Positions 1-64,000 of a stretch of DNA of 64,000 nt are shown here, in pieces (position 1 is the first letter of the stretch; every line of letters begins with the position of its first letter). The stretch covers positions 1-64,000 of the forward strand of contig JACDOE010000008.1 of assembly GCA_017656255.1 (NCBI GenBank), given 5' to 3'. Made by a program: the position numbers and the translations under genes. Origin of the DNA: Bacillaceae bacterium (GTDB lineage: Bacteria > Bacillota > Bacilli > JACDOE01). Below the pieces are notes generated by a model, which ran no database searches, was not told where the DNA came from, and saw nothing but the letters and a program-made list of their open reading frames with translations.

Positions 1-7
1 CAAAATA

Positions 8-142
8 ATAGAGGAAAAGCTTTCCGTTAACTGGGGTCCAATACTTCGCATAATATTATGTCAGACACATAGCGGAAAAATTATCACTTATTATTTAATA
101 ATCGCGAAAAACCGGTTGATAGCGGAAAAAAGTTCACCTATT
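8..142. repeat. Short direct repeats, possible transposon end
   Basis: Two good copies of the unit ATAGCGGAAAAA lie at about 69-81 and 119-131. Both are followed by a TCAC-containing stretch (ttatcactta, agttcaccta). A weaker copy, ATAGAGGAAAAG, is at 8-19. Spaced repeats like these are typical of transposase-binding ends of IS21-type elements, but no transposase gene is visible in the window. The assignment is an inference. The rest of 143-471 shows nothing I can assign. Confidence 0.3.
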
Positions 143-471
143 CCATTCATCAGCATTGATTCCTTTTCTTCCCAACCTTAGTGTTCCCTTAAGATAGGGC
201 CTATCCAATTTTAAGCCTGGGTGACCTTCATGGACATCTTCAAATCGACTAACGGATTTAACTTCATCGCAGGTCTATTCAACCAAAAAGTATAATCCAA
301 ATCATATATATGTTACATCCATACTCATGGGTATGTTTGTAACACACGTCATAACCAAACAACTATACCCCGGCATGACAAAGAACCCCAGATTAATTTT
401 TCTATCCACCAGGGAGAAAATAAACATGACCTTACCTCCCATTCATCAATTCTTCCACCGGGGGTGATCAC

Positions 472-1581
472 TTGAATCCACATATCCCTTCTCCAATCCA
501 TAACATTGTACTGTTTGGGCAGGGCCAGCATATACATAAAATCTCACGGGAATTGAATAAACGTTATGATAAAGTGAATGATTTCAACGATTCACCGGCC
601 CTTTCTACAACAAACAAGCGAACAGTCATCATCTGGTCGACGGATCAAAAAGATTTCTGGAAAAAAACACATCACTGGAAGAACAAACTGGCTCAACTGA
701 CCCCTTTTTTATCACCTGATTGCATGATCATCATTGCTAATGCGGTTCCACCCGGCACCGGACAACGGGTCCAAAACTTCATACGCTACCTGCAGGGCAA
801 AATGGGATGGAACAGACATGCAAAAGTTCTGTTTTGTCCTTTTGATTCCTTTGAGCGAATGATTCTGGGTGCTAACGACAGACCTGAAGCTGATATGATT
901 AGAAAATGGCTGGCTGAAATCGGCGGTCAGGTACTTGTTACCAAACGGTTTGAAGCAGAATGGATTTATCAGTTCAGCCTGAACAGAAACTTATGGAATC
1001 AATCCGATCCCCTTAAAAAATTGGCCGTCACCTGCCACAACCTCAACCTGGACGTGGTTGAGATCTTACGTGGCCTCTTCATGACACGTCGAACAGAACG
1101 GGAACGGAACGACTTGTCACGAATGACGGAATCTATGCCCCATCGCCTCACATCGGAGCACAGCGAATGGATCTGGCATCAATACGCCCAATTCCTGCAA
1201 AAACACGGACGTCATTTTTATCCGTTACGCATCACAATATGGGGAGACATCCCTCACGGGATCAACAACATCAAATCAATAAGGCCGCCACGATCGGATC
1301 AATCCCGGACCATTGAGATAACAAGAATTAACCCGTCACTCTGCAATATCGAAAACCAGCATCAACTATCCCGTTCCTTAAAAAATGCCCACCTGTTGTT
1401 GGTAGGTCAGAACCATCCCATGTTCCGTTATCTTCCAGCTCGCATTTTTTCAGACAGCATGCGATTCCCGTACGTCGTGGACCTGTGCTCGCTTTATGAA
1501 CCACGTGAAATGAGGGGAAACGGCGTTTTTTACCGTTCGTTCGCCAGAAAAAAAGAACATCATGTATATCCGCGATTATAA
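472..1581 (+). CDS. Divergent nucleotide-sugar (UDP-glucose/GDP-mannose) dehydrogenase-like protein
   Basis: 369 residues from a TTG start with a purine-rich GGGGGTGA just upstream. Sequence blocks occur in the order expected for UDP-glucose/GDP-mannose dehydrogenases. An N-terminal strand-glycine segment (IVLFGQGQHI, near residue 12) resembles a worn NAD-binding loop. ANAVPPGTG (about 88-96) resembles the PPGT motif. EAEWIYQFSLNRNLW resembles the helix carrying AE..K...N. The C-terminal VVDLCSLYEPREMRGNGVFY resembles the closing UDP-binding segment. I cannot find the catalytic Cys motif GGxC and the NAD loop is imperfect, so it may be non-catalytic. It stands alone upstream of gin, where B. 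subtilis has bofA. The family call rests on pattern only. Confidence 0.5.
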   Translation: MNPHIPSPIHNIVLFGQGQHIHKISRELNKRYDKVNDFNDSPALSTTNKRTVIIWSTDQKDFWKKTHHWKNKLAQLTPFLSPDCMIIIANAVPPGTGQRVQNFIRYLQGKMGWNRHAKVLFCPFDSFERMILGANDRPEADMIRKWLAEIGGQVLVTKRFEAEWIYQFSLNRNLWNQSDPLKKLAVTCHNLNLDVVEILRGLFMTRRTERERNDLSRMTESMPHRLTSEHSEWIWHQYAQFLQKHGRHFYPLRITIWGDIPHGINNIKSIRPPRSDQSRTIEITRINPSLCNIENQHQLSRSLKNAHLLLVGQNHPMFRYLPARIFSDSMRFPYVVDLCSLYEPREMRGNGVFYRSFARKKEHHVYPRL

Positions 1582-1591
1582 TGGTTAATAA
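1564..1591 (+). promoter_or_regulatory. Possible sigma-F-type promoter of gin
   Basis: GTATA at 1564-1568 and GGTTAATAA at 1583-1591 are separated by 14 bp, the same spacing as in the better fin promoter. The -10 deviates from GGNNANANT at two positions. The B. subtilis orthologue csfB is forespore-expressed, which makes the match plausible but unproven. Confidence 0.3.
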
Positions 1592-1632
1592 TGGTACTAA
1601 AAATGTCTGATTTATGCTCAGAAGGTAAGGTG

Positions 1633-1833
1633 ATGAATATGGATGCTCCTGCAGAAAAGGAGAAGAGAATGTGTATCGTTTGTGAAAAGGAGCAGGAGGA
1701 CGGCCTTGAAATCTGGGGGGAATTTATTTGCCGTTCCTGTGAGAATGAAATGGTCAATACCAATGTCGAAGATAAAAAATACCCTTTTTTTATCCGCCAG
1801 ATGAGACAGATCTGGCTTAAGAAAAATGCATAA
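1633..1833 (+). CDS. gin: Anti-sigma-G factor Gin (CsfB)
   Basis: A 66-residue zinc-finger protein. MCIVCEKEQEDGLEIWGEFIC.SCE gives the two CxxC pairs of the Gin family, followed by the family tail with KYPFFIRQM. In B. subtilis, Gin binds sigma-G in the forespore and mother cell and blocks premature late gene expression. Longer in-frame starts exist at 1591 and 1603. GAAGG (1621-1625) supports ATG 1633, while AAGGTGA (1627-1633) supports ATG 1639, which would give 64 residues like the B. subtilis protein. It lies upstream of yaaO-tmk as in B. subtilis and is followed by its own terminator. Confidence 0.9.
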   Translation: MNMDAPAEKEKRMCIVCEKEQEDGLEIWGEFICRSCENEMVNTNVEDKKYPFFIRQMRQIWLKKNA

Positions 1834-1837
1834 TCCG

Positions 1838-1876
1838 CAAAAAAGAGGTGCTTGAACAAAGCCCTCTTTTTTTATA
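1838..1876 (+). terminator. Rho-independent terminator after gin
   Basis: AAAAAAGAGG (1839-1848) pairs with CCTCTTTTTT (1863-1872) around a loop and runs into a T tract. It separates gin from yaaO. Confidence 0.75.
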
Positions 1877-1967
1877 CCAGGACCAAATCCTGCGTGTTTT
1901 TCTATCCGGCGGGTCCATGATACAATGAGGAAAAAAAGAAAGGACGGGCACCCGCTCGCCCGGATAG

Positions 1968-3446
1968 ATGATGAAAATAAATGTTGAGCGACATAAAAAA
2001 GCACCGATTTTTGATGCGCTTGTTGAATATCATCGCGACCGGCCGATTCCATTTCATGTTCCGGGTCATAAAATGGGACGTGTTTTTGATGAGGCTGCAC
2101 AGAGATGGTTTCAGCCCTTACTCGGACTGGATGCTACAGAAGTCCGCGGCCTCGATGATCTGCATAACCCCGAAGGGGCCATCAGAGAGGCTCAGGAACT
2201 GGCTGCGGAACTGTTTCGAGCGGAAAAGACCCATTTTCTAATCGGGGGAAGTACGGTCGGCAATATCGCCATGATCATGACCGTCTGCCGTCCGGGAGAT
2301 CATATCATTGTGCAGCGCAATGTCCATAAATCAGTCATTAACGGAATCATACTGGCACGGGCGAATCCCGTTTTTATAACGCCCCGTATTGACGAAAAAA
2401 CAGGGGTTGCCGCCTCCATTTCTGCCAGGCATCTGGAGCAGGCGGTACGGGCTTATCCCGATGCCAAAGGGATATTTATCACCAATCCCAACTATTATGG
2501 GATGGGTACGGATTTGCATCAAATCGTCCGCATAGCACAGGAATATGGTATGCCGTTACTGGTGGATGAAGCCCATGGAGCCCACTTCGGTTTTCATCCT
2601 GACGTCCCCTTCTCCGCCATGGATGCCGGCGCCGACATGGCGGTGCAGTCCACCCATAAAATGTTGCCGGCGATGACGATGAGTTCGATGCTTCATGTTC
2701 AGGGAAAACGGATTGACCGGAACCGGTTGTCACAGGTTCTGTCCATGATTCAATCAAGCAGTCCGTCTTATCCGCTGATGGCTTCACTTGATCTGGCCAG
2801 ACGCGACATGGCATTATACGGGGTAAGCAGGATAAATGACGTGCTGGCTATCGTGAATCAGGCCCAAAATTGGATGGATAAACATGTGACCCTTTTTCAA
2901 CGCCCCGACCCGGTCAGTGATGCCTATGAAACCCTGGATCCGTTAAAAATAACGCTTCATACAGGCTCCCTTATCAATGGGTTTCAACTGCAGTCGTTAT
3001 TGGAAGAGTATCAATGTGTCGCTGAAATGGCAGATCGTGATAATGTGGTGTTGTCCCTGTCTCCGGGAACTTCCCGAGAAGATATGGATCGTCTGCTAGA
3101 GGCCCTCAAAGACATCGAAACCCGAATTTCCGTGCGAGAGGCACAAGATGTCGGCAAAAAAGAGGGAACCGCCATGAACATGGAGAATGTAGTAATAACC
3201 TCACCGGAACGGATGCCGGCCGAGGTGATGGATTCCGGGAAAGAACCGGTCAAACTGGTTGATTCGGCCGGAAGAATCTGTGCTGAATCCGTTATTCCAT
3301 ATCCACCGGGTGTACCGGTATTAATACCCGGAGAACGCATTGAGCCGAAACACATTGAACAGATTCAAAATCTGAAACAGGCGGGAGCCTATTTTCAAGG
3401 GATACAAAACCGTGACATGCCGTATATTTTAGTAACGGAAGCATAA
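1968..3446 (+). CDS. yaaO: Orn/Lys/Arg decarboxylase family protein (YaaO-like)
   Basis: 492 residues of a PLP fold-type I amino acid decarboxylase. The N terminus carries the family motif PFHVPGHKMG (about 27-36). The PLP-binding lysine sits in STHKML near residue 230, after the aspartate motif VDEAHGAHFG. The C-terminal part matches the smaller Orn/Lys/Arg C-terminal domain (YPPGVPVLIPGE). Family members make polyamines (cadaverine, agmatine or putrescine); the substrate cannot be told here. ATG 1968 has no clear ribosome binding site at normal distance, the nearest purine run being about 20 bases upstream. tmk follows after a short gap, as in B. subtilis. Confidence 0.9.
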   Translation: MMKINVERHKKAPIFDALVEYHRDRPIPFHVPGHKMGRVFDEAAQRWFQPLLGLDATEVRGLDDLHNPEGAIREAQELAAELFRAEKTHFLIGGSTVGNIAMIMTVCRPGDHIIVQRNVHKSVINGIILARANPVFITPRIDEKTGVAASISARHLEQAVRAYPDAKGIFITNPNYYGMGTDLHQIVRIAQEYGMPLLVDEAHGAHFGFHPDVPFSAMDAGADMAVQSTHKMLPAMTMSSMLHVQGKRIDRNRLSQVLSMIQSSSPSYPLMASLDLARRDMALYGVSRINDVLAIVNQAQNWMDKHVTLFQRPDPVSDAYETLDPLKITLHTGSLINGFQLQSLLEEYQCVAEMADRDNVVLSLSPGTSREDMDRLLEALKDIETRISVREAQDVGKKEGTAMNMENVVITSPERMPAEVMDSGKEPVKLVDSAGRICAESVIPYPPGVPVLIPGERIEPKHIEQIQNLKQAGAYFQGIQNRDMPYILVTEA

Positions 3447-3474
3447 TGAACAGACCGAAATCTGGAGGAAACAC

Positions 3475-4155
3475 ATGGCTAGAGACAGGAGAGGTATTTT
3501 TATTACATTTGAAGGACCGGATGGAGCCGGTAAAACCACACAACTCCGATTGCTCGCACAGTTTATCGAACAGGAATTGCAGGTACCGCTGGTAACCACC
3601 CGGGAACCCGGGGGAACACCAATCAGTGACAGAATCCGGGAAATTCTTCTGAATCCGCAACATAAAGAGATGGTCTCTGAAACGGAAGTCTTGTTGTATG
3701 CAGCCTCACGGGCCCAGCATGTCAACGAGAAAATTGTCCCTGCTCTGAACCGGGGAGATATCATCCTGTGTGACCGGTTTATGGATGCCAGTATCGCCTA
3801 TCAGGGGTTTGGTCTTGGCATTTCTGTCGAGAAGATCATCGAGATCAATCATTTTGCCACCGGCGGGGTGGTGCCGGATCGTACCTATCTGCTGGATCTC
3901 CCGGAAAAGGTGGGCAAACAGCGCATTCTGAAACGAAACGCCGGCGATGATGGGGCTGATTTGGACCGGATTGAACAAAAGGAACTGGAATATCATAAAA
4001 GGGTACGATTTGGATTTCATCAGCTGGCGGAAATGGATCGTGACCGCATTGTCAGAGTGGATGCAAACCGGCCGGAATCGGAAGTGCATGAGGAAATCAG
4101 GCGTGATTTTCTTCGTTTTTTTCAACAGAATGTGGGCCCGGTTTCGTCTGATTAA
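3475..4155 (+). CDS. tmk: Thymidylate kinase
   Basis: 226 residues. Phosphorylates dTMP to dTDP in the cytoplasm for dTTP synthesis. The P-loop GPDGAGKT is at residues 14-21, the DR motif is in CDRFMDASIAYQGFG, and TREPGGTPISDRIR is the conserved dTMP-site segment. The LID-like region follows (KRILKRN). ATG 3475 has TGGAGGA upstream. It starts a run of closely spaced genes, tmk-darA-yaaR-holB-ricT-yabA, that matches the B. subtilis replication cluster. Confidence 0.97.
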   Translation: MARDRRGIFITFEGPDGAGKTTQLRLLAQFIEQELQVPLVTTREPGGTPISDRIREILLNPQHKEMVSETEVLLYAASRAQHVNEKIVPALNRGDIILCDRFMDASIAYQGFGLGISVEKIIEINHFATGGVVPDRTYLLDLPEKVGKQRILKRNAGDDGADLDRIEQKELEYHKRVRFGFHQLAEMDRDRIVRVDANRPESEVHEEIRRDFLRFFQQNVGPVSSD

Positions 4156-4179
4156 GAGTTGAGAGGAGTGCAGCCTATT

Positions 4180-4509
4180 ATGAAGATGGTGATTGCTGTT
4201 GTACAGGACAAAGATAGTTCACGTTTGTCGCAGGCTCTGGTGAAAGAAGGGTTTCGTGCCACCAAACTGGCCAGTACCGGAGGATTCCTGCGTGCGGGCA
4301 ATACCACATTTTTGATCGGGGTAGAAGAGGAGAGGTTAGATCAGCTTCTGGAGATTATTAAAAGCAATTGCCATTCCAGGGAACAGATGGTGGCACCCAT
4401 GCCGCCTGCGGGAACCGGTGTCGGTCCCTTGATTCCACAGCCGATCGAAGTCCAGGTGGGAGGCGCAACCGTGTTTATTGTCCCGGTTGAACAATTTTAC
4501 CAATTTTAA
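4180..4509 (+). CDS. darA: Cyclic di-AMP receptor DarA (PII-like, YaaQ)
   Basis: 109 residues, the same length as B. subtilis DarA. The sequence MKMVIAVVQDKDSSRLSQAL and the following FRATKLASTGGFLRAGNTT are characteristic of this PII-like family, which binds the second messenger c-di-AMP as a trimer; its downstream target is not established. The start is ATG 4180, with GAGAGGAG at 4161-4168. The in-frame TTG at 4159 lies upstream of that site and is unlikely. It is 24 bases downstream of tmk. Confidence 0.93.
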   Translation: MKMVIAVVQDKDSSRLSQALVKEGFRATKLASTGGFLRAGNTTFLIGVEEERLDQLLEIIKSNCHSREQMVAPMPPAGTGVGPLIPQPIEVQVGGATVFIVPVEQFYQF

Positions 4510-4524
4510 CGGAGCTGGTGTAAG

Positions 4525-4971
4525 ATGAAAATCGGAAAAACCAACCAACCCCATTTTGACCGAATGGCCCAGGCCGGGAGACAGAACAGGATCTCTTCGG
4601 AGAAGGCTTCGTTTGCAGAATTTCTGAAAGGCCAAAATGGGCGTATGGACCAGGAGCATCTTACCCGGCTATTACAGGAAATTGAGTTGCAGGGACAGCG
4701 GCTGGCGAGATCCAGGACTCTGCGCGACCTGTATCAGTACAAATCGCTGGTGAAACGTTTTGTGGAAGAAGCGGTTAAATACGGGGTAGCAGTCGATGAA
4801 CGAAAAGGAAACGGGAGACGTGGCCGAAGCCGTGTCTACCGGGTGATCAAACAGGTGGACCAGAAATTGCTGGAACTGACGGATGCCATCCTGGAGAAGG
4901 AACAATCAGGTATTGAAATTCTGGATCGCATCGGGGAGATAAGGGGAATGTTGATTAATCTCTATTTTTAA
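4525..4971 (+). CDS. yaaR: YaaR family protein (DUF327)
   Basis: 148 residues, mostly helical and charged, of unknown function. Identification rests on position between darA and holB and on family features: F.E.L as FAEFLKGQ, then LTRLLQEIELQGQRLARSRTLRDL, and the closing IRGMLINLYF. GGAGCTGG precedes ATG 4525. No signal peptide or membrane segment is seen. The middle carries a basic patch (KGNGRRGRSRVYRVIKQ). Confidence 0.85.
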   Translation: MKIGKTNQPHFDRMAQAGRQNRISSEKASFAEFLKGQNGRMDQEHLTRLLQEIELQGQRLARSRTLRDLYQYKSLVKRFVEEAVKYGVAVDERKGNGRRGRSRVYRVIKQVDQKLLELTDAILEKEQSGIEILDRIGEIRGMLINLYF

Positions 4972-4998
4972 TGATCGGGCGAAGTTAGGATGATGATG

Positions 4999-5976
4999 AT
5001 GTGGAAAGACTTTAACGAGCAGCAACGTGTGACTCGTATTTTACAGGGAAGTTTGGAACATGATCGGATTGCCCATGCCTACCTGTTTGCAGGGCCGAGG
5101 GGAGCCGGCAAAAAAGCGGTGGCCCTCCAGCTGGCTAAGTCCCTGTTATGTCGTGAACTAGCATCTGACAGCTGTGAAGCATGTGCGGATTGTAAAAGGA
5201 TTAACGGCGGCAATCATCCCGATGTTCATCTGATAGAGCCGGACGGGGCTTCCATCAAAATCGAACAGGTACGAAATCTGCAAAAAGAGTTCTCTTATCG
5301 GGCTGTTGAAGGGAACCGCAAGATCTATATCGTGGATCATGCCGATACGATGACGGTTCAGGCAGCCAACAGTCTGTTGAAATTTCTGGAGGAACCGGCC
5401 TCCGGTGTGACGGCCATTTTGCTGACGGAACGCGTACATGCCGTCCTGCCTACCATCCTCTCCCGTTGCCAGCTGCTCACGTTTCAGCCGTTGCCTCCGG
5501 ATAAACTGGCACAACGGTTAATAGAGGAAGGTTATGCCTCCCCCGTGGCCCGGATCGCCTCCCAATTGACGGCAGGACTGGAAGAGGCAAGGAAATTATG
5601 CCAGTCAGAGTCGTTTGCACAGCTTCGAAACCAAGTGGTACAATTAAGTGAAGACATTTTAAACAGGGGTTCTTACGCCCTGTTGACGATTCAGGATAAA
5701 ATAACGGGACAGGACAATTCGAGAGATGAACTGATGCTTGTACTTGATATATATCTGATCTGGCTGCGCGATATATTGCTGTGGCAGTCGGATCGTCGAG
5801 ATCTGATCGTCCATGACGACCAGCAGGATGTGCTGGCCAAACAGGCTCTGCGTGTGGGAAGAAACACATTGCTCCAGCATATGGAGCTCGTTCTTGAGAC
5901 CAGGCGCAGGCTTGAGCAGAATGCCAGCCCCCAGTTGTCCCTGGAAAGGATGGTTCTCGAACTTCAGGAGGGATAA
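4999..5976 (+). CDS. holB: DNA polymerase III delta-prime subunit
   Basis: About 325 residues; clamp-loader subunit of the replicative polymerase. It has an AAA+ fold with GPRGAGKK in place of a standard P-loop, the four-cysteine zinc module (CRELASDSCEACADC), and SRC (sensor) in PTILSRCQLLTF. Four ATG codons follow each other at 4990, 4993, 4996 and 4999. Only the last is properly spaced from TTAGGA, so MWKDFNEQQRV is preferred. ricT follows after three bases, which suggests coupled translation. Confidence 0.95.
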   Translation: MWKDFNEQQRVTRILQGSLEHDRIAHAYLFAGPRGAGKKAVALQLAKSLLCRELASDSCEACADCKRINGGNHPDVHLIEPDGASIKIEQVRNLQKEFSYRAVEGNRKIYIVDHADTMTVQAANSLLKFLEEPASGVTAILLTERVHAVLPTILSRCQLLTFQPLPPDKLAQRLIEEGYASPVARIASQLTAGLEEARKLCQSESFAQLRNQVVQLSEDILNRGSYALLTIQDKITGQDNSRDELMLVLDIYLIWLRDILLWQSDRRDLIVHDDQQDVLAKQALRVGRNTLLQHMELVLETRRRLEQNASPQLSLERMVLELQEG

Positions 5977-5979
5977 AAC

Positions 5980-6795
5980 ATGTATGAGGTGGTAGGTGTC
6001 CGTTTTAAAAAAGCGGGTAAAATATATTATTTTGATCCTGGAGAGTTTGACGTCCGGAAAGGGGATCACGTTATCGTGGAGACGGCACGCGGCATTGAAT
6101 ACGGTCAAGTTGTGATCGGTAAAAAGAAGGTGTCCGAAGAAGATGTCGTGCTTCCGCTTAAGAATGTGATCCGCATTGCCGGAGACAATGACGCCCGTCA
6201 GGTGGAAGAAAATAAAAAAGCAGCCCGAGAAGCGTTTGATATTTGTCTGGAAAAAATTGCAGACCACGGTCTGGAGATGAAACTGGTGGACGTGGAATAT
6301 ACCTTTGACCGCAATAAAATCATTTTCTATTTTACTGCAGATGGTCGCGTGGACTTTCGTGAACTGGTCAAAGATCTTGCTGCTGTGTTTCGTACCCGGA
6401 TTGAATTGCGTCAGATCGGGGTTCGGGATCAGGCCAAAATGCTTGGCGGAATCGGGCCCTGCGGACGTATTCTCTGTTGTTCTACTTTCCTGGGGGATTT
6501 TGAACCTGTATCCATCAAAATGGCGAAAGATCAGAATCTCTCACTTAATCCGGCCAAGATTTCCGGGTTGTGCGGGCGGCTGATGTGCTGTCTCAAATAT
6601 GAGAACGACAATTATGAAAGTGCCCGAGAAGAACTCCCGGAAATCGGCTCTGAAGTGGTGACATCGGCGGGTCACGGTCAGGTGGTCGGCCTGAACATTC
6701 TGGAAAGAAAGGTACAGGTTGATCTACTGGAATTAAACCGCGTGGTGGAATTTTCACTTGAAGAGATAGCTGAGGCGAACGCTCAGATTGAATAG
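5980..6795 (+). CDS. ricT: PSP1-domain protein RicT (YaaT)
   Basis: 271 residues. A cysteine-rich PSP1 domain fills the centre and C terminus: [13 protein letters not shown] and [14 protein letters not shown] hold the clustered cysteines of the family. In B. subtilis RicT joins RicA and RicF in an Fe-S complex that helps RNase Y mature mRNAs and influences Spo0A phosphorylation. CAGGAGGG upstream of ATG 5980 lies inside the end of holB. It may overlap the start of yabA if the upstream TTG of that gene were used. Confidence 0.94.
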
Positions 6796-6820
6796 CAGAG
6801 AATGTATTGGGGTGGAGCAA

Positions 6821-7201
6821 TTGGAGAAAAGGAATGGTCATGAACTTTTCCAGCAGGTTTCCGAGATGGAAGAAAAAGTTGGCCGTTTGTTTGAAGAACT
6901 GGGGCTTCTCAAAGAGAAGATGAAAGAACTTCTCGAGGAAAATCAGCGATTGACGGTGGAAAACCGGCATCTGCGAAAATTGCATGAGCAGAACCTGTCG
7001 ACGACCAGAGACAAAATTCTAAATAAAGCCGAACAGGAGAGTCCGGAAGAACAAAGTGACAAAGGACAGCCCCGGGTTGGTGAAGGTTACGATAATTTGG
7101 CCCGGCTCTACCAGGAAGGGTTTCATATTTGTAACCTTCATTATGGCAGTCTTCGAACAGAAGGGGATTGCCTGTTTTGCCTCTCCTTTTTAAACAAATA
7201 A
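6821..7201 (+). CDS. yabA: Replication initiation control protein YabA
   Basis: 126 residues. The N-terminal half is a coiled coil ([20 protein letters not shown]), joined by an acidic linker to a C-terminal zinc domain with HICNLHYG and CLFC. In B. subtilis YabA bridges DnaA and the DnaN clamp and restrains re-initiation. The TTG start at 6821 follows GGGGTGGAG and gives [10 protein letters not shown], close to known N termini. A more upstream TTG at 6788 lacks a site. Confidence 0.93.
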
Positions 7202-7205
7202 TAAA

Positions 7206-7240
7206 GAGGTCTGCCGGTCGGTAGGCCTTTTTTCTCTTTA
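7206..7240 (+). terminator. Terminator after yabA
   Basis: GGTCTGCC pairs with GGTAGGCC (G-U pairs included) around GGTC and is followed by TTTTTTCTCTTT. It closes the tmk-yabA block. Confidence 0.7.
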
Positions 7241-7288
7241 AGCCATTATAAATGAGTGGTTAACCACAGGAAGGGATGACAATCAGCG

Positions 7289-8044
7289 ATGGAGCGGGTA
7301 CCCCTTTATCCTTCTGAGCGAATAGATGATTTATTGACACAGGATTTAAAGATTATACAGAGTCGAGAGGTCTTCAGTTTTTCCATGGATGCCGTCCTGC
7401 TGGCCCGTTTTGTGACGCTCCCCAAAAAAGGGAAGGTGATGGATCTCTGTACGGGAAACGGGGTGATTCCCCTGCTGATGAGTACCCGGACAGAGGCTCA
7501 CATCGATGGTGTGGAAATTCAGGAGCGTCTGTATGATATGGCCAGGCGGAGTGTGATGATGAATCAGAAACGGGATCAGATTGCCATTCATCACGGGGAT
7601 GCCAGAGAAGCCGACCATCAGTTCGGCAATGGAAAATATGATGTACTGACCTGTAATCCTCCCTATCTGCCAAAAGTGGGTGGTGAGAAAAATGAAAACC
7701 CTCACATTGCCATCGCCCGGCATGAAATCCTGATCACTCTGGAAGACATTGTTCGGGTCAGTTGCCGCCTGGTCCGTTCCGGGGGAAAAGTGGCGTTTGT
7801 GTACCGTCCCTCCCGGTTAGCCGAATTGATGGCGTTAATGAAACAATACCGGATCGAACCCAAACGGATGCGGCTGGTACATCCGAAAAAGGGGGAAGAG
7901 GCCAATATCGTGCTGCTAGAAGGGATCCGCGATGGGAAACCGGATTTGAAGGTCCTGCCTCCCCTGATTGTGTATCAGGACGATGGGGAATATTGTGAAG
8001 AAATCTATAACATTTATTATGGAAAATCGGATTCGTTAGTCTGA
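7289..8044 (+). CDS. trmN6: tRNA1(Val) (adenine-N6)-methyltransferase-like protein (YabB)
   Basis: 251 residues. SAM-binding motif I is VMDLCTGNGVIPLL (about 50-63) and the catalytic N6-adenine motif is NPPYLP (about 126-131). The length and order match YabB/TrmNF family enzymes, which methylate A37 or a related adenine in tRNA. GGAAGGG precedes ATG 7289. yazA follows 24 bases later and rsmI next, so three RNA-related genes form one unit. Confidence 0.9.
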   Translation: MERVPLYPSERIDDLLTQDLKIIQSREVFSFSMDAVLLARFVTLPKKGKVMDLCTGNGVIPLLMSTRTEAHIDGVEIQERLYDMARRSVMMNQKRDQIAIHHGDAREADHQFGNGKYDVLTCNPPYLPKVGGEKNENPHIAIARHEILITLEDIVRVSCRLVRSGGKVAFVYRPSRLAELMALMKQYRIEPKRMRLVHPKKGEEANIVLLEGIRDGKPDLKVLPPLIVYQDDGEYCEEIYNIYYGKSDSLV

Positions 8045-8068
8045 CAGGAAACGGGGTTTTTATCAATC

Positions 8069-8332
8069 ATGGATTATTGTGTGTACATGTTGGAATGTGC
8101 GGACCGGTCGTTATATACCGGCATAACCAACGACATCGACAAAAGGATCCGGGAACATAACCAGGGAAAAGCTTCGAAGTACACCCGTTCCCGGCTGCCT
8201 GTCAAACTGGTTTACCTCGAACAAGGGATGGATAAAAGCCAGGCGCTCCGGCGCGAGCTGGAAATCAAGCGGTTAACAAGGCCGCAAAAGGAAGCGTTAA
8301 TCACGTCGCAAAACAATGTCACGTATAAGTGA
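8069..8332 (+). CDS. yazA: GIY-YIG domain protein YazA (UPF0213)
   Basis: 87 residues, a stand-alone GIY-YIG nuclease fold. CVYMLECADRSLYTGITNDI carries the family Y-x(n)-YTG pattern, followed by R..EHN and the closing ELEIKRLTRPQKEALI. The biological substrate of UPF0213 proteins is not known. The upstream spacing and neighbours (trmN6, rsmI) match B. subtilis. Confidence 0.92.
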   Translation: MDYCVYMLECADRSLYTGITNDIDKRIREHNQGKASKYTRSRLPVKLVYLEQGMDKSQALRRELEIKRLTRPQKEALITSQNNVTYK

Positions 8333-8359
8333 TGCAGGCCTTTACAGGAGTTGATCGTC

Positions 8360-9238
8360 ATGAGGATTCAAAAAAGCTTCATCGATACATCCGACAGCGG
8401 AACGCTGTATCTGGTGGCCACCCCCATCGGCAACCTGGATGACATGACCTTTCGAGCGGTTCAGACGTTAAAACAGGTGGATATGATCGCCGCGGAAGAT
8501 ACCCGGCAAACCCGGAAATTGCTGACGCATTTCAATATCCATACCCGCCTGGTCAGTTATCACGAACATAATAAAAAGCAGAGCGGTCCCGAACTGATAC
8601 GGTTGCTGCAAGAAGGAAAGGATATCGCTCTTGTGAGTGATGCCGGCATGCCGGCGATATCGGACCCCGGGAAAGAACTGGTTTCCGATGCCGTGCAAGA
8701 GGGTATTCCAGTCGTTCCTGTTCCGGGGGCGAATGCGGCATTAAGCGGACTGGTAGCCTCCGGTCTTCCGGTACAGCCCTTTTTGTTCATCGGGTTTCTT
8801 CCCCGGGACAATAAAGAACTGAAACAGGAACTGGAGCGGTTAAAACCGTATCCGGAAACGATTGTGATCTACGAATCACCTCACCGGATCAAAAAGACAC
8901 TCCGACATCTGCATGAAGCATGGGGAAATCGCGAAGTCGTGGTGGCACGGGAATTAACGAAGAAATACGAAGAGTTTGTTCGGGGCGACATCTCGGAAAT
9001 ACGAACCTATTTTGAAGAATTGTCGAAAATTCGTGGTGAATTTTGTTTGATTATAAGAGGGAATTCACAGGCGGATGAAGAAGCTGTATACAACGGGGAC
9101 TGGTGGAAAGAGATGACCCCGGTGGATCACGTCAATCATTATGTGGATGAAGGCGACACCGTTAAAGATGCCATTAAAAAGACGGCCAGGGACAGGGGAG
9201 TTTCTAAACGGGAAATCTATAACCTGTACCATACGTAA
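8360..9238 (+). CDS. rsmI: 16S rRNA (cytidine-1402-2'-O)-methyltransferase
   Basis: 292 residues. A tetrapyrrole-methylase-fold enzyme that 2'-O-methylates C1402 in the decoding centre. LYLVATPIGNLDDMT, the AAEDTR motif and SDAGMPAISDPG are diagnostic. ACAGGAG (8344-8350) is well spaced for ATG 8360 but abuts the in-frame TTG at 8351, so 8360 is chosen. It is the last plus-strand gene before abrB. Confidence 0.96.
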   Translation: MRIQKSFIDTSDSGTLYLVATPIGNLDDMTFRAVQTLKQVDMIAAEDTRQTRKLLTHFNIHTRLVSYHEHNKKQSGPELIRLLQEGKDIALVSDAGMPAISDPGKELVSDAVQEGIPVVPVPGANAALSGLVASGLPVQPFLFIGFLPRDNKELKQELERLKPYPETIVIYESPHRIKKTLRHLHEAWGNREVVVARELTKKYEEFVRGDISEIRTYFEELSKIRGEFCLIIRGNSQADEEAVYNGDWWKEMTPVDHVNHYVDEGDTVKDAIKKTARDRGVSKREIYNLYHT

Positions 9239-9250
9239 AGAGCCGGAAAT

Positions 9251-9278
9251 GAAAAAGGGCCCCGGTTATCCGGGACCC
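9251..9278 (-). terminator. Terminator of abrB (minus strand)
   Basis: Read on the minus strand, GGGTCCCGG and CCGGGGCCC form a 9-bp stem (one G-T) around ATAA, followed by TTTTT. The plus strand has no T run after the stem, so it serves abrB. Confidence 0.85.
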
Positions 9279-9292
9279 CGCAATCGTCCGTT

Positions 9293-9538
9293 TTATGTAG
9301 ACGAAATTTCTTTCGCACATTCACCACAGATCAGTTTTCCTTTGAAATTCTTGACATCTTCGGCACTGTTACAGAAAATGCAGGCCGGCTCGTACTTTTT
9401 CAGAATAATTTGCTCCCCATCTACATAAATTTCTAGTGCATCTTTCACATTGATTCCGAGCGTACGGCGAAGTTCGATCGGAATCACGACACGACCCAGC
9501 TCATCCACTTTGCGTACAATTCCAGTTGATTTTAACAT
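9293..9538 (-). CDS. abrB: Transition-state regulator AbrB
   Basis: 81 residues. The N-terminal 50 are a swapped-hairpin DNA-binding domain, almost identical in pattern to B. subtilis AbrB (KSTGIVRKVDELGRVVIPIE). The C-terminal part differs: CIFC...CGEC forms a small zinc-ribbon-like module, a variant found in other Firmicutes. AbrB represses stationary-phase genes and is itself shut off by Spo0A. The start is the ATG at 9538 with GAAGG upstream. It is the only gene reading leftward in the first 45 kb. Confidence 0.95.
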   Translation of the reverse strand: MLKSTGIVRKVDELGRVVIPIELRRTLGINVKDALEIYVDGEQIILKKYEPACIFCNSAEDVKNFKGKLICGECAKEISST

Positions 9539-9612
9539 GACCTTCAAATCTCCTCTCAATCTGAATTTTTCGTTGAACGGATTTTTTTATCTAAATAACA
9601 TAAATAACATAA

Positions 9613-9665
9613 ATCGACAAATTGCGCTTTGACCCTATCATATCAATCTGTGAAATGTCCGTCAA
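9613..9665 (-). promoter_or_regulatory. abrB promoter with Spo0A box downstream of the start
   Basis: On the minus strand TTGACG (9660-9665) and TATGAT (9637-9642) are 17 bp apart. TTTGTCGAT at 9613-9621 differs by one base from the 0A box TTTGTCRAA and lies about 10-18 bases past the predicted start. That is a repressing position, as at B. subtilis abrB. Between it and the gene, TTTATGTTA is repeated in an A+T-rich stretch. Confidence 0.65.
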
Positions 9666-9791
9666 CAAATACGTTTCAGGTTGAACAGGAATTTTATGTT
9701 AAATAAGGCCTGATTACCTTGTGACAAAAGGGTTTAACAAATTTTTGAAAAAGGTTTGGATGGAATTGAGGGAGAGCAGGAGGGGCGATAC

Positions 9792-10544
9792 GTGTGGCGA
9801 TCAGCTGTTGATATTTTATTGAGGCATCCGGTTTTAGTCGGGGTACCCTTTTTGCTGGACATCGTTTTTTTGTTGGTTAACTGGAGATGGTTTATCCCGG
9901 ATGACCGGAGTATGTTCGAAATCAATTTCTCCCTGCCTGTCGGGCTTCCCAGTATCGGAGATATCATGCCGATCTTTACAGCAGGAGATGTCCCTTACCC
10001 GGTCAGCTGGTGGTTGATATTTCCCGGGCTATTCTTGATGGCTTTGCAGGCCTATTTACAGGGGGGATATATCACCTGGCTCAATCGGGCTGTTCAGGGA
10101 AAACGCCTGAATATTTCGGTCTTTAAACGCCAGGCAAACACGCATTTTATCAAGTTGTTAAGTTTTTACATTGGCTTGTTTGTGCTTTCCACCCTGCTTG
10201 CCAGAGGACTCCGGTTTTTGTTTGGAGAAGCGGGGGTTATCTTTTTCCTGCTAATCGCAGTGACCATTCGTCTCTTTTTCATCCTGTTCGAATTTATTCT
10301 GGTCGTCGATGACCGGGCGATTCTGGAAACGGTTGAGCGAAGTCGGCAGTTGTTCCGTCAGGACTGGAAACGAAACGTTTACAAGACAGTGTGGGCCATG
10401 CTGATTGTGTTCATCTTCCTTTTTATGGCAAGCGGACTGTTTGATTCATTCCTGTCCCTCATGATCTTCGATTTTGCCTATGTGTTTATCATGGTTTATT
10501 TCCAGATTGTTCTGATGCTCAATTATCAGCGAATTCGTTATTGA
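9792..10544 (+). CDS. Multi-pass membrane protein, function unknown
   Basis: 250 residues from GTG 9792, which has AGGAGGGG six bases upstream; the open frame back to 9756 has no site. About five or six hydrophobic segments can be seen: near residues 12-28, 73-98, 130-150, 155-180 and 205-245. A charged loop (RQLFRQDWKRNVYK) precedes the last pair. It resembles generic integral membrane proteins with a glycerophosphoryl-diester-type membrane domain, but I see no motif that fixes a function. It has no counterpart at this place in B. subtilis and is separated from metG by the T-box leader. Confidence 0.75.
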   Translation: MWRSAVDILLRHPVLVGVPFLLDIVFLLVNWRWFIPDDRSMFEINFSLPVGLPSIGDIMPIFTAGDVPYPVSWWLIFPGLFLMALQAYLQGGYITWLNRAVQGKRLNISVFKRQANTHFIKLLSFYIGLFVLSTLLARGLRFLFGEAGVIFFLLIAVTIRLFFILFEFILVVDDRAILETVERSRQLFRQDWKRNVYKTVWAMLIVFIFLFMASGLFDSFLSLMIFDFAYVFIMVYFQIVLMLNYQRIRY

Positions 10545-10574
10545 TGGCATGAATGATGAAGTCGTTGAACAGAC

Positions 10575-10603
10575 TTGACATTGACAGGTGTGTTTTGTAT
10601 ATT
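10575..10603 (+). promoter_or_regulatory. Sigma-A promoter of the metG T-box leader
   Basis: TTGACA (10575-10580) and TATATT (10598-10603) are 17 bp apart. Transcription would start near 10610, giving a leader of about 335 bases ahead of metG. Confidence 0.75.
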
Positions 10604-10609
10604 TTTGGC

Positions 10610-12929
<2,320 letters not shown>

Positions 12930-12942
12930 AGGGAGTGTTAGC

Positions 12943-13707
12943 ATGTTATTTGACACCCATGCCCATTTGAATGACGAAAAATTTGATGAAGATCGGGACG
13001 AGGTTATCAGGCGTGCCCGGGAAAACGGCGTAACCCGGATCATGAATATCGGATACAATCGGGAAACCATCCCCACCTGCCTGGAACTGGCGGAAAAATA
13101 TGATTTTATCTATGCCGCTGTGGGCTGGCATCCCCATGATGCCAAGGATATGACCGATGAGGACCTCCACTGGATCGAAGAATTGGCCCGTCATCCGAAA
13201 GTGGTGGCCCTGGGCGAAATGGGGCTCGATTATTACTGGGATAATTCACCCCGCGACGTCCAGGCGGAAGTGTTTCGCAAACAGATCCGCCTGGCCAAAA
13301 AGGTGAAGCTGCCGATTGTGATCCACGACCGTGAAGCCCATCAAGATATCGTCGATATTTTACGGGAGGAAAATGCAGCAGAGGTCGGTGGGATCATGCA
13401 CTGTTTTTCCGGGAGCTGGGAGCTGGCCAGACAGTGTCTCGATATGAATTTTTACATTTCACTGGGAGGGCCGGTGACATTCAAAAATGCGAAGAAACCA
13501 AAGGAAGTCGCTCAGAAAGTTCCGCTGGACCGGTTGCTGATCGAAACGGATTCACCTTATCTGACGCCGGAACCTTATCGGGGCAAACGCAATGAATCCG
13601 GTTATGTTCGATATGTGGCGGAAAAAATTGCGGAACTCAGAGGAGTGGAACTGGAGGAACTGGCGGAAGCGACGATGAACAACGCCCGCACCCTTTTAAA
13701 AATATAA
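12943..13707 (+). CDS. tatD: TatD family metal-dependent hydrolase (YabD)
   Basis: 254 residues of a TIM-barrel deoxyribonuclease-type hydrolase. Metal ligands are seen as DTHAHL near the N terminus, GEMGLDYYW, IHDREAH, MHCFSGSWE and ETDSPYLTPEP. Family members are 3'-5' exonucleases or repair nucleases. AGGGAG precedes ATG 12943. It is probably co-transcribed with metG. Confidence 0.94.
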   Translation: MLFDTHAHLNDEKFDEDRDEVIRRARENGVTRIMNIGYNRETIPTCLELAEKYDFIYAAVGWHPHDAKDMTDEDLHWIEELARHPKVVALGEMGLDYYWDNSPRDVQAEVFRKQIRLAKKVKLPIVIHDREAHQDIVDILREENAAEVGGIMHCFSGSWELARQCLDMNFYISLGGPVTFKNAKKPKEVAQKVPLDRLLIETDSPYLTPEPYRGKRNESGYVRYVAEKIAELRGVELEELAEATMNNARTLLKI

Positions 13708-13830
13708 AGAAATCGTAACGCATACCTGATAAGAAATCTTCCTTTTGGCCGCAGATTCTAGCATTTTAAAATGATAGATTCGTATAAAACGTGCTGGAAT
13801 CGTTCATAATGGAAAAAGCAGGCATTATAT

Positions 13831-13859
13831 TTGACAAATCCTGCTTATTTTTCTACAAT
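13831..13859 (+). promoter_or_regulatory. Sigma-A promoter of yabE
   Basis: TTGACA (13831-13836) and TACAAT (13854-13859) with a 17-bp spacer lie 28 bases before the yabE start codon. The 120 bases upstream hold no gene. Confidence 0.7.
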
Positions 13860-13887
13860 GGATTGCGGTCCAAAAGGAGGATTTTTT

Positions 13888-14904
13888 ATGTGGAGTGGAG
13901 AAATTAAAAAGATTCACGTTTTTTTGGCTGCAGGGATCTTGGTGGTCCTTGTATCCATGATTGCGGGGTATTATAGTCTAAATAAAGAGATAACCTTTGT
14001 GCACAATGGGGAAGTGATTAAAACTTCAACCCTGAAAACCACGGTCGGCCAGTTTCTGGCATCCCGGGACCTTGATTATACGGAACATGATCGTATTGTT
14101 CCGGGTCCGGATGAAAAGATTCGGGAAGGGATGACCATCCGTTTTGTCAAGAAACGACCGGTCACGCTTTATGACGGACCGGAAAAAAGGACCATCTACA
14201 CAGCGGGCATAACGGTGAGTGAGGTCCTCGATGAACAGGGGATTACCCTTAATGATGAGGACCGGATTGAACCGGGGCTCAAAGAAAAAGTAGCGGATGA
14301 AATCCGGATTACGCGGATTACCCGGGAGATTCTGCAGGTTGAAGAGCCGATCGTTCACCGGGTCGTTAAAAAAGCCGACTATACGCTGGCAAGCGGTCAG
14401 CAAGAGACCATTCAGAAAGGGAAAAACGGGCTCGCCCGTTACCAGTATGAAATAACTTACGAGAATGGCAGGGAAGTCAATCGAAAATTGATTCGGGCCA
14501 ACATTATTGAAGATAAAACGGACCATATTGTTGCTGTCGGGCAACTGGGCACCGTTTCCCGCGGGGGCAAGACATTTCGTCCCCTCAAAGTGCTGACCAT
14601 GGAATTGACGGCCTACGGGCCCGGTGTTGAGCACACGGGAAAAACCCCGGATCATCCGGAATACGGAATTACAAGGACAGGCACCCGTGCGACTGAAAAC
14701 CGAACGATTGCCGTTGATCCGAACGTCATCCCCCTTGGATGGTGGGTATATATCGAAGGCTTCGGTTATCGGAAAGCGGAAGATACGGGGAGTGCCGTAA
14801 AGGGAAACCGGATCGACATCTATTACGATGATGATGAATTTGCCAACCAGTTTGGCTTGAAGAAAGGATACAAGGTGTATGTCATCGGTCCCGAAAAACC
14901 ATAA
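13888..14904 (+). CDS. yabE: Cell-wall protein YabE: DUF348 repeats, G5 and 3D domains
   Basis: 338 residues. A membrane anchor or uncleaved signal is at about 10-32. Two or three DUF348 (ubiquitin-like) repeats follow, then a G5 domain (about 150-225). The last is a 3D domain whose conserved aspartates include DPNVIPLG and EDTGSAVKGNRIDIY. This architecture is that of Rpf/Sps-like cell-wall hydrolases; the 3D domain resembles MltA lytic transglycosylases. AAAGGAGG precedes ATG 13888. rnmV and ksgA follow, as in B. subtilis. Confidence 0.93.
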   Translation: MWSGEIKKIHVFLAAGILVVLVSMIAGYYSLNKEITFVHNGEVIKTSTLKTTVGQFLASRDLDYTEHDRIVPGPDEKIREGMTIRFVKKRPVTLYDGPEKRTIYTAGITVSEVLDEQGITLNDEDRIEPGLKEKVADEIRITRITREILQVEEPIVHRVVKKADYTLASGQQETIQKGKNGLARYQYEITYENGREVNRKLIRANIIEDKTDHIVAVGQLGTVSRGGKTFRPLKVLTMELTAYGPGVEHTGKTPDHPEYGITRTGTRATENRTIAVDPNVIPLGWWVYIEGFGYRKAEDTGSAVKGNRIDIYYDDDEFANQFGLKKGYKVYVIGPEKP

Positions 14905-14913
14905 TATTTGTAG

Positions 14914-14940
14914 CGGAGGGGAGTGATCCCCTCTTTTCTT
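14914..14940 (+). terminator. Terminator after yabE
   Basis: GAGGGGA (14916-14922) pairs with TCCCCTC (14927-14933) and is followed by TTTTCTT. Confidence 0.75.
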
Positions 14941-15019
14941 ATTCTTGAAGATCACCAAACATGCTAGAATGTAGTTAATGAAAAAGTGATGTTGAAAGAC
15001 AAGAATGGAGAATGTATGT

Positions 15020-16479
<1,460 letters not shown>

Positions 16480-16499
16480 AATAAAAAAAGGAAAATAAT

Positions 16500-16532
16500 T
16501 GGAGATGAAGACTCATTGACGGCTCATCTCCA
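16500..16532. other. Perfect inverted repeat after rsmA
   Basis: TGGAGATGA (16500-16508) and TCATCTCCA (16524-16532) are exact 9-bp complements with a 15-base loop. No T tract follows on the plus strand, so it is not a typical terminator. It could act as an RNA-stability hairpin or protein site. Confidence 0.4.
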
Positions 16533-16593
16533 GTCATGGTGCACAATCTGACTCGGGCCAGTGGCTTGTTTTCTTAAAAAAGGGGGCAATCCA

Positions 16594-17067
16594 TTGCATT
16601 TTATCAGTCCTACCGTGGGGAGATTGTCTTTAGAAGCGTTTTCCCGGAATATTAAAAGTTATCTGGAACAAGACCCAAAAGCGCAGTATAAAGTGGTCAT
16701 CGGGACGGATTCTCAGACTTCGCAGAAAAGCACGCTGTTTGTCACAGCTTTTATCATTCATCGCGTCGGAAAAGGGGCCCGATTTTATTTTCGCAGGCAC
16801 AGAGAAAAACCGATCCACGATCTGCGTTATCGGATCTACAAAGAGACGGAAATCAGTTTGAAGACCATGGAAGAACTCAAAGCCCACGGTATTACAGAGC
16901 TTCTGGCGGACTGGCCGGTGGAAGTGCATCTCGATATCGGACAGCGTGGCGATACCCGGAAACTGATTCAGGAAGTGGTCGGTTGGGTAACGTCTGTCGG
17001 CTACATAGCAAAAATAAAACCGAATTCATACGGCGCCAGTGCCGTGGCAGACCGTTTTACAAAATAA
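16594..17067 (+). CDS. YkuK-like RNase H-fold protein (DUF458)
   Basis: 157 residues from TTG 16594, with AGGGGG at 16581-16586; an upstream frame back to 16561 has no site. The segment VVIGTDSQTS, the later VEVHLDIGQ and SYGASAVADRFTK match the DUF458/YkuK family, which has a ribonuclease-H-like fold with acidic residues on strands. Function is unknown; in other Bacillales ykuK is elsewhere on the chromosome. It lies between ksgA and yabG. Confidence 0.8.
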   Translation: MHFISPTVGRLSLEAFSRNIKSYLEQDPKAQYKVVIGTDSQTSQKSTLFVTAFIIHRVGKGARFYFRRHREKPIHDLRYRIYKETEISLKTMEELKAHGITELLADWPVEVHLDIGQRGDTRKLIQEVVGWVTSVGYIAKIKPNSYGASAVADRFTK

Positions 17068-17094
17068 ATTTCTGTATATGGCAATGGGCATCTG

Positions 17095-17122
17095 CACCCT
17101 TCTTCTTGATCATCATAGGATG
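17095..17122 (+). promoter_or_regulatory. Possible sigma-K-type promoter of yabG
   Basis: CACC (17095-17098) and CATAGGATG (17114-17122) are 15 bp apart and resemble the sigma-K elements (AC and CATAnnnTA) with a mismatch. B. subtilis yabG is mother-cell expressed under sigma-K. A weak match. Confidence 0.3.
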
Positions 17123-17147
17123 GTATCAAGAGGGAGGGTTTTTCAAT

Positions 17148-18035
17148 ATGACAATACGTGAAGGGGATTATGTCACAAGAAAATCCTACGGCCAGGACAT
17201 TCTGTTTCGTGTGATCGAAGTGGATAAACATAAAAAAATCGCTTATCTGAAAGGTCTTGACTGGAGGCTACTGGCGGATGCACCTCTGGACGACCTGGTA
17301 CAGGTGAGGGATAAGGATATTTACAAGTGGCTGGATAAAACATCATTCGATGGGAATGAATGTCTTCGATTGATTCAGCGGGAAAGAGAACTGTTACGGG
17401 AGAAAAATGAGTGGCTGTTGACCGGGCAGGACGAGAACGAACACGGTTCATTTGAAATTCCCGGCCGTGTGTTGCATCTGGACGGGGATTCCGGTTATGT
17501 GAAATTGTGTACGCACCTGTATCAGAAATTAAAAATCCCCGTGCATGCTTATCATGTCAGGGAAAAAGACATGCCTGAGATGGTGGTACGTCTTCTAAAG
17601 GAGGTGCAACCGGACATTCTGATTCTCACCGGTCATGATTCGTACAAAAAATCAGGCCAGCGGGACCAGTTTTCGTCTTATCGCAACTCACGCTATTTTG
17701 TTGAAGCGGTTAAAGAAGCGAGAAAATGGGAAAAAAACAAAGATAAGCTGACGATTTTTGCCGGTGCCTGCCAGTCGTTTTTTGAGGCCATTCTGGAGGC
17801 GGGGGCCAATTTTGCCAGTTCCCCAAAACGTATAAATATCCATGCCCAGGATCCCGTTTATGTGGCGGAAAAAGCTTCCTATTGCTCCATCCGTGATACC
17901 GTTAATGTTCTGGATATGGTTAAACATACCGTTTCCGGCATTGATGGGATTGGTGGGATCGAAACCCTCGGCAGCTTCAGGATGGGGATCCCCCTGACCT
18001 CTGAAATGGAGAGGGGGCTTAAAATCAAACGATAA
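17148..18035 (+). CDS. yabG: Sporulation-specific protease YabG
   Basis: 295 residues, close to the B. subtilis protein (about 290). The N terminus has an SH3-like segment (REGDYVTRKSYGQDILFRV). The conserved centre includes PDILILTGHDSYKK, and FAGACQSFFEAI holds a Cys that is a likely active-site residue in this family. In B. subtilis YabG cleaves spore coat proteins during coat cross-linking. ATG 17148 follows AGGGAGGG; the open frame back to 16983 overlaps the previous gene and is not used. Confidence 0.93.
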   Translation: MTIREGDYVTRKSYGQDILFRVIEVDKHKKIAYLKGLDWRLLADAPLDDLVQVRDKDIYKWLDKTSFDGNECLRLIQRERELLREKNEWLLTGQDENEHGSFEIPGRVLHLDGDSGYVKLCTHLYQKLKIPVHAYHVREKDMPEMVVRLLKEVQPDILILTGHDSYKKSGQRDQFSSYRNSRYFVEAVKEARKWEKNKDKLTIFAGACQSFFEAILEAGANFASSPKRINIHAQDPVYVAEKASYCSIRDTVNVLDMVKHTVSGIDGIGGIETLGSFRMGIPLTSEMERGLKIKR

Positions 18036-18081
18036 CCGGACCTTCACGAAAATAAAAAGATGAAATAAGCCGATAAGACCA

Positions 18082-18111
18082 TTGACAAATAACTTGCCTC
18101 GCTGTTATAAT
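18082..18111 (+). promoter_or_regulatory. Upstream veg promoter (sigma-A)
   Basis: TTGACA (18082-18087) and TATAAT (18106-18111), both consensus, are 18 bp apart. Confidence 0.8.
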
Positions 18112-18122
18112 GTATCGTTTAC

Positions 18123-18151
18123 TTGACATGGATGAAATAGCGTGTTATACT
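18123..18151 (+). promoter_or_regulatory. Downstream veg promoter (sigma-A)
   Basis: TTGACA (18123-18128) and TATACT (18146-18151) are 17 bp apart, 40 bases after the first promoter. The two should give tandem, strong transcription of veg. Confidence 0.8.
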
Positions 18152-18175
18152 GGTGGTCGTGAGGTGGTCATGGTC

Positions 18176-18451
18176 ATGACAAAAAATTCACTAAACGAAA
18201 TTAAAAAAAGCCTGGAATCTTATGTCGGTGAAAAAATCGTTCTTAAAGCAAACGGGGGACGCCGTAAAACCATCGAAAGGACAGGCATCCTTGAAGAAAC
18301 ATACCCATCCGTTTTTATCGTCAAACTGGATGAAAATTTACATTCATTTGAGCGCGTTTCATACAGTTATGCAGATGTCCTGACAGAAACGGTTGAATTA
18401 ACCGTATGTCGGGGAAAAGAAAATGTGCGTTTAACTTTTCAGGAACAGTAG
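18176..18451 (+). CDS. veg: Veg protein
   Basis: 91 residues of the DUF1021/Veg family. The pattern [37 protein letters not shown] is diagnostic. In B. subtilis Veg is a very abundant small protein that promotes biofilm-matrix expression. GAGGTGG at 18161-18167 favours ATG 18176 over 18170. It is a single-gene unit with tandem promoters and its own terminator, whose stem overlaps the stop codon. Confidence 0.94.
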
Positions 18452-18474
18452 AACCCGGTTCTACTGTTTTTTAT
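18444..18474 (+). terminator. Terminator of veg
   Basis: ACAGTAGAA pairs exactly with TTCTACTGT around CCCGG and is followed by TTTTT. Confidence 0.9.
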
Positions 18475-18544
18475 TGTCATACATGAAAGCCTGCATTTTA
18501 TCCGGATACTATAGGTAGTTGGTGTGTGTATAAGGGGGATTCAC

Positions 18545-18727
18545 ATGGGCCGTAGACGGGGCATCATGTCGGAACAGTTCAAAGAAGAACTCGCAAAAGA
18601 CCTTGGATTTTATGATACCGTTCAACGTGAAGGTTGGGGCGGTATCAAGACACGTGATGCAGGTAACATGGTCAAACGGGCGATTGAAATCGCCGAGCAG
18701 TCTCTGGCTGAACAACGAAACCAATAA
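18545..18727 (+). CDS. sspF: Small acid-soluble spore protein SspF (alpha/beta type)
   Basis: 60 residues, nearly the B. subtilis SspF sequence in pattern: [20 protein letters not shown] and the DNA-binding [20 protein letters not shown]. These proteins coat spore DNA and protect it from damage. AGGGGGAT precedes ATG 18545; the earlier in-frame start at 18524 is upstream of that site. A terminator follows. Confidence 0.95.
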
Positions 18728-18737
18728 CACACACCAG

Positions 18738-18772
18738 CGAACCGGGTGGGTCAATCCGCCCGGTTTTTTGTT
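18738..18772 (+). terminator. Terminator of sspF
   Basis: AACCGGGTGG pairs with CCGCCCGGTT (one G-T or mismatch) and is followed by TTTTTTG. Confidence 0.85.
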
Positions 18773-18868
18773 TACGCGGAAGCCGGGGATGCGAATTTTT
18801 CCGTGTTGTGTTAAGATTGGTTTCAGCATATATCGTTTACTTATCTTGACAGAAAAGTAGGTGTTGTC

Positions 18869-19732
18869 ATGAGCATATCCGTCAAAGCCCCTGCCAAAAT
18901 CAACCTGACACTTGACATTCTGGGGAAGAGAGATGACGGGTACCATGATATAGAAATGGTAATGACGACGATTGATCTGGCGGACCGGCTCGACATTGCT
19001 GCCCGGGATGACGGGAAGATTGTGATAGATTGTCCGGTAAGCTATGTGCCTACAGATCAACGTAATCATGCGTACCAGGCTGCGGAGTTGTTGCAGCATC
19101 AATTTAACGTAAAAAAGGGTGCTAACATATACATTGAAAAACATATCCCGGTGTCAGCCGGCCTGGCCGGTGGAAGCAGCAATGCAGCTGCTGTGATCAA
19201 AGCCCTCAATCAATTGTGGGGACTTGGCTTATCAGTGGAAGAAATGGCGAAAATCGGCGCACAGGTCGGTTCCGATGTTCCCTTTTGCATCTATGGAGGT
19301 ACAGCCGTGGCACGTGGTCGTGGAGAAAACGTGACGCCGATCGCCTCGATGCCCGCCTGCTGGGTGGTGCTGGCCAAGCCTCCCATCGGGGTGTCCACAG
19401 CAGATGTTTATCAAAATGTCGATCTGGACCGGATTTCCACAGAAGCACGTTCCACTCCTCAGATGATCCGGGCCATTGAAAACAAAAACTTTAAAGAGAT
19501 ATGCCGCTCATTACATAACGATCTTGAGTCGGTCACGTTTGAGATGTATCCGGTTGTGGAGAAGTTGAAAAAACAGATGATTCGTTTCGGTGGAGACGGT
19601 GTCCTGATGTCCGGAAGCGGACCTACCGTATTCAGCCTGACCGGGAAACAATCCCGGGCCAGAAGAATTTATAACGGATTAAAAGGTTTCTGCCGGGAAG
19701 TTTACATGGTCCGAACATTAGGGGAAAATTGA
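18869..19732 (+). CDS. ispE: 4-diphosphocytidyl-2-C-methyl-D-erythritol kinase
   Basis: 287 residues. A GHMP kinase of the non-mevalonate isoprenoid pathway; it phosphorylates the 2-OH of CDP-methylerythritol. Motifs are [28 protein letters not shown] (ATP loop) and MSGSGPTVF near the C terminus. ATG 18869 follows AGTAGGTG. It lies between sspF and purR, as in B. subtilis. Confidence 0.96.
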
Positions 19733-19741
19733 GCAAAACTC

Positions 19742-19792
19742 TTGCCTAAATCCGTATAAAAGTGGTATATTTTCTTCATAATATTCGGATTT
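19742..19792 (+). promoter_or_regulatory. purR promoter with PurBox-like sites
   Basis: TTGCCT (19742-19747) and TATATT (19766-19771) have an 18-bp spacer. On the minus strand, 19780-19792 reads AAATCCGAATATT, one base from the PurBox AWWWCCGAACWWT. A weaker plus-strand copy, AAATCCGTATAAA, is at 19748-19760. The inverted pair flanks the -10, which suggests PurR autoregulation. Confidence 0.55.
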
Positions 19793-19805
19793 GGGGGAGA
19801 TGACC

Positions 19806-20627
19806 ATGAAAAAAATGAGACGAAGTTCTCGTCTGGTTGATATGACCCAGTACTTGCTGTCTCACCCATATACATTGATACCGTTGACTTATTTTGCGGA
19901 CCAGTATGGAGCTGCAAAATCTTCGATCAGTGAAGATCTGGTGATTGTCAAAGAACTGTTTGAGAACCGGGGGATCGGTATGTTAAAAACGGTTGCGGGG
20001 GCAGCAGGCGGGGTACAATATATTCCGATCATGAAAAAGGAAGATGCGCTTTCTGTTATCAAAGACATCTGTGAAACTTTATCTGCTTCCGAACGGCTGC
20101 TTCCGGGCGGTTATTTATACATGGCCGATTTTCTCGGGAACCCCCGTGTCCTGAGTCAGGTCGGTAAAATTTTTGCCAGTGTGTTTGCAGAAAAAGAGAT
20201 TGATGTCATCATGACCGTGGAAACCAAAGGTATTCCACTCGCCTATGCCACCGCACATTATCTGAATGTGCCCGTGGTGATCGTCAGACGGGATACCAAA
20301 ATCACGGAAGGATCCGTTGTCAGTATCAATTACGTGTCGGGATCAAGCAAACGAATTCAGACCATGTCCCTTGCCCGTCGGGTGATGCCTGAAAATGCAA
20401 GGGTCCTGATTATCGATGATTTTATGAAAGCGGGCGGTACGGCCCAGGGCATGATTGATTTACTTGGTGAGTTTCATGCCGAAGTCGTCGGTGTGGGTAT
20501 CTTTGTAGAGACCGCGGAGATTGAAGAAAAACTGGTTCATGATTATGTTTCCCTGGCGCGTATTACCGATGTGGACTCCAGAGAGAAGAAGGTATACGTG
20601 GAGCCGGGAAACTGGTTTGAAAAATAA
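19806..20627 (+). CDS. purR: Purine operon repressor PurR (PRPP-responsive)
   Basis: 273 residues. The N-terminal winged helix (RSSRLVDMTQYLL) is followed by a type I phosphoribosyltransferase fold with the PRPP motif VLIIDDFMKAGGTA (about 200-213). In B. subtilis it represses purine genes until PRPP releases it. GGGGGAG at 19793-19799 fits ATG 19806. The ridA gene follows after 18 bases. Confidence 0.96.
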   Translation: MKKMRRSSRLVDMTQYLLSHPYTLIPLTYFADQYGAAKSSISEDLVIVKELFENRGIGMLKTVAGAAGGVQYIPIMKKEDALSVIKDICETLSASERLLPGGYLYMADFLGNPRVLSQVGKIFASVFAEKEIDVIMTVETKGIPLAYATAHYLNVPVVIVRRDTKITEGSVVSINYVSGSSKRIQTMSLARRVMPENARVLIIDDFMKAGGTAQGMIDLLGEFHAEVVGVGIFVETAEIEEKLVHDYVSLARITDVDSREKKVYVEPGNWFEK

Positions 20628-20645
20628 AGGTACAGGAGGTTGAGC

Positions 20646-21023
20646 ATGATGGAGTATGTACAGACTGACCAGGCTGCTCAGGCCATCGGGCCGTATTCAC
20701 AGGCGTGCAAGACAGGAAACTGGGTGTTTACGTCCGGACAGATTCCCTTGACCCCGGAGGGGAAACTGGTTGAAGGAAGCATTGAGGATCAGACGCACCA
20801 GGTGTTTAAAAATCTGCAGGCCGTTTTAAAAGCGGCGGGTGCGACCTTTGATCATGTCGTCAAAGTGACGGTTTTCATTAAGGACATGGAGCAGTTCGCC
20901 AGAGTGAATGAGGTCTATGCTACCTATTTTAAAGATCACAAGCCGGCCCGGTCGACCGTTGAAGTGGCTCGATTGCCCAAGGATGTCGGCATTGAAATCG
21001 AAATGGTCGCCTATATTCCGTAA
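20646..21023 (+). CDS. ridA: RidA family enamine/imine deaminase (YabJ)
   Basis: 125 residues. Hydrolyses reactive 2-aminoacrylate-type enamines made by PLP enzymes. The family motifs [15 protein letters not shown], the conserved Arg in [13 protein letters not shown], and [12 protein letters not shown] are intact. AGGAGGT precedes ATG 20646 and 20649. It is in an operon with purR. Confidence 0.95.
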
Positions 21024-21428
<405 letters not shown>

Positions 21429-21449
21429 AGCCAATTTCATATGAAATTG

Positions 21450-21492
21450 CACGGGGGACCGCTAATGAGGGTCCTCTTATTTTTTTGTTGGG
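21450..21492 (+). terminator. Terminator of spoVG
   Basis: GGGGACC pairs with GGTCCTC (one G-T) and a T-rich tract (TTATTTTTTTG) follows. Confidence 0.75.
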
Positions 21493-21555
21493 GCGGGCCC
21501 AATAGACCGGGAAATTCAGAGTTTGAAATGACAAAAAATATGTAAGACAGAAGCC

Positions 21556-21584
21556 TTGAAATCCACCTATGATTAAGATATAGT
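21556..21584 (+). promoter_or_regulatory. Sigma-A promoter of glmU-prs
   Basis: TTGAAA (21556-21561) and TATAGT (21579-21584) are 17 bp apart, 45 bases before glmU. Confidence 0.6.
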
Positions 21585-21629
21585 TTGGATGAAACTTTTT
21601 TAAGTTCATCTTGTTAACGGAGGTTTTCC

Positions 21630-23018
21630 ATGGGAGATCAATATGCGGTTGTCCTGGCTGCCGGCCAGGGGACTCGAATGAAATCAAAGACGCATAAAGT
21701 GTTGCATCCCGTCTGTGGCAAACCGATGGTACAGCATATAATCGATAATTTGAAAGCGGCCGGAATCGATCAAATACTGGTGGTCGTCGGCTATGGTGCT
21801 GATTCGATTCAAAATCAGTTGAAAGATACCGTTCAGTATGCCATGCAGGAAGAACAGCTGGGAACCGGTCATGCCGTCATGCAAACCCGGTCTTTACTGA
21901 AAGATAAAGAAGGAACGGTGCTGGTGATGAACGGCGATACACCGCTTGTGACGCCGCAAACGATTGAAGCCCTTTTTCGTGTTCATGAAGCGCAAAAGGC
22001 TGCCGGTACCGTGCTGACGACAGAATTCGGTGATCCTCAGGGATACGGGCGAATTGTCCGTAATGCAAACGGCGACGTCGAGAAGATTGTCGAACACAAA
22101 GATGCAACGGAAGAAGAGCGAAACATCAGGGAAATCAATACCGGTATTTACTGTTTTGATAACCGGAAGATGTGGGACGCTTTGAGCAGGGTTAACAATG
22201 ATAATGCTCAGGGAGAATATTACCTCACCGATGTGATTGAAATATTGAAAGCCTCCGGGGAAAAGGTCATCGCCCATAAGACTCCGGACTGTGATGAAAC
22301 AGTGGGCATTAACGATCGTGTACAGCTGGCCCGTGCCGAAAAGATCCTCAGAAATCGTATCCTCGAGGAACACATGCGGAACGGAGTGACCATCGTCGAC
22401 CCGGATACCACGTTTATCGACGCCGGTGTTGAGATCGGGCGGGATACGGTCATTTACCCGGGATCGATTCTCAGGGGAAAGACGGTGATTGGAGAAGATT
22501 GCCGGATCGGTCCCCATGCCGACATTCAGAACAGCCGTATTGAAAATAATATTGCCATTATTCATTCCACATTATCAGATTGTATGGTAAAAGAAGGAAC
22601 CCATATTGGTCCTTATGCCCATATTCGTCCCGGTTCGGAACTGGGTCGCGGGGCCCGAATCGGAAATTTTGTCGAGGTCAAGAACACGACCTTCGGGGAT
22701 GGTTCCAAAGCTTCGCACCTGGCCTATATCGGAGATGCCGAAGTCGGTGACAATGTGAATATCGGTTGTGGTGCGATTACCGTCAACTATGACGGATCCA
22801 ACAAACATAAAACCGTGATTCAGTCGGATGCCTTTATCGGTTGTAATACCAACCTGATCGCCCCCGTGAACGTGGGCCGGGGTGCTTACATTGCGGCAGG
22901 ATCCACCATCAACAAGGATGTACCGGATGATGCACTGGGTATTGCCAGAGTACGTCAAACCAATAAAGAAAACTATGCAGAAAAACTCAGAAATAAAAAA
23001 TCATTTGGAGGCAAGTAA
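21630..23018 (+). CDS. glmU: Bifunctional GlcNAc-1-P uridyltransferase / GlcN-1-P acetyltransferase
   Basis: 462 residues. Makes UDP-GlcNAc for peptidoglycan and wall polymers. The N-terminal uridyltransferase has [11 protein letters not shown] (about 9-19) and NGDTPL. The C-terminal half is a left-handed beta-helix of hexapeptide repeats ([13 protein letters not shown] onward) with the acetyl-CoA site near [20 protein letters not shown] precedes ATG 21630. prs follows after two bases. Confidence 0.97.
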
Positions 23019-23020
23019 AA

Positions 23021-23980
23021 ATGGCAAATTATCGTGATCCGAAATTGAAGATCTTTACCGGAAATTCCAACCCCAAACTGGCTCATGAAATTGCGGAACA
23101 TATCGGTCTTCAATTGGGGAATGCTCAGGTAGACAAATTCAGTGACGGTGAGTGTCAGATTGTCGTCAACGAAAGTGTTCGCGGTGCAGATGTGTTTGTT
23201 GTTCAATCCACATCTGCTCCGGTGAATCAGCATTTGATGGAACTATTGGTGATGGTGGATGCCTTAAAGAGGGCTTCGGCCAAAAGCATTAACGTTGTCA
23301 TTCCTTATTACGGATATGCACGGCAGGATCGGAAAGCCCGGGCCCGTGACCCGATTACGGCCAAACTGGTGGCCAACCTGATTGAAACGGCAGGAGCAAG
23401 CCGTGTGATTACCATGGACCTTCATGCCACTCAGATTCAGGGATTCTTTGATATCCCGGTCGATCATTTGCTGGGTGAGCCGATCCTGGCGAAATATTTT
23501 GCTGAACGTGAAGATTTGAATTTAGATGAGGTAATCGTTGTTTCACCTGACCACGGCGGCGTGACCCGGGCCAGAAAACTGGCTGAACATCTGAAGGCAC
23601 CCATCGCGATTATCGATAAGCGGCGTCCAAAGCCGAATGTGGCGGAAGTGATGAACATCGTCGGGAACATTGAAGGACGTATTGCCATTATTATTGATGA
23701 TATTATTGACACAGCCGGTACCATCACCCAGGCTGCGGATGCCTTGATTGAAAGCGGGGCAAAAGACGTATTTGCCTGTTGTACACACCCTGTCCTTTCC
23801 GGACCGGCCATCGAACGCATACAGAATTCAAGAATCACCGAACTAGTAGTTACCAACACCATTCCTTTAAGCGAGGACAAGCAGATCGATAAGATCAAGA
23901 CGCTTTCCGTCGCACCGATTATTGGAGAAGCCATCGTACGTGTCCATGAAAAACTGTCCGTAAGCAAACTGTTTGACTGA
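23021..23980 (+). CDS. prs: Ribose-phosphate pyrophosphokinase (PRPP synthetase)
   Basis: 319 residues. Makes PRPP from ribose-5-P and ATP. Motifs are [40 protein letters not shown] and the PRPP loop [14 protein letters not shown]. Ends 66 bases before ctc. It shares the purine theme with purR nearby, and a transcript running on into ctc is likely. Confidence 0.97.
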
Positions 23981-23981
23981 T

Positions 23982-24009
23982 AGGTTTGTCATCCCTCCTG
24001 TTGGGGTAT
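23982..24009 (+). promoter_or_regulatory. Sigma-B-type promoter of ctc
   Basis: AGGTTTGT (23982-23989) and GGGTAT (24004-24009) are 14 bp apart. The element matches the general-stress sigma-B consensus (GGTTTAA, GGGTAT), and B. subtilis ctc is a model sigma-B gene. Start of transcription would be near 24016. Confidence 0.65.
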
Positions 24010-24040
24010 ATTAGGGATATACCTGAATATGGGAGGGATG
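23990..24040 (+). promoter_or_regulatory. Inverted repeat that can mask the ctc ribosome binding site
   Basis: CATCCCTCC (23990-23998) is an exact complement of GGAGGGATG (24032-24040), which holds the ctc ribosome binding site. The loop contains a second small hairpin, GTATA/TATAC. The first arm lies within the sigma-B promoter, upstream of its predicted start, so only longer RNA entering from prs could form the stem. Confidence 0.6.
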
Positions 24041-24046
24041 TTCTAT

Positions 24047-24682
24047 ATGAGTCGTGTTCTTCAGGCTGAAAACCGCAATGAGATGACACGTGCCGCCACA
24101 CGTTCCCTCAGAAAAAAAGGAAGAGTTCCGGCCATTCTATATGGAGAAGGGATTGAGTCACAACCCATTCATGTCGATGGCATGGCGTTGTGGCAAATGG
24201 TCCGGGATGAGGGCCTCAATCATGTGATCCGCCTGAAAATGGATGGCGATGTCCATCATGTGATGGTGTATGAATTGCAACGCGAACCAATCAAGGGAGA
24301 ACTTCTGCACATTGATTTTAAAAAAATACTGATGGACGAACCGGTGGAAACCAGCCTTCCAATCAAATTAACCGGTGAACCCGAGGGCGTGAAAGCAGGC
24401 GGTGTGATGCAGTCTCAACTTCGTGAACTCGAAGTGCGCTGTCTTCCGGACCGGATACCCGAGGAACTGGAAGCGGACGTTTCGTCGATGCAAATCGGTG
24501 ATTCGTTGACGGTTGGCGATCTGACGGTTCCTGATGGCGTTGAAGTTCTACATGAAGAAGACGAAGTGATTGTCAGCCTGCTGCCTCCGCGCCTGGATCC
24601 CATCGATAAAGCGGAGGAAGATCCGGGAGAACCCGAACTGGTAGACGCCAGAGACGGCCCGGGAATAGATGAGGCAAAATAA
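24047..24682 (+). CDS. ctc: Ribosomal protein bL25, long (Ctc/TL5) form
   Basis: 211 residues. The N-terminal 5S rRNA-binding domain (about 1-95: LRKKGRVPAILYG) and the C-terminal TL5 domain (about 100-190: IKLTGEPEGVKAGG) match the stress-induced Ctc form, with an acidic tail. GGGAGGGATG at 24031-24040 fits ATG 24047; two earlier ATGs (24029, 24038) are in frame but overlap that site. pth follows. Confidence 0.95.
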   Translation: MSRVLQAENRNEMTRAATRSLRKKGRVPAILYGEGIESQPIHVDGMALWQMVRDEGLNHVIRLKMDGDVHHVMVYELQREPIKGELLHIDFKKILMDEPVETSLPIKLTGEPEGVKAGGVMQSQLRELEVRCLPDRIPEELEADVSSMQIGDSLTVGDLTVPDGVEVLHEEDEVIVSLLPPRLDPIDKAEEDPGEPELVDARDGPGIDEAK

Positions 24683-24707
24683 TGGTTTAACATAGAAAAA
24701 GGTTGGG

Positions 24708-25274
24708 ATGAGGATGAAGGTTGTCATCGGACTGGGGAATCCGGGAAAAGAATATGAAAACACCCGCCACAATGTTGGCTTTATGGTACTGGACCGACTG
24801 GCGGACATGTGGCATGTTGATATCAGTCAGCATAAATTCCAGTCCATGGTGGGGGAAGGACGTCTGGATACAGAAAAGGTTTTGCTGGTCAAACCCTTAA
24901 CGTTTATGAACTTGTCAGGGGAGGCGGTGCGGAAGGTCGTCGATTTCTACAAGTTGGACATCGAGGACCTGGTCATTGTTTACGATGATCTGGATCTTCC
25001 CGCCGGCCGAATCCGACTGAGGCAAAAGGGTAGCGCCGGCGGCCACAATGGCATCAAATCCATCATCGCCCATCTCGGCACGCAGGAATTTAAAAGGGTT
25101 AAAATAGGTATTGATCGTCCCCCGGCCGGGCAGGATGTCGCTCGTTATGTCCTGTCTCCATTCGGAAAAGAAGAACGAAATCTTGTGGATGAAGCCGTAG
25201 ATCGGGCTGCCCGGGCATGTGAGCACTGGATTCGTCATTCGTTTACGGATGCAATGAATCAGTTTAATGGTTAA
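24708..25274 (+). CDS. pth: Peptidyl-tRNA hydrolase (SpoVC)
   Basis: 188 residues. Recycles peptidyl-tRNA released by stalled ribosomes. Motifs are GLGNPGKEYENTRHNVGF (catalytic His in RHN), KPLTFMNLSGEAV and GSAGGHNGIKSI. ATG 24708 or 24714 is possible; AAGG lies 5 or 11 bases upstream respectively. It is probably co-transcribed with ctc, which also binds the ribosome. Confidence 0.96.
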   Translation: MRMKVVIGLGNPGKEYENTRHNVGFMVLDRLADMWHVDISQHKFQSMVGEGRLDTEKVLLVKPLTFMNLSGEAVRKVVDFYKLDIEDLVIVYDDLDLPAGRIRLRQKGSAGGHNGIKSIIAHLGTQEFKRVKIGIDRPPAGQDVARYVLSPFGKEERNLVDEAVDRAARACEHWIRHSFTDAMNQFNG

Positions 25275-25309
25275 AATTGGTCAGGTGTAAGATGTATTCA
25301 AATGCAGAA

Positions 25310-25338
25310 AGTGGGCTGTGTCTAAGCCCATTTTTTGA
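25310..25338 (+). terminator. Terminator after pth
   Basis: TGGGCT (25312-25317) pairs with AGCCCA (25325-25330) and is followed by TTTTTT. Confidence 0.8.
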
Positions 25339-25361
25339 TGCACATATGTGACTGAGCCCGC

Positions 25362-25389
25362 GTATGATTTAGTCAGGGATGGATATACT
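25362..25389 (+). promoter_or_regulatory. Sigma-F-type promoter of fin
   Basis: GTATG (25362-25366) and GGATATACT (25381-25389) are 14 bp apart. The -10 matches GGNNANANT exactly. B. subtilis fin is under sigma-F, so this fits. Confidence 0.6.
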
Positions 25390-25422
25390 AGTTGGTGATA
25401 TTCATCCTTCAGGAGGCATAAA

Positions 25423-25644
25423 ATGTCAGTAAAATATGTGTGTCGATATTGCGGAAAAGAGATCGGAAGTATCCATGACAACCATATAACTGAATACCAG
25501 CTGGGTTTTCATTTCTTGACCCCGGAAGAAAGGAAACATATAATTAGTTATACATCTGACGGGGATATTGTCGCCAGAGTGATTTGCGAATATTGCCAGG
25601 AAGCTCTGGAACGTAATCCGGAGTTGTCCAACCCGCTTCAATAA
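25423..25644 (+). CDS. fin: Anti-sigma-F factor Fin (YabK)
   Basis: 73 residues. Two CxxC pairs (YVCRYCGKEIG near the N terminus and VICEYCQEALERNP near the C terminus) flank LGFHFLTPEERKHIISY, the Fin signature. In B. subtilis Fin helps the forespore switch from sigma-F to sigma-G. It sits between pth and mfd, as expected. AGGAGGC precedes ATG 25423. Confidence 0.94.
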   Translation: MSVKYVCRYCGKEIGSIHDNHITEYQLGFHFLTPEERKHIISYTSDGDIVARVICEYCQEALERNPELSNPLQ

Positions 25645-25657
25645 GATAGAAATGCAG

Positions 25658-25692
25658 GGAGCCTTGGCTTGTATGCTAAGGCTTATTTTCGC
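25658..25692 (+). terminator. Terminator after fin
   Basis: AGCCTTGGC (25660-25668) pairs with GCTAAGGCT (25675-25683) with one mismatch and a short T-rich tail (TATTTTC). Confidence 0.55.
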
Positions 25693-25718
25693 ATGCATCT
25701 TCCAAGGAGAGGTTCAAA

Positions 25719-28700
25719 ATGAATGATCTATTACAGGTGTTAAACGAAGACATAGATTTCCAGTCAGTGGTCACCGGGCTGGATCAGGGGATTAACGAAC
25801 AGATGGTTTCAGGATTCAGCCAGTCCGCCCGACATGTGGCCATGGCTTCTTTATATAAAGAAACCGGACGTCCACAATTAATTGTGACCCACAACATGTT
25901 GCAGGCGCAGAAAGTCTATGACGATCTGGCTGAGCTTTTGCCGGAGGAAGATGTTCTGTTGTATCCGGCCAATGAAATGATTGTAACGGAATTTGTATCT
26001 TTAAGTCCGGACATTGTTTCCCAGCGAATCGACGTATTAAACCGGTTGACTGATGGATTCAAGGGTGTCTTGATTGTTCCCCTTGCCGGTTTCCGTAAAA
26101 TTCTGGTTCCGAAGGAAACATGGAAGCATGCAAGAATTCAGCTGGAAGAAAGAGGAGAAGTTAACGTTGAATCGCTGACTCAATCGTTGATTTCTCTTGG
26201 CTATGATAGGGTAGAAATGGTAGAGAACAAAGGGGAATTCAGTATCCGCGGCGGCATTATCGATATTTTTCCCGTAGACCGGGAACATCCTCTGCGTATT
26301 GAGCTGTTTGATGTTGAAATTGATTCGATCCGCACTTTTGATCAGGGAACACAGCGTTCACATCAAACCCGCCTGGAACAGGTCGCCATTTCCCCCATCC
26401 GCGAAGTATTTGCCACTAGGGATGAATTTTTAGAGGCCTCTTTACGCCTGGAACAGAAACTGGCTGAAGGGCTTTCCACCATTAAAGACAAGACGATCAG
26501 AGAGAAACTGGCGGAAAATATGGAACGGGACATAGAACGGTTGCGGGAAGGGCAGTTTTTTGATGGCCTGTATAAATATATCACGTTGTTATATCCGAAA
26601 TATCATAGTCTTCAAGATTTCCTTCCGAAAAACACGGTCATGTTAATCGATGAGCCTTCCCGAATCATGGAATCGGCGAAACAACTGGAACAGGAAGAAT
26701 CGGAATGGATCACCGGACTAATGGAACAGGGAGAATTTTTTTCTTCTCTCAAAATTTCCTTCGATTATCAGGAACTCATGCAACCACATCGTTTTCCGGT
26801 GGTCTATTTTTCTATATTTTTGCGCCAGGTCCCCGGGACACAGCCTTCCAACATTGTCAATTTCAGCAGTAAACCGATGCAGAACTTTCACGGTCAGATG
26901 AACGTCCTGAAGTCTGAACTCCAACGCTGGAAAAAGGCGAATTACCGCATACTGTTTCTGGCGGGAACCAGGGAGAGAGCGAAACATCTGGAACGTGTAC
27001 TGCATGATTATAAAATGGAAGTCGATTTTGTGGAAACAGCCCGAATTTCCGGATTAAAGCGTCCGGTGATCTCGCTCGGAAATCTGCAGAGCGGCTTTGA
27101 ATTCCCTACCCACCGACTGGTGGTAATTACGGAAGGAGAAGTATTTACCCGGCGCAGGCAGAAGACCAGAAAATCCAGACAAAAATTGAGCAACGCCGAG
27201 AAAATCAAAAGTTATCTGGAATTGAACCAGGGCGATTATGTGGTTCATATCCATCACGGTGTCGGAAAGTATGTAGGGATTGAAACCAGACAATTCCAGA
27301 ACGGCGTCCACAAAGATTATCTTCATATCCAGTATGATGGTGGAGACAGTTTATTTGTCCCGATTGACCAGATCGATCAGGTGCAAAAATATGTAGGCGG
27401 AGATGAACAGCCTCCCAAAGTCTACCGGCTGGGAGGGAATGAATGGAAAAGGGTCAAGAATAAGGTTAAAAGCTCCGTAAAGGATATTGCAGCCGATCTG
27501 ATCAAACTGTATGCGGAAAGGGAAGCATCGAAAGGATATGCTTTTGAAAAGGATGGGGAAGCACAGAAAGAATTTGAATCCATGTTTCCTTATGAGGAAA
27601 CACCGGACCAGCTGAAAGCGATTGAAGAAATCAAGAAAGATATGGAAAGTCCCCGTCCGATGGACCGCCTGCTCTGTGGAGATGTCGGATACGGAAAAAC
27701 AGAGGTGGCCATCCGGGCAGCCTTTAAAGCCGCTATTGAAGGCAAACAGGTGGCAGTTCTGGTTCCGACCACCATACTCGCACAGCAACATTACGAAACC
27801 TTTAAGGAACGTTTTTCCGATTTCCCCATCGAGATTCATATGCTGAGTCGATTCCGGTCCCGCAAGGAAATGAAGGAGACCGTCAAAGGAATTAAAGAGG
27901 GCACGGTGGACATTGTGATCGGGACGCATCGTCTTTTATCAAAAGATGTCGAGTTCCGTGATCTCGGACTGCTGATTATTGATGAGGAACAGCGGTTCGG
28001 CGTCACCCACAAGGAAAAATTAAAGAAACTGAAAGCAAATGTGGACGCCCTCACCTTAACGGCAACGCCGATACCGAGAACCCTGCACATGTCCATGCTG
28101 GGCGTACGGGATCTTTCCGTCATTGAAACGCCCCCTGAAAACCGGTTTCCGGTTCAGACCTATGTCATGGAATACAGTCCGATTCTGGTCAAGGAAGCAA
28201 TTGAAAGAGAACTGGCCCGGGGCGGACAGGTTTACTTTCTGTATAACCAGGTACAGGGCATCCAGAAAATGGCTGATCAGGTGAAAAGCCTGGTGCCGGA
28301 AGCCCGGGTCGCCATTGCACACGGTCAAATGACGGAAAATGAACTGGAACGGACCATGCTCGATTTTCTGGACGGGGAATATGATGTTCTGGTCAGCACC
28401 ACGATCATTGAAACCGGGGTGGATATTCCCAATGTCAACACCCTCATCGTCTACGACGCCGATAAAAAAGGATTGTCGCAACTGTATCAGCTGCGCGGGC
28501 GTGTTGGACGTTCCAACCGGATTGCCTATGCTTACTTCACGTATCAAAAAGACAGGGTCCTGTCCGAAGTAGCGGAAAAAAGACTGCAGGCGATGAAAGA
28601 ATTTACGGAACTGGGATCCGGGTTTAAAATCGCCATGCGCGACCTGGCCATCCGGGGAGCCGGAAATCTGCTGGGGGCCGAACAACACGGGTTTATCGCT

Positions 28701-29294
28701 TCCGTGGGCTTTGACCTCTATACACAGATGTTAAAAGATGCCATCGATGAATTAAAAGGAAAAGCCAGGGCAAAAGAAGAAGAAAAAGAGAAGAGGCCGG
28801 AAATCGATATAGATCTGGATGCTTACATTCCTTCCGACTACATTGATGACAGCAAACAAAAGATTGAAATGTACAAAAAATTTGCTGCATGTACCACCAT
28901 GGAAGATGTGGAAGACCTCACGGATGAATTGATTGATCGGTTTGGTGACATTCCCCAACCGGTACTCAATTTATTATCGGTCTCCCGATTGAGAGCATAC
29001 TGCCTGACCCATAAATTGACTCACATCAAACAGCAGAATGACGATATCCAGGTGTTCCTTCACCCGTCATTGAATCATGAAATCGATGGGGGAAGGCTGT
29101 TCGCCCTTGCAGCCCGATTTGACCAGAAAATTGCGCTATCTTCTGGACATCAGATTGGAATTACGTTTAAATTAAAGGGATTGATTCCGGAGGAGAAAGT
29201 AAACATTGTAGAAAAGTTTCTGGCCCAATTTGATGAAGTGAAGAAGGAGAAAGGAGAATTCAAACATGTCGACATTGCAAAATCAGGCTCATAA
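25719..29294 (+). CDS. mfd: Transcription-repair coupling factor
   Basis: 1191 residues. Removes stalled RNA polymerase at lesions and recruits UvrA. The order is a UvrB-like N-terminal module, an RNA-polymerase-interacting domain (about 505-570, DYVVHIHHGVGKYVG), and a superfamily 2 translocase with GDVGYGKTEVA near 654 and DEEQRFG near 758. The TRG-like region (RVGRSNRIAYAYF) and a C-terminal D7 domain follow. AAGGAGAGG precedes ATG 25719. Its last 29 bases overlap the next gene. Confidence 0.98.
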   Translation: MNDLLQVLNEDIDFQSVVTGLDQGINEQMVSGFSQSARHVAMASLYKETGRPQLIVTHNMLQAQKVYDDLAELLPEEDVLLYPANEMIVTEFVSLSPDIVSQRIDVLNRLTDGFKGVLIVPLAGFRKILVPKETWKHARIQLEERGEVNVESLTQSLISLGYDRVEMVENKGEFSIRGGIIDIFPVDREHPLRIELFDVEIDSIRTFDQGTQRSHQTRLEQVAISPIREVFATRDEFLEASLRLEQKLAEGLSTIKDKTIREKLAENMERDIERLREGQFFDGLYKYITLLYPKYHSLQDFLPKNTVMLIDEPSRIMESAKQLEQEESEWITGLMEQGEFFSSLKISFDYQELMQPHRFPVVYFSIFLRQVPGTQPSNIVNFSSKPMQNFHGQMNVLKSELQRWKKANYRILFLAGTRERAKHLERVLHDYKMEVDFVETARISGLKRPVISLGNLQSGFEFPTHRLVVITEGEVFTRRRQKTRKSRQKLSNAEKIKSYLELNQGDYVVHIHHGVGKYVGIETRQFQNGVHKDYLHIQYDGGDSLFVPIDQIDQVQKYVGGDEQPPKVYRLGGNEWKRVKNKVKSSVKDIAADLIKLYAEREASKGYAFEKDGEAQKEFESMFPYEETPDQLKAIEEIKKDMESPRPMDRLLCGDVGYGKTEVAIRAAFKAAIEGKQVAVLVPTTILAQQHYETFKERFSDFPIEIHMLSRFRSRKEMKETVKGIKEGTVDIVIGTHRLLSKDVEFRDLGLLIIDEEQRFGVTHKEKLKKLKANVDALTLTATPIPRTLHMSMLGVRDLSVIETPPENRFPVQTYVMEYSPILVKEAIERELARGGQVYFLYNQVQGIQKMADQVKSLVPEARVAIAHGQMTENELERTMLDFLDGEYDVLVSTTIIETGVDIPNVNTLIVYDADKKGLSQLYQLRGRVGRSNRIAYAYFTYQKDRVLSEVAEKRLQAMKEFTELGSGFKIAMRDLAIRGAGNLLGAEQHGFIASVGFDLYTQMLKDAIDELKGKARAKEEEKEKRPEIDIDLDAYIPSDYIDDSKQKIEMYKKFAACTTMEDVEDLTDELIDRFGDIPQPVLNLLSVSRLRAYCLTHKLTHIKQQNDDIQVFLHPSLNHEIDGGRLFALAARFDQKIALSSGHQIGITFKLKGLIPEEKVNIVEKFLAQFDEVKKEKGEFKHVDIAKSGS

Positions 29295-30345
29295 ACCAGG
29301 AAACCGGAGGGCCGTGTTCAAATTATGGTTGATGATGATCGCTGTGCTGGTCCTGCTTGCCGGATGTGGGACTGGCGGCGATGAAGCGGGAGCCGATGAA
29401 CCTGCGGGAAATGCCACGGAAAATCCCGCTGATGAAGCCGCGATGGAACCTGTGGTGATTGATCTGGGCGTTGAAGATGATGAAGTAATTGCCGTTTATG
29501 AGGGTGGCAAGGTGACCGGGGGCGAATTTGAAACCTACCTCCAGGTACAGGCATTTCTTTACCCTCAATATGCACCGATGATTCAGGCATCGGACAAGCA
29601 GACCATGGAGGAATTCCTGAAACGGTTCATTGCGGAGAAAACGCTGGCCTCCAAAAGTGATATGAACACCGATGAAGCGGGTAAACAGGCGGATGAGATG
29701 GTTCAGGAATTTCTGGATCAGTATGCTGCCTATATCGGCGAAGATCAGGTTCAGGAAACCATGGAAAAGCAGGAACTGGATGAACAGGACCTGAAAGAGT
29801 ATGTCCTGCGGAACACCCTGATTGAATCCTATCTGAAGACTCAGGTGACACCGGAAAAACAGGAAGAAGTTTATCAGGAAAAAAAGGATAACGGAGACTA
29901 TACCATTGCATCCGTCCGACACATTTTGATTTCAACGGAAAGTCGTACAGAGGAAGAAGCGAAACAACTGGCTGGTGACATTGCAGACAAGTTGAGAAAC
30001 GGTGAAGATTTCGAGGCACTGGCTAAAGAATACTCCGATGACCCGGGCAGCAAAGATAATGGCGGTTTGTATGAAGAAACTCCGGTCAGCCAGTGGGTTG
30101 AGGAATTTAAACAGGCGGCCGTGGAACTTGAAATTGGTAAAATCAGTGACCCGATCCAGACCAGCTACGGGTATCATGTCATGAAGGTCGAAGAGCGCAA
30201 GGAACTCACCTTTGAAGAAGTGCTGGAACAATCGGGAGAAGAACTTGATGTCGAAGTCATGAACAGGGAATATGAGCGTTTTGTGGCGGAAGAGCTTGAA
30301 CCCCTGATTGAAGAATTGAACGTACCGGAAATCAAAAAAGCTTAA
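29266..30345 (+). CDS. PrsA-like peptidyl-prolyl isomerase lipoprotein
   Basis: 359 residues. A lipoprotein signal with lipobox LLAGC (Cys at about residue 34) and a negatively charged linker is followed by a SurA-type N-terminal helical region. A parvulin domain covers about 220-310 (VRHILISTESRTEEEAK, FEALAKEYSDDPGSKDNGG, SYGYHVMKVEER). Such foldases help secreted proteins fold outside the membrane. AAGGAGAA precedes ATG 29266, inside the mfd end, so translation may be coupled. A gene of this type is not at this place in B. subtilis. Confidence 0.88.
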   Translation: MSTLQNQAHKPGNRRAVFKLWLMMIAVLVLLAGCGTGGDEAGADEPAGNATENPADEAAMEPVVIDLGVEDDEVIAVYEGGKVTGGEFETYLQVQAFLYPQYAPMIQASDKQTMEEFLKRFIAEKTLASKSDMNTDEAGKQADEMVQEFLDQYAAYIGEDQVQETMEKQELDEQDLKEYVLRNTLIESYLKTQVTPEKQEEVYQEKKDNGDYTIASVRHILISTESRTEEEAKQLAGDIADKLRNGEDFEALAKEYSDDPGSKDNGGLYEETPVSQWVEEFKQAAVELEIGKISDPIQTSYGYHVMKVEERKELTFEEVLEQSGEELDVEVMNREYERFVAEELEPLIEELNVPEIKKA

Positions 30346-30367
30346 CCATTTCTCCATTTTTATCCCT

Positions 30368-30400
30368 CAGGCAGCCCGGGCTGCCTTTTCTTTTTTTGGT
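30368..30400 (+). terminator. Terminator after the PrsA-like gene
   Basis: AGGCAGC (30369-30375) pairs with GCTGCCT (30380-30386) around CCGG; TTTTCTTTTTTT follows. Confidence 0.9.
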
Positions 30401-30430
30401 GAATATTATCCCATGAGGAGATAAATACTA
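30400..30430 (+). promoter_or_regulatory. Sigma-G-type promoter of spoVT
   Basis: TGAATA (30400-30405) and AATACTA (30424-30430) are 18 bp apart, an almost perfect sigma-G pair. It abuts the upstream terminator and leaves a leader of about 140 bases before spoVT. B. subtilis spoVT is sigma-G-dependent. Confidence 0.65.
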
Positions 30431-30574
30431 TAGCCAAAGTCGCAGACATCACAGTTTATGTCGGTTAAAACAGGCTTTTTGCCAGAATGGATTTTTAGGT
30501 AAGGCAGGGAATGGATGATGGATCAGTTTGGATTTGGATAGTCTAAATCAACATGGAAAGTGAGGCATCAAGAG

Positions 30575-31117
30575 ATGAAAGCAACAGGAATTGTTCGTCG
30601 AATCGATGACCTTGGTCGAGTCGTCATCCCAAAAGAGATTAGGCGTACGTTACGTATCCGTGAAGGAGATCCGTTAGAAATATTTGTAGATCGAGACGGT
30701 GAGGTCATATTAAAGAAATATTCTCCAATCGGCGAACTGGGGGATTTTGCAAAAGAATATGCAGATTCCCTTTATGAAAATCTGGGACATATTACACTGA
30801 TATCTGACCGTGACAGTATCATTGCCGTTGCCGGAACATCCAAAAAGGATTATATGGACAAACCCATCGGATCGCTTGTAGAAAATGCAATGGATGAAAG
30901 AAGAACAATTGTTGAGACCAATAACGGGCAGTATGAAATTTGCCGCGATATGGATGAGGAATTGTCTTCATTTGTCATCGCACCAATTGTATCCGGCGGG
31001 GATCCCATTGGTTCTGTCATTTTACTGTCTAAAGACGATGCCAACAAAATGTCTGATCTTGAAACCAAAATGGCCGAGACAGCCGCCGGGTTTCTCGCCA
31101 AACAAATGGAGCAATAA
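30575..31117 (+). CDS. spoVT: Stage V sporulation regulator SpoVT
   Basis: 180 residues. The N-terminal AbrB-like DNA-binding domain (MKATGIVRRIDDLGRVVIPK) is followed by a GAF-type domain (about 56-178). SpoVT tunes forespore sigma-G genes. GTGAGG precedes ATG 30575; the frame back to 30560 is not needed. It is a single-gene unit. The window thus holds two AbrB-type regulators, AbrB and SpoVT. Confidence 0.95.
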   Translation: MKATGIVRRIDDLGRVVIPKEIRRTLRIREGDPLEIFVDRDGEVILKKYSPIGELGDFAKEYADSLYENLGHITLISDRDSIIAVAGTSKKDYMDKPIGSLVENAMDERRTIVETNNGQYEICRDMDEELSSFVIAPIVSGGDPIGSVILLSKDDANKMSDLETKMAETAAGFLAKQMEQ

Positions 31118-31164
31118 TACTCGGCGAATCATGTTATAAAAAACGTTTGTTTGATTCATATTGT

Positions 31165-31192
31165 TGGCAGGGGCACTCCCCTGCTTTTTCTT
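31165..31192 (+). terminator. Terminator of spoVT
   Basis: GCAGGGG (31167-31173) pairs with CCCCTGC (31178-31184) around CACT, followed by TTTTTCTT. Confidence 0.85.
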
Positions 31193-31235
31193 ATGTGATA
31201 TAATAACTTCAGTTTTTCGGTGAGAGGAGTAACCC

Positions 31236-32879
31236 ATGAAGATGTCATTAAACCAGGAAACCGCACACAATTTTGTGAAAGGGGCAGCTATCCTCGGGAT
31301 TGCTTCTTTACTTTCCAAAATTATGGGATTGCTTTACCGTATTCCCTATCAAAATATCACCGGAGATAAGGGATATTACGTATACATGCAGGTCTATCCT
31401 CTATACAGTTCCCTGCTCATTCTGGCGATGGCCGGCTTTCCCATTGCCATATCCAAACTGGTTTCGGAGCATCTGGCTTCCGGAAATGTCTACGGAGCTC
31501 GAAGGGTATTTTATGTGTCAAGCGTCGTATTGGCCCTTTCCGGTCTGGTCTTTTTTTGTATCTTGTTTTTCGGCGCCAGTTTCATTGCTTCCCTGATGGG
31601 GGACCCCAACCTTACATTACCGATTCAAAGTGTTTCATTCGCGCTGTTAATCGTGCCGGTTATGTCAGTCATCAGGGGATATTTTCAGGGGCATGAAAAT
31701 ATGATTCCGACCGCCGTTTCCCAGGTTGCCGAACAATTCGTCAGAGTCGCGACTATTCTGGTGCTGGCGTACTGGTTTATGGTCCATTACCAGGATGTTT
31801 ACCTGGCAGGTGCAGGTGCCGTATTCGGTGCTGTCACCGGATCCTTCACGGCCCTGATGATCCTTCTTTTTTACTGGGGAAGGCTGCAGCGGACCCAGAA
31901 GAGGATGGGGGTTGACATCAGTCAGGGGAAAAGTGATCAGGAATCTATCCAGTCACTCTTAAAGCGGATTTTTGCTTACGCAATTCCCATCTGTCTGGCG
32001 GCACTGGTCCTTCCGTTATTTCCGTTGTCCGACTCTTTCACTGTCGTGAACATGTTAACGGTCAGCGGCCATGTTCCGGATGATGCCCGGGTGCTGAAAG
32101 GGGTTTATGACAGAGGCCAGCCCCTCGTTCAATTCGCTTCCTTTTTTGCAACGGCGCTTTCACTGGCGCTGGTTCCTTCCATTTCAGCGGCGAAGGTCAA
32201 TCAGCAGCATCAGGTGATCGCATCCCGTACGGCCCTTGCCTTAAGATTGACGTTTCTACTGGGGCTGGCGGCTTCCGTAGGACTGGCTGTCGTGGCGCAA
32301 CCGGTAAACATCATGTTATATGAAAATGACAAAGGTACGCTGGCGCTGATGATCCTTGCGTTTTCTACGATTTTTTCGACACTGGGCATTACGGCAGCAG
32401 GGATTTTGCAGGGGCTTGGCCAAATGATGCTCCCTGTTCGGTATCTGTTTTATGGTGTTATCGTTAAAGTCATCTTAAATATTCTATTGATCCCGTTGTT
32501 TGGTATACAGGGGGCGGCTCTGGCAACCGTCGCTTCATATGCCGTTTCCACTTCGCTGAGTTTCAGGGCGATACGCAGGTTAACAGGGATGCCGTTTCAC
32601 GTTAACCAGTTTTTCATTAAGCCCGTTATGGCAGTGATGATGATGGCGATTTCGGTTTATCTGGTGAAGAATCTGTCTGTTGCTTTACTGGATAATGTGG
32701 TTCAATCGGTACGGTTGTATTATACGTCGGTGTCCTTGATATCCGTGTTCACCGGTGCCGTCATTTATGTTACCGCTCTGCTGGTCACCGGGGCATTAAC
32801 GCGTTCCGATCTGCGTTACATACCGAAAGGGGAGCGTATTATTCCGATTTTAAGCCGATTAAGATTACTTAAGGATTAA
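31236..32879 (+). CDS. yabM: SpoVB/YabM family MATE-like flippase
   Basis: 547 residues with about 14 membrane segments in the MVF/polysaccharide-export fold. Family features are the start NFVKGAAILGIASLLSKIMG, the conserved ILVPVMSVIRGYFQGHENM-type loop, and QLGQPL-like DRGQPLVQFASFF. Such proteins move lipid-linked wall or spore precursors across the membrane. GAGAGGAG precedes ATG 31236. It begins a run of close genes through yabR. Confidence 0.9.
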   Translation: MKMSLNQETAHNFVKGAAILGIASLLSKIMGLLYRIPYQNITGDKGYYVYMQVYPLYSSLLILAMAGFPIAISKLVSEHLASGNVYGARRVFYVSSVVLALSGLVFFCILFFGASFIASLMGDPNLTLPIQSVSFALLIVPVMSVIRGYFQGHENMIPTAVSQVAEQFVRVATILVLAYWFMVHYQDVYLAGAGAVFGAVTGSFTALMILLFYWGRLQRTQKRMGVDISQGKSDQESIQSLLKRIFAYAIPICLAALVLPLFPLSDSFTVVNMLTVSGHVPDDARVLKGVYDRGQPLVQFASFFATALSLALVPSISAAKVNQQHQVIASRTALALRLTFLLGLAASVGLAVVAQPVNIMLYENDKGTLALMILAFSTIFSTLGITAAGILQGLGQMMLPVRYLFYGVIVKVILNILLIPLFGIQGAALATVASYAVSTSLSFRAIRRLTGMPFHVNQFFIKPVMAVMMMAISVYLVKNLSVALLDNVVQSVRLYYTSVSLISVFTGAVIYVTALLVTGALTRSDLRYIPKGERIIPILSRLRLLKD

Positions 32880-32893
32880 GAAGGGGAGGTATT

Positions 32894-34363
32894 ATGTACC
32901 GAATTATTGTCGTCGGACTGGGAAGCGGGGACCCGGACCATCTTCCCATGGGAGTCTATCGACTTCTTTCACGTGGTGATCACCCCGTTTTGTTACGGAC
33001 TGAAAAACACCCCGTCGTTGATTTTTTGCGTAATCAGGGCATTCAACCGGAAAGTTATGACGGGATGTATGAAAAAGAAAAAGATTTTGAACAGGTCTAT
33101 GAACGGATCGTGGCGGATCTGCTGGAAAAGGCGTCCCGATATGGCACCGTTGTGTACGGGGTGCCGGGTCATCCGCTGGTAGCGGAAAGGACGGTCCGGC
33201 TTTTGCTTGAAAAAGAAAGGGAACAGGACATCCAGGTTGAAATCAGGGGAGGGGAGAGTTTTCTCGATCCCCTTTTTACAACGTTACAGATCGATCCGAT
33301 CGAAGGGTTCGTGTTACTGGATGCCATGACTTTAAAACGGGAGGATCTGCGGCCCGGACAACATACGATTATTGCCCAGATTTACGATTCTCTGACTGCT
33401 TCGGAGGTCAAGTTGACACTGATGGAATTGTATCCTGACGATTATCCGGTGAAGCGGGTCACGGCGGCCGGCGTGAAAGGAATGGAAAAAGTGGAAGAGA
33501 TGCCGCTATACCAGCTGGACCGGTTGGAGGGCGTGGAGAACCTGATGACGGTTTATGTGCCTCCGGCGAAACAGGAAACTGTCTGGAACCGAGAATTTTC
33601 CCGGCTAAAGGATGTCTTCGCCCGATTGAGAGGGCCAGAAGGCTGTCCCTGGGACCGTAAACAGACCCACCAGAGCCTGCGTAAGTATCTGATTGAAGAA
33701 ACCTATGAAACTGTGGAAGCGATTGATGAAGGGGATCCGGACCGATTGTGCGACGAACTGGGGGATGTCCTGTTACAGATCATGCTGCATGCCCAGATAG
33801 CGGAGGAAGAGGGTTATTTCACGGTTTACGATGTGATCGAGAACCTGAATCAAAAGATGATTCGTCGCCATCCCCATGTCTTTGGCGACCTTTCAGTGCA
33901 GGATTCACAGGAAGTGACCGCCAACTGGCAGGAGATTAAAAATCAGGAGAAACGAGAGAAAGGAGAAGCGCCGGAGGAAGCGTCTGTCTTATCCGGGGTT
34001 CCCCGTGATCTGCCTGCGGTCCTCACTGCATGGAAAATGCAAAAAAAGGCGGCCGGAGTGGGGTTTGACTGGGACAATATCACCGACGTTATGGCTAAAG
34101 TGGAAGAAGAATGGGAAGAATTGAAAATGGCGGAACCGGATCAGCGCAAAAAAGAACTCGGAGATGTTCTGTTCGCTCTGGTCAATCTAGCCAGGTTTTA
34201 TGACATTGATCCGGAAGAAGCCCTGGCTCTGACCAATCTGAAATTTAAACAGCGGTTCCAGTACATAGAACAAAAGCTGAAGGAAGCAAACAGAGATTTT
34301 TCTCACACCAATCTACATGAAATGGAGAAATGGTGGCAGGAATCCAAAAAAACTTACCCGTGA
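32894..34363 (+). CDS. yabN: Tetrapyrrole methylase-MazG fusion protein YabN
   Basis: 489 residues. The N-terminal third is a SAM-dependent tetrapyrrole methylase-like domain (IIVVGLGSGDPDHLP; YGVPGHPLVAERT). It is followed by two MazG nucleoside-triphosphate pyrophosphohydrolase repeats, GPEGCPWDRKQTHQSLRKYL with EEXXE-like helices near 275, and VEEEWEELKM near 400. MazG parts remove non-canonical dNTPs. The role of the methylase half is not known. AGGGGAGG precedes the ATG at 32894. Confidence 0.94.
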   Translation: MYRIIVVGLGSGDPDHLPMGVYRLLSRGDHPVLLRTEKHPVVDFLRNQGIQPESYDGMYEKEKDFEQVYERIVADLLEKASRYGTVVYGVPGHPLVAERTVRLLLEKEREQDIQVEIRGGESFLDPLFTTLQIDPIEGFVLLDAMTLKREDLRPGQHTIIAQIYDSLTASEVKLTLMELYPDDYPVKRVTAAGVKGMEKVEEMPLYQLDRLEGVENLMTVYVPPAKQETVWNREFSRLKDVFARLRGPEGCPWDRKQTHQSLRKYLIEETYETVEAIDEGDPDRLCDELGDVLLQIMLHAQIAEEEGYFTVYDVIENLNQKMIRRHPHVFGDLSVQDSQEVTANWQEIKNQEKREKGEAPEEASVLSGVPRDLPAVLTAWKMQKKAAGVGFDWDNITDVMAKVEEEWEELKMAEPDQRKKELGDVLFALVNLARFYDIDPEEALALTNLKFKQRFQYIEQKLKEANRDFSHTNLHEMEKWWQESKKTYP

Positions 34364-34450
34364 TCGTGAATATTTTGGCTACAAAAGAAGGAATTTCTTG
34401 AGTTATCACGAATAAATCACAAGAAGTTCATTTCAAGGAGGTAAAAACAC

Positions 34451-34723
34451 ATGAACAAGAATGAACTGGTAAGCAACATTGCTCAAAAAACCGGATTAAC
34501 CAAAAAGGATGTGGAAGCAGTCGTAAACGGAATGCTTGATGAAATTACCGGCGCTTTGTCCAAAGGAGAAAAAGTGCAATTCGTCGGCTTTGGAACCTTT
34601 GAAACCAGAGAGCGCAAAAGCCGTACCGGACGTAACCCGCAGACCGGAAAAACCATTACGATTCCTGCTGCGACGGTACCTGCTTTCCGTGCCGGTAACA
34701 AACTGAAAGAAGCAGTGAAGTAA
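34451..34723 (+). CDS. hup: HU family DNA-binding protein
   Basis: 90 residues, the usual HU length. MNKNELVSNIAQKTGLTKKD and the DNA-arm region (GFGTFETRERKSRTGRNPQTG, PAATVPAFRAG) are conserved. HU bends and compacts DNA. CAAGGAGG precedes ATG 34451. In B. subtilis the HU gene hbs is elsewhere; here it lies between yabN and rqcP and ends eight bases before rqcP. Confidence 0.96.
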   Translation: MNKNELVSNIAQKTGLTKKDVEAVVNGMLDEITGALSKGEKVQFVGFGTFETRERKSRTGRNPQTGKTITIPAATVPAFRAGNKLKEAVK

Positions 34724-34730
34724 TAGAAAC

Positions 34731-35024
34731 ATGAGGCTGGACAAATTTTTAAAAATTTCGCGGTTAATCAAAAGACGTACACTGGCCAAGGAGATATGCA
34801 ATCAACAACGGATCCAGATTAACGGAAAACCCGCTAAAGCTGGAAGTCCAGTCAAAGTCGGAGATGAATTGTCGATTCAGTTTGGAAGCAAGCTGGTTAA
34901 AGTAAAAGTGGACCGGATTGCGGAACAAACTCGAAAAGATGAGGCCGACAGCCTCTATACCATACTTGAAGAAGTACCGATTCAAAAAAATGAGTCGGAA
35001 GAAGAGGACAACCCCTGGGGTTAG
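34731..35024 (+). CDS. rqcP: RqcP (YabO), S4-domain ribosome quality-control factor
   Basis: 97 residues with an S4 RNA-binding domain: MRLDKFLKISRLIKRRTLAK and INGKPAKAGSPVKVGD. With RqcH, RqcP helps add alanine tails to nascent chains on obstructed 50S subunits. The ATG at 34731 is 8 bases after hup. The C-terminal tail is acidic (ESEEEDN). Strong terminator overlaps its end. Confidence 0.93.
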   Translation: MRLDKFLKISRLIKRRTLAKEICNQQRIQINGKPAKAGSPVKVGDELSIQFGSKLVKVKVDRIAEQTRKDEADSLYTILEEVPIQKNESEEEDNPWG

Positions 35025-35039
35025 TCCTCTTTTTTTTGT
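35001..35039 (+). terminator. Terminator after rqcP
   Basis: AGAGGAC-AACCCC pairs with GGGGTT-A-GTCCTCT (one bulged A) and is followed by eight or more T. The stem covers the rqcP stop. Confidence 0.85.
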
Positions 35040-35092
35040 TCTAAAACCGGACGACAGGCATAACATGGTAATAAAAAAGGAGGTTGTACGGT

Positions 35093-35374
35093 ATGGTGGA
35101 AAATCAAAATGGCCGGCATGAAATGATGATTTTGAACCGAAATACGGTCCGTCTGTCCGGTGTGCTGAATGTTGAGAGTTTCGACAGTGAAGAATTTTTG
35201 CTGGAAACCGAGTGCGGATATCTGGCGATACGCGGTCAGAACCTGCATATGAAAAATATGAGCCTGGAAACGGGAGAAGTGGATATAGAAGGCACCGTCT
35301 ATGACATGAGTTATATTGATGAAGGATTTGCTTCGGAAAAAACAAAAGGGTTGTTTGGCAGGTTATTTAAGTGA
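35093..35374 (+). CDS. yabP: Sporulation protein YabP
   Basis: 93 residues. ILNRNTVRLSGVLNVESFDSEEFLLET and GYLAIRGQNLHMKNMSLETGEV.IEG mark the YabP/YqfC family. In B. subtilis it is needed with YabQ for spore cortex formation, in the mother cell. AAGGAGG (35077-35083) supports ATG 35093. It overlaps yabQ by four bases (GTGA). Confidence 0.94.
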   Translation: MVENQNGRHEMMILNRNTVRLSGVLNVESFDSEEFLLETECGYLAIRGQNLHMKNMSLETGEVDIEGTVYDMSYIDEGFASEKTKGLFGRLFK

Positions 35375-35940
35375 GTATTCAGGGAGAAGCCATAACCATC
35401 CTGTCCATGCTGTTCATGGGCGTGGTCATGGGGATCTCTTTTGATTCTTATCAGATTCTCAAACAGAAAAGCGGGATAAAAGGGTTCCTTACGGCTGTAT
35501 GTGATCTGTTATACTGGATCAGTTTTACCTTTCTTGCCTTTGGGACGTTATTCAGGCTTAACGGTGGTATTGTTAGGTTTTACATATTTATTGTCATATT
35601 AACTGGTTTTTTTATGTATGTTTGGTTGTTTAGATCAGCCTATATGAACTTTTTTCTCCGCTTGCTTTCCTTTGTGATAAAATTGTATCAGTTTGTCAGA
35701 AGATTGATTGATGTTCTCCTGATCACTCCCGTGAAATTTCTCCTGCAGATGCTGCTGGTTTCAGGGGCTTTTCTGGTGCAACTTCTTTACCGCTTCCTGA
35801 TCGGTGCTGGTCGCGTTATCTTGTTCCTTGTAGCTCCCTTCCGACGTCTGATACGAAGCAGATTTCGGGGGAGAGGGAAGGTGGCAGGATTTTTCCTCCG
35901 GATGACGAAATGGTTTAGAAACAGGAAAAGCCTTTATTAA
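35371..35940 (+). CDS. yabQ: Spore cortex biosynthesis membrane protein YabQ
   Basis: 189 residues with about five membrane segments (near 8-22, 38-60, 68-88, 93-125, 135-155) and a basic C-terminal tail. The family pattern MGVVMGISFDSYQIL is visible. GTG 35371 overlaps the yabP stop. Required for cortex in B. subtilis. Confidence 0.9.
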   Translation: MSIQGEAITILSMLFMGVVMGISFDSYQILKQKSGIKGFLTAVCDLLYWISFTFLAFGTLFRLNGGIVRFYIFIVILTGFFMYVWLFRSAYMNFFLRLLSFVIKLYQFVRRLIDVLLITPVKFLLQMLLVSGAFLVQLLYRFLIGAGRVILFLVAPFRRLIRSRFRGRGKVAGFFLRMTKWFRNRKSLY

Positions 35941-35953
35941 AATGAGGTGTTTC

Positions 35954-36271
35954 ATGATGGACAGGCAGCAGAACATGGAACAGAAAACAAAAGCTCGAAA
36001 ACGAAGGATGAAACTGGTAACCTTTGTGATGGTTTCTTTCCTGGTATGGGCCGGTTACACCTGGTATACTCAGGCTCAGATGCTGGATGAGAAAAAAGAG
36101 AGCCTGGCTGAATTAAAACAGCAATCGGCTGCCCTGAAAAAAGAACAGGAAGAGCTGCAGTTTAAAGTGGAAAAACTGCAGGATAAAGAATATATCGGGG
36201 AGCTTGCCCGCAAATATTATTTTTTTTCTAAACCAGGTGAGATTATTTTTGTGGTACCCGAGAAAGAATAA
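35954..36271 (+). CDS. divIC: Cell division protein DivIC (FtsB-like)
   Basis: 105 residues. A basic cytoplasmic N terminus is followed by one membrane segment (LVTFVMVSFLVWAGYTWYT, about 21-40), a coiled coil (about 45-80) and the C-terminal KEYIGELARKYYFFSKPGEIIF typical of septum-formation initiators. It acts at the division septum with FtsL and DivIB. GAGGTG precedes ATG 35954/35957; the frame begins at 35942. Confidence 0.92.
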   Translation: MMDRQQNMEQKTKARKRRMKLVTFVMVSFLVWAGYTWYTQAQMLDEKKESLAELKQQSAALKKEQEELQFKVEKLQDKEYIGELARKYYFFSKPGEIIFVVPEKE

Positions 36272-36290
36272 ATTGGTGTAACCCCCTTCA

Positions 36291-36319
36291 TTGACACTTT
36301 TTTTAAGTGTGAGTATAAT
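36291..36319 (+). promoter_or_regulatory. Sigma-A promoter of yabR
   Basis: Consensus TTGACA (36291-36296) and TATAAT (36314-36319) with a 17-bp spacer. Confidence 0.85.
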
Positions 36320-36364
36320 AAAGTAAATTTAATAAGTTAAGTTCTAAGGAGGATTTTTTCGTAC

Positions 36365-36745
36365 ATGTCGATTGAAGTAGGCAGCAAGTTGGAAGGGAAA
36401 GTAACCGGCATTACCCATTTTGGAGCTTTTGTGGAGCTGCCTGGTGGAGTGACAGGTCTGGTCCATATTAGTGAAATTGCCGATACCTATGTTAAAGATG
36501 TCAATGAACATCTGAGCGTGAATGACACGGTGACGGTCAAGGTCATTAATGTGGAACAGAACGGTAAAATCGGACTTTCGATCAAGCAGGCGAAAGAAAG
36601 TTCAAGTTCAGCTCGCCGTGGTAGGAACACCAAGTCTTTTGAAGAAAAAATCAACCGCTTTTTACGCGACAGTGAAGATCGTCTGGCCACTCTTCGCAAG
36701 AGTAATGAGTCCAAGCGAGGGGGGCGTGGATCCCGCCGCGGATAA
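36365..36745 (+). CDS. yabR: S1-domain RNA-binding protein YabR
   Basis: 126 residues. A single S1 domain covers about 1-75 (EVGSKLEGKVTGITHFGAFVEL, GLVHISEIAD, GKIGLSIKQA). It is followed by a basic, serine/arginine/glycine-rich tail. Related to general-stress protein 13 and polynucleotide phosphorylase S1 modules; the exact role is unknown. AAGGAGG precedes ATG 36365 with a consensus promoter upstream. Confidence 0.92.
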   Translation: MSIEVGSKLEGKVTGITHFGAFVELPGGVTGLVHISEIADTYVKDVNEHLSVNDTVTVKVINVEQNGKIGLSIKQAKESSSSARRGRNTKSFEEKINRFLRDSEDRLATLRKSNESKRGGRGSRRG

Positions 36746-36765
36746 TTATAGATCATGGGTGTAGA

Positions 36766-36796
36766 TAGGGTGCCTGTGCTGGGGCACCTTTTATAT
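36766..36796 (+). terminator. Terminator of yabR
   Basis: AGGGTGCC pairs with GGCACCT across TGTGCTGG and is followed by TTTTATA. Confidence 0.65.
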
Positions 36797-36820
36797 GTTA
36801 TACAGGTAAAAAAAGGTGAC

Positions 36821-36849
36821 TTGACTTTTATGATGATTTTCTGTATATT
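36821..36849 (+). promoter_or_regulatory. Promoter of the initiator tRNA
   Basis: TTGACT (36821-36826) and TATATT (36844-36849) are 17 bp apart, about 28 bases before the tRNA. Confidence 0.7.
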
Positions 36850-36877
36850 TAAGTATGTCGGCTGTTAAAAAGAACGC

Positions 36878-36955
<78 letters not shown>

Positions 36956-37010
36956 ATCGTGCCGAGCGCTTCGTCGAATAAGCATCCATGCTCGAAGCAC
37001 ACTGTTTTCT

Positions 37011-37113
37011 GGAAATGAGAAATGGGAAGTGGGAAGTGAGAATAGAAGAAAGAAATCGACTGCGTCGATTTCAACAGAAAATCTCACCTCACACCTCTAA
37101 CCTCTCACATCTA
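37011..37113. repeat. Long imperfect inverted repeat tipped by a perfect hairpin
   Basis: GAAATCGAC (37052-37060) and GTCGATTTC (37064-37072) form a perfect hairpin with loop TGC. On its left is a purine-rich arm with repeats of GGGAAGTG; on its right is a pyrimidine-rich arm with repeats of CTCACCTC. Together they can form a long, imperfect stem of about 45 bases per arm. It looks like a small non-coding repeat element. No protein frame uses it. The 36954-37010 stretch holds another small CGAGC/GCTCG pairing. Confidence 0.5.
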
Positions 37114-37117
37114 AAAC

Positions 37118-37150
37118 AAACACGCAGCGTATGCGTGTTTTTTTATTTTT
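37118..37150 (+). terminator. Terminator downstream of the tRNA region
   Basis: ACACGCA (37120-37126) pairs with TGCGTGT (37132-37138) and is followed by TTTTTTATTTTTTT. Confidence 0.8.
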
Positions 37151-37173
37151 TTAAGCGTAACCATAATTACTTT

Positions 37174-37209
37174 ATCCCGATCACTTAAACGGTGGTCGGG
37201 ATTTTTTAT
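37174..37209 (+). terminator. Second terminator before spoIIE
   Basis: CCCGATCAC pairs with GTGGTCGGG (one G-T) around TTAAACG and is followed by TTTTTTA. Two tandem terminators insulate spoIIE. Confidence 0.8.
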
Positions 37210-37365
37210 TCTCATCAGGCGTAAAAGTTTTGTCGTATCTAAAGTTTCGTACTTAATATATCGACAGCGCCCAACAGGTCTCCATCGCGTTTTTGGTATA
37301 AATGACCGGGATTATGTTTAAGCGGCACATGGGATGCATCTGTATTTGTAAAATCGGGTTGTGAA

Positions 37366-37433
37366 ATTGTCGTAAATTTATTTACCCGGCTCCTGTCATT
37401 TTGACAAAATTTATTTTTCAGGCCTTCTATAAT
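37366..37433 (+). promoter_or_regulatory. Spo0A-controlled promoter of spoIIE (21-bp spacer)
   Basis: TTGACA (37401-37406) and TATAAT (37428-37433) are consensus but 21 bp apart, the spacing of Spo0A-activated sigma-A promoters. Overlapping the -35, TTTTGACAAAAT (37399-37410) reads TTTGTCAAA on the minus strand, a perfect 0A box. TTGTCGTAA lies at 37367-37375 with one mismatch, and a weaker box is near 37228-37238. Confidence 0.8.
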
Positions 37434-37468
37434 GGTTATCACTATACTCTACGGGTGGAGTTGATGAC

Positions 37469-39964
37469 ATGTTCTTGTTACGTAAGTGGACAGGCCTGGT
37501 TCGACCCATGCAATCCTATTTTTTGACGGGAGGGATCACCATTATTTTACGACGTTTTATTCAATCGATTAAAAAATGGGGCTACATTGTCTTTTTTAAA
37601 TGGAGCATTCTCCATCTGGTTATGGGCTTTTTACTCGGACGAGCCCTCATTTTGCAGGAACTATCTCCGTTTGCCGTGCCTTATTTCGCCGTCATGTACT
37701 TTTTGAGAAAGGACAAGATCTTTTATATCGGACTCGCTCTGGTGTTCGGCGCATCCACGCACCATGCCGGTCTTGGCTGGATGACTTTTTTCAGCCTGTT
37801 TTTAACTCTGATCACGTTACTGATCATGGAGCGGCATCACAAAACGGATCTTTCCTATACTCCGTTTATTGTGCTGGGATCGGTTCTCATCAGTCACACA
37901 ATCTATGACTATTATGAAGGAACATGGAACGGTTACGCCCTGTTCATGAACGGGGTTGAGGCCGTCATGAGTCTGGTCCTGACATTAATCTTTATACAGT
38001 CTCTACCTGTTTTATCTTTCAAAAAACAGCGGTACCAGCTGAAAAATGAAGAAGTGGTGTGCCTGGTGATTCTGCTGGCTTCTGTGATGACTGGTACCAT
38101 TGGCTGGTATGTTGAGAATACGTCGGTTGAACATATATTATCCCGTTTTTTAGTGCTGGTTTTTGCTTTTATTGGTGGAGGAACAGTGGGTGCAACAGTG
38201 GGTGTTGTGACCGGTATTATCCTGAGTCTGGCCGATATCAACGCGATGTATCAGATGAGTTTACTGGCTTTCTCCGGTTTGCTGGCCGGGTTGCTAAAGG
38301 AAGGGGGCAGGCTCGGCACAATTGCCGGAATGATGATCGGTTCCAGCATCCTGTCTATCTATGTGGGCAATCAGGGTGAAATCATTGCCTCGGTCAGGGA
38401 GTCTGCTGTTGCCGTACTTCTGTTCCTGCTCATGCCCCGGCCGATATTGACAGCCATCTCGCGTTATATTCCGGGATCACAGGAGTACATGCAGTCTCAG
38501 AATGATTACCTTCGAAAAGTACGGGATGTGACGGCTGAGAAAGTGCAAAATTTTGCCCGCCTTTTTGAGCAACTGTCGGTCAGTTTTATTGAATATGCGC
38601 CGGCTGAACAGGAAAACGAACAGAAAATCGACCTGTTTTTAAGCGAGGTGACGCGACAAACCTGTCAGAAATGCTGGAAAAAGGAACAGTGCTGGGATCG
38701 CGACTTTTTGAACACCTATGAGTCAATGGCGGTGATGGCCAAACAAATTGATGAAACCGGGGAACTGCATCAAATGGATGTCCCGGGACCGTTTCAAAAG
38801 AAATGTGTCAAAACGGATAAAGTGATTCAGGCGATGCATCATCAACTGGATCAACTGAAACATCATTTACAGATGAAACGCCAGATCCAGGATGCCCGGC
38901 GACTGGTGGGGGACCAGCTTGCAGGCGTATCGCGGGTGATGCGTGATTTTTCAAAAGAGATTCAAAAAGAGGCGGAAGACCTGAATGTTCAGGAACAGCA
39001 GATTTTGAACGCACTCGAGGGACTGGGGCTTTCTATTCGCGATGTAGAAGTGGTCAGCCTTGAAGAAGGAAATGTACACATCAGAGTGACCCTGCCGTCC
39101 TGTTTTGCCAGAGATGAATGTCAGAAAATCGTGGCTCCGCTACTGACCAACTTGCTGGGAGAAAACATCGCGGTCAAACAGGATGAAATGGAAGATGATG
39201 CAGACGGCTATTGTATATTAAGTCTGGTTTCGGCGAAAGAATACATGGTGGAAACCGGTGTCGCCGGTGCAGCCAAGGGCGGGAAGTTGTTGTCCGGCGA
39301 CAGTTTCAAGTCGATGGATCTGGGCAATGGCAAATTCGCGCTCGCTATCAGTGACGGAATGGGGAATGGAGAACGTGCCCATATGGAAAGCACGGCTACG
39401 CTGGAACTGTTGCAACAACTTTTGAAAAGCGGCATGGATGAAACGCTGGCTTTAAAATCGGTCAATTCCATTCTGTCACTGAGATCGACGGATGAAATCT
39501 TTGCAACAGTAGATCTGGCGCTGATCGATCTTTATTCTGCCGATACCAGGTTTATCAAATTCGGTTCAACGCCCAGTTTTGTTAAAAGAGGGAACCGTGT
39601 ATTTACCATCAGCTCCAGTAATCTGCCGATCGGGATTATTCAGGACATCGAGGTGGACGTGGTATCGGAACAATTAAAACCGGGGGATCTTCTCATTATG
39701 ATGACAGACGGTATTTATGATGCGCCCGGGGATGTCGAGAACAAAGAACGGTGGATGAAGCGAATCATTGCCGAGCTTGAAACGGACGACCCGCAGGAGG
39801 TGGCTGATTGTCTGCTGGAGAGGGTGATTCGTCACCACTACGGTGAGATTGCTGACGATATGACGGTGATGGTGGCACGGATTGACAGGCAACTTCCGGA
39901 ATGGTCCGCTATTCAAATCCCCAACTTTGACAAAATTGAACGTCCATCCCAGACCGTAAGTTAA
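37469..39964 (+). CDS. spoIIE: Stage II sporulation serine phosphatase SpoIIE
   Basis: 831 residues. About ten membrane segments fill residues 40-325. They are followed by a cysteine-bearing linker and a C-terminal PP2C phosphatase (about 600-825) with metal aspartates in AISDGMGNGERA and MMTDGIYDAPGD. SpoIIE dephosphorylates SpoIIAA and so activates sigma-F in the forespore, and joins FtsZ at the polar septum. GGGTGGAG precedes ATG 37469. Confidence 0.97.
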   Translation: MFLLRKWTGLVRPMQSYFLTGGITIILRRFIQSIKKWGYIVFFKWSILHLVMGFLLGRALILQELSPFAVPYFAVMYFLRKDKIFYIGLALVFGASTHHAGLGWMTFFSLFLTLITLLIMERHHKTDLSYTPFIVLGSVLISHTIYDYYEGTWNGYALFMNGVEAVMSLVLTLIFIQSLPVLSFKKQRYQLKNEEVVCLVILLASVMTGTIGWYVENTSVEHILSRFLVLVFAFIGGGTVGATVGVVTGIILSLADINAMYQMSLLAFSGLLAGLLKEGGRLGTIAGMMIGSSILSIYVGNQGEIIASVRESAVAVLLFLLMPRPILTAISRYIPGSQEYMQSQNDYLRKVRDVTAEKVQNFARLFEQLSVSFIEYAPAEQENEQKIDLFLSEVTRQTCQKCWKKEQCWDRDFLNTYESMAVMAKQIDETGELHQMDVPGPFQKKCVKTDKVIQAMHHQLDQLKHHLQMKRQIQDARRLVGDQLAGVSRVMRDFSKEIQKEAEDLNVQEQQILNALEGLGLSIRDVEVVSLEEGNVHIRVTLPSCFARDECQKIVAPLLTNLLGENIAVKQDEMEDDADGYCILSLVSAKEYMVETGVAGAAKGGKLLSGDSFKSMDLGNGKFALAISDGMGNGERAHMESTATLELLQQLLKSGMDETLALKSVNSILSLRSTDEIFATVDLALIDLYSADTRFIKFGSTPSFVKRGNRVFTISSSNLPIGIIQDIEVDVVSEQLKPGDLLIMMTDGIYDAPGDVENKERWMKRIIAELETDDPQEVADCLLERVIRHHYGEIADDMTVMVARIDRQLPEWSAIQIPNFDKIERPSQTVS

Positions 39965-40041
39965 GTGCTGGGGTATGACCTCCACCCTTTTGGTTCATAA
40001 TGGTAAAAGAATCCAGAACCATATGGTGTGAGGTGAGAAAG

Positions 40042-40806
40042 GTGGAAGAAGCAGTTTTAAAACAGATTCTCCTGATAACGGATGGGTGTTCCAATACCGG
40101 AGTGAGCCCGGTCGAAGCAGCGGAATCCGCAGTGGAACTTGGGGTTACAATTAATGTAATTGGCGTGGGGAATCCGGATGTCAATCCGCACGCAGCCCGG
40201 GAAATTGAAAGTATTGCGGAAGCCGGGAACGGACTGTATGAAATTGTGACACCCCGTCAATTGTCCCAAACGGTCCAGATGGTCACCAGACAGGCCATGA
40301 CCCGAACCATTAACCGGGTGGTGCAAAAAGAACTTCAGCAATTGCTGGGAACCTCGACCCTGTCTGAATTACCACCTGATTCAAGGATGGAGGTGGTTAA
40401 AAAAGCGGAAGACATCGGCGAAAATTGTACGTTGCAGATTTTGCTTCTTATCGACACCAGTGCGAGCATGAAGTCAAAAATAAAAGCTGTTGAACAGGCC
40501 ATCTATGAATTCGACATCAGTTTACGATCAAGGGCAGGAAATAGCTTGATCTGCGTGGCAACATTTCCCGGGAAATTGACATATTTAGAAGAAAAAATCG
40601 ATTGGACGGAAGATATTTCCCACTTGAAATTACTTCCCAGGAAAATCCTGATGTCGGGTGTCACGCCAACCGGTCCTGCCCTCATGGAATCTCTGCAAAA
40701 ATTCGATCATCGGGACAACCGTTCCCTGATACGAGGGTCCAGAAATACATTGCGCGAAGGTGCGAAAACAAAAACGTCGGGGTTGTTAAAGGACCATGTC
40801 TTCTAA
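40042..40806 (+). CDS. yabS: VWA-domain protein YabS
   Basis: 254 residues. A von Willebrand A fold with the MIDAS motif DTSASMKSK (about 151-159), preceded by VWA-like strands (QILLITDGCSNTG, TINVIGVGNPDVN). Function unknown. GTG 40042 has GAGGTG six bases upstream. It ends overlapping yabT by 11 bases and shares with it the position of B. subtilis yabS-yabT. Confidence 0.88.
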   Translation: MEEAVLKQILLITDGCSNTGVSPVEAAESAVELGVTINVIGVGNPDVNPHAAREIESIAEAGNGLYEIVTPRQLSQTVQMVTRQAMTRTINRVVQKELQQLLGTSTLSELPPDSRMEVVKKAEDIGENCTLQILLLIDTSASMKSKIKAVEQAIYEFDISLRSRAGNSLICVATFPGKLTYLEEKIDWTEDISHLKLLPRKILMSGVTPTGPALMESLQKFDHRDNRSLIRGSRNTLREGAKTKTSGLLKDHVF

Positions 40807-41680
40807 TCTGTCAAAAATAAAAATAACCGGGAAATGGAACCGGAACACCTATGTAATTGAAAAATCACTGGGAAAAGGAGCGAATGGGCAAGTTTTTCTG
40901 GCCCGTCAAAATGACAGGCCCTGTGCGCTGAAACTGGGTGAAAACGAAACGGATTTAATGCATGAGATTAAAACCCTGAAATACATACAACAGGCTCAAG
41001 CAGGTAAACTTGGGCCTTTTTTGCATGATGTGGATGACACAGAGTGGAACGGGAGAACGATGAGTTTTTATGTGATGGACTGGATTGAGGGAATAACCTT
41101 AAAAACATTCATCAATCGCCAGAGATGGATGACTGTCGGTCAGGTGAAGGAAGTGATTCTCCCCTTGCTTGATGACCTGGAAATGATCCATCAGACCGGT
41201 CATGGATTTGGGGATTTAAAACCGGAAAATATTATCCTGGAAAAGGAGAGCGGACGTCCGATTCTGGTGGATTACGGAGGGGTGACACCCTTCGGGCGAT
41301 CGGTCCGGCAATTTACGGAGGATTATGACAGGTCTTCCTGGAAAGCGGGATTGCGGGTGTCGGAACCTTCGTACGATTTGTTTGCCATTGGATTGCTCAT
41401 GGTGGAAATGGTGGTCGGTTCGCCGGCCTGGAAAAAATGTGCCTCCCGGCGCAGGCTCGGTTCACTTTATGATATAATACGTAGGCATAAACAGATTCAA
41501 CCGCTTAATCCCCTTTTTAAAAAAGTGTTTCAGAGTCAGTATGAAAATGTGGGGGATTTCAGGCAGGACCTGATTGATTCACCGGATCAAAGAAACCACA
41601 TTCAGGCAGAGCGATGGATTCCGGTTCTGTTTCTCTTATCATCCGTGCTGTTTGTGTTTTCTGTTTATCTTTATTTTTAA
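40796..41680 (+). CDS. yabT: Membrane-anchored Ser/Thr protein kinase YabT
   Basis: 294 residues. A Hanks-type kinase: glycine loop LGKGANGQVF (about 24-33), ATP lysine in CALKLG, catalytic loop GFGDLKPEN, and DYG in place of DFG. One membrane segment is at the C terminus (about 274-294, FLLSSVLFVFSVYLYF). In B. subtilis YabT is activated by DNA and phosphorylates RecA early in sporulation. It overlaps the end of yabS. Confidence 0.9.
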   Translation: MSSNLSKIKITGKWNRNTYVIEKSLGKGANGQVFLARQNDRPCALKLGENETDLMHEIKTLKYIQQAQAGKLGPFLHDVDDTEWNGRTMSFYVMDWIEGITLKTFINRQRWMTVGQVKEVILPLLDDLEMIHQTGHGFGDLKPENIILEKESGRPILVDYGGVTPFGRSVRQFTEDYDRSSWKAGLRVSEPSYDLFAIGLLMVEMVVGSPAWKKCASRRRLGSLYDIIRRHKQIQPLNPLFKKVFQSQYENVGDFRQDLIDSPDQRNHIQAERWIPVLFLLSSVLFVFSVYLYF

Positions 41681-41709
41681 TGTGTGATGTAAAGAGAGTG
41701 GGACAAGTC

Positions 41710-43125
41710 ATGCTAAGAGAACGGGTAAAAAATCAAATTCTGCGAAAACAACTGATTAAACCTGAAGATCGCATTCTGGTTGCGGTTTCCGGTGGACCGG
41801 ATTCAATCGCTTTATTACATATTCTGAAATCACTTTCAGACGAACAGGGATGGGAGGTGGCTGCTGCCCATCTCAATCATGGTTTTCGCGGTGAAGAATC
41901 GGAAGCGGATGCGGAATATGTTCGGTCATTTTGCCAACAGTACGATATTCCGCTGGAAATCAGGTTTGTGGACGTGCCGAAGTACATGAAGGAGACGGGA
42001 AGAGGCGCCCAGGAGAGTGCAAGGGAAATTCGTTATGAGTTTCTGACCGAAATTGCCGGGCGGTACCATATGTCTAAAATCGCCACCGGACATCATGCCG
42101 ATGACCAGATCGAAACCATTTTGATGAGAATTATCCGCGGGACCGGTCTGGATGGTTTGCAGGGGATGCCCGAGATAAGAAAGATTGGTCCGGTTGAAGT
42201 GGTGCGTCCGTTGCTTTCATTTAGAAAACAGGAACTCGAAGATTACTGCCGGGAGCATGATTTGAATCCGCGCCGGGATTCCTCCAATGAGTCTGTGAAA
42301 TATACACGTAATAAAGTCAGGCTGGACGTTTTGCCGGTTCTAAGAGAGATTAATCCGGGTGTAGATGAAGCGGTGTTGCAACTGGGCGAAATCGCAGCTG
42401 AAGAAACCCACTTTATGAACCGGGAGGCCATGCATATACTGGAAAAGGTTATGGAACAGAAAGACCGGCATAAAATGGTGATTAACCGGACCGTGTTACA
42501 AGAATTTGACATCGCTTTACAACGAAGAGTGTGTAAATTAATATTAAGTTGTCTGTTTCATAATCGGAATCAGAATGAACGGACATTTTCCTTAATTTCC
42601 GATATTTTGCGATTCATCCGGAATCCTGAGCCTTCAGGATCGATTGATATACCCGGCGGTTACATCAGTAAAAATTATGATCGAGTTGTTTTTTCCAACC
42701 AGGAAAGACGGGACAAAGAGGCCGTTTTTTTTGAGTATGTGCTGAATATTCCGGGGGAAACGGTGATCCCGGAAACAGGGCATACGTTTCATGCGCGGTT
42801 GGCACGACAGCTGTCCGCAGATTTTCGCTCGCAGAATATTTTCCAGGATGAGCGGGCGGCGGTATTTGATTGGGATCAACTTGAACAGCCCCTGAAAGTC
42901 CGCCGGCGTATGCCGGGAGATCGCATTCAACTAATGAACAGAGGGGGAAAACAAAAGGTCAAAGATGTCTTGATTAATGAAAAAGTACCCAGAGAGCAAA
43001 GGGATCACATCCCTGTCATAACCCGGGGAGATAACAGGGTGATCTGGATCCCCGGAGTCAAAAGGTCCGGAGAAGCACTGGTGTCATCTTCCACGGAGAA
43101 TTTCTTGATTATAGAAGTAGAATAA
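41710..43125 (+). CDS. tilS: tRNA(Ile)-lysidine synthetase
   Basis: 471 residues. Makes lysidine at C34 of tRNA-Ile(CAU), an essential step. The PP-loop SGGPDS is at 27-32, HLNHGFRGEESEAD and HHADDQIETILMRIIRGT follow, and a C-terminal domain contains VRRRMPGDRIQLMNRGGKQKVKD. The frame opens back to 41614 inside yabT; GAGAGTGGGA upstream favours ATG 41710. hprT follows. Confidence 0.96.
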   Translation: MLRERVKNQILRKQLIKPEDRILVAVSGGPDSIALLHILKSLSDEQGWEVAAAHLNHGFRGEESEADAEYVRSFCQQYDIPLEIRFVDVPKYMKETGRGAQESAREIRYEFLTEIAGRYHMSKIATGHHADDQIETILMRIIRGTGLDGLQGMPEIRKIGPVEVVRPLLSFRKQELEDYCREHDLNPRRDSSNESVKYTRNKVRLDVLPVLREINPGVDEAVLQLGEIAAEETHFMNREAMHILEKVMEQKDRHKMVINRTVLQEFDIALQRRVCKLILSCLFHNRNQNERTFSLISDILRFIRNPEPSGSIDIPGGYISKNYDRVVFSNQERRDKEAVFFEYVLNIPGETVIPETGHTFHARLARQLSADFRSQNIFQDERAAVFDWDQLEQPLKVRRRMPGDRIQLMNRGGKQKVKDVLINEKVPREQRDHIPVITRGDNRVIWIPGVKRSGEALVSSSTENFLIIEVE

Positions 43126-43155
43126 GTTTGAATGGTTGCAGGAGGTTTCTCAGGT

Positions 43156-43695
43156 ATGGAAAATGATATTAAAGAAGTTTTACTCTCAGAAGAAATTATT
43201 CAGGCAAAGGTACAGGAACTGGGAAGAGTATTAAGTAATGAGTACGAGGGGAAGAATCCGCTGGTTATATGTGTTTTGAAAGGGGCCGCTCCGTTCATGG
43301 CCGATTTGATCCGGCGCATGAGTATCCCGCTGGAGATTGATTTTATGGCCGTTTCGAGCTACGGTGCCTCAACGGAATCTTCGGGTGTGGTCCGTATTCT
43401 GAAAGACCTCGATACCCCGGTGGAAGGACGTCACATCCTTGTCGTTGAGGATATCATCGACAGTGGCCTGACTTTATCTTATCTGATTGATTTGCTTGAA
43501 CGAAGAAATGCAGCTTCAATTAAGGTAGCAACACTTCTGGACAAACCGCATCAGCGAACTGTCGATTTGAAACCGGACTATTGCGGTTTTGTGGTGCCCA
43601 ACGAATTTGTTGTGGGGTATGGTTTGGATTATGCTGAAAAGTACCGAAACCTTCCTTATATTGGCATCTTAAAACCGGAAGTCTATAAAAGCTAG
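43156..43695 (+). CDS. hprT: Hypoxanthine phosphoribosyltransferase
   Basis: 179 residues. Salvages hypoxanthine and guanine using PRPP. The PRPP motif is [11 protein letters not shown] (about 101-111), with [14 protein letters not shown] earlier and [20 protein letters not shown] near the end. GCAGGAGG (43138-43145) supports ATG 43156, giving MENDIKEV. It precedes ftsH as in B. subtilis. Confidence 0.96.
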
Positions 43696-43700
43696 TTATG

Positions 43701-43729
43701 TTGTGGATGGTTTTGAGATGTGGTAAAAT
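43701..43729 (+). promoter_or_regulatory. Possible sigma-A promoter of ftsH
   Basis: TTGTGG (43701-43706) and TAAAAT (43724-43729) are 17 bp apart, 35 bases before ftsH. Confidence 0.45.
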
Positions 43730-43763
43730 AATGAAAGTGTTCTTGCTCGAGAGGAGGTAAGCG

Positions 43764-45677
43764 ATGAATCGCTTTTTTCGGAATACAGGATTTTATTTAT
43801 TAATTTTTTTGGTTACGGTAGGAATCGTAAATGTTTTTGTAACAGGTGACCAGGAAACAAATCAAATATCGTATGATGAATTTCGGGAACATCTGGATGC
43901 GGATAACATCAAATCCATAACGCTACGTCCCGAAGGCGGAACCTATTATATTACAGGTGAATTCAAAAATCCTCCGGAAGGCAAAACGACGGCCGATTTC
44001 TATACAAACGGTCCACTTTACAACAATTTGACCATCCTGGATCGGATCGAGCAGGCAAACATTGAGGAAGAAAAGTACCTGCCGCAGGAAGGGGAATCCT
44101 TGTGGCTTACCTTTTTAACTTCCATCATACCGTTTGTCATCATCTTTGTCCTGTTTTTCTTTCTGTTAAATCAGGCACAGGGCGGCGGCAGTCGCGTTAT
44201 GAATTTTGGAAAGAGCAAGGCCAAGCTTTACACGGAGGAGAAAAAGAAAGTTACGTTTGATGATGTCGCCGGCGCTGATGAAGAAAAAGAAGAGCTGGTT
44301 GAAGTTGTAGACTTTCTGAAAGATCCCAGGAAATTTTCAACACTGGGTGCGCGAATTCCGAAAGGAGTTCTGCTTGTCGGGCCTCCGGGAACGGGTAAAA
44401 CCCTTCTGGCACGGGCTGTTGCCGGTGAAGCGGGAGTTCCTTTTTTCAGTATCAGTGGTTCGGACTTTGTTGAGATGTTTGTCGGTGTGGGTGCGTCACG
44501 TGTTCGTGACCTGTTCGAGAATGCGAAAAAGAACGCTCCCTGCATCATATTTATAGATGAGATTGATGCGGTAGGACGTCAGCGTGGAGCCGGGCTGGGC
44601 GGCGGACATGATGAAAGGGAGCAGACGCTGAACCAGTTGCTGGTGGAAATGGACGGGTTTGGTGCCAATGAGGGAATCATTATCATCGCAGCTACGAACC
44701 GTCCTGATATTCTGGATCCGGCGCTGCTTCGTCCGGGACGTTTTGACCGTCAGATCACCGTAGATCGTCCCGATGTGAAAGGCCGCGAGGATATCCTGAA
44801 AGTCCATGCACGTAACAAGCCGCTTGATGATACGGTTAACTTGAATGTCATCGCCAGACGGACGCCCGGATTTACGGGAGCAGACCTCGAAAACCTGCTC
44901 AATGAAGCGGCGCTTCTGGCTGCGCGTCGTAACTTGAAAAATATCGGGATGGCCGAGGTGGATGAAGCAATCGACAGAGTGATTGCCGGACCCGAGAAAA
45001 AATCGAGGGTCGTCAGTGATAAAGAAAAGCGAATTGTCGCTTATCATGAAGCGGGACATACCATCATCGGTTATCATCTGAAAAATGCAGACATGGTGCA
45101 CAAAGTTACGATTGTTCCGCGCGGAAATGCCGGCGGTTATGTTGTGATGCTGCCGAAAGAAGACCGGTTTAATATGACCCGCCAGGAACTGCTTGATAAA
45201 ATCACCGGGCTCCTGGGCGGCCGGGTAGCTGAGGAAATTATCTTCGGCGATGTCAGTACCGGTGCCCATAATGACTTTGAAAAAGCAACCGGTATTGCAC
45301 GGCGCATGGTAACCGAATTCGGTATGAGTGAAAAACTGGGTCCGATGCAGTTCGGGCGTTCTCAGGGGCAGGTTTTCCTTGGCAGGGACCTGGGTCATGA
45401 GCAGAACTACAGTGACAAGATCGCCTATGAGATTGATCTTGAAATTCAGAAGATCATCCGGGATTCTTATGAACGGAGCCGCGAGCTGCTCACCAAACAC
45501 CGTGACCAGTTGGAGCTTGTAGCCAGAACATTGCTGGAAGTGGAGACGCTGGATGCGGAAGAAATCAAGCAGTTGATTGAAACCGGAAAGCTGGAAAACC
45601 AGAGATTCTCCGTTGAAAAAGATGATGATGGCGAAGTCAAAGTGCAGTTTCATCCGAAGGATGAAGATGAAAAATAA
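43764..45677 (+). CDS. ftsH: ATP-dependent zinc metalloprotease FtsH
   Basis: 637 residues. Two membrane segments (about 7-25 and 113-133) flank an extracytoplasmic domain. The AAA+ module has GPPGTGKT near 209 and IIFIDEID near 263. The protease has HEAGH near 428 as the zinc site. It degrades membrane proteins and regulators such as Spo0E-type phosphatases. GAGAGGAGG precedes ATG 43764. Confidence 0.98.
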
Positions 45678-45686
45678 GAAGAAAAT

Positions 45687-45722
45687 TAAAACCACCTGGA
45701 CTTTGTTTCAGGTGGTTTTTGA
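45687..45722. terminator. Bidirectional terminator between ftsH and the convergent gene
   Basis: AAACCACCTG (45689-45698) pairs with CAGGTGGTTT (45709-45718). T-rich runs occur on both strands, so it can end ftsH and the minus-strand gene at 45740. Confidence 0.8.
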
Positions 45723-45739
45723 TTTCCTGCAATCACGAA

Positions 45740-46018
45740 TCAATCAAAGAAATCGAAATCATCAAAGTCATCAAAGTCTCCTCCCAGGAACAGAAGGAAG
45801 AATAACAGAGGAAGGAGAAAGCTGAATCCACCCACCTGTCTGGCTTTTTTACCTTTAACCATCGGCTGGGCTCTCATGACCACGTGATTGTTTTTAATGC
45901 CGCGTACGGTTACCCGATATCGTCTGCCGCCACCTGTCTTCATTGTAAAGGGCTTCCCTTTCATTTTCTCGATAATGCGCTCCAGTTGCTGTTGTTTGTC
46001 CGGGGGTATTTGAGACAT
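45740..46018 (-). CDS. Small tail-anchored-type membrane protein with acidic-aromatic tail
   Basis: 92 residues; family not recognised. The first 60 residues are soluble and basic (MKGKPFTMKTGGGRRYRVTV). A hydrophobic stretch follows (FSFLLPLLFFLLFLGG, about 65-80), and the end is a striking acidic-aromatic tail GGDFDDFDDFDFFD. ATG 46018 has AGGAGGT eight bases upstream on the minus strand, which supports real translation. It lies opposite to its neighbours, between ftsH and a CPBP-type gene. The tail is encoded by an internal DNA repeat (TCATCAAAG on the plus strand). Confidence 0.7.
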   Translation of the reverse strand: MSQIPPDKQQQLERIIEKMKGKPFTMKTGGGRRYRVTVRGIKNNHVVMRAQPMVKGKKARQVGGFSFLLPLLFFLLFLGGDFDDFDDFDFFD

Positions 46019-46104
46019 TCGCACGACCTCCTTTTTAAAAAGGATTTCATTTTAGTTTATGGGGATAGCGAAATGGTGCCTGTACGTTTGTTACAAAATA
46101 CAGC

Positions 46105-46144
46105 AAAAAGGGCAGCAGGAATGGTTACCTGCTGCCCTTTTTTG
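46105..46144. terminator. Strong terminator of the CPBP-type gene
   Basis: AAAGGGCAGCAGG (46107-46119) and CCTGCTGCCCTTT (46128-46140) are exact complements with an 8-base loop and T runs on both strands. It ends the minus-strand gene at 46159. Confidence 0.9.
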
Positions 46145-46158
46145 AATATCCTATGTGG

Positions 46159-47556
46159 TTAGTAAATCAGTATTTCCGGAAGAAGCATGATTAACATATG
46201 GAGAAAAGCGGTTGACCACAGGTTGTTGGTTTTCCAGTAAAAATAACCGAGTATGAGCGCTTCAACCGGCGCGATCAGAAAAGATTGGATCAGGAGGCTG
46301 TCCCCGGATACCAGATCAGATAAAGATAACTGAAAATAAGTATAGATGGAAAAGGTTAAGGCTGTTAGGAGCAGTCCCCACAGCCAGCCGGTCCAGCGGA
46401 TGAATATTCGCTGCAAAATACCGCGCCAGTAAATTTCCTGCAGGAAGGCAATCAGCGGAAATTGCCAGATCCACAGGAGCCAGCCACCCTGCAGAGCCAG
46501 TTTAAGATCGGTCGGGATTTGCAGACTGCCGAACCACTGAAAGATAACGGCAAGGATAGCGGCCACAAGCATGGAAGAAAAAAGGTTATGTTTTCCGATG
46601 CCCAACAGTATATATCCTTTTTCCATATAAACGTACGGGATCAGGGCCAAAAGAATCAGGCCGACGGTAATCGCAATCTGATAACCGATAAACTGATCGG
46701 ACTTCATCACATCGTAAACAATAAAAAGAGAAAAGAGTGTGATGACGGATACAAAGCCCGGATAACGGTGAGAATCCCCGATGTAGAACAGGGGACGTTT
46801 ACGGGTAAATTGCAATGTTAATACATATGTCATGGACAGGGCGGCCGTCATTATGCCAATGATGACCATGATATTGGGAAGAGACAGGCCTTTTAAAATA
46901 GACTCCGATCGCCCTGCCTGCTTATCGAAAAGAACCGGCGGCCGGTCATCGACCTGAAATTCGACATGATCAGATTCGTGATAGCGGATTAATTGCCCGC
47001 CCGGCGTTGTGGCCAGCAAATAATGTCCCGCTTTTTTATCTTCTGTAAAGATTCGCTGGTAACCGAAAAGCTCAACGGACAAATATAAAAAAGACCGATG
47101 TTCAAGTAGTGACCGCATTTTCTTTGTTACAGCAGGAGTCAACGGAACCTCCTGTTTTTGACCATTGAGGTAAATATAGTCCCATGCCTGTTGTGTGATC
47201 GGGATGTATGCACCGGTAAGTGCATATTCCGTGTTCAGTTCTTCATCCGGAGATAGCAGCCGGGCGTTTCCGTTACCCACGACCACAAGCCCCTGCAGCA
47301 TCGACTGGGGGTCATAAAGGGGAATGACGGTGATCGGTTCCTCCCAGTCCAATTCCAGGGAGTCAAAGACAGTTGTTTGAAGATGAGAAAAAGTGTATGC
47401 TTTTTTTGTGGAAAGGGAAGCGAGAGATTCTCCGAGGTTCCCTTTTGACGTCGAGATCGATAAAATAATGAGACCGATGATAATGAATATGGAAGCTAGA
47501 GTAATAACGAAAGGAATCAGCGGGTTTTTTCTATGGATGTTGATAAACGAATTCAT
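46159..47556 (-). CDS. CPBP (CAAX-protease-like) membrane protein with degenerate motifs
   Basis: 465 residues. One N-terminal membrane segment (about 15-35) is followed by a large outside domain and about seven further membrane segments from about 225 on. The C-terminal part resembles the CPBP intramembrane protease/bacteriocin-immunity family. The first motif is QEIYWRG instead of EExxxR, the second looks like FSIYT instead of FxxxH, and the last is HMLIM. Several catalytic residues thus appear lost. The start ATG 47556 has GGGAGGG upstream; a longer frame to 47607 exists. It is not at this place in B. subtilis. Confidence 0.7.
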   Translation of the reverse strand: MNSFINIHRKNPLIPFVITLASIFIIIGLIILSISTSKGNLGESLASLSTKKAYTFSHLQTTVFDSLELDWEEPITVIPLYDPQSMLQGLVVVGNGNARLLSPDEELNTEYALTGAYIPITQQAWDYIYLNGQKQEVPLTPAVTKKMRSLLEHRSFLYLSVELFGYQRIFTEDKKAGHYLLATTPGGQLIRYHESDHVEFQVDDRPPVLFDKQAGRSESILKGLSLPNIMVIIGIMTAALSMTYVLTLQFTRKRPLFYIGDSHRYPGFVSVITLFSLFIVYDVMKSDQFIGYQIAITVGLILLALIPYVYMEKGYILLGIGKHNLFSSMLVAAILAVIFQWFGSLQIPTDLKLALQGGWLLWIWQFPLIAFLQEIYWRGILQRIFIRWTGWLWGLLLTALTFSIYTYFQLSLSDLVSGDSLLIQSFLIAPVEALILGYFYWKTNNLWSTAFLHMLIMLLPEILIY

Positions 47557-47663
47557 GTTGCCCTCCCGTACTGGTTGATGATTAACAGTTTCGACAATGG
47601 CCGGCAATATTCCTTCTCTTCCGCTATAATCATTCGCAAATCGTGAGGAAGGTGTGACTTATT

Positions 47664-48431
47664 ATGATTCTTGTCATGGATGTTGGAAATACCAATATTG
47701 TCATGGGTGTTTATGAAGGAAAAACCCTGAAGCATCACTGGCGTATTACAACCAACCGCAATCAGACGGAAGATGAATACGGCATGTTGATAAAAAATTT
47801 ATTTCACGATGTCGGAATTACGTTTGAACAGATCGAAGGAGTTATTATCTCATCCGTTGTCCCTCCATTAATGTTTGTACTGGAAAAATTGAGCAAAAAA
47901 TATTTAAAACAAAAACCTTTGATTGTTGGCCCGGGTATTAAAACCGGGCTCAACATCAAATATGAAAACCCGCGTGAAGTTGGAGCGGATCGCATTGTGA
48001 ATGCCGTAGCCGGAGTGTATTATTACGGATCTCCCCTCATTATTGTTGATTTTGGTACGGCCACCACTTTTTGTTATATTGATGAGAGTGGAAGTTACAT
48101 GGGGGGCGTCATTGCTCCCGGAATTAATATCGCAACGGAAGCGCTGTACAGCAAGGCGTCAAAATTACCGCGCATTGAAATTGTCAAACCCGACCATGTT
48201 GTGGGAAAAAATACGGTCAATTCGATGCAATCCGGCATATTTTACGGGTTTCTCGGTCAGGTTGAAGGGATTGTCAGTCGCATGAAAGAAGAAGCATTAC
48301 CGAAAGAACCGGTGGTTGTTGCCACTGGAGGTCTGGCACGGTTAATTTGTGAAGAGTCTCCGTTGATTGATCATCTGGATCCGTTACTGACATTGAAAGG
48401 GTTGCAGATTATCTATGAGCGTAACCAGTAA
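47664..48431 (+). CDS. coaX: Type III pantothenate kinase
   Basis: 255 residues. First step of coenzyme A synthesis from pantothenate. An ASKHA fold with [17 protein letters not shown] (phosphate loop), [11 protein letters not shown] and [22 protein letters not shown] precedes ATG 47664. It begins the coaX-hslO-ppiC-cysK series known from B. subtilis. Confidence 0.96.
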
Positions 48432-48464
48432 CAACCTGGTGAAAAACAGGCAGGAGGATGTAAT

Positions 48465-49355
48465 ATGAAAGATTATCTGGTTAGAGGAACCGCTTTTGAC
48501 AAGCAGGTACGTGTTTTTGCAGCACGAACCACACAGCTGGCAGAAGAAATCAGGCGGCGCCATAACATGTTGCCAACAGCAGCTGCGGCAATGGGTCGAG
48601 CTGTCACAGCAGGAGCCATGATGGGTTCCATGTTGAAAGGAAATGAATCATTGACGATTCAAATCCGGGGAAACGGCCCCATGAAACATATCATTGTCGA
48701 TGCGAATGCAAAGGGAGAAGTAAAGGGATATGCCGCCAATCCCTATGTACACCTTCCGAAAAACAAGCAGGGAAAACTGGATGTGGCGGGCGCTGTGGGC
48801 CGGCAGGGGACACTGACCGTCATCAAGGATCTGGGGATGAAAGAGCCTTACCATGGTAGTGTGCCGCTTGTTTCAGGCGAGCTGGGAGATGATTTTACCT
48901 ATTATTTTGCCGTGTCCGAACAGACCCGTTCTGCTGTAGGACTGGGAGTTCTCGTTAATCCCGACCATTCTGTCAAAGCATCCGGAGGGTTCATCATCCA
49001 GTTACTGCCGGATGTGGCAGACCCGATCATCACGTTGCTTGAAGAACGCCTGAAAGAAATGAGGCCGATTTCGACCCTGATTGAACAGGGATTAACGCCC
49101 GAAGAAATGCTCGAAGACATTTTGGGACAGAAACCTCACATTCTGGAGACCAAAGCGATCACGTTTTCCTGTCATTGTAGTAAAGAGAAGGTAGAGGGTG
49201 CACTGATCAGTCTCGGAGTGGAAGAAGTGGAAAAACTGCTGGAGGAACAGGGACAGGCAGAAGTGACCTGCCATTTCTGCAATGAACAATATATTCTGGA
49301 GCGGGACGAGCTGGAAAATCTCCTGCAAAACATGAAAAAGGAACAGGGCGAATAG
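48465..49355 (+). CDS. hslO: Redox-regulated chaperone Hsp33
   Basis: 296 residues. The C-terminal zinc redox switch is seen as CHC (about 236-238) and CHFC (about 268-271). On oxidation it releases zinc and becomes an active holdase. The N-terminal signature is MLPTAAAAMGRAVTAGAMMG. CAGGAGG precedes ATG 48465. Confidence 0.96.
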   Translation: MKDYLVRGTAFDKQVRVFAARTTQLAEEIRRRHNMLPTAAAAMGRAVTAGAMMGSMLKGNESLTIQIRGNGPMKHIIVDANAKGEVKGYAANPYVHLPKNKQGKLDVAGAVGRQGTLTVIKDLGMKEPYHGSVPLVSGELGDDFTYYFAVSEQTRSAVGLGVLVNPDHSVKASGGFIIQLLPDVADPIITLLEERLKEMRPISTLIEQGLTPEEMLEDILGQKPHILETKAITFSCHCSKEKVEGALISLGVEEVEKLLEEQGQAEVTCHFCNEQYILERDELENLLQNMKKEQGE

Positions 49356-49373
49356 TCAGAGGGGGAACCGGAA

Positions 49374-50267
49374 ATGAGCAAAAAATGGTTGTGGGCAATC
49401 GTCGGTGCTGTTACAGTACTGATGCTTGCGTTTTTCCTGATTCGCCAGGAAGAAAATCAGGAGCAGCGTGTGGTAGCGATGGTCGGAGATCAGCCCATCT
49501 ACGACAGTGAATGGGTAGAAGAATTAAAAAAGCAGCACGGTGAAACAGTTTTACAGAAAATGATCGATCATTTACTGGTTTATCAGGAAGCGGAACGACT
49601 GGGGATTCAGGTTACCGAGGACGAAATAAAACTGGAAATGGCCAATTTACAGGAAAAATATAATAGTGAAGATCCGGGCGCATTTGCGGAACAGATGGGA
49701 ATGACACAGGAGCAAATTGAAGAAGAATTGAGATATTCCATGCTTCTTGAGGAATTGGCGATGAAAGATGTGCATATTACCGATGCGGAGATTGAAAAAT
49801 ACTATGAGCAGAACAAAGCGTTGTATAAGGATCCGGCCCGCGTCTATTTATACCTCGTTGTAGCCAGTACAGAAGAAGAAGCGGAAGAAATGATCGGGGA
49901 ACTGGAAGGCGGCACCAGCTTCTCTTCCCTGATTCAGGAAAGGCAAGCGGATGTACTGGATTTGGGGGATGGCGGTGAAATCGGCTGGGTAACCCGGGAT
50001 GATACATATATCGATCCGCAGATTCTGGAGGAAGCCTTTGAGGCTGAAGTTGGAGAAATCAGTGGTCCGATTCAGACCGAATATGGTTACGCCGTGATTC
50101 AGGTTACGGAACGTACTGAAGAACGTCAAAAGCCATTAAGTGAAGTCAAGCGGGACATTCGTCGCGAACTGGCTTTTCAGCAGGCGGACCCCATACCTGA
50201 AATCCTGCAGCATCTCCGGGAACAGGCAGGCGTTCAAATTCTGATTGATTCAGCTGATGGGCCATAA
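49374..50267 (+). CDS. Membrane-anchored PpiC-type peptidyl-prolyl isomerase (YacD)
   Basis: 297 residues. An N-terminal membrane anchor (about 5-21) without lipobox Cys is followed by a SurA-like helical region (about 40-140). A parvulin-like domain covers about 145-245 (VYLYLVVASTEEEAEEM, GEIGWVTRDDTYIDPQ, EYGYAVIQVTER). It is in the place of B. subtilis yacD, between hslO and cysK. It is the second secreted isomerase in the window beside the lipoprotein at 29266-30345. Confidence 0.88.
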   Translation: MSKKWLWAIVGAVTVLMLAFFLIRQEENQEQRVVAMVGDQPIYDSEWVEELKKQHGETVLQKMIDHLLVYQEAERLGIQVTEDEIKLEMANLQEKYNSEDPGAFAEQMGMTQEQIEEELRYSMLLEELAMKDVHITDAEIEKYYEQNKALYKDPARVYLYLVVASTEEEAEEMIGELEGGTSFSSLIQERQADVLDLGDGGEIGWVTRDDTYIDPQILEEAFEAEVGEISGPIQTEYGYAVIQVTERTEERQKPLSEVKRDIRRELAFQQADPIPEILQHLREQAGVQILIDSADGP

Positions 50268-50285
50268 TGGCCAACTGCCCCGATG

Positions 50286-50314
50286 TTGACAGGATGGCAA
50301 GTGTCTGGTATAAT
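50286..50314 (+). promoter_or_regulatory. Sigma-A promoter of cysK
   Basis: TTGACA (50286-50291) and TATAAT (50309-50314), both consensus, are 17 bp apart. AATAC-tcg-GTATT (50334-50346) just downstream is a small inverted repeat that could be an operator, for example of a CymR-type Rrf2 regulator; this is a guess. Confidence 0.8.
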
Positions 50315-50363
50315 TTCCGTAAAATCCTATCGAAATACTCGGTATTAAAAAGAGGGTGTTCCT

Positions 50364-51293
50364 ATGAGAGTGGCAAAATCGATCGTTGACTTGATTGGCC
50401 AGACGCCTCTGGTCAAACTGAACCGAATCACGGAAGACGGAAGCGCTGATGTCTATGTCAAGCTGGAATTTTTCAACCCGGGCAGCAGTGTTAAGGACCG
50501 GATCGCACTGTCCATGATTGAGGATGCAGAGAAAGAAGGCAAGATCAAACCGGGGGATACCATCATTGAACCCACCAGTGGGAATACAGGAATCGGGCTT
50601 GCGATGGTGGCTGCGGCGAAAGGATACAAAAGTATCCTGGTCATGCCGGAAACCATGAGTATGGAACGACGTAATCTGCTTAAAGCTTACGGCGCTGAAC
50701 TCGTCCTGACTCCGGGTTCCGAAGGAATGAGAGGTGCTGTGCAAAAAGCAGAGGAACTGGCCGAGAAAAACGGGTATTTTATGCCCCAGCAGTTTGAAAA
50801 TCCGTCCAATCCCAAAATTCATGCCGAGACTACCGGTCCTGAACTGGTGGAGCAGGGAAAAGAAATCGGAGGCATCGACGCCTTTGTTGCCGGGGTGGGT
50901 ACCGGTGGAACCATTACGGGTGCCGGAAAAGTACTCAAAGAACATTTTCCTGACATTCACCTTGCCGCCGTTGAACCGAAAGATTCTCCGATTTTATCGG
51001 GAGGAAAGCCAGGGCCGCATAAGATTCAGGGAATCGGTGCCAATTTTATCCCCGGAATTCTGGATACGAAAATCTACGATGAAGTGATTCCGGTCAGTAC
51101 GGATGACGCTTTTGAAACAGCAAGAAGGATGGCACGGGAAGAAGGTATTCTGGGTGGTATTTCTTCAGGCGCCAATGTTTATGCTGCCCTTCAGATCGCA
51201 CGGAAACTGGGCGAAGGTAAAAAAGTAGTAGCGGTCATACCGAGTAATGGTGAGCGTTATCTCAGCACTCCGCTCTATCAATTCGACGAATAA
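50364..51293 (+). CDS. cysK: Cysteine synthase A
   Basis: 309 residues. A PLP enzyme that makes cysteine from O-acetylserine and sulfide. The PLP lysine is in SSVKDRIAL (about 42-50). SGNTGIG and [10 protein letters not shown] are the substrate and phosphate loops. A C-terminal [11 protein letters not shown] matches CysK rather than cystathionine beta-synthase. GAGGGTG precedes ATG 50364. Confidence 0.96.
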
Positions 51294-51411
51294 AGCTGTG
51301 ATCAGGTGCCCCATAAAACGGGCATCTGTTTTTTTATGTAAAAAATGTGGTACAATGAATGAGTCCGATTCTAAATCAGGCTAGACGAGCTGAGAAGAGG
51401 AGAGATGAGAC

Positions 51412-52008
51412 ATGATCATCGTTATTGATAATTACGATTCATTTACATTTAATCTTGTGCAGTATGTCGGGGAAATGGGACATGATGTCAGAACATTCCG
51501 GAATGACCGCATCTCAATCGAGGAGATTGAAACGATGTCACCGGGATCCATCATTCTGTCTCCCGGACCCTGCACCCCGGATGAAGCAGGCATCAGTCTG
51601 GAAGTGGTCCGTCATTTTTCAGGCAAAATACCGATCCTTGGTGTCTGCCTGGGCCATCAATCAATCGCTCAGGCATTCGGAGCCAACATTATACGGGCTG
51701 ACCGATTGATGCATGGCAAGGTTTCTCAGATTTATCATGATGGAAAACAGATTTTTTCAGATATTCCCTCCCCTTTCAGGGCGACCCGTTATCACTCGCT
51801 GATTGTGGAGCGGGAAAGCCTGCCCGAGTCATTTGAAATTTCGGCCTGGACGGAAGCAGGGGAGATTATGGCAATCCGACATGTGTCTTTGCCTGTTGAA
51901 GGCGTTCAGTTTCATCCAGAATCAATCATGACCGACTATGGAAAACAGATATTGTCTAATTTTATATCCTGTTATCATCAGGATGAACCCTATAAAACGA
52001 CCGGTTGA
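51412..52008 (+). CDS. pabA: Aminodeoxychorismate/anthranilate synthase component II (PabA)
   Basis: 198 residues, a class I glutamine amidotransferase. The catalytic triad shows as LGVCLGHQSIAQAFG (Cys near 79), with GVQFHPESI near the C terminus. The family shared with TrpG supplies ammonia to a PabB or TrpE partner. Here neither pabB nor pabC is next to it, though both are in B. subtilis. GAGGAGAG precedes ATG 51412. Confidence 0.92.
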   Translation: MIIVIDNYDSFTFNLVQYVGEMGHDVRTFRNDRISIEEIETMSPGSIILSPGPCTPDEAGISLEVVRHFSGKIPILGVCLGHQSIAQAFGANIIRADRLMHGKVSQIYHDGKQIFSDIPSPFRATRYHSLIVERESLPESFEISAWTEAGEIMAIRHVSLPVEGVQFHPESIMTDYGKQILSNFISCYHQDEPYKTTG

Positions 52009-52046
52009 TACAGAACCGTACTCTTTTAGATATCGGGGTGGAAGCG

Positions 52047-53279
52047 ATGGAAATGCTGGAATGGAAATTTAATCCGCATTTTCTGTACCCGGATTCCCGT
52101 GAGGAATTGACCAGGGAAATGGAAAAAATCGGGGCGGACAGGGGAGGCATTCAATTAATGGCTCCCAAAGGTGATTTGCGGATTATTAAAGTCGAGAATG
52201 TGTCATTAAAAGCAGCCAATATCATCAAGCAGGAAATGCTCGCCCGCGGGGGAGATGCCGTTGTACATAAAGATGTGGCAAACCTCTCAGCGGGCCCTTC
52301 TTCTCTCCACCTGATTGCGACACGCCGGCAATTTCAGGACATTCTAAAGAAATTTAAAGTGCAGCCATTCGGTATTAAAAAACTGGGGCAGGAAATTGAA
52401 GCCCTTTTGTATCAATCTGACCGAAAAGACCGGGTACGTCGCCTGTCATGCAGAGGCAAAGAACTGGTGGTTGGTGAAAAGACACTGGTGATGGGCATAT
52501 TAAATGTAACGCCTGACTCATTTTCGGACGGTGGGAAGTATTTTGATCCGGAACAGGCGGTTCGGCACGCGCTGGAGATGGAGGAACAGGGGGCGGACAT
52601 CATCGATATCGGCGGAGAATCAACCCGCCCCGGAGCGGAAAAGGTTTCGCAGGAAGAAGAACTGCAAAGAGTGATTCCGGTAATCAAGATGCTCTCCCAA
52701 AAATTACGCATTCCGATCTCCATCGACACGTATAAAGCGGAAGTGGCCCGTCAGGCCATCGAAGCAGGTGCCGGTATCATCAACGATGTCTGGGGTTTCA
52801 AGGCAGACACCAACATGGCCAATGTGGCTGCGGAATACCAGGTGCCGGTTATCCTGATGCATAATCGTGACGATATGGAATACAGCGATCTCATGTCCGA
52901 TTTGATCCGCGACTTGCGGGAAAGTGTGCGGATTGCCAGAGAGGCCGGCGTTGATGATCACAATATTATACTTGACCCGGGCATTGGGTTTGCCAAGACA
53001 AAAGAACACAATCTTGAAATCATGGCCAAACTGGATGAAATAACCGGGCTGGGTTATCCCGTACTTCTTGGAACGTCCCGCAAGTCTATGATCGGGCGTG
53101 TGCTTAATCTTCCCGAAGATGACAGGCTTGAAGGAACCCTGGCTACATCTGCCCTCGGTATCACAAAAGGCTGTAAAATCATAAGGGTCCATGATGTCAA
53201 AGAACATGTACGTTTAAGCCGAATGATGGATGCCATGCTAAACTGGGATCAAGAAGGAGTGACACCCGGTCATGGATAA
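52047..53279 (+). CDS. folP: Dihydropteroate synthase with long N-terminal extension
   Basis: 410 residues against about 280 for typical enzymes. The catalytic TIM barrel begins near residue 146 (LVMGILNVTPDSFSDGG) and contains DIGGESTRPGA and LLGTSRKSMIG. The first ~140 residues form an extra domain (MEKIGADRGGIQLMAPKGD) seen in DHPS of some other Firmicutes and of unknown role. GGGGTGG supports ATG 52047; the frame starts at TTG 52005, overlapping the pabA stop. It overlaps folB by eight bases. Confidence 0.94.
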   Translation: MEMLEWKFNPHFLYPDSREELTREMEKIGADRGGIQLMAPKGDLRIIKVENVSLKAANIIKQEMLARGGDAVVHKDVANLSAGPSSLHLIATRRQFQDILKKFKVQPFGIKKLGQEIEALLYQSDRKDRVRRLSCRGKELVVGEKTLVMGILNVTPDSFSDGGKYFDPEQAVRHALEMEEQGADIIDIGGESTRPGAEKVSQEEELQRVIPVIKMLSQKLRIPISIDTYKAEVARQAIEAGAGIINDVWGFKADTNMANVAAEYQVPVILMHNRDDMEYSDLMSDLIRDLRESVRIAREAGVDDHNIILDPGIGFAKTKEHNLEIMAKLDEITGLGYPVLLGTSRKSMIGRVLNLPEDDRLEGTLATSALGITKGCKIIRVHDVKEHVRLSRMMDAMLNWDQEGVTPGHG

Positions 53280-53637
53280 GATCTATTTTAATCGTATGGA
53301 GTTTTACGGATATCACGGGGTTTATGGCGAAGAAAACAGACTGGGACAGCGTTTTCTGGTGGACCTGGAGTTGAGCCTGGACCTGTCGCTGGCAGCCAAA
53401 ACCGATGATCTAAACGATACCGTCAATTATGCCGATATTTATGACACGACCCAAAAAATTATGGAAGGGCCGCCCTGCCAGCTGGTGGAAACACTGTGCG
53501 AGAAAATTGCACAGGCCATTCTGGGCCAATTTGATCCCGTTGAAGAGGTGATGGTCCGTGTGATAAAGCCGGATCCTCCGATTCCCGGACATTACCAGTC
53601 TGTCGGGGTGGAAATCAGCAGGAAAAAAGGGCGATAA
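53272..53637 (+). CDS. folB: Dihydroneopterin aldolase
   Basis: 121 residues. The T-fold pattern FYGYHGVYGEENRLGQRF (catalytic region) and NYADIYD are typical. Cleaves dihydroneopterin to hydroxymethyl-dihydropterin for folate. It overlaps folP at its start and is one base from folK. Confidence 0.95.
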   Translation: MDKIYFNRMEFYGYHGVYGEENRLGQRFLVDLELSLDLSLAAKTDDLNDTVNYADIYDTTQKIMEGPPCQLVETLCEKIAQAILGQFDPVEEVMVRVIKPDPPIPGHYQSVGVEISRKKGR

Positions 53638-53638
53638 T

Positions 53639-54163
53639 ATGGAAATAAGTATACTGGGGCTGGGCTCCAATTTGGGAGATCGGTTACACTATCTGACCGA
53701 AGGTATCCGATTATTGCAGGAACATCAACAGATTCAGGTATCGGACTGGTCCTCGGTCTATGAAACCGATCCGGTGGGATATACCGATCAACCCCCCTTT
53801 TTAAACATGGTGGTCCGGATTCGGACGTCATTGCCTCCGATCCAGTTGCTTGCTGCCATCCAGGATATTGAGCGTCAACTGGGACGAACGCGGGAAGTAC
53901 GCTGGGGTCCGAGGACCCTGGATATCGATATTCTTTTATATGGTACAATGATTTATCAGGACGGGGAACTGACGATTCCCCATCCACGCATGAAGGAAAG
54001 GGCCTTTGTTATTGTTCCGCTTTCTGAAATTGCTGGACATCAAGTACTTCCGGGAACAATCGAAACTCCCTTAATCCTTTTAAATAAATTAAAAAACAAG
54101 GATGGGGTGAGGTTATGGAAGCGCATCGAATGGGGTACCGTATTCGGTCATATCGAAAATTGA
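53639..54163 (+). CDS. folK: Hydroxymethyl-dihydropterin pyrophosphokinase
   Basis: 174 residues. Motifs are ILGLGSNLGDR at the N terminus and RWGPRTLDIDILLYG (about 89-103) with metal aspartates. It activates the pterin for DHPS, the product of the upstream folP. It overlaps the start of yazB by 49 bases. Confidence 0.96.
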   Translation: MEISILGLGSNLGDRLHYLTEGIRLLQEHQQIQVSDWSSVYETDPVGYTDQPPFLNMVVRIRTSLPPIQLLAAIQDIERQLGRTREVRWGPRTLDIDILLYGTMIYQDGELTIPHPRMKERAFVIVPLSEIAGHQVLPGTIETPLILLNKLKNKDGVRLWKRIEWGTVFGHIEN

Positions 54164-54324
54164 AACGATATACGCAACAGGACCTCGCAGATAAGCTGGG
54201 AATTTCCATCTCCGTGCTGGGAACCATTGAAAGAGGTATGACCGAGCCGGATGAAAAAATTCTTCGCCGTATTGCGGATATCCTGGAAGTCAGTTACGAA
54301 GAACTCTGCGATATTGAATCGTAA
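54115..54324 (+). CDS. yazB: Small HTH regulator YazB
   Basis: 69 residues, a single Xre/Cro-type helix-turn-helix (RSYRKLKRYTQQDLADKLGI, SVLGTIERGMTEPDEKIL). Function unknown; the same small gene follows folK in B. subtilis. GGGGTGAGG precedes ATG 54115, within folK. Confidence 0.9.
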   Translation: MEAHRMGYRIRSYRKLKRYTQQDLADKLGISISVLGTIERGMTEPDEKILRRIADILEVSYEELCDIES

Positions 54325-54344
54325 TATAGAAGGAGGTGGCCGAA

Positions 54345-55343
54345 TTGAAAATAGGTCCGGTTCAACTGGAAAACAACGTCGTGCTGGCACCGATGGCCGG
54401 TGTTTGTAATCCGGCATTCCGGCTGATTGCCAGAGAATTCGGCTGCGGACTTGTCTGTGCCGAAATGGTGAGTGATAAAGCGATTCTGCACAGGAACAAG
54501 CGAACGATGAAAATGTTATATGTGGATGAACGGGAAAGGCCGTTGAGCCTGCAAATTTTCGGTGGTGACCGGGAAACGCTTGTAGAAGCAGCCCGGTATG
54601 TAGACCAAAATACCAATGCAGACATTATCGACATTAATATGGGGTGTCCCGTTCCCAAAGTGACGAAATGTGACGCCGGTGCCAGATGGCTGCTGGATCC
54701 GTCGAAAATTGAAGAAATGGTATCAGCTGTTGTAGAGGCTGTCGAAAAACCGGTTACCGTTAAGATGAGGATGGGCTGGGATGATGAGCACATCTATGCG
54801 GTGGATAATGCCCGGGCGGTAGAACGCGCCGGGGGTCAGGCCGTCACAGTACATGGTCGAACCCGGGAACAGATGTATACAGGTCAGGCAAACTGGGATA
54901 TAATTCGCCAGGTCAAACAGGCGGTTGATATTCCTGTTATTGGAAACGGAGACGTGTTTACACCGGAAGATGCCAAAAGAATGCTGGATGAAACCGGCTG
55001 TGACGGTGTCATGATTGGCCGTGCGGCACTGGGAAATCCCTGGATCCTGTATCGGACCGTTCATTACCTGACAAAAGGGGAACTCCTCCCCGAACCGACG
55101 CCGCGTGAAAAGGTTGATGTTGCGTTATTGCATATGGATCGCCTGATTCAACTTAAAGGTGAAAAAGTGGGCGTTCTGGAAATGCGCAAACATGCAGCCT
55201 GGTACCTGAAAGGGTTAAAAGGGGCTGCCAGGTTCCGGGATCGGATCAATCAGCAGGAAACCCGGGAAGGGATGAAAAAGGTCCTGATGGAATATGTGGA
55301 ACAGGCAGAAAAGGAAAAGGAGACGGTGACAGCCGTCCAGTAA
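54345..55343 (+). CDS. dusB: tRNA-dihydrouridine synthase DusB
   Basis: 332 residues, an FMN TIM barrel. NNVVLAPMAGVCNPAFR, the MGCPVPKVTKCDAGA segment with the catalytic Cys, KMRMGWDD and GNGDVF are family marks. AGGAGGTG at 54331-54338 is six bases before TTG 54345, so TTG is preferred over GTG 54336. It is the last gene of the folate block and is followed by a 339-base gap. Confidence 0.95.
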   Translation: MKIGPVQLENNVVLAPMAGVCNPAFRLIAREFGCGLVCAEMVSDKAILHRNKRTMKMLYVDERERPLSLQIFGGDRETLVEAARYVDQNTNADIIDINMGCPVPKVTKCDAGARWLLDPSKIEEMVSAVVEAVEKPVTVKMRMGWDDEHIYAVDNARAVERAGGQAVTVHGRTREQMYTGQANWDIIRQVKQAVDIPVIGNGDVFTPEDAKRMLDETGCDGVMIGRAALGNPWILYRTVHYLTKGELLPEPTPREKVDVALLHMDRLIQLKGEKVGVLEMRKHAAWYLKGLKGAARFRDRINQQETREGMKKVLMEYVEQAEKEKETVTAVQ

Positions 55344-55345
55344 TG

Positions 55346-55374
55346 TTGACAACCCCATCCCGTTCCCATATAAT
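55346..55374 (+). promoter_or_regulatory. Consensus sigma-A promoter after dusB
   Basis: TTGACA (55346-55351) and TATAAT (55369-55374), both perfect, with a 17-bp spacer, start just after the dusB stop. No clear protein gene follows within 300 bases. Confidence 0.85.
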
Positions 55375-55380
55375 ACGTAA

Positions 55381-55520
55381 AGATTTAAAAATGGCAACGA
55401 ATGACAAATAAGGTGTAGCCAATTTGATCACTTCGTGGTAAACTATCAGAAAAAATAAATAGTATGCCAGGAGATGACTGACGTCACGCTGCTGCTGGCC
55501 GCCGGCTGGCAGTTTTCTGT
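55381..55520 (+). ncRNA. Candidate small RNA between dusB and greA
   Basis: A perfect promoter at 55346-55374 would start RNA near 55381. A G+C-rich hairpin, CTGCTGGCC (55492-55500) with GGCTGGCAG (55504-55512), followed by TTTTCTGTATTT, could end it near 55520. That gives a transcript of about 140 bases. It contains a smaller hairpin (ATCAC/GTGGT near 55428-55440) and the palindrome TGACGTCA. No known family is recognised. It could also be a leader of greA with a terminator. Confidence 0.45.
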
Positions 55521-55522
55521 AT
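55490..55522 (+). terminator. Terminator-like hairpin of the candidate small RNA
   Basis: Nine-pair stem (two G-T) with loop GCC and a weak T tract TTTTCTGTATTT. Confidence 0.5.
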
Positions 55523-55682
55523 TTATTGTGATACCATATTACCTGTCATGTGTACCTGTCGATTTGACAAAAAACGTGTATCTACAAAGGATTTTCCTGC
55601 ATAGTATCGAATAAGAAAAGCGCTTACATCATATAATCCTAGGGTAATATGGGCGATTATCTTAATCAACGGGGGAATGAAT

Positions 55683-56165
55683 ATGTCTGAAAAAGAAGTC
55701 ATTTTGACACCTGGAGGTTTAAAAAAGCTGGAGGAGGAATTAGAACAATTAAAGAGTGTCAAAAGAAGAGAAGTTGCCGAACGAATTAAAGAAGCAATCA
55801 GCTTTGGAGATATAAGTGAAAACTCGGAATACGAAGAAGCGAAGAATGAACAGGCGTTTATCGAAGGGCGCATTATAACACTGGAAAAAATGCTGCGCAA
55901 TGCCCGCGTCATTCAGGGCGACGAAGTGGATATCGGCGTGGTCAGTGTCGGTGCGACCGTCACATTAAAAGACTTGGAGTTTGGGGACGAAGTAGAGTAT
56001 ACTATTGTTGGTTCAGCTGAATCGGATCCGGTAAACAACAAGATCTCCAATGAGTCTCCGGTCGGCCAGGCGTTGCTGGGACGAAAAGTTGGAGACGTCG
56101 TGGATGTCAATGTGCCGGACGGCGTGATTCAATATGAGATTCTCGACATTAAGCTGACGGATTAG
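55683..56165 (+). CDS. greA: Transcription elongation factor GreA
   Basis: 160 residues. N-terminal coiled coil ([14 protein letters not shown], acidic tip with [12 protein letters not shown]) and C-terminal FKBP-like domain ([27 protein letters not shown]). It rescues backtracked RNA polymerase by stimulating cleavage. CGGGGGAAT precedes ATG 55683, preferred over 55677. A possible -10 TATAAT is at 55632-55637. Confidence 0.96.
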
Positions 56166-56183
56166 TTTTGTGTTAGGAGTTGA

Positions 56184-57692
<1,509 letters not shown>

Positions 57693-57753
57693 TCACGATT
57701 GCCGGAAGGCAAAATCAAATCCTGTTTTCAGCAGGATATGAGGTCCTGGAGGA

Positions 57754-57808
57754 GAAAATCCGGATACTCCTATCTCTTCATCAAGAGAGAGTATCCGGAT
57801 TTTTTTTC
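57754..57808 (+). terminator. Strong terminator of lysS
   Basis: AATCCGGATACTC pairs with GAGTATCCGGATT, 13 exact pairs, with a nested CTCTT/AAGAG hairpin in the loop and a run of eight T. Only A+T-rich sequence follows up to 57954. Confidence 0.92.
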
Positions 57809-57954
57809 ACGAAAGACTCAATTATACAACATGTACAAAATAACAAGTCTATCTTCGGTCAACAGGGCGAATAGGTACGTATCGTATAAATATTTATAAT
57901 AATAATAAGATTTCAAATTCATAAGTATATTAAAAAAAAGGGGGACCCAATTGC

Positions 57955-58743
57955 ATGAGAAAATCATGGCTGGCTATTTTAAGTCTAGTACTGTTATTAT
58001 CCGTTTTTACAGCAGGTTGCGGCACCTCGGAAGAACCTTCCGGTTCGGGCGGAGAGAAAGAAACATTCTCTTTTGCTATGAGTGGCCTGTACAAGCCATT
58101 CAATTTTAAAGAAGATGGTGAACTGGTCGGATTTGATGTGGAGATCGGAACAGAAATTGCCAAACGTATGGGCATGGAACCAGACCCGGTGACGAACCCC
58201 TGGGAATCAATCATTCCGGGATTAACCACCAACAAGTATGATGCAATTATTGGAAGTATGGCGATCACCGAAGAGAGACTGGAAAAGGTTAATTTTTCCC
58301 GTCCCTATTACCGTTCAGGCGCCCAGATTTTTGTAAGCGCCGACAATGATGAAATCAAATCGGCGGATGACCTCAAGGGAAAAGTGATCGGCGTTGTTAA
58401 AGCCAGTACGTTTAAAGACGTGGCGATGGAGTACACGGATCAGGTGAAGGAATATGACAGTGATCTGACCGCTCTGAACGACCTTCCGTCCGGACGAATT
58501 GATGCCGTCATCACCGATCAGATGGTAGGACTTCGCATGATCAAGGAAGGAGCAGTCGACATCAAAGACGTTGGCGAACCGCTGTGGGTGGATGAAATGG
58601 GAATCGCTGTTCGCAAAGAAGATGAAGCCTTACTTGAAAACATTAATAAAGCGCTCGAATCCATGATCGAAGACGGCACCTATGAAGAAATCAGCAAAAA
58701 ATGGTTCGGACGCAGTATTCTGGGTGAAGAATACGCCAAGTAA
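57955..58743 (+). CDS. Amino-acid ABC transporter substrate-binding lipoprotein
   Basis: 262 residues. Signal peptide with lipobox FTAGC (Cys at about 22), then an SBP_bac_3 fold: GLYKPFNFKEDGELVGFDVEI, YDAIIGSMAITEERLEKVNFS and ADDLKGKVIGVVKAST. These proteins capture polar amino acids; the ligand cannot be told. AAAGGGGGA precedes ATG 57955. A terminator-like hairpin separates it from the permease gene. Confidence 0.93.
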   Translation: MRKSWLAILSLVLLLSVFTAGCGTSEEPSGSGGEKETFSFAMSGLYKPFNFKEDGELVGFDVEIGTEIAKRMGMEPDPVTNPWESIIPGLTTNKYDAIIGSMAITEERLEKVNFSRPYYRSGAQIFVSADNDEIKSADDLKGKVIGVVKASTFKDVAMEYTDQVKEYDSDLTALNDLPSGRIDAVITDQMVGLRMIKEGAVDIKDVGEPLWVDEMGIAVRKEDEALLENINKALESMIEDGTYEEISKKWFGRSILGEEYAK

Positions 58744-58767
58744 ATCGGGAATTTAATTTTATAAATA

Positions 58768-58807
58768 TAAAAAGAGGTGCGCCCGGCTGAGCGCACTCTC
58801 TTTTTCT
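58768..58807 (+). terminator. Intra-operon terminator between binding protein and permease
   Basis: AAAGAG-GTGCGC pairs with GCGCAC-T-CTCTTT (one bulge), followed by TTTTT. Partial termination here would give more binding protein than permease. Confidence 0.75.
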
Positions 58808-58833
58808 AAACGGGAATCGAGGTGACAGGACAC

Positions 58834-59493
58834 TTGGAATTATTTGAGGTATTCTGGGAAACAAAGTCTTTTTTTGTCACGGCAACCTGGTTAACGATTA
58901 GAGTGACGGCAACATCATTAATTATCGGTGTGTTTATCGGTCTTATTTTTGCCTTTTTCAAGATTTCCAGTTCGCGACTGTTAAATGGGATTGCCAATGT
59001 GTATATCACCATCATTCGGGGAACGCCACTGATTGTGCAGATATTTGTTTTATATTATGGAATCTATAAACTGGTTGCCCTGTCCGGATTCTGGGCCGGC
59101 GCTCTCGGTTTGGCCATTCACAACGGGGCGTATATTACGGAGATTTTCCGCGGCACCATCCAGTCCATTGATAAAGGGCAGATGGAAGCGGCCCGCTCCC
59201 TGGGCATGTCCTATTTTCTTGCGATGAGGCGTATCATTCTTCCTCAGGCTTTTAAAAGAGCCATCCCTCCTCTTGGAAATCAGTTTATCATCGGTCTGAA
59301 AGATTCGTCACTGGTTGCTTACATCGGAATGAATGAGATCTGGGGAACAGCACTCAGTGAAGCAGCAGCTTCGTTAAAAATGTTATCGACATACGCTGTA
59401 GCCGGTTTTTATTACCTCGTGATTGTCATGATTTTCTCTTACCTGGTCAGCCGGCTGGAAAAACGGCTGGATGTTGAAAAAAGCAGAGGGTGA
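58834..59493 (+). CDS. Amino-acid ABC transporter permease
   Basis: 219 residues with about five membrane segments and the HisM/HEQ-type pattern [19 protein letters not shown]. The coupling loop shows as [23 protein letters not shown] (EAA motif). The start may be GTG 58822 or TTG 58834; GAGGTG at 58819-58824 fits the latter. It ends five bases before the ATPase start. Confidence 0.92.
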
Positions 59494-59498
59494 AGCCA

Positions 59499-60221
59499 AT
59501 GATTGAAGTGCAGAAACTAAACAAATATTTTGGAGAGCTGCATGTATTGAAAGATGTGGATTTTAACGTCAATGAACGGGAAGTCGTGGTACTCATCGGA
59601 GCAAGCGGATCTGGCAAAAGTACCCTGCTTCGGTGTCTCAATTTTCTGGAGATGAAGGACAGCGGAAGCATTTATATTAATGGCGAATTAATTGAGCCTG
59701 ATCAGGTCAACCTCAACAAAATACGGGAAAACGTGGGAATGGTATTTCAACATTTTAACCTGTTTCCACATATGAATGTACTGGAGAACGTTATTGAGGC
59801 TCCGGTCCATGTTAAAAAGATAGACAAAAATGAAGCGATTAAACAGGCGAAGGATCTGTTGCAAAAGGTAGGGCTTGAAGATAAGGCGGAAGCTTACCCG
59901 TCCCATTTGTCCGGCGGCCAGAAGCAACGGGTGGCAATTGCACGGGCCCTTGCCATGAAACCGGATATCATGCTGTTTGATGAACCGACATCCGCGCTCG
60001 ACCCCGAACTGGTGGGGGAAGTTTTGCAGGCGATGAAAAACCTGGCGCGTGAAGGGATGACCATGGTGGTGGTCACGCATGAAATGGGATTTGCACGGGA
60101 AATGGCGGATAAAGTGGTGGTGATGGATCAGGGCCGTATCATTGAAGAGGGCGATCCGGAACACATATTCTCTAATCCGCAAAACCCCAGAACGCAACAA
60201 TTTTTAAGCCAGGTTTTGTAA
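59499..60221 (+). CDS. Amino-acid ABC transporter ATP-binding protein
   Basis: 240 residues. Walker [10 protein letters not shown] (about 33-41), signature [15 protein letters not shown], Walker [16 protein letters not shown] and the switch His in [10 protein letters not shown] mark a polar-amino-acid uptake ATPase (GlnQ type). GAGGGTG supports ATG 59499. Completes the binding protein-permease-ATPase set. Confidence 0.95.
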
Positions 60222-60307
60222 CTGAAAAAAAGGAAAGAGCAAGCGCATGTCGAAAAAATAAATAAGGAATACTGTTCTCATAAAAGACTGAACTGGAGGA
60301 TGACATC

Positions 60308-61006
60308 ATGAACCAGCCGATCCCGTTTGCCGTCATATTTGATATGGACGGCACCCTTTTTCAGACGGAACAGGTCGCTGTCAGGGCATTTCGTCGGACT
60401 TTCGAGCATATGAAGGAAGAAGGGCTGATCAAAGGAAAGTCCCCGAGTGATCAGGAGATTAAAAGTGTTTTCGGTATGACGATGGAACAAATCTGGCAGA
60501 CATTGTTTCCGGATGAATCGGCTGAGATAAGGTCAAAGGCGGACCGGCTGATGTTGGAATATGAAATTGACGAACTCGGGAAGGGCAACGGGTCTCTTTA
60601 TCCCGGTGTCGTGGACACACTGACCCGGTTTGAACGGGAGGGAATCCCATTATTTATTGCCAGTAACGGCCTGGATGAGTACATCCGTTCAGTTGCCCGC
60701 CATATGGATATTGAGAGTTATTTCAAGGATTTTTACAGTGCCGGCCGATTTCAGACCCGCTCCAAAGATCAGCTAGTGGCCCGGCTGATACGGGACTATC
60801 ATATCGAAAACGGTGTGATGGTAGGGGACCGCAGCTCTGACATTGAGGCGGGGCGTGCCAATCACCTGTTTACCGTTGGTTGCCGGTTCGGCTTTTCTTC
60901 TCCGGACGAAATCAAAGAGGCTGATCTTCTGATCGAGAGGTTTGCCGATATGATCCCCCCTGTACTGGAATATCAAAAACGTATTAAAAACAGCCAGCTG
61001 CATTAA
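60308..61006 (+). CDS. HAD family phosphatase
   Basis: 232 residues. Motif I FDMDGTLFQTE (about 11-21), a helical cap, motif II FIASNGL, motif III lysine in RSKDQLV and motif IV GDRSSDIEAGR. It resembles phosphoglycolate phosphatase/PpaX-type enzymes, but the substrate is open. CTGGAGGA precedes ATG 60308. A terminator overlaps its end. Confidence 0.88.
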   Translation: MNQPIPFAVIFDMDGTLFQTEQVAVRAFRRTFEHMKEEGLIKGKSPSDQEIKSVFGMTMEQIWQTLFPDESAEIRSKADRLMLEYEIDELGKGNGSLYPGVVDTLTRFEREGIPLFIASNGLDEYIRSVARHMDIESYFKDFYSAGRFQTRSKDQLVARLIRDYHIENGVMVGDRSSDIEAGRANHLFTVGCRFGFSSPDEIKEADLLIERFADMIPPVLEYQKRIKNSQLH

Positions 61007-61030
61007 AACAGGCTGTTTTTCTTTTCCCCG
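60985..61030 (+). terminator. Terminator of the HAD gene
   Basis: AAAAACAGCC (60986-60995) and GGCTGTTTTT (61011-61020) are exact complements and run into TTTTTCTTTT. Confidence 0.85.
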
Positions 61031-61068
61031 ATTGAAAGCATGAAAATTGGCAAAAATACCTTAATAGG

Positions 61069-61127
61069 TTGCGAAAATCGTGAAAACGCATTATAATGAA
61101 AATCAAGAAAAGTCAAAGAAAGTCAAA
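61069..61127 (+). promoter_or_regulatory. ctsR promoter with CtsR operator
   Basis: TTGCGA (61069-61074) and TATAAT (61092-61097) are 17 bp apart. AGTCAAAGAAAGTCAAA at 61111-61127 matches the CtsR heptad repeat RGTCAAANANRGTCAAA exactly and covers the region just after the predicted start. This predicts autoregulation of the heat-shock operon. Confidence 0.92.
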
Positions 61128-61156
61128 GTCAATCGGTGTGTTTTGGGGGGTGTAAC

Positions 61157-61630
61157 ATGCGGAATATTTCCGATATCATCGAGCATCATCTCAAACAAAT
61201 TATAGAAGAGAGCCAGAATGGTTATATTGAGATACAACGCAATGATATTGCCGGCAAATTCGAATGTGTCCCATCGCAGATCAATTATGTGATCAGTACC
61301 CGGTTTACGCTTGAAAAAGGCTACATTGTGGAAAGTAAACGGGGAGGCGGCGGCTACATTCGAATACGCAAAATAGATCTGGAAGACCATTCCAATCTGT
61401 TTCAGGTCATTAATGATTTGATCGGCAACAGTCTTAATCAATCCGCAGCGGAGGACATCATTCAACGTCTTTTGGATGAGAAAATCATCAATGAACGGGA
61501 AGCACGGATTATGAAATCTGCCGTATCCCGACAGGTTCTGCATTTCAGCATTCCGGTGCGGGACCAGTTGCGTGCCAAAATGCTCCGGGCTATGATCACA
61601 GCTGTATTTTCACAAAAAGGAGGGGAGTAA
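61157..61630 (+). CDS. ctsR: Class III heat-shock repressor CtsR
   Basis: 157 residues. N-terminal winged helix-turn-helix (about 1-70) with the heat-sensing glycine-rich loop RGGGGYIRI. It represses clp genes until heat or McsB-dependent inactivation. GGGGGGTG precedes ATG 61157; an earlier in-frame start at 61136 lies upstream of that site. Confidence 0.97.
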   Translation: MRNISDIIEHHLKQIIEESQNGYIEIQRNDIAGKFECVPSQINYVISTRFTLEKGYIVESKRGGGGYIRIRKIDLEDHSNLFQVINDLIGNSLNQSAAEDIIQRLLDEKIINEREARIMKSAVSRQVLHFSIPVRDQLRAKMLRAMITAVFSQKGGE

Positions 61631-61632
61631 AC

Positions 61633-62151
61633 ATGCGTTGCCAGGAATGTGGCGAACGACCGGCAACCCTTCACTTTACAAAAATTGTAAATGGCGAAAA
61701 AACAGAATTGAATCTGTGTGAACAGTGTGCACAGGAAAAAGGTGATTTGTTAAATCAGGGCACGGATGCTTTCTCCATTCATCATTTGTTATCGGGTCTG
61801 ATGAACTTTGACCAGAATATCCCCACTGCTCCGGAGCGATCAGAGCGTGCGTTACGGTGTGAAACCTGCGGACTGACCTATAATCAGTTTGCCAAAAGCG
61901 GCAGGTTCGGCTGCAGTAACTGTTACAAAAGCTTCAGTCCGAAACTGGATCCCCTGTTTCGGCGCATTCACGGCAACACGACCCACAGCGGAAAAGTTCC
62001 CACCCGTGCCGGGGGACAGATTAAGCTGAAAAGGGAACTGCAATCCTTAAAAGATGAACTGAAACGCAGTATTGAGGAAGAAGCTTTTGAGCGTGCAGCC
62101 GAAATCAGAGACCAGATCCGGGAGCTCGAAAAGAAAATCGCGAGTGGTTAA
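61633..62151 (+). CDS. mcsA: McsA, activator of McsB
   Basis: 172 residues. Zinc modules CQEC...CEQC near the N terminus and CETC...CSNC around 76-98, then a UVR-type motif ([24 protein letters not shown]). It stimulates McsB kinase activity. The ATG follows the ctsR stop by two bases. Confidence 0.95.
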
Positions 62152-62165
62152 GAGGAGGGAACTGC

Positions 62166-63236
62166 ATGTCTCTTCAACGGTTTATGAAAGAAGCAGTCAG
62201 CGAATGGATGCGGGGAAAAGGCCCTGATTCCGATATTGTCATCAGCAGCCGAATTCGAATCGCCCGAAATCTGGTGGAGCATCCATTCCCCATGCTGGCT
62301 ACCGATAGCCAGCTGGAAGCCGTGATTGAAAAGGTTATCGGAGCAAGCGGGCAGGAGGCGTTTCAGCAACTGGGAGATTTTGAACTGGTGAAAATGGAAG
62401 ACCTGTCTGATCTGGAAAAACGGGTGTTGATCGAGAAACACCTGATCAGTCCCAATCTGGCCGAAGAGTCCCGAAAAGGCGCGGTCTTGCTGAGTAACAA
62501 TGAGTCGGTCAGTATCATGATCAATGAGGAAGATCATATTCGAATCCAGTGTTTGTTCCCCGGATTTCAATTAAAAGAAGCCTGGAATCTGGCCAATAAA
62601 ATAGACGACATCTTTGAAAAACAATTGGACTATGCCTTTGATGAAAAGAGAGGGTATTTGACCAGCTGTCCCACCAATGCCGGGACGGGGATTCGCGCAT
62701 CAGTGATGATGCACTTGCCCGCCCTGGTCATGACCCAGCAAATGAACCGGATTCTGTCGGCGATCGGCCAGGTCGGCCTGGTGGTCAGAGGGATTTACGG
62801 TGAAGGCAGTGAAGCGCTGGGAAATCTGTTCCAGGTCTCCAATCAGGTAACGCTGGGGCAGTCGGAACAGGAGATTATCGATAATCTGGAGAGTGTGGCG
62901 CGACAAATTGTGGAACAGGAACGAATGGCCCGAAAACAATTGATGGAAAAATCAAAAATTGTGCTGGAGGATAAGGTCTGCCGATCCTACGGCATTCTGC
63001 AGCATGCACGGGTCATCGAATCCAAGGAAGCGGCCCAGCGTTTGTCTGATCTGCGTCTGGGCATTGACCTGGGTATTATCAACAATGTTTCTGCAAATAT
63101 TTTAAATGAGTTGATGGTGATGACGCAGCCGGGATTCTTGCAACAATATTCCGGCCAGAAATTGACTCCTGAACAGCGTGATGAGAAGCGGGCCAGATTG
63201 ATCCGCGAAAGACTGTTGATTGAACACCACTCTTGA
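62166..63236 (+). CDS. mcsB: Protein arginine kinase McsB
   Basis: 356 residues of the phosphagen-kinase fold: [12 protein letters not shown] (about 26-37), NEEDHIRIQ, and [20 protein letters not shown]. It phosphorylates arginines and so marks proteins for ClpCP. AGAGGAGG precedes ATG 62166. Confidence 0.96.
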
Positions 63237-63286
63237 TACCGGGGAAACAATGCTTATTTTGATCTAAATCTGGAGGTGTGTAAATA

Positions 63287-64000
63287 ATGATGTTTGGACG
63301 ATTTACGGAGAGGGCCCAGAAGGTTCTGGCACTGGCACAGGAAGAAGCGGTACGGTTAGGGCATAAAAATATCGGAACCGAACATATCCTGCTTGGGCTC
63401 GTTCGTGAAGGAGAAGGGATTGCTGCCAAAGCACTACAGGCGCTGGGACTTGGACTGGACAAAATTCAGGGAGAAGTGGAAGCGTTAATCGGCCGGGGTG
63501 GCGAACAACCCAGCAATATCAACTATACCCCCCGGGCCAAAAAAGTGATTGAATTATCGATGGATGAAGCGCGCAAACTGGGTCATACTTATGTCGGAAC
63601 CGAACATATTTTACTCGGTTTGATTCGTGAAGGCGAAGGGGTTGCCGCGCGGGTGCTGAACAATCTGGATGTCAGCCTCAACAAGGCGCGTCAACAGGTC
63701 CTGCAACTGCTGGGAAGCAACGAAGCGATGTCCGGTAACCAGCAGGGTGGAAACAATGCATCTGCCAACACCCCGACACTGGATAGCCTGGCGCGTGACC
63801 TCACGGCCATTGCGCGTGAGGAAGGCCTGGATCCGGTGATCGGCCGGGAAAAAGAGATTGAACGGGTCATTCAGGTCCTGAGTCGCCGTACCAAAAACAA
63901 TCCCGTTCTAATCGGAGAACCCGGTGTCGGAAAAACGGCGATTGCCGAAGGGCTGGCGCAGCGTATCGTCAACAATGAAATTCCGGAAATTCTCCGCAAC
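63287..64000 (+). CDS. clpC: ClpC ATPase, N-terminal part (cut by window edge)
   Basis: The first 238 codons are present; about two thirds of the usual ~810 residues lie outside. The N-terminal double Clp repeat is intact ([15 protein letters not shown] and [15 protein letters not shown]), followed by a linker and the first AAA+ Walker A GEPGVGKT near residue 209. It is the unfoldase partner of ClpP. GGAGGTG precedes ATG 63287. Confidence 0.97.

Follow-up and report, generated by a model that had tools for sequence, protein, structure and literature searches.

The ctc locus of this Bacillaceae bacterium raises the question of why a promoter of the sigma-B/sigma-F group should have in its spacer a segment exactly complementary to the ribosome binding site of the gene that it precedes. 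A sequence-only reading of the window, by which we mean the whole 64,000-nucleotide stretch of DNA analysed here, had proposed that RNA entering ctc from the upstream genes could hide the ribosome site, and that RNA started by sigma-B under stress would be freely translated. Our analysis points to a conserved promoter-choice translation switch at ctc, driven in this organism most likely by SigF or SigG, a reading to which we assign a probability of about 0.78.

Organization of the ctc leader

The genes glmU, prs, ctc and pth are co-directional in the window (Table 1). The gcaD-prs-ctc genes of Bacillus subtilis form an operon whose tricistronic expression in vegetative cells is named in a title cited in PMC4403831, so the masked RNA does exist there. 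RNA reading through from prs into ctc is probably made in the present organism too; a scan of the prs-ctc gap found no terminator-like site on the + strand, and a search of the ctc leader with Rfam covariance models gave no family match.

The two arms, CATCCCTCC and GGAGGGATG, are 100% complementary with 33 nt between them, exactly to the base as the sequence-only reading had it, and its placing of the first arm within the spacer of a sigma-B-type promoter, AGGTTTGT-14-GGGTAT, is equally exact. A second stem, GGTATAT/ATATACC, which that reading did not include, lies within the loop and overlaps the -10 element. The promoter fits the SigB-type pattern GTTTAA-(12..15)-GGGTAT with a score of 17.5, and, judged by motif and spacing, RNA synthesis would begin between the two arms. 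The motif alone is not rare, with 14 occurrences of GTTT-16-GGGTAT genome-wide against 8 for a reversed-pattern control, and a genome-wide search for the SigB-type pattern revealed no convincing regulon. Occurrences of GTTT-16-GGGTAT are found directly before rpoB and before a Crp/Fnr-type-regulator-like gene (L199, G000:C8:83887-83912, and L195, G000:C6:132090-132115, respectively), and these could be due to chance.

Table 1. Coordinates of the features discussed; positions are those of the window unless a contig or locus is named
Feature	Position	Strand	Basis
glmU (gcaD), first gene of the glmU-prs-ctc cluster	21630-23018	+	TIGR01173
prs, ribose-phosphate diphosphokinase; upstream gene whose transcripts would enter ctc	23021-23980	+	NF002618 (NCBIfam) above cut-off
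-35 region AGGTTTGT of the sigma-B/sigma-F-group promoter	23982-23989	+	Motif; promoter score 17.5
Promoter spacer, 14 nt	23990-24003	+	Sequence
Left (masking) arm CATCCCTCC, spacer nt 1-9	23990-23998	+	Exact complement of 24032-24040
-10 element GGGTAT; the extended form GGGTATATT also fits the SigF-type form GGNNANANT	24004-24009	+	Sequence
Inner stem-loop GGTATAT/ATATACC, upper part of the hairpin	24005-24023 (24005-24011/24017-24023)	+	Folding, sequence
Predicted RNA start	24016	+	Spacing to the -10 element
Right arm GGAGGGATG, the ctc ribosome binding site	24032-24040	+	Sequence; mean P(unpaired) of 24033-24037 0.001-0.002 in read-through RNA
ctc, bL25-family ribosomal protein/general stress protein Ctc	24047-24682 (ATG 24047)	+	NF004133, TIGR00731 above cut-off
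pth, aminoacyl-tRNA hydrolase, gene after ctc	24708-25274	+	TIGR00447
spoIIR of the present genome	L211, G000:C4 ~45.4 kb	-	Spacer/ribosome-site pairing
sigG leader of the present genome	L104 (G000:C1:851000-861000), ~5716-5780	-	Spacer arm pairs with ribosome site

Folding and accessibility of the ribosome site

The 58-nt hairpin has a predicted energy of -29.8 kcal/mol (z = -5.2), which none of 200 dinucleotide shuffles equalled. Shuffling confined to the spacer letters gave a mean pairing energy with the ribosome site of -10.4 kcal/mol, and 0.1% of the trials reached the -19.7 kcal/mol of the real spacer. By raw complementarity within 76 nt upstream, ctc ranks third among the 52 genes of the window; it is special by the placement of the arm and its conservation, not by pairing energy alone.

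In folding of the read-through RNA, positions 24033-24037 are predicted to be unpaired 0.1-0.2% of the time, and opening them would cost approximately 16-20 kcal/mol. For RNA beginning at 24016 the corresponding values are 48-62% and approximately 6-7 kcal/mol when the 3' end lies at or before 24105, and a P(unpaired) of 0.06-0.11 with approximately 9-11 kcal/mol when it lies at or beyond 24120, because the ribosome site can then re-pair with early coding sequence. Masking of the read-through RNA is thus well supported by the folding models. The proposal that RNA started at 24016 would be freely translated survives in part: the masking is relieved in the models, but the re-pairing seen with long 3' sequence leads us to predict an RNA that is much less masked rather than one that is fully open.

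Conservation of the pairing across the Bacilli

Relatives were compared at the level of the class, in which Ctc is encoded by 121 of the 151 genomes; with additional genomes from four families, these yielded 169 ctc upstream regions. A SigB-type promoter score of at least 16 was found in 126 of the 169, as against about 6 after shuffling. For the analysis of pairing we used 69 representatives with less than 70% identity over the spacer and ribosome site. Among these, spacers pair with their own ribosome sites at -10.56 kcal/mol and with permuted ones at -7.92 kcal/mol (z -9.3; none of 20000 permutations equalled the observed value), although common ancestry means that z-scores of this kind overstate independence and are not strict probabilities. 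A control window directly upstream of the -35 shows no own-pair effect (z +0.5). Complementarity to the own ribosome site is greatest at the centre of the spacer, where it reaches -9.9 as compared with approximately -4 to -6 elsewhere and with -6.4 for shuffled spacers of the same composition (p 8e-10). When the signal is followed by distance from the start codon it is present at ctc and absent at the control gene gpr.

The predicted accessibilities behave in the same way. Over the 69 representatives the median opening cost is 10.8 kcal/mol for read-through RNA, 5.0 kcal/mol for promoter-started RNA (Wilcoxon 4e-13) and 7.5 kcal/mol for read-through RNA with a shuffled spacer (p 2e-9 against the unshuffled form). 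The 27 best-ranked ctc cases span 13 families, and there are also SigB-bearing relatives (e.g. G059, G110 and G132) in which the promoter is present and the spacer pairing is slight. This cross-family covariation shows that the promoter spacer is under selection as an RNA arm. The sequence-only reading had named conservation in relatives as a test of its proposal, and the pairing is indeed kept, at class level; its claim that read-through RNA could hide the ctc ribosome site is accordingly backed both by folding and by the specificity of each spacer for its own site.

The ctc leaders of family f22 (L045, L048, L049, L051, L052, L053, L060, L061, L065 and L100) are of a different kind. They have another conserved element, ACCTCC-nn-TGGACAAGCTAG ... 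GGAGG-TTTTTTT, which lies right before the start codon and constitutes a terminator-like hairpin that buries the ribosome site, and they have no GTTT-14-GGG promoter. Among seven of these leaders that were checked there was no gathering-level Rfam match, and it is possible that this is an unrecorded cis element.

Which sigma factor reads the ctc promoter

The attribution of the promoter to sigma-B under stress does not hold up in this genome. A search of the assembly, which is 98.88% complete, with the SigB model TIGR02941 gave no match above the cut-off. The best-scoring protein, which reaches 370 bits against the SigF model, is SigF, encoded in a spoIIA-type operon (dacF-spoIIAA-spoIIAB-[match]-spoVA); the second, at 513 bits against the SigG model, is SigG, encoded right after SigE. 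The remaining matches are weaker and by size, position and neighbours resemble SigD, SigA, SigE, SigK and SigH. SigF and SigG are the only sigma-B-group factors found in the genome, and sigB is likely to be absent, although it could lie in the unassembled ~1% or be too diverged for the SigB model.

Across the class, SigB scores above the cut-off in 65 of the 151 genomes. Both the promoter and the pairing are kept in G137, in G013 and in each of the five family f8 genomes, although nothing in them scores higher with the SigB model than SigF typically does; some other genomes below the cut-off have SigB-model matches of 200-250 bits, which may represent diverged SigB proteins. Position 9 of the -10 is T in 19 of 25 genomes without SigB and in 13 of 30 with it (Fisher p 0.027, uncorrected for ancestry), a weak and only suggestive sign of a shift in the -10 where SigB is lacking.

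We compared the ctc promoter with a SigF-type form consisting of GGNNANANT some 15 nt after GTTTA or GYATA. The extended -10, GGGTATATT, fits it, and the -35, GTTTG, differs from GTTTA at a single base; the SigF promoters of spoIIR in the compared genomes have the form GTTTA-15-GNCCATACTG. From this motif fit, and from the parallels described below, SigF (or SigG) acting in the forespore is the factor that most likely reads the ctc promoter here.

A separate observation concerns sigK. At L103 (G000:C11:37000-48000), positions 2945-3307 and 7550-8287 of the - strand, there is a complete sigK together with a second copy of its C-terminal part; the approximately 4.2 kb between the copies encode a transporter, a methyltransferase and a terpenoid-cyclase-like protein, and the region may be the remnant of a sigK-interrupting or duplicated element.

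Parallels at spoIIR and sigG

The same layout is present at spoIIR, downstream of prmC, where the spacer of the SigF promoter is complementary to the gene's own ribosome site; these promoters were found by a graded scan, as a simple regular expression misses most of them. In the present genome the ribosome site has GGATGGGG, and GTTTA-AAAACGCCTCATCCA-GTCCATACTG lies upstream of it. Across 14 genomes (loci L201-L215) own pairs average -13.9 as against -10.6 for permuted ones (z -5.0, p 2e-5), and in the same 14 genomes the region upstream of the -35 gives no own-pair effect (z -0.7). The predicted gain in accessibility is small in the present genome (11.3 vs 10.5 kcal/mol) and larger in most of the others. 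One limited literature search for a read-through hairpin at spoIIR found no report.

At the sigG of the present genome, TTCCTTCCTC lies in the presumed spacer (GCATA-14-GGAGATACTT) and pairs with GAGGAGGGGGAA at -15.9 kcal/mol, a value equalled by 0.4% of shuffles; opening the site is predicted to cost 17-19 kcal/mol with the arm and 9.1 kcal/mol without it. Both spoIIR and sigG are forespore genes.

Discussion

We propose that part of the 14-nt spacer at the ctc promoter pairs with the ctc ribosome site, so that RNA from glmU-prs, holding both arms, would form a hairpin (about -30 kcal/mol) and yield little Ctc. RNA from the internal promoter would start past the left arm, such that the hairpin cannot form, and Ctc would be made. 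Ctc protein would in this way be tied to an alternative sigma factor despite the position of ctc in a housekeeping operon; that factor would be SigB in most Bacilli and SigF (or SigG), in the forespore, in the present genome.

Several other explanations of the hairpin deserve attention. The strong hairpin over the ribosome site of a ribosomal-protein gene could be a default repressor opened by a ligand, the simplest forms being feedback by Ctc/bL25 or another RNA-binding regulator, with the overlap of the promoter being incidental, and it is true that Brevibacillus-like genomes (L045, L049, L052 etc.) have a different conserved ctc leader that also buries the ribosome site. We nevertheless consider this improbable, for the left arm stays fixed to the promoter spacer while the arm sequence and loop vary, the leader matches no Rfam family, and the spacer design recurs at spoIIR and sigG, neither of which encodes an RNA-binding ribosomal protein. 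A DNA operator, suggested by perfect 9-bp arms on either side of the -10 region, is less plausible still: the arm sequence is not common across genomes and what persists is complementarity within each genome, G-U pairs included, as expected of RNA rather than of a protein-DNA site. A stable G+C-containing hairpin between two genes might also be taken for a transcription attenuator or terminator, but it is followed by no T run (TTCTATATGAG), the scan of the gap was negative, and its right arm is the ribosome site itself, and we give this reading hardly any credence. Chance resemblance between pyrimidine-rich spacers and purine-rich ribosome sites must contribute something, since any spacer pairs to some extent with any ribosome site (the cross mean is -7.9) and two other genes in the window exceed ctc in raw upstream complementarity. 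As the whole explanation it is equally hard to credit at this locus, given that own pairs outdo both permuted pairs and composition-shuffled spacers and that so few shuffles reach the present pairing, and for the whole set it is refuted by the own-pair and shuffle comparisons and by the comparison of start-codon distance with gpr.

The remaining alternative leaves the masking switch intact and changes only its driver, which would be an unrecognised SigB or another sigma factor in place of SigF. In its favour, the motif most resembles the SigB consensus GTTTAA-14-GGGTAT and the assembly is slightly incomplete; against it, every SigB-model match falls below the cut-off, the top two being SigF and SigG, and the strict promoter pattern has no clear regulon. 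We regard it as unlikely, though as a serious competitor to the reading in which SigF or SigG drives the switch.

Promoters placed inside a hairpin, which free a site that is hidden in longer RNA, are familiar from the early/late RNA switch of phage T4 genes (e.g. lysozyme e and soc) and from the fold-back inhibition of the IS10/IS50 transposases; the genes are unrelated to ctc and no common ancestry is implied. McCormick, Lalanne, Lan, Rouskin and Li, writing in RNA in 2021 (27:791-804), reportedly found that a later start removing structure is the cause of differential translation among sigma-B genes of B. subtilis, with ctc among the examples. As summarized in PMC8073009, citing McCormick 2021, the sigma-B isoforms are translated far more efficiently than the basal sigma-A isoform, and to the extent of that summary the likeness to the present case is close, in that a housekeeping or read-through isoform is translated poorly and the sigma-B isoform well. 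Unlike B. subtilis, the present organism has no recognizable SigB, and the switch is predicted here from sequence and folding. A further parallel is sigG (spoIIIG) of B. subtilis, for which Mearls et al. (2018; PMC5942855) discuss a proposal that read-through transcripts from PspoIIG are kept untranslated by a large hairpin, one that RNA begun at PsigG is unable to form. The sigG of the present genome also has its arm in the spacer; the gene and sigma factor differ from those at ctc, however, and ctc lies in a metabolic operon. The mechanism is therefore already known, from the sigma-B genes of B. subtilis and the sigG hairpin. What is new is the covariation across the Bacilli, the finding that the arm lies within the promoter spacer, the persistence of the arrangement where no SigB is recognizable, and the parallel at spoIIR.

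It is conceivable, although we put it a little below even odds, that an arm directed against the ribosome site and carried in the spacer is a general device of SigB, SigF and SigG promoters in the Bacilli, gating ctc, spoIIR and sigG against read-through that would yield stress or forespore proteins, and that the ctc switch passed to SigF in lineages without SigB. The comparisons provide evolutionary evidence, independent of any single species, for selection of a promoter spacer as an RNA element, and they show a way in which a housekeeping operon could contain a gene whose protein is not made until an alternative sigma factor comes into play. Annotation or transcriptomics that equates RNA with protein level would misread ctc in many Bacilli, and the spoIIR arrangement suggests that a key signal in sporulation is safeguarded at the level of translation.
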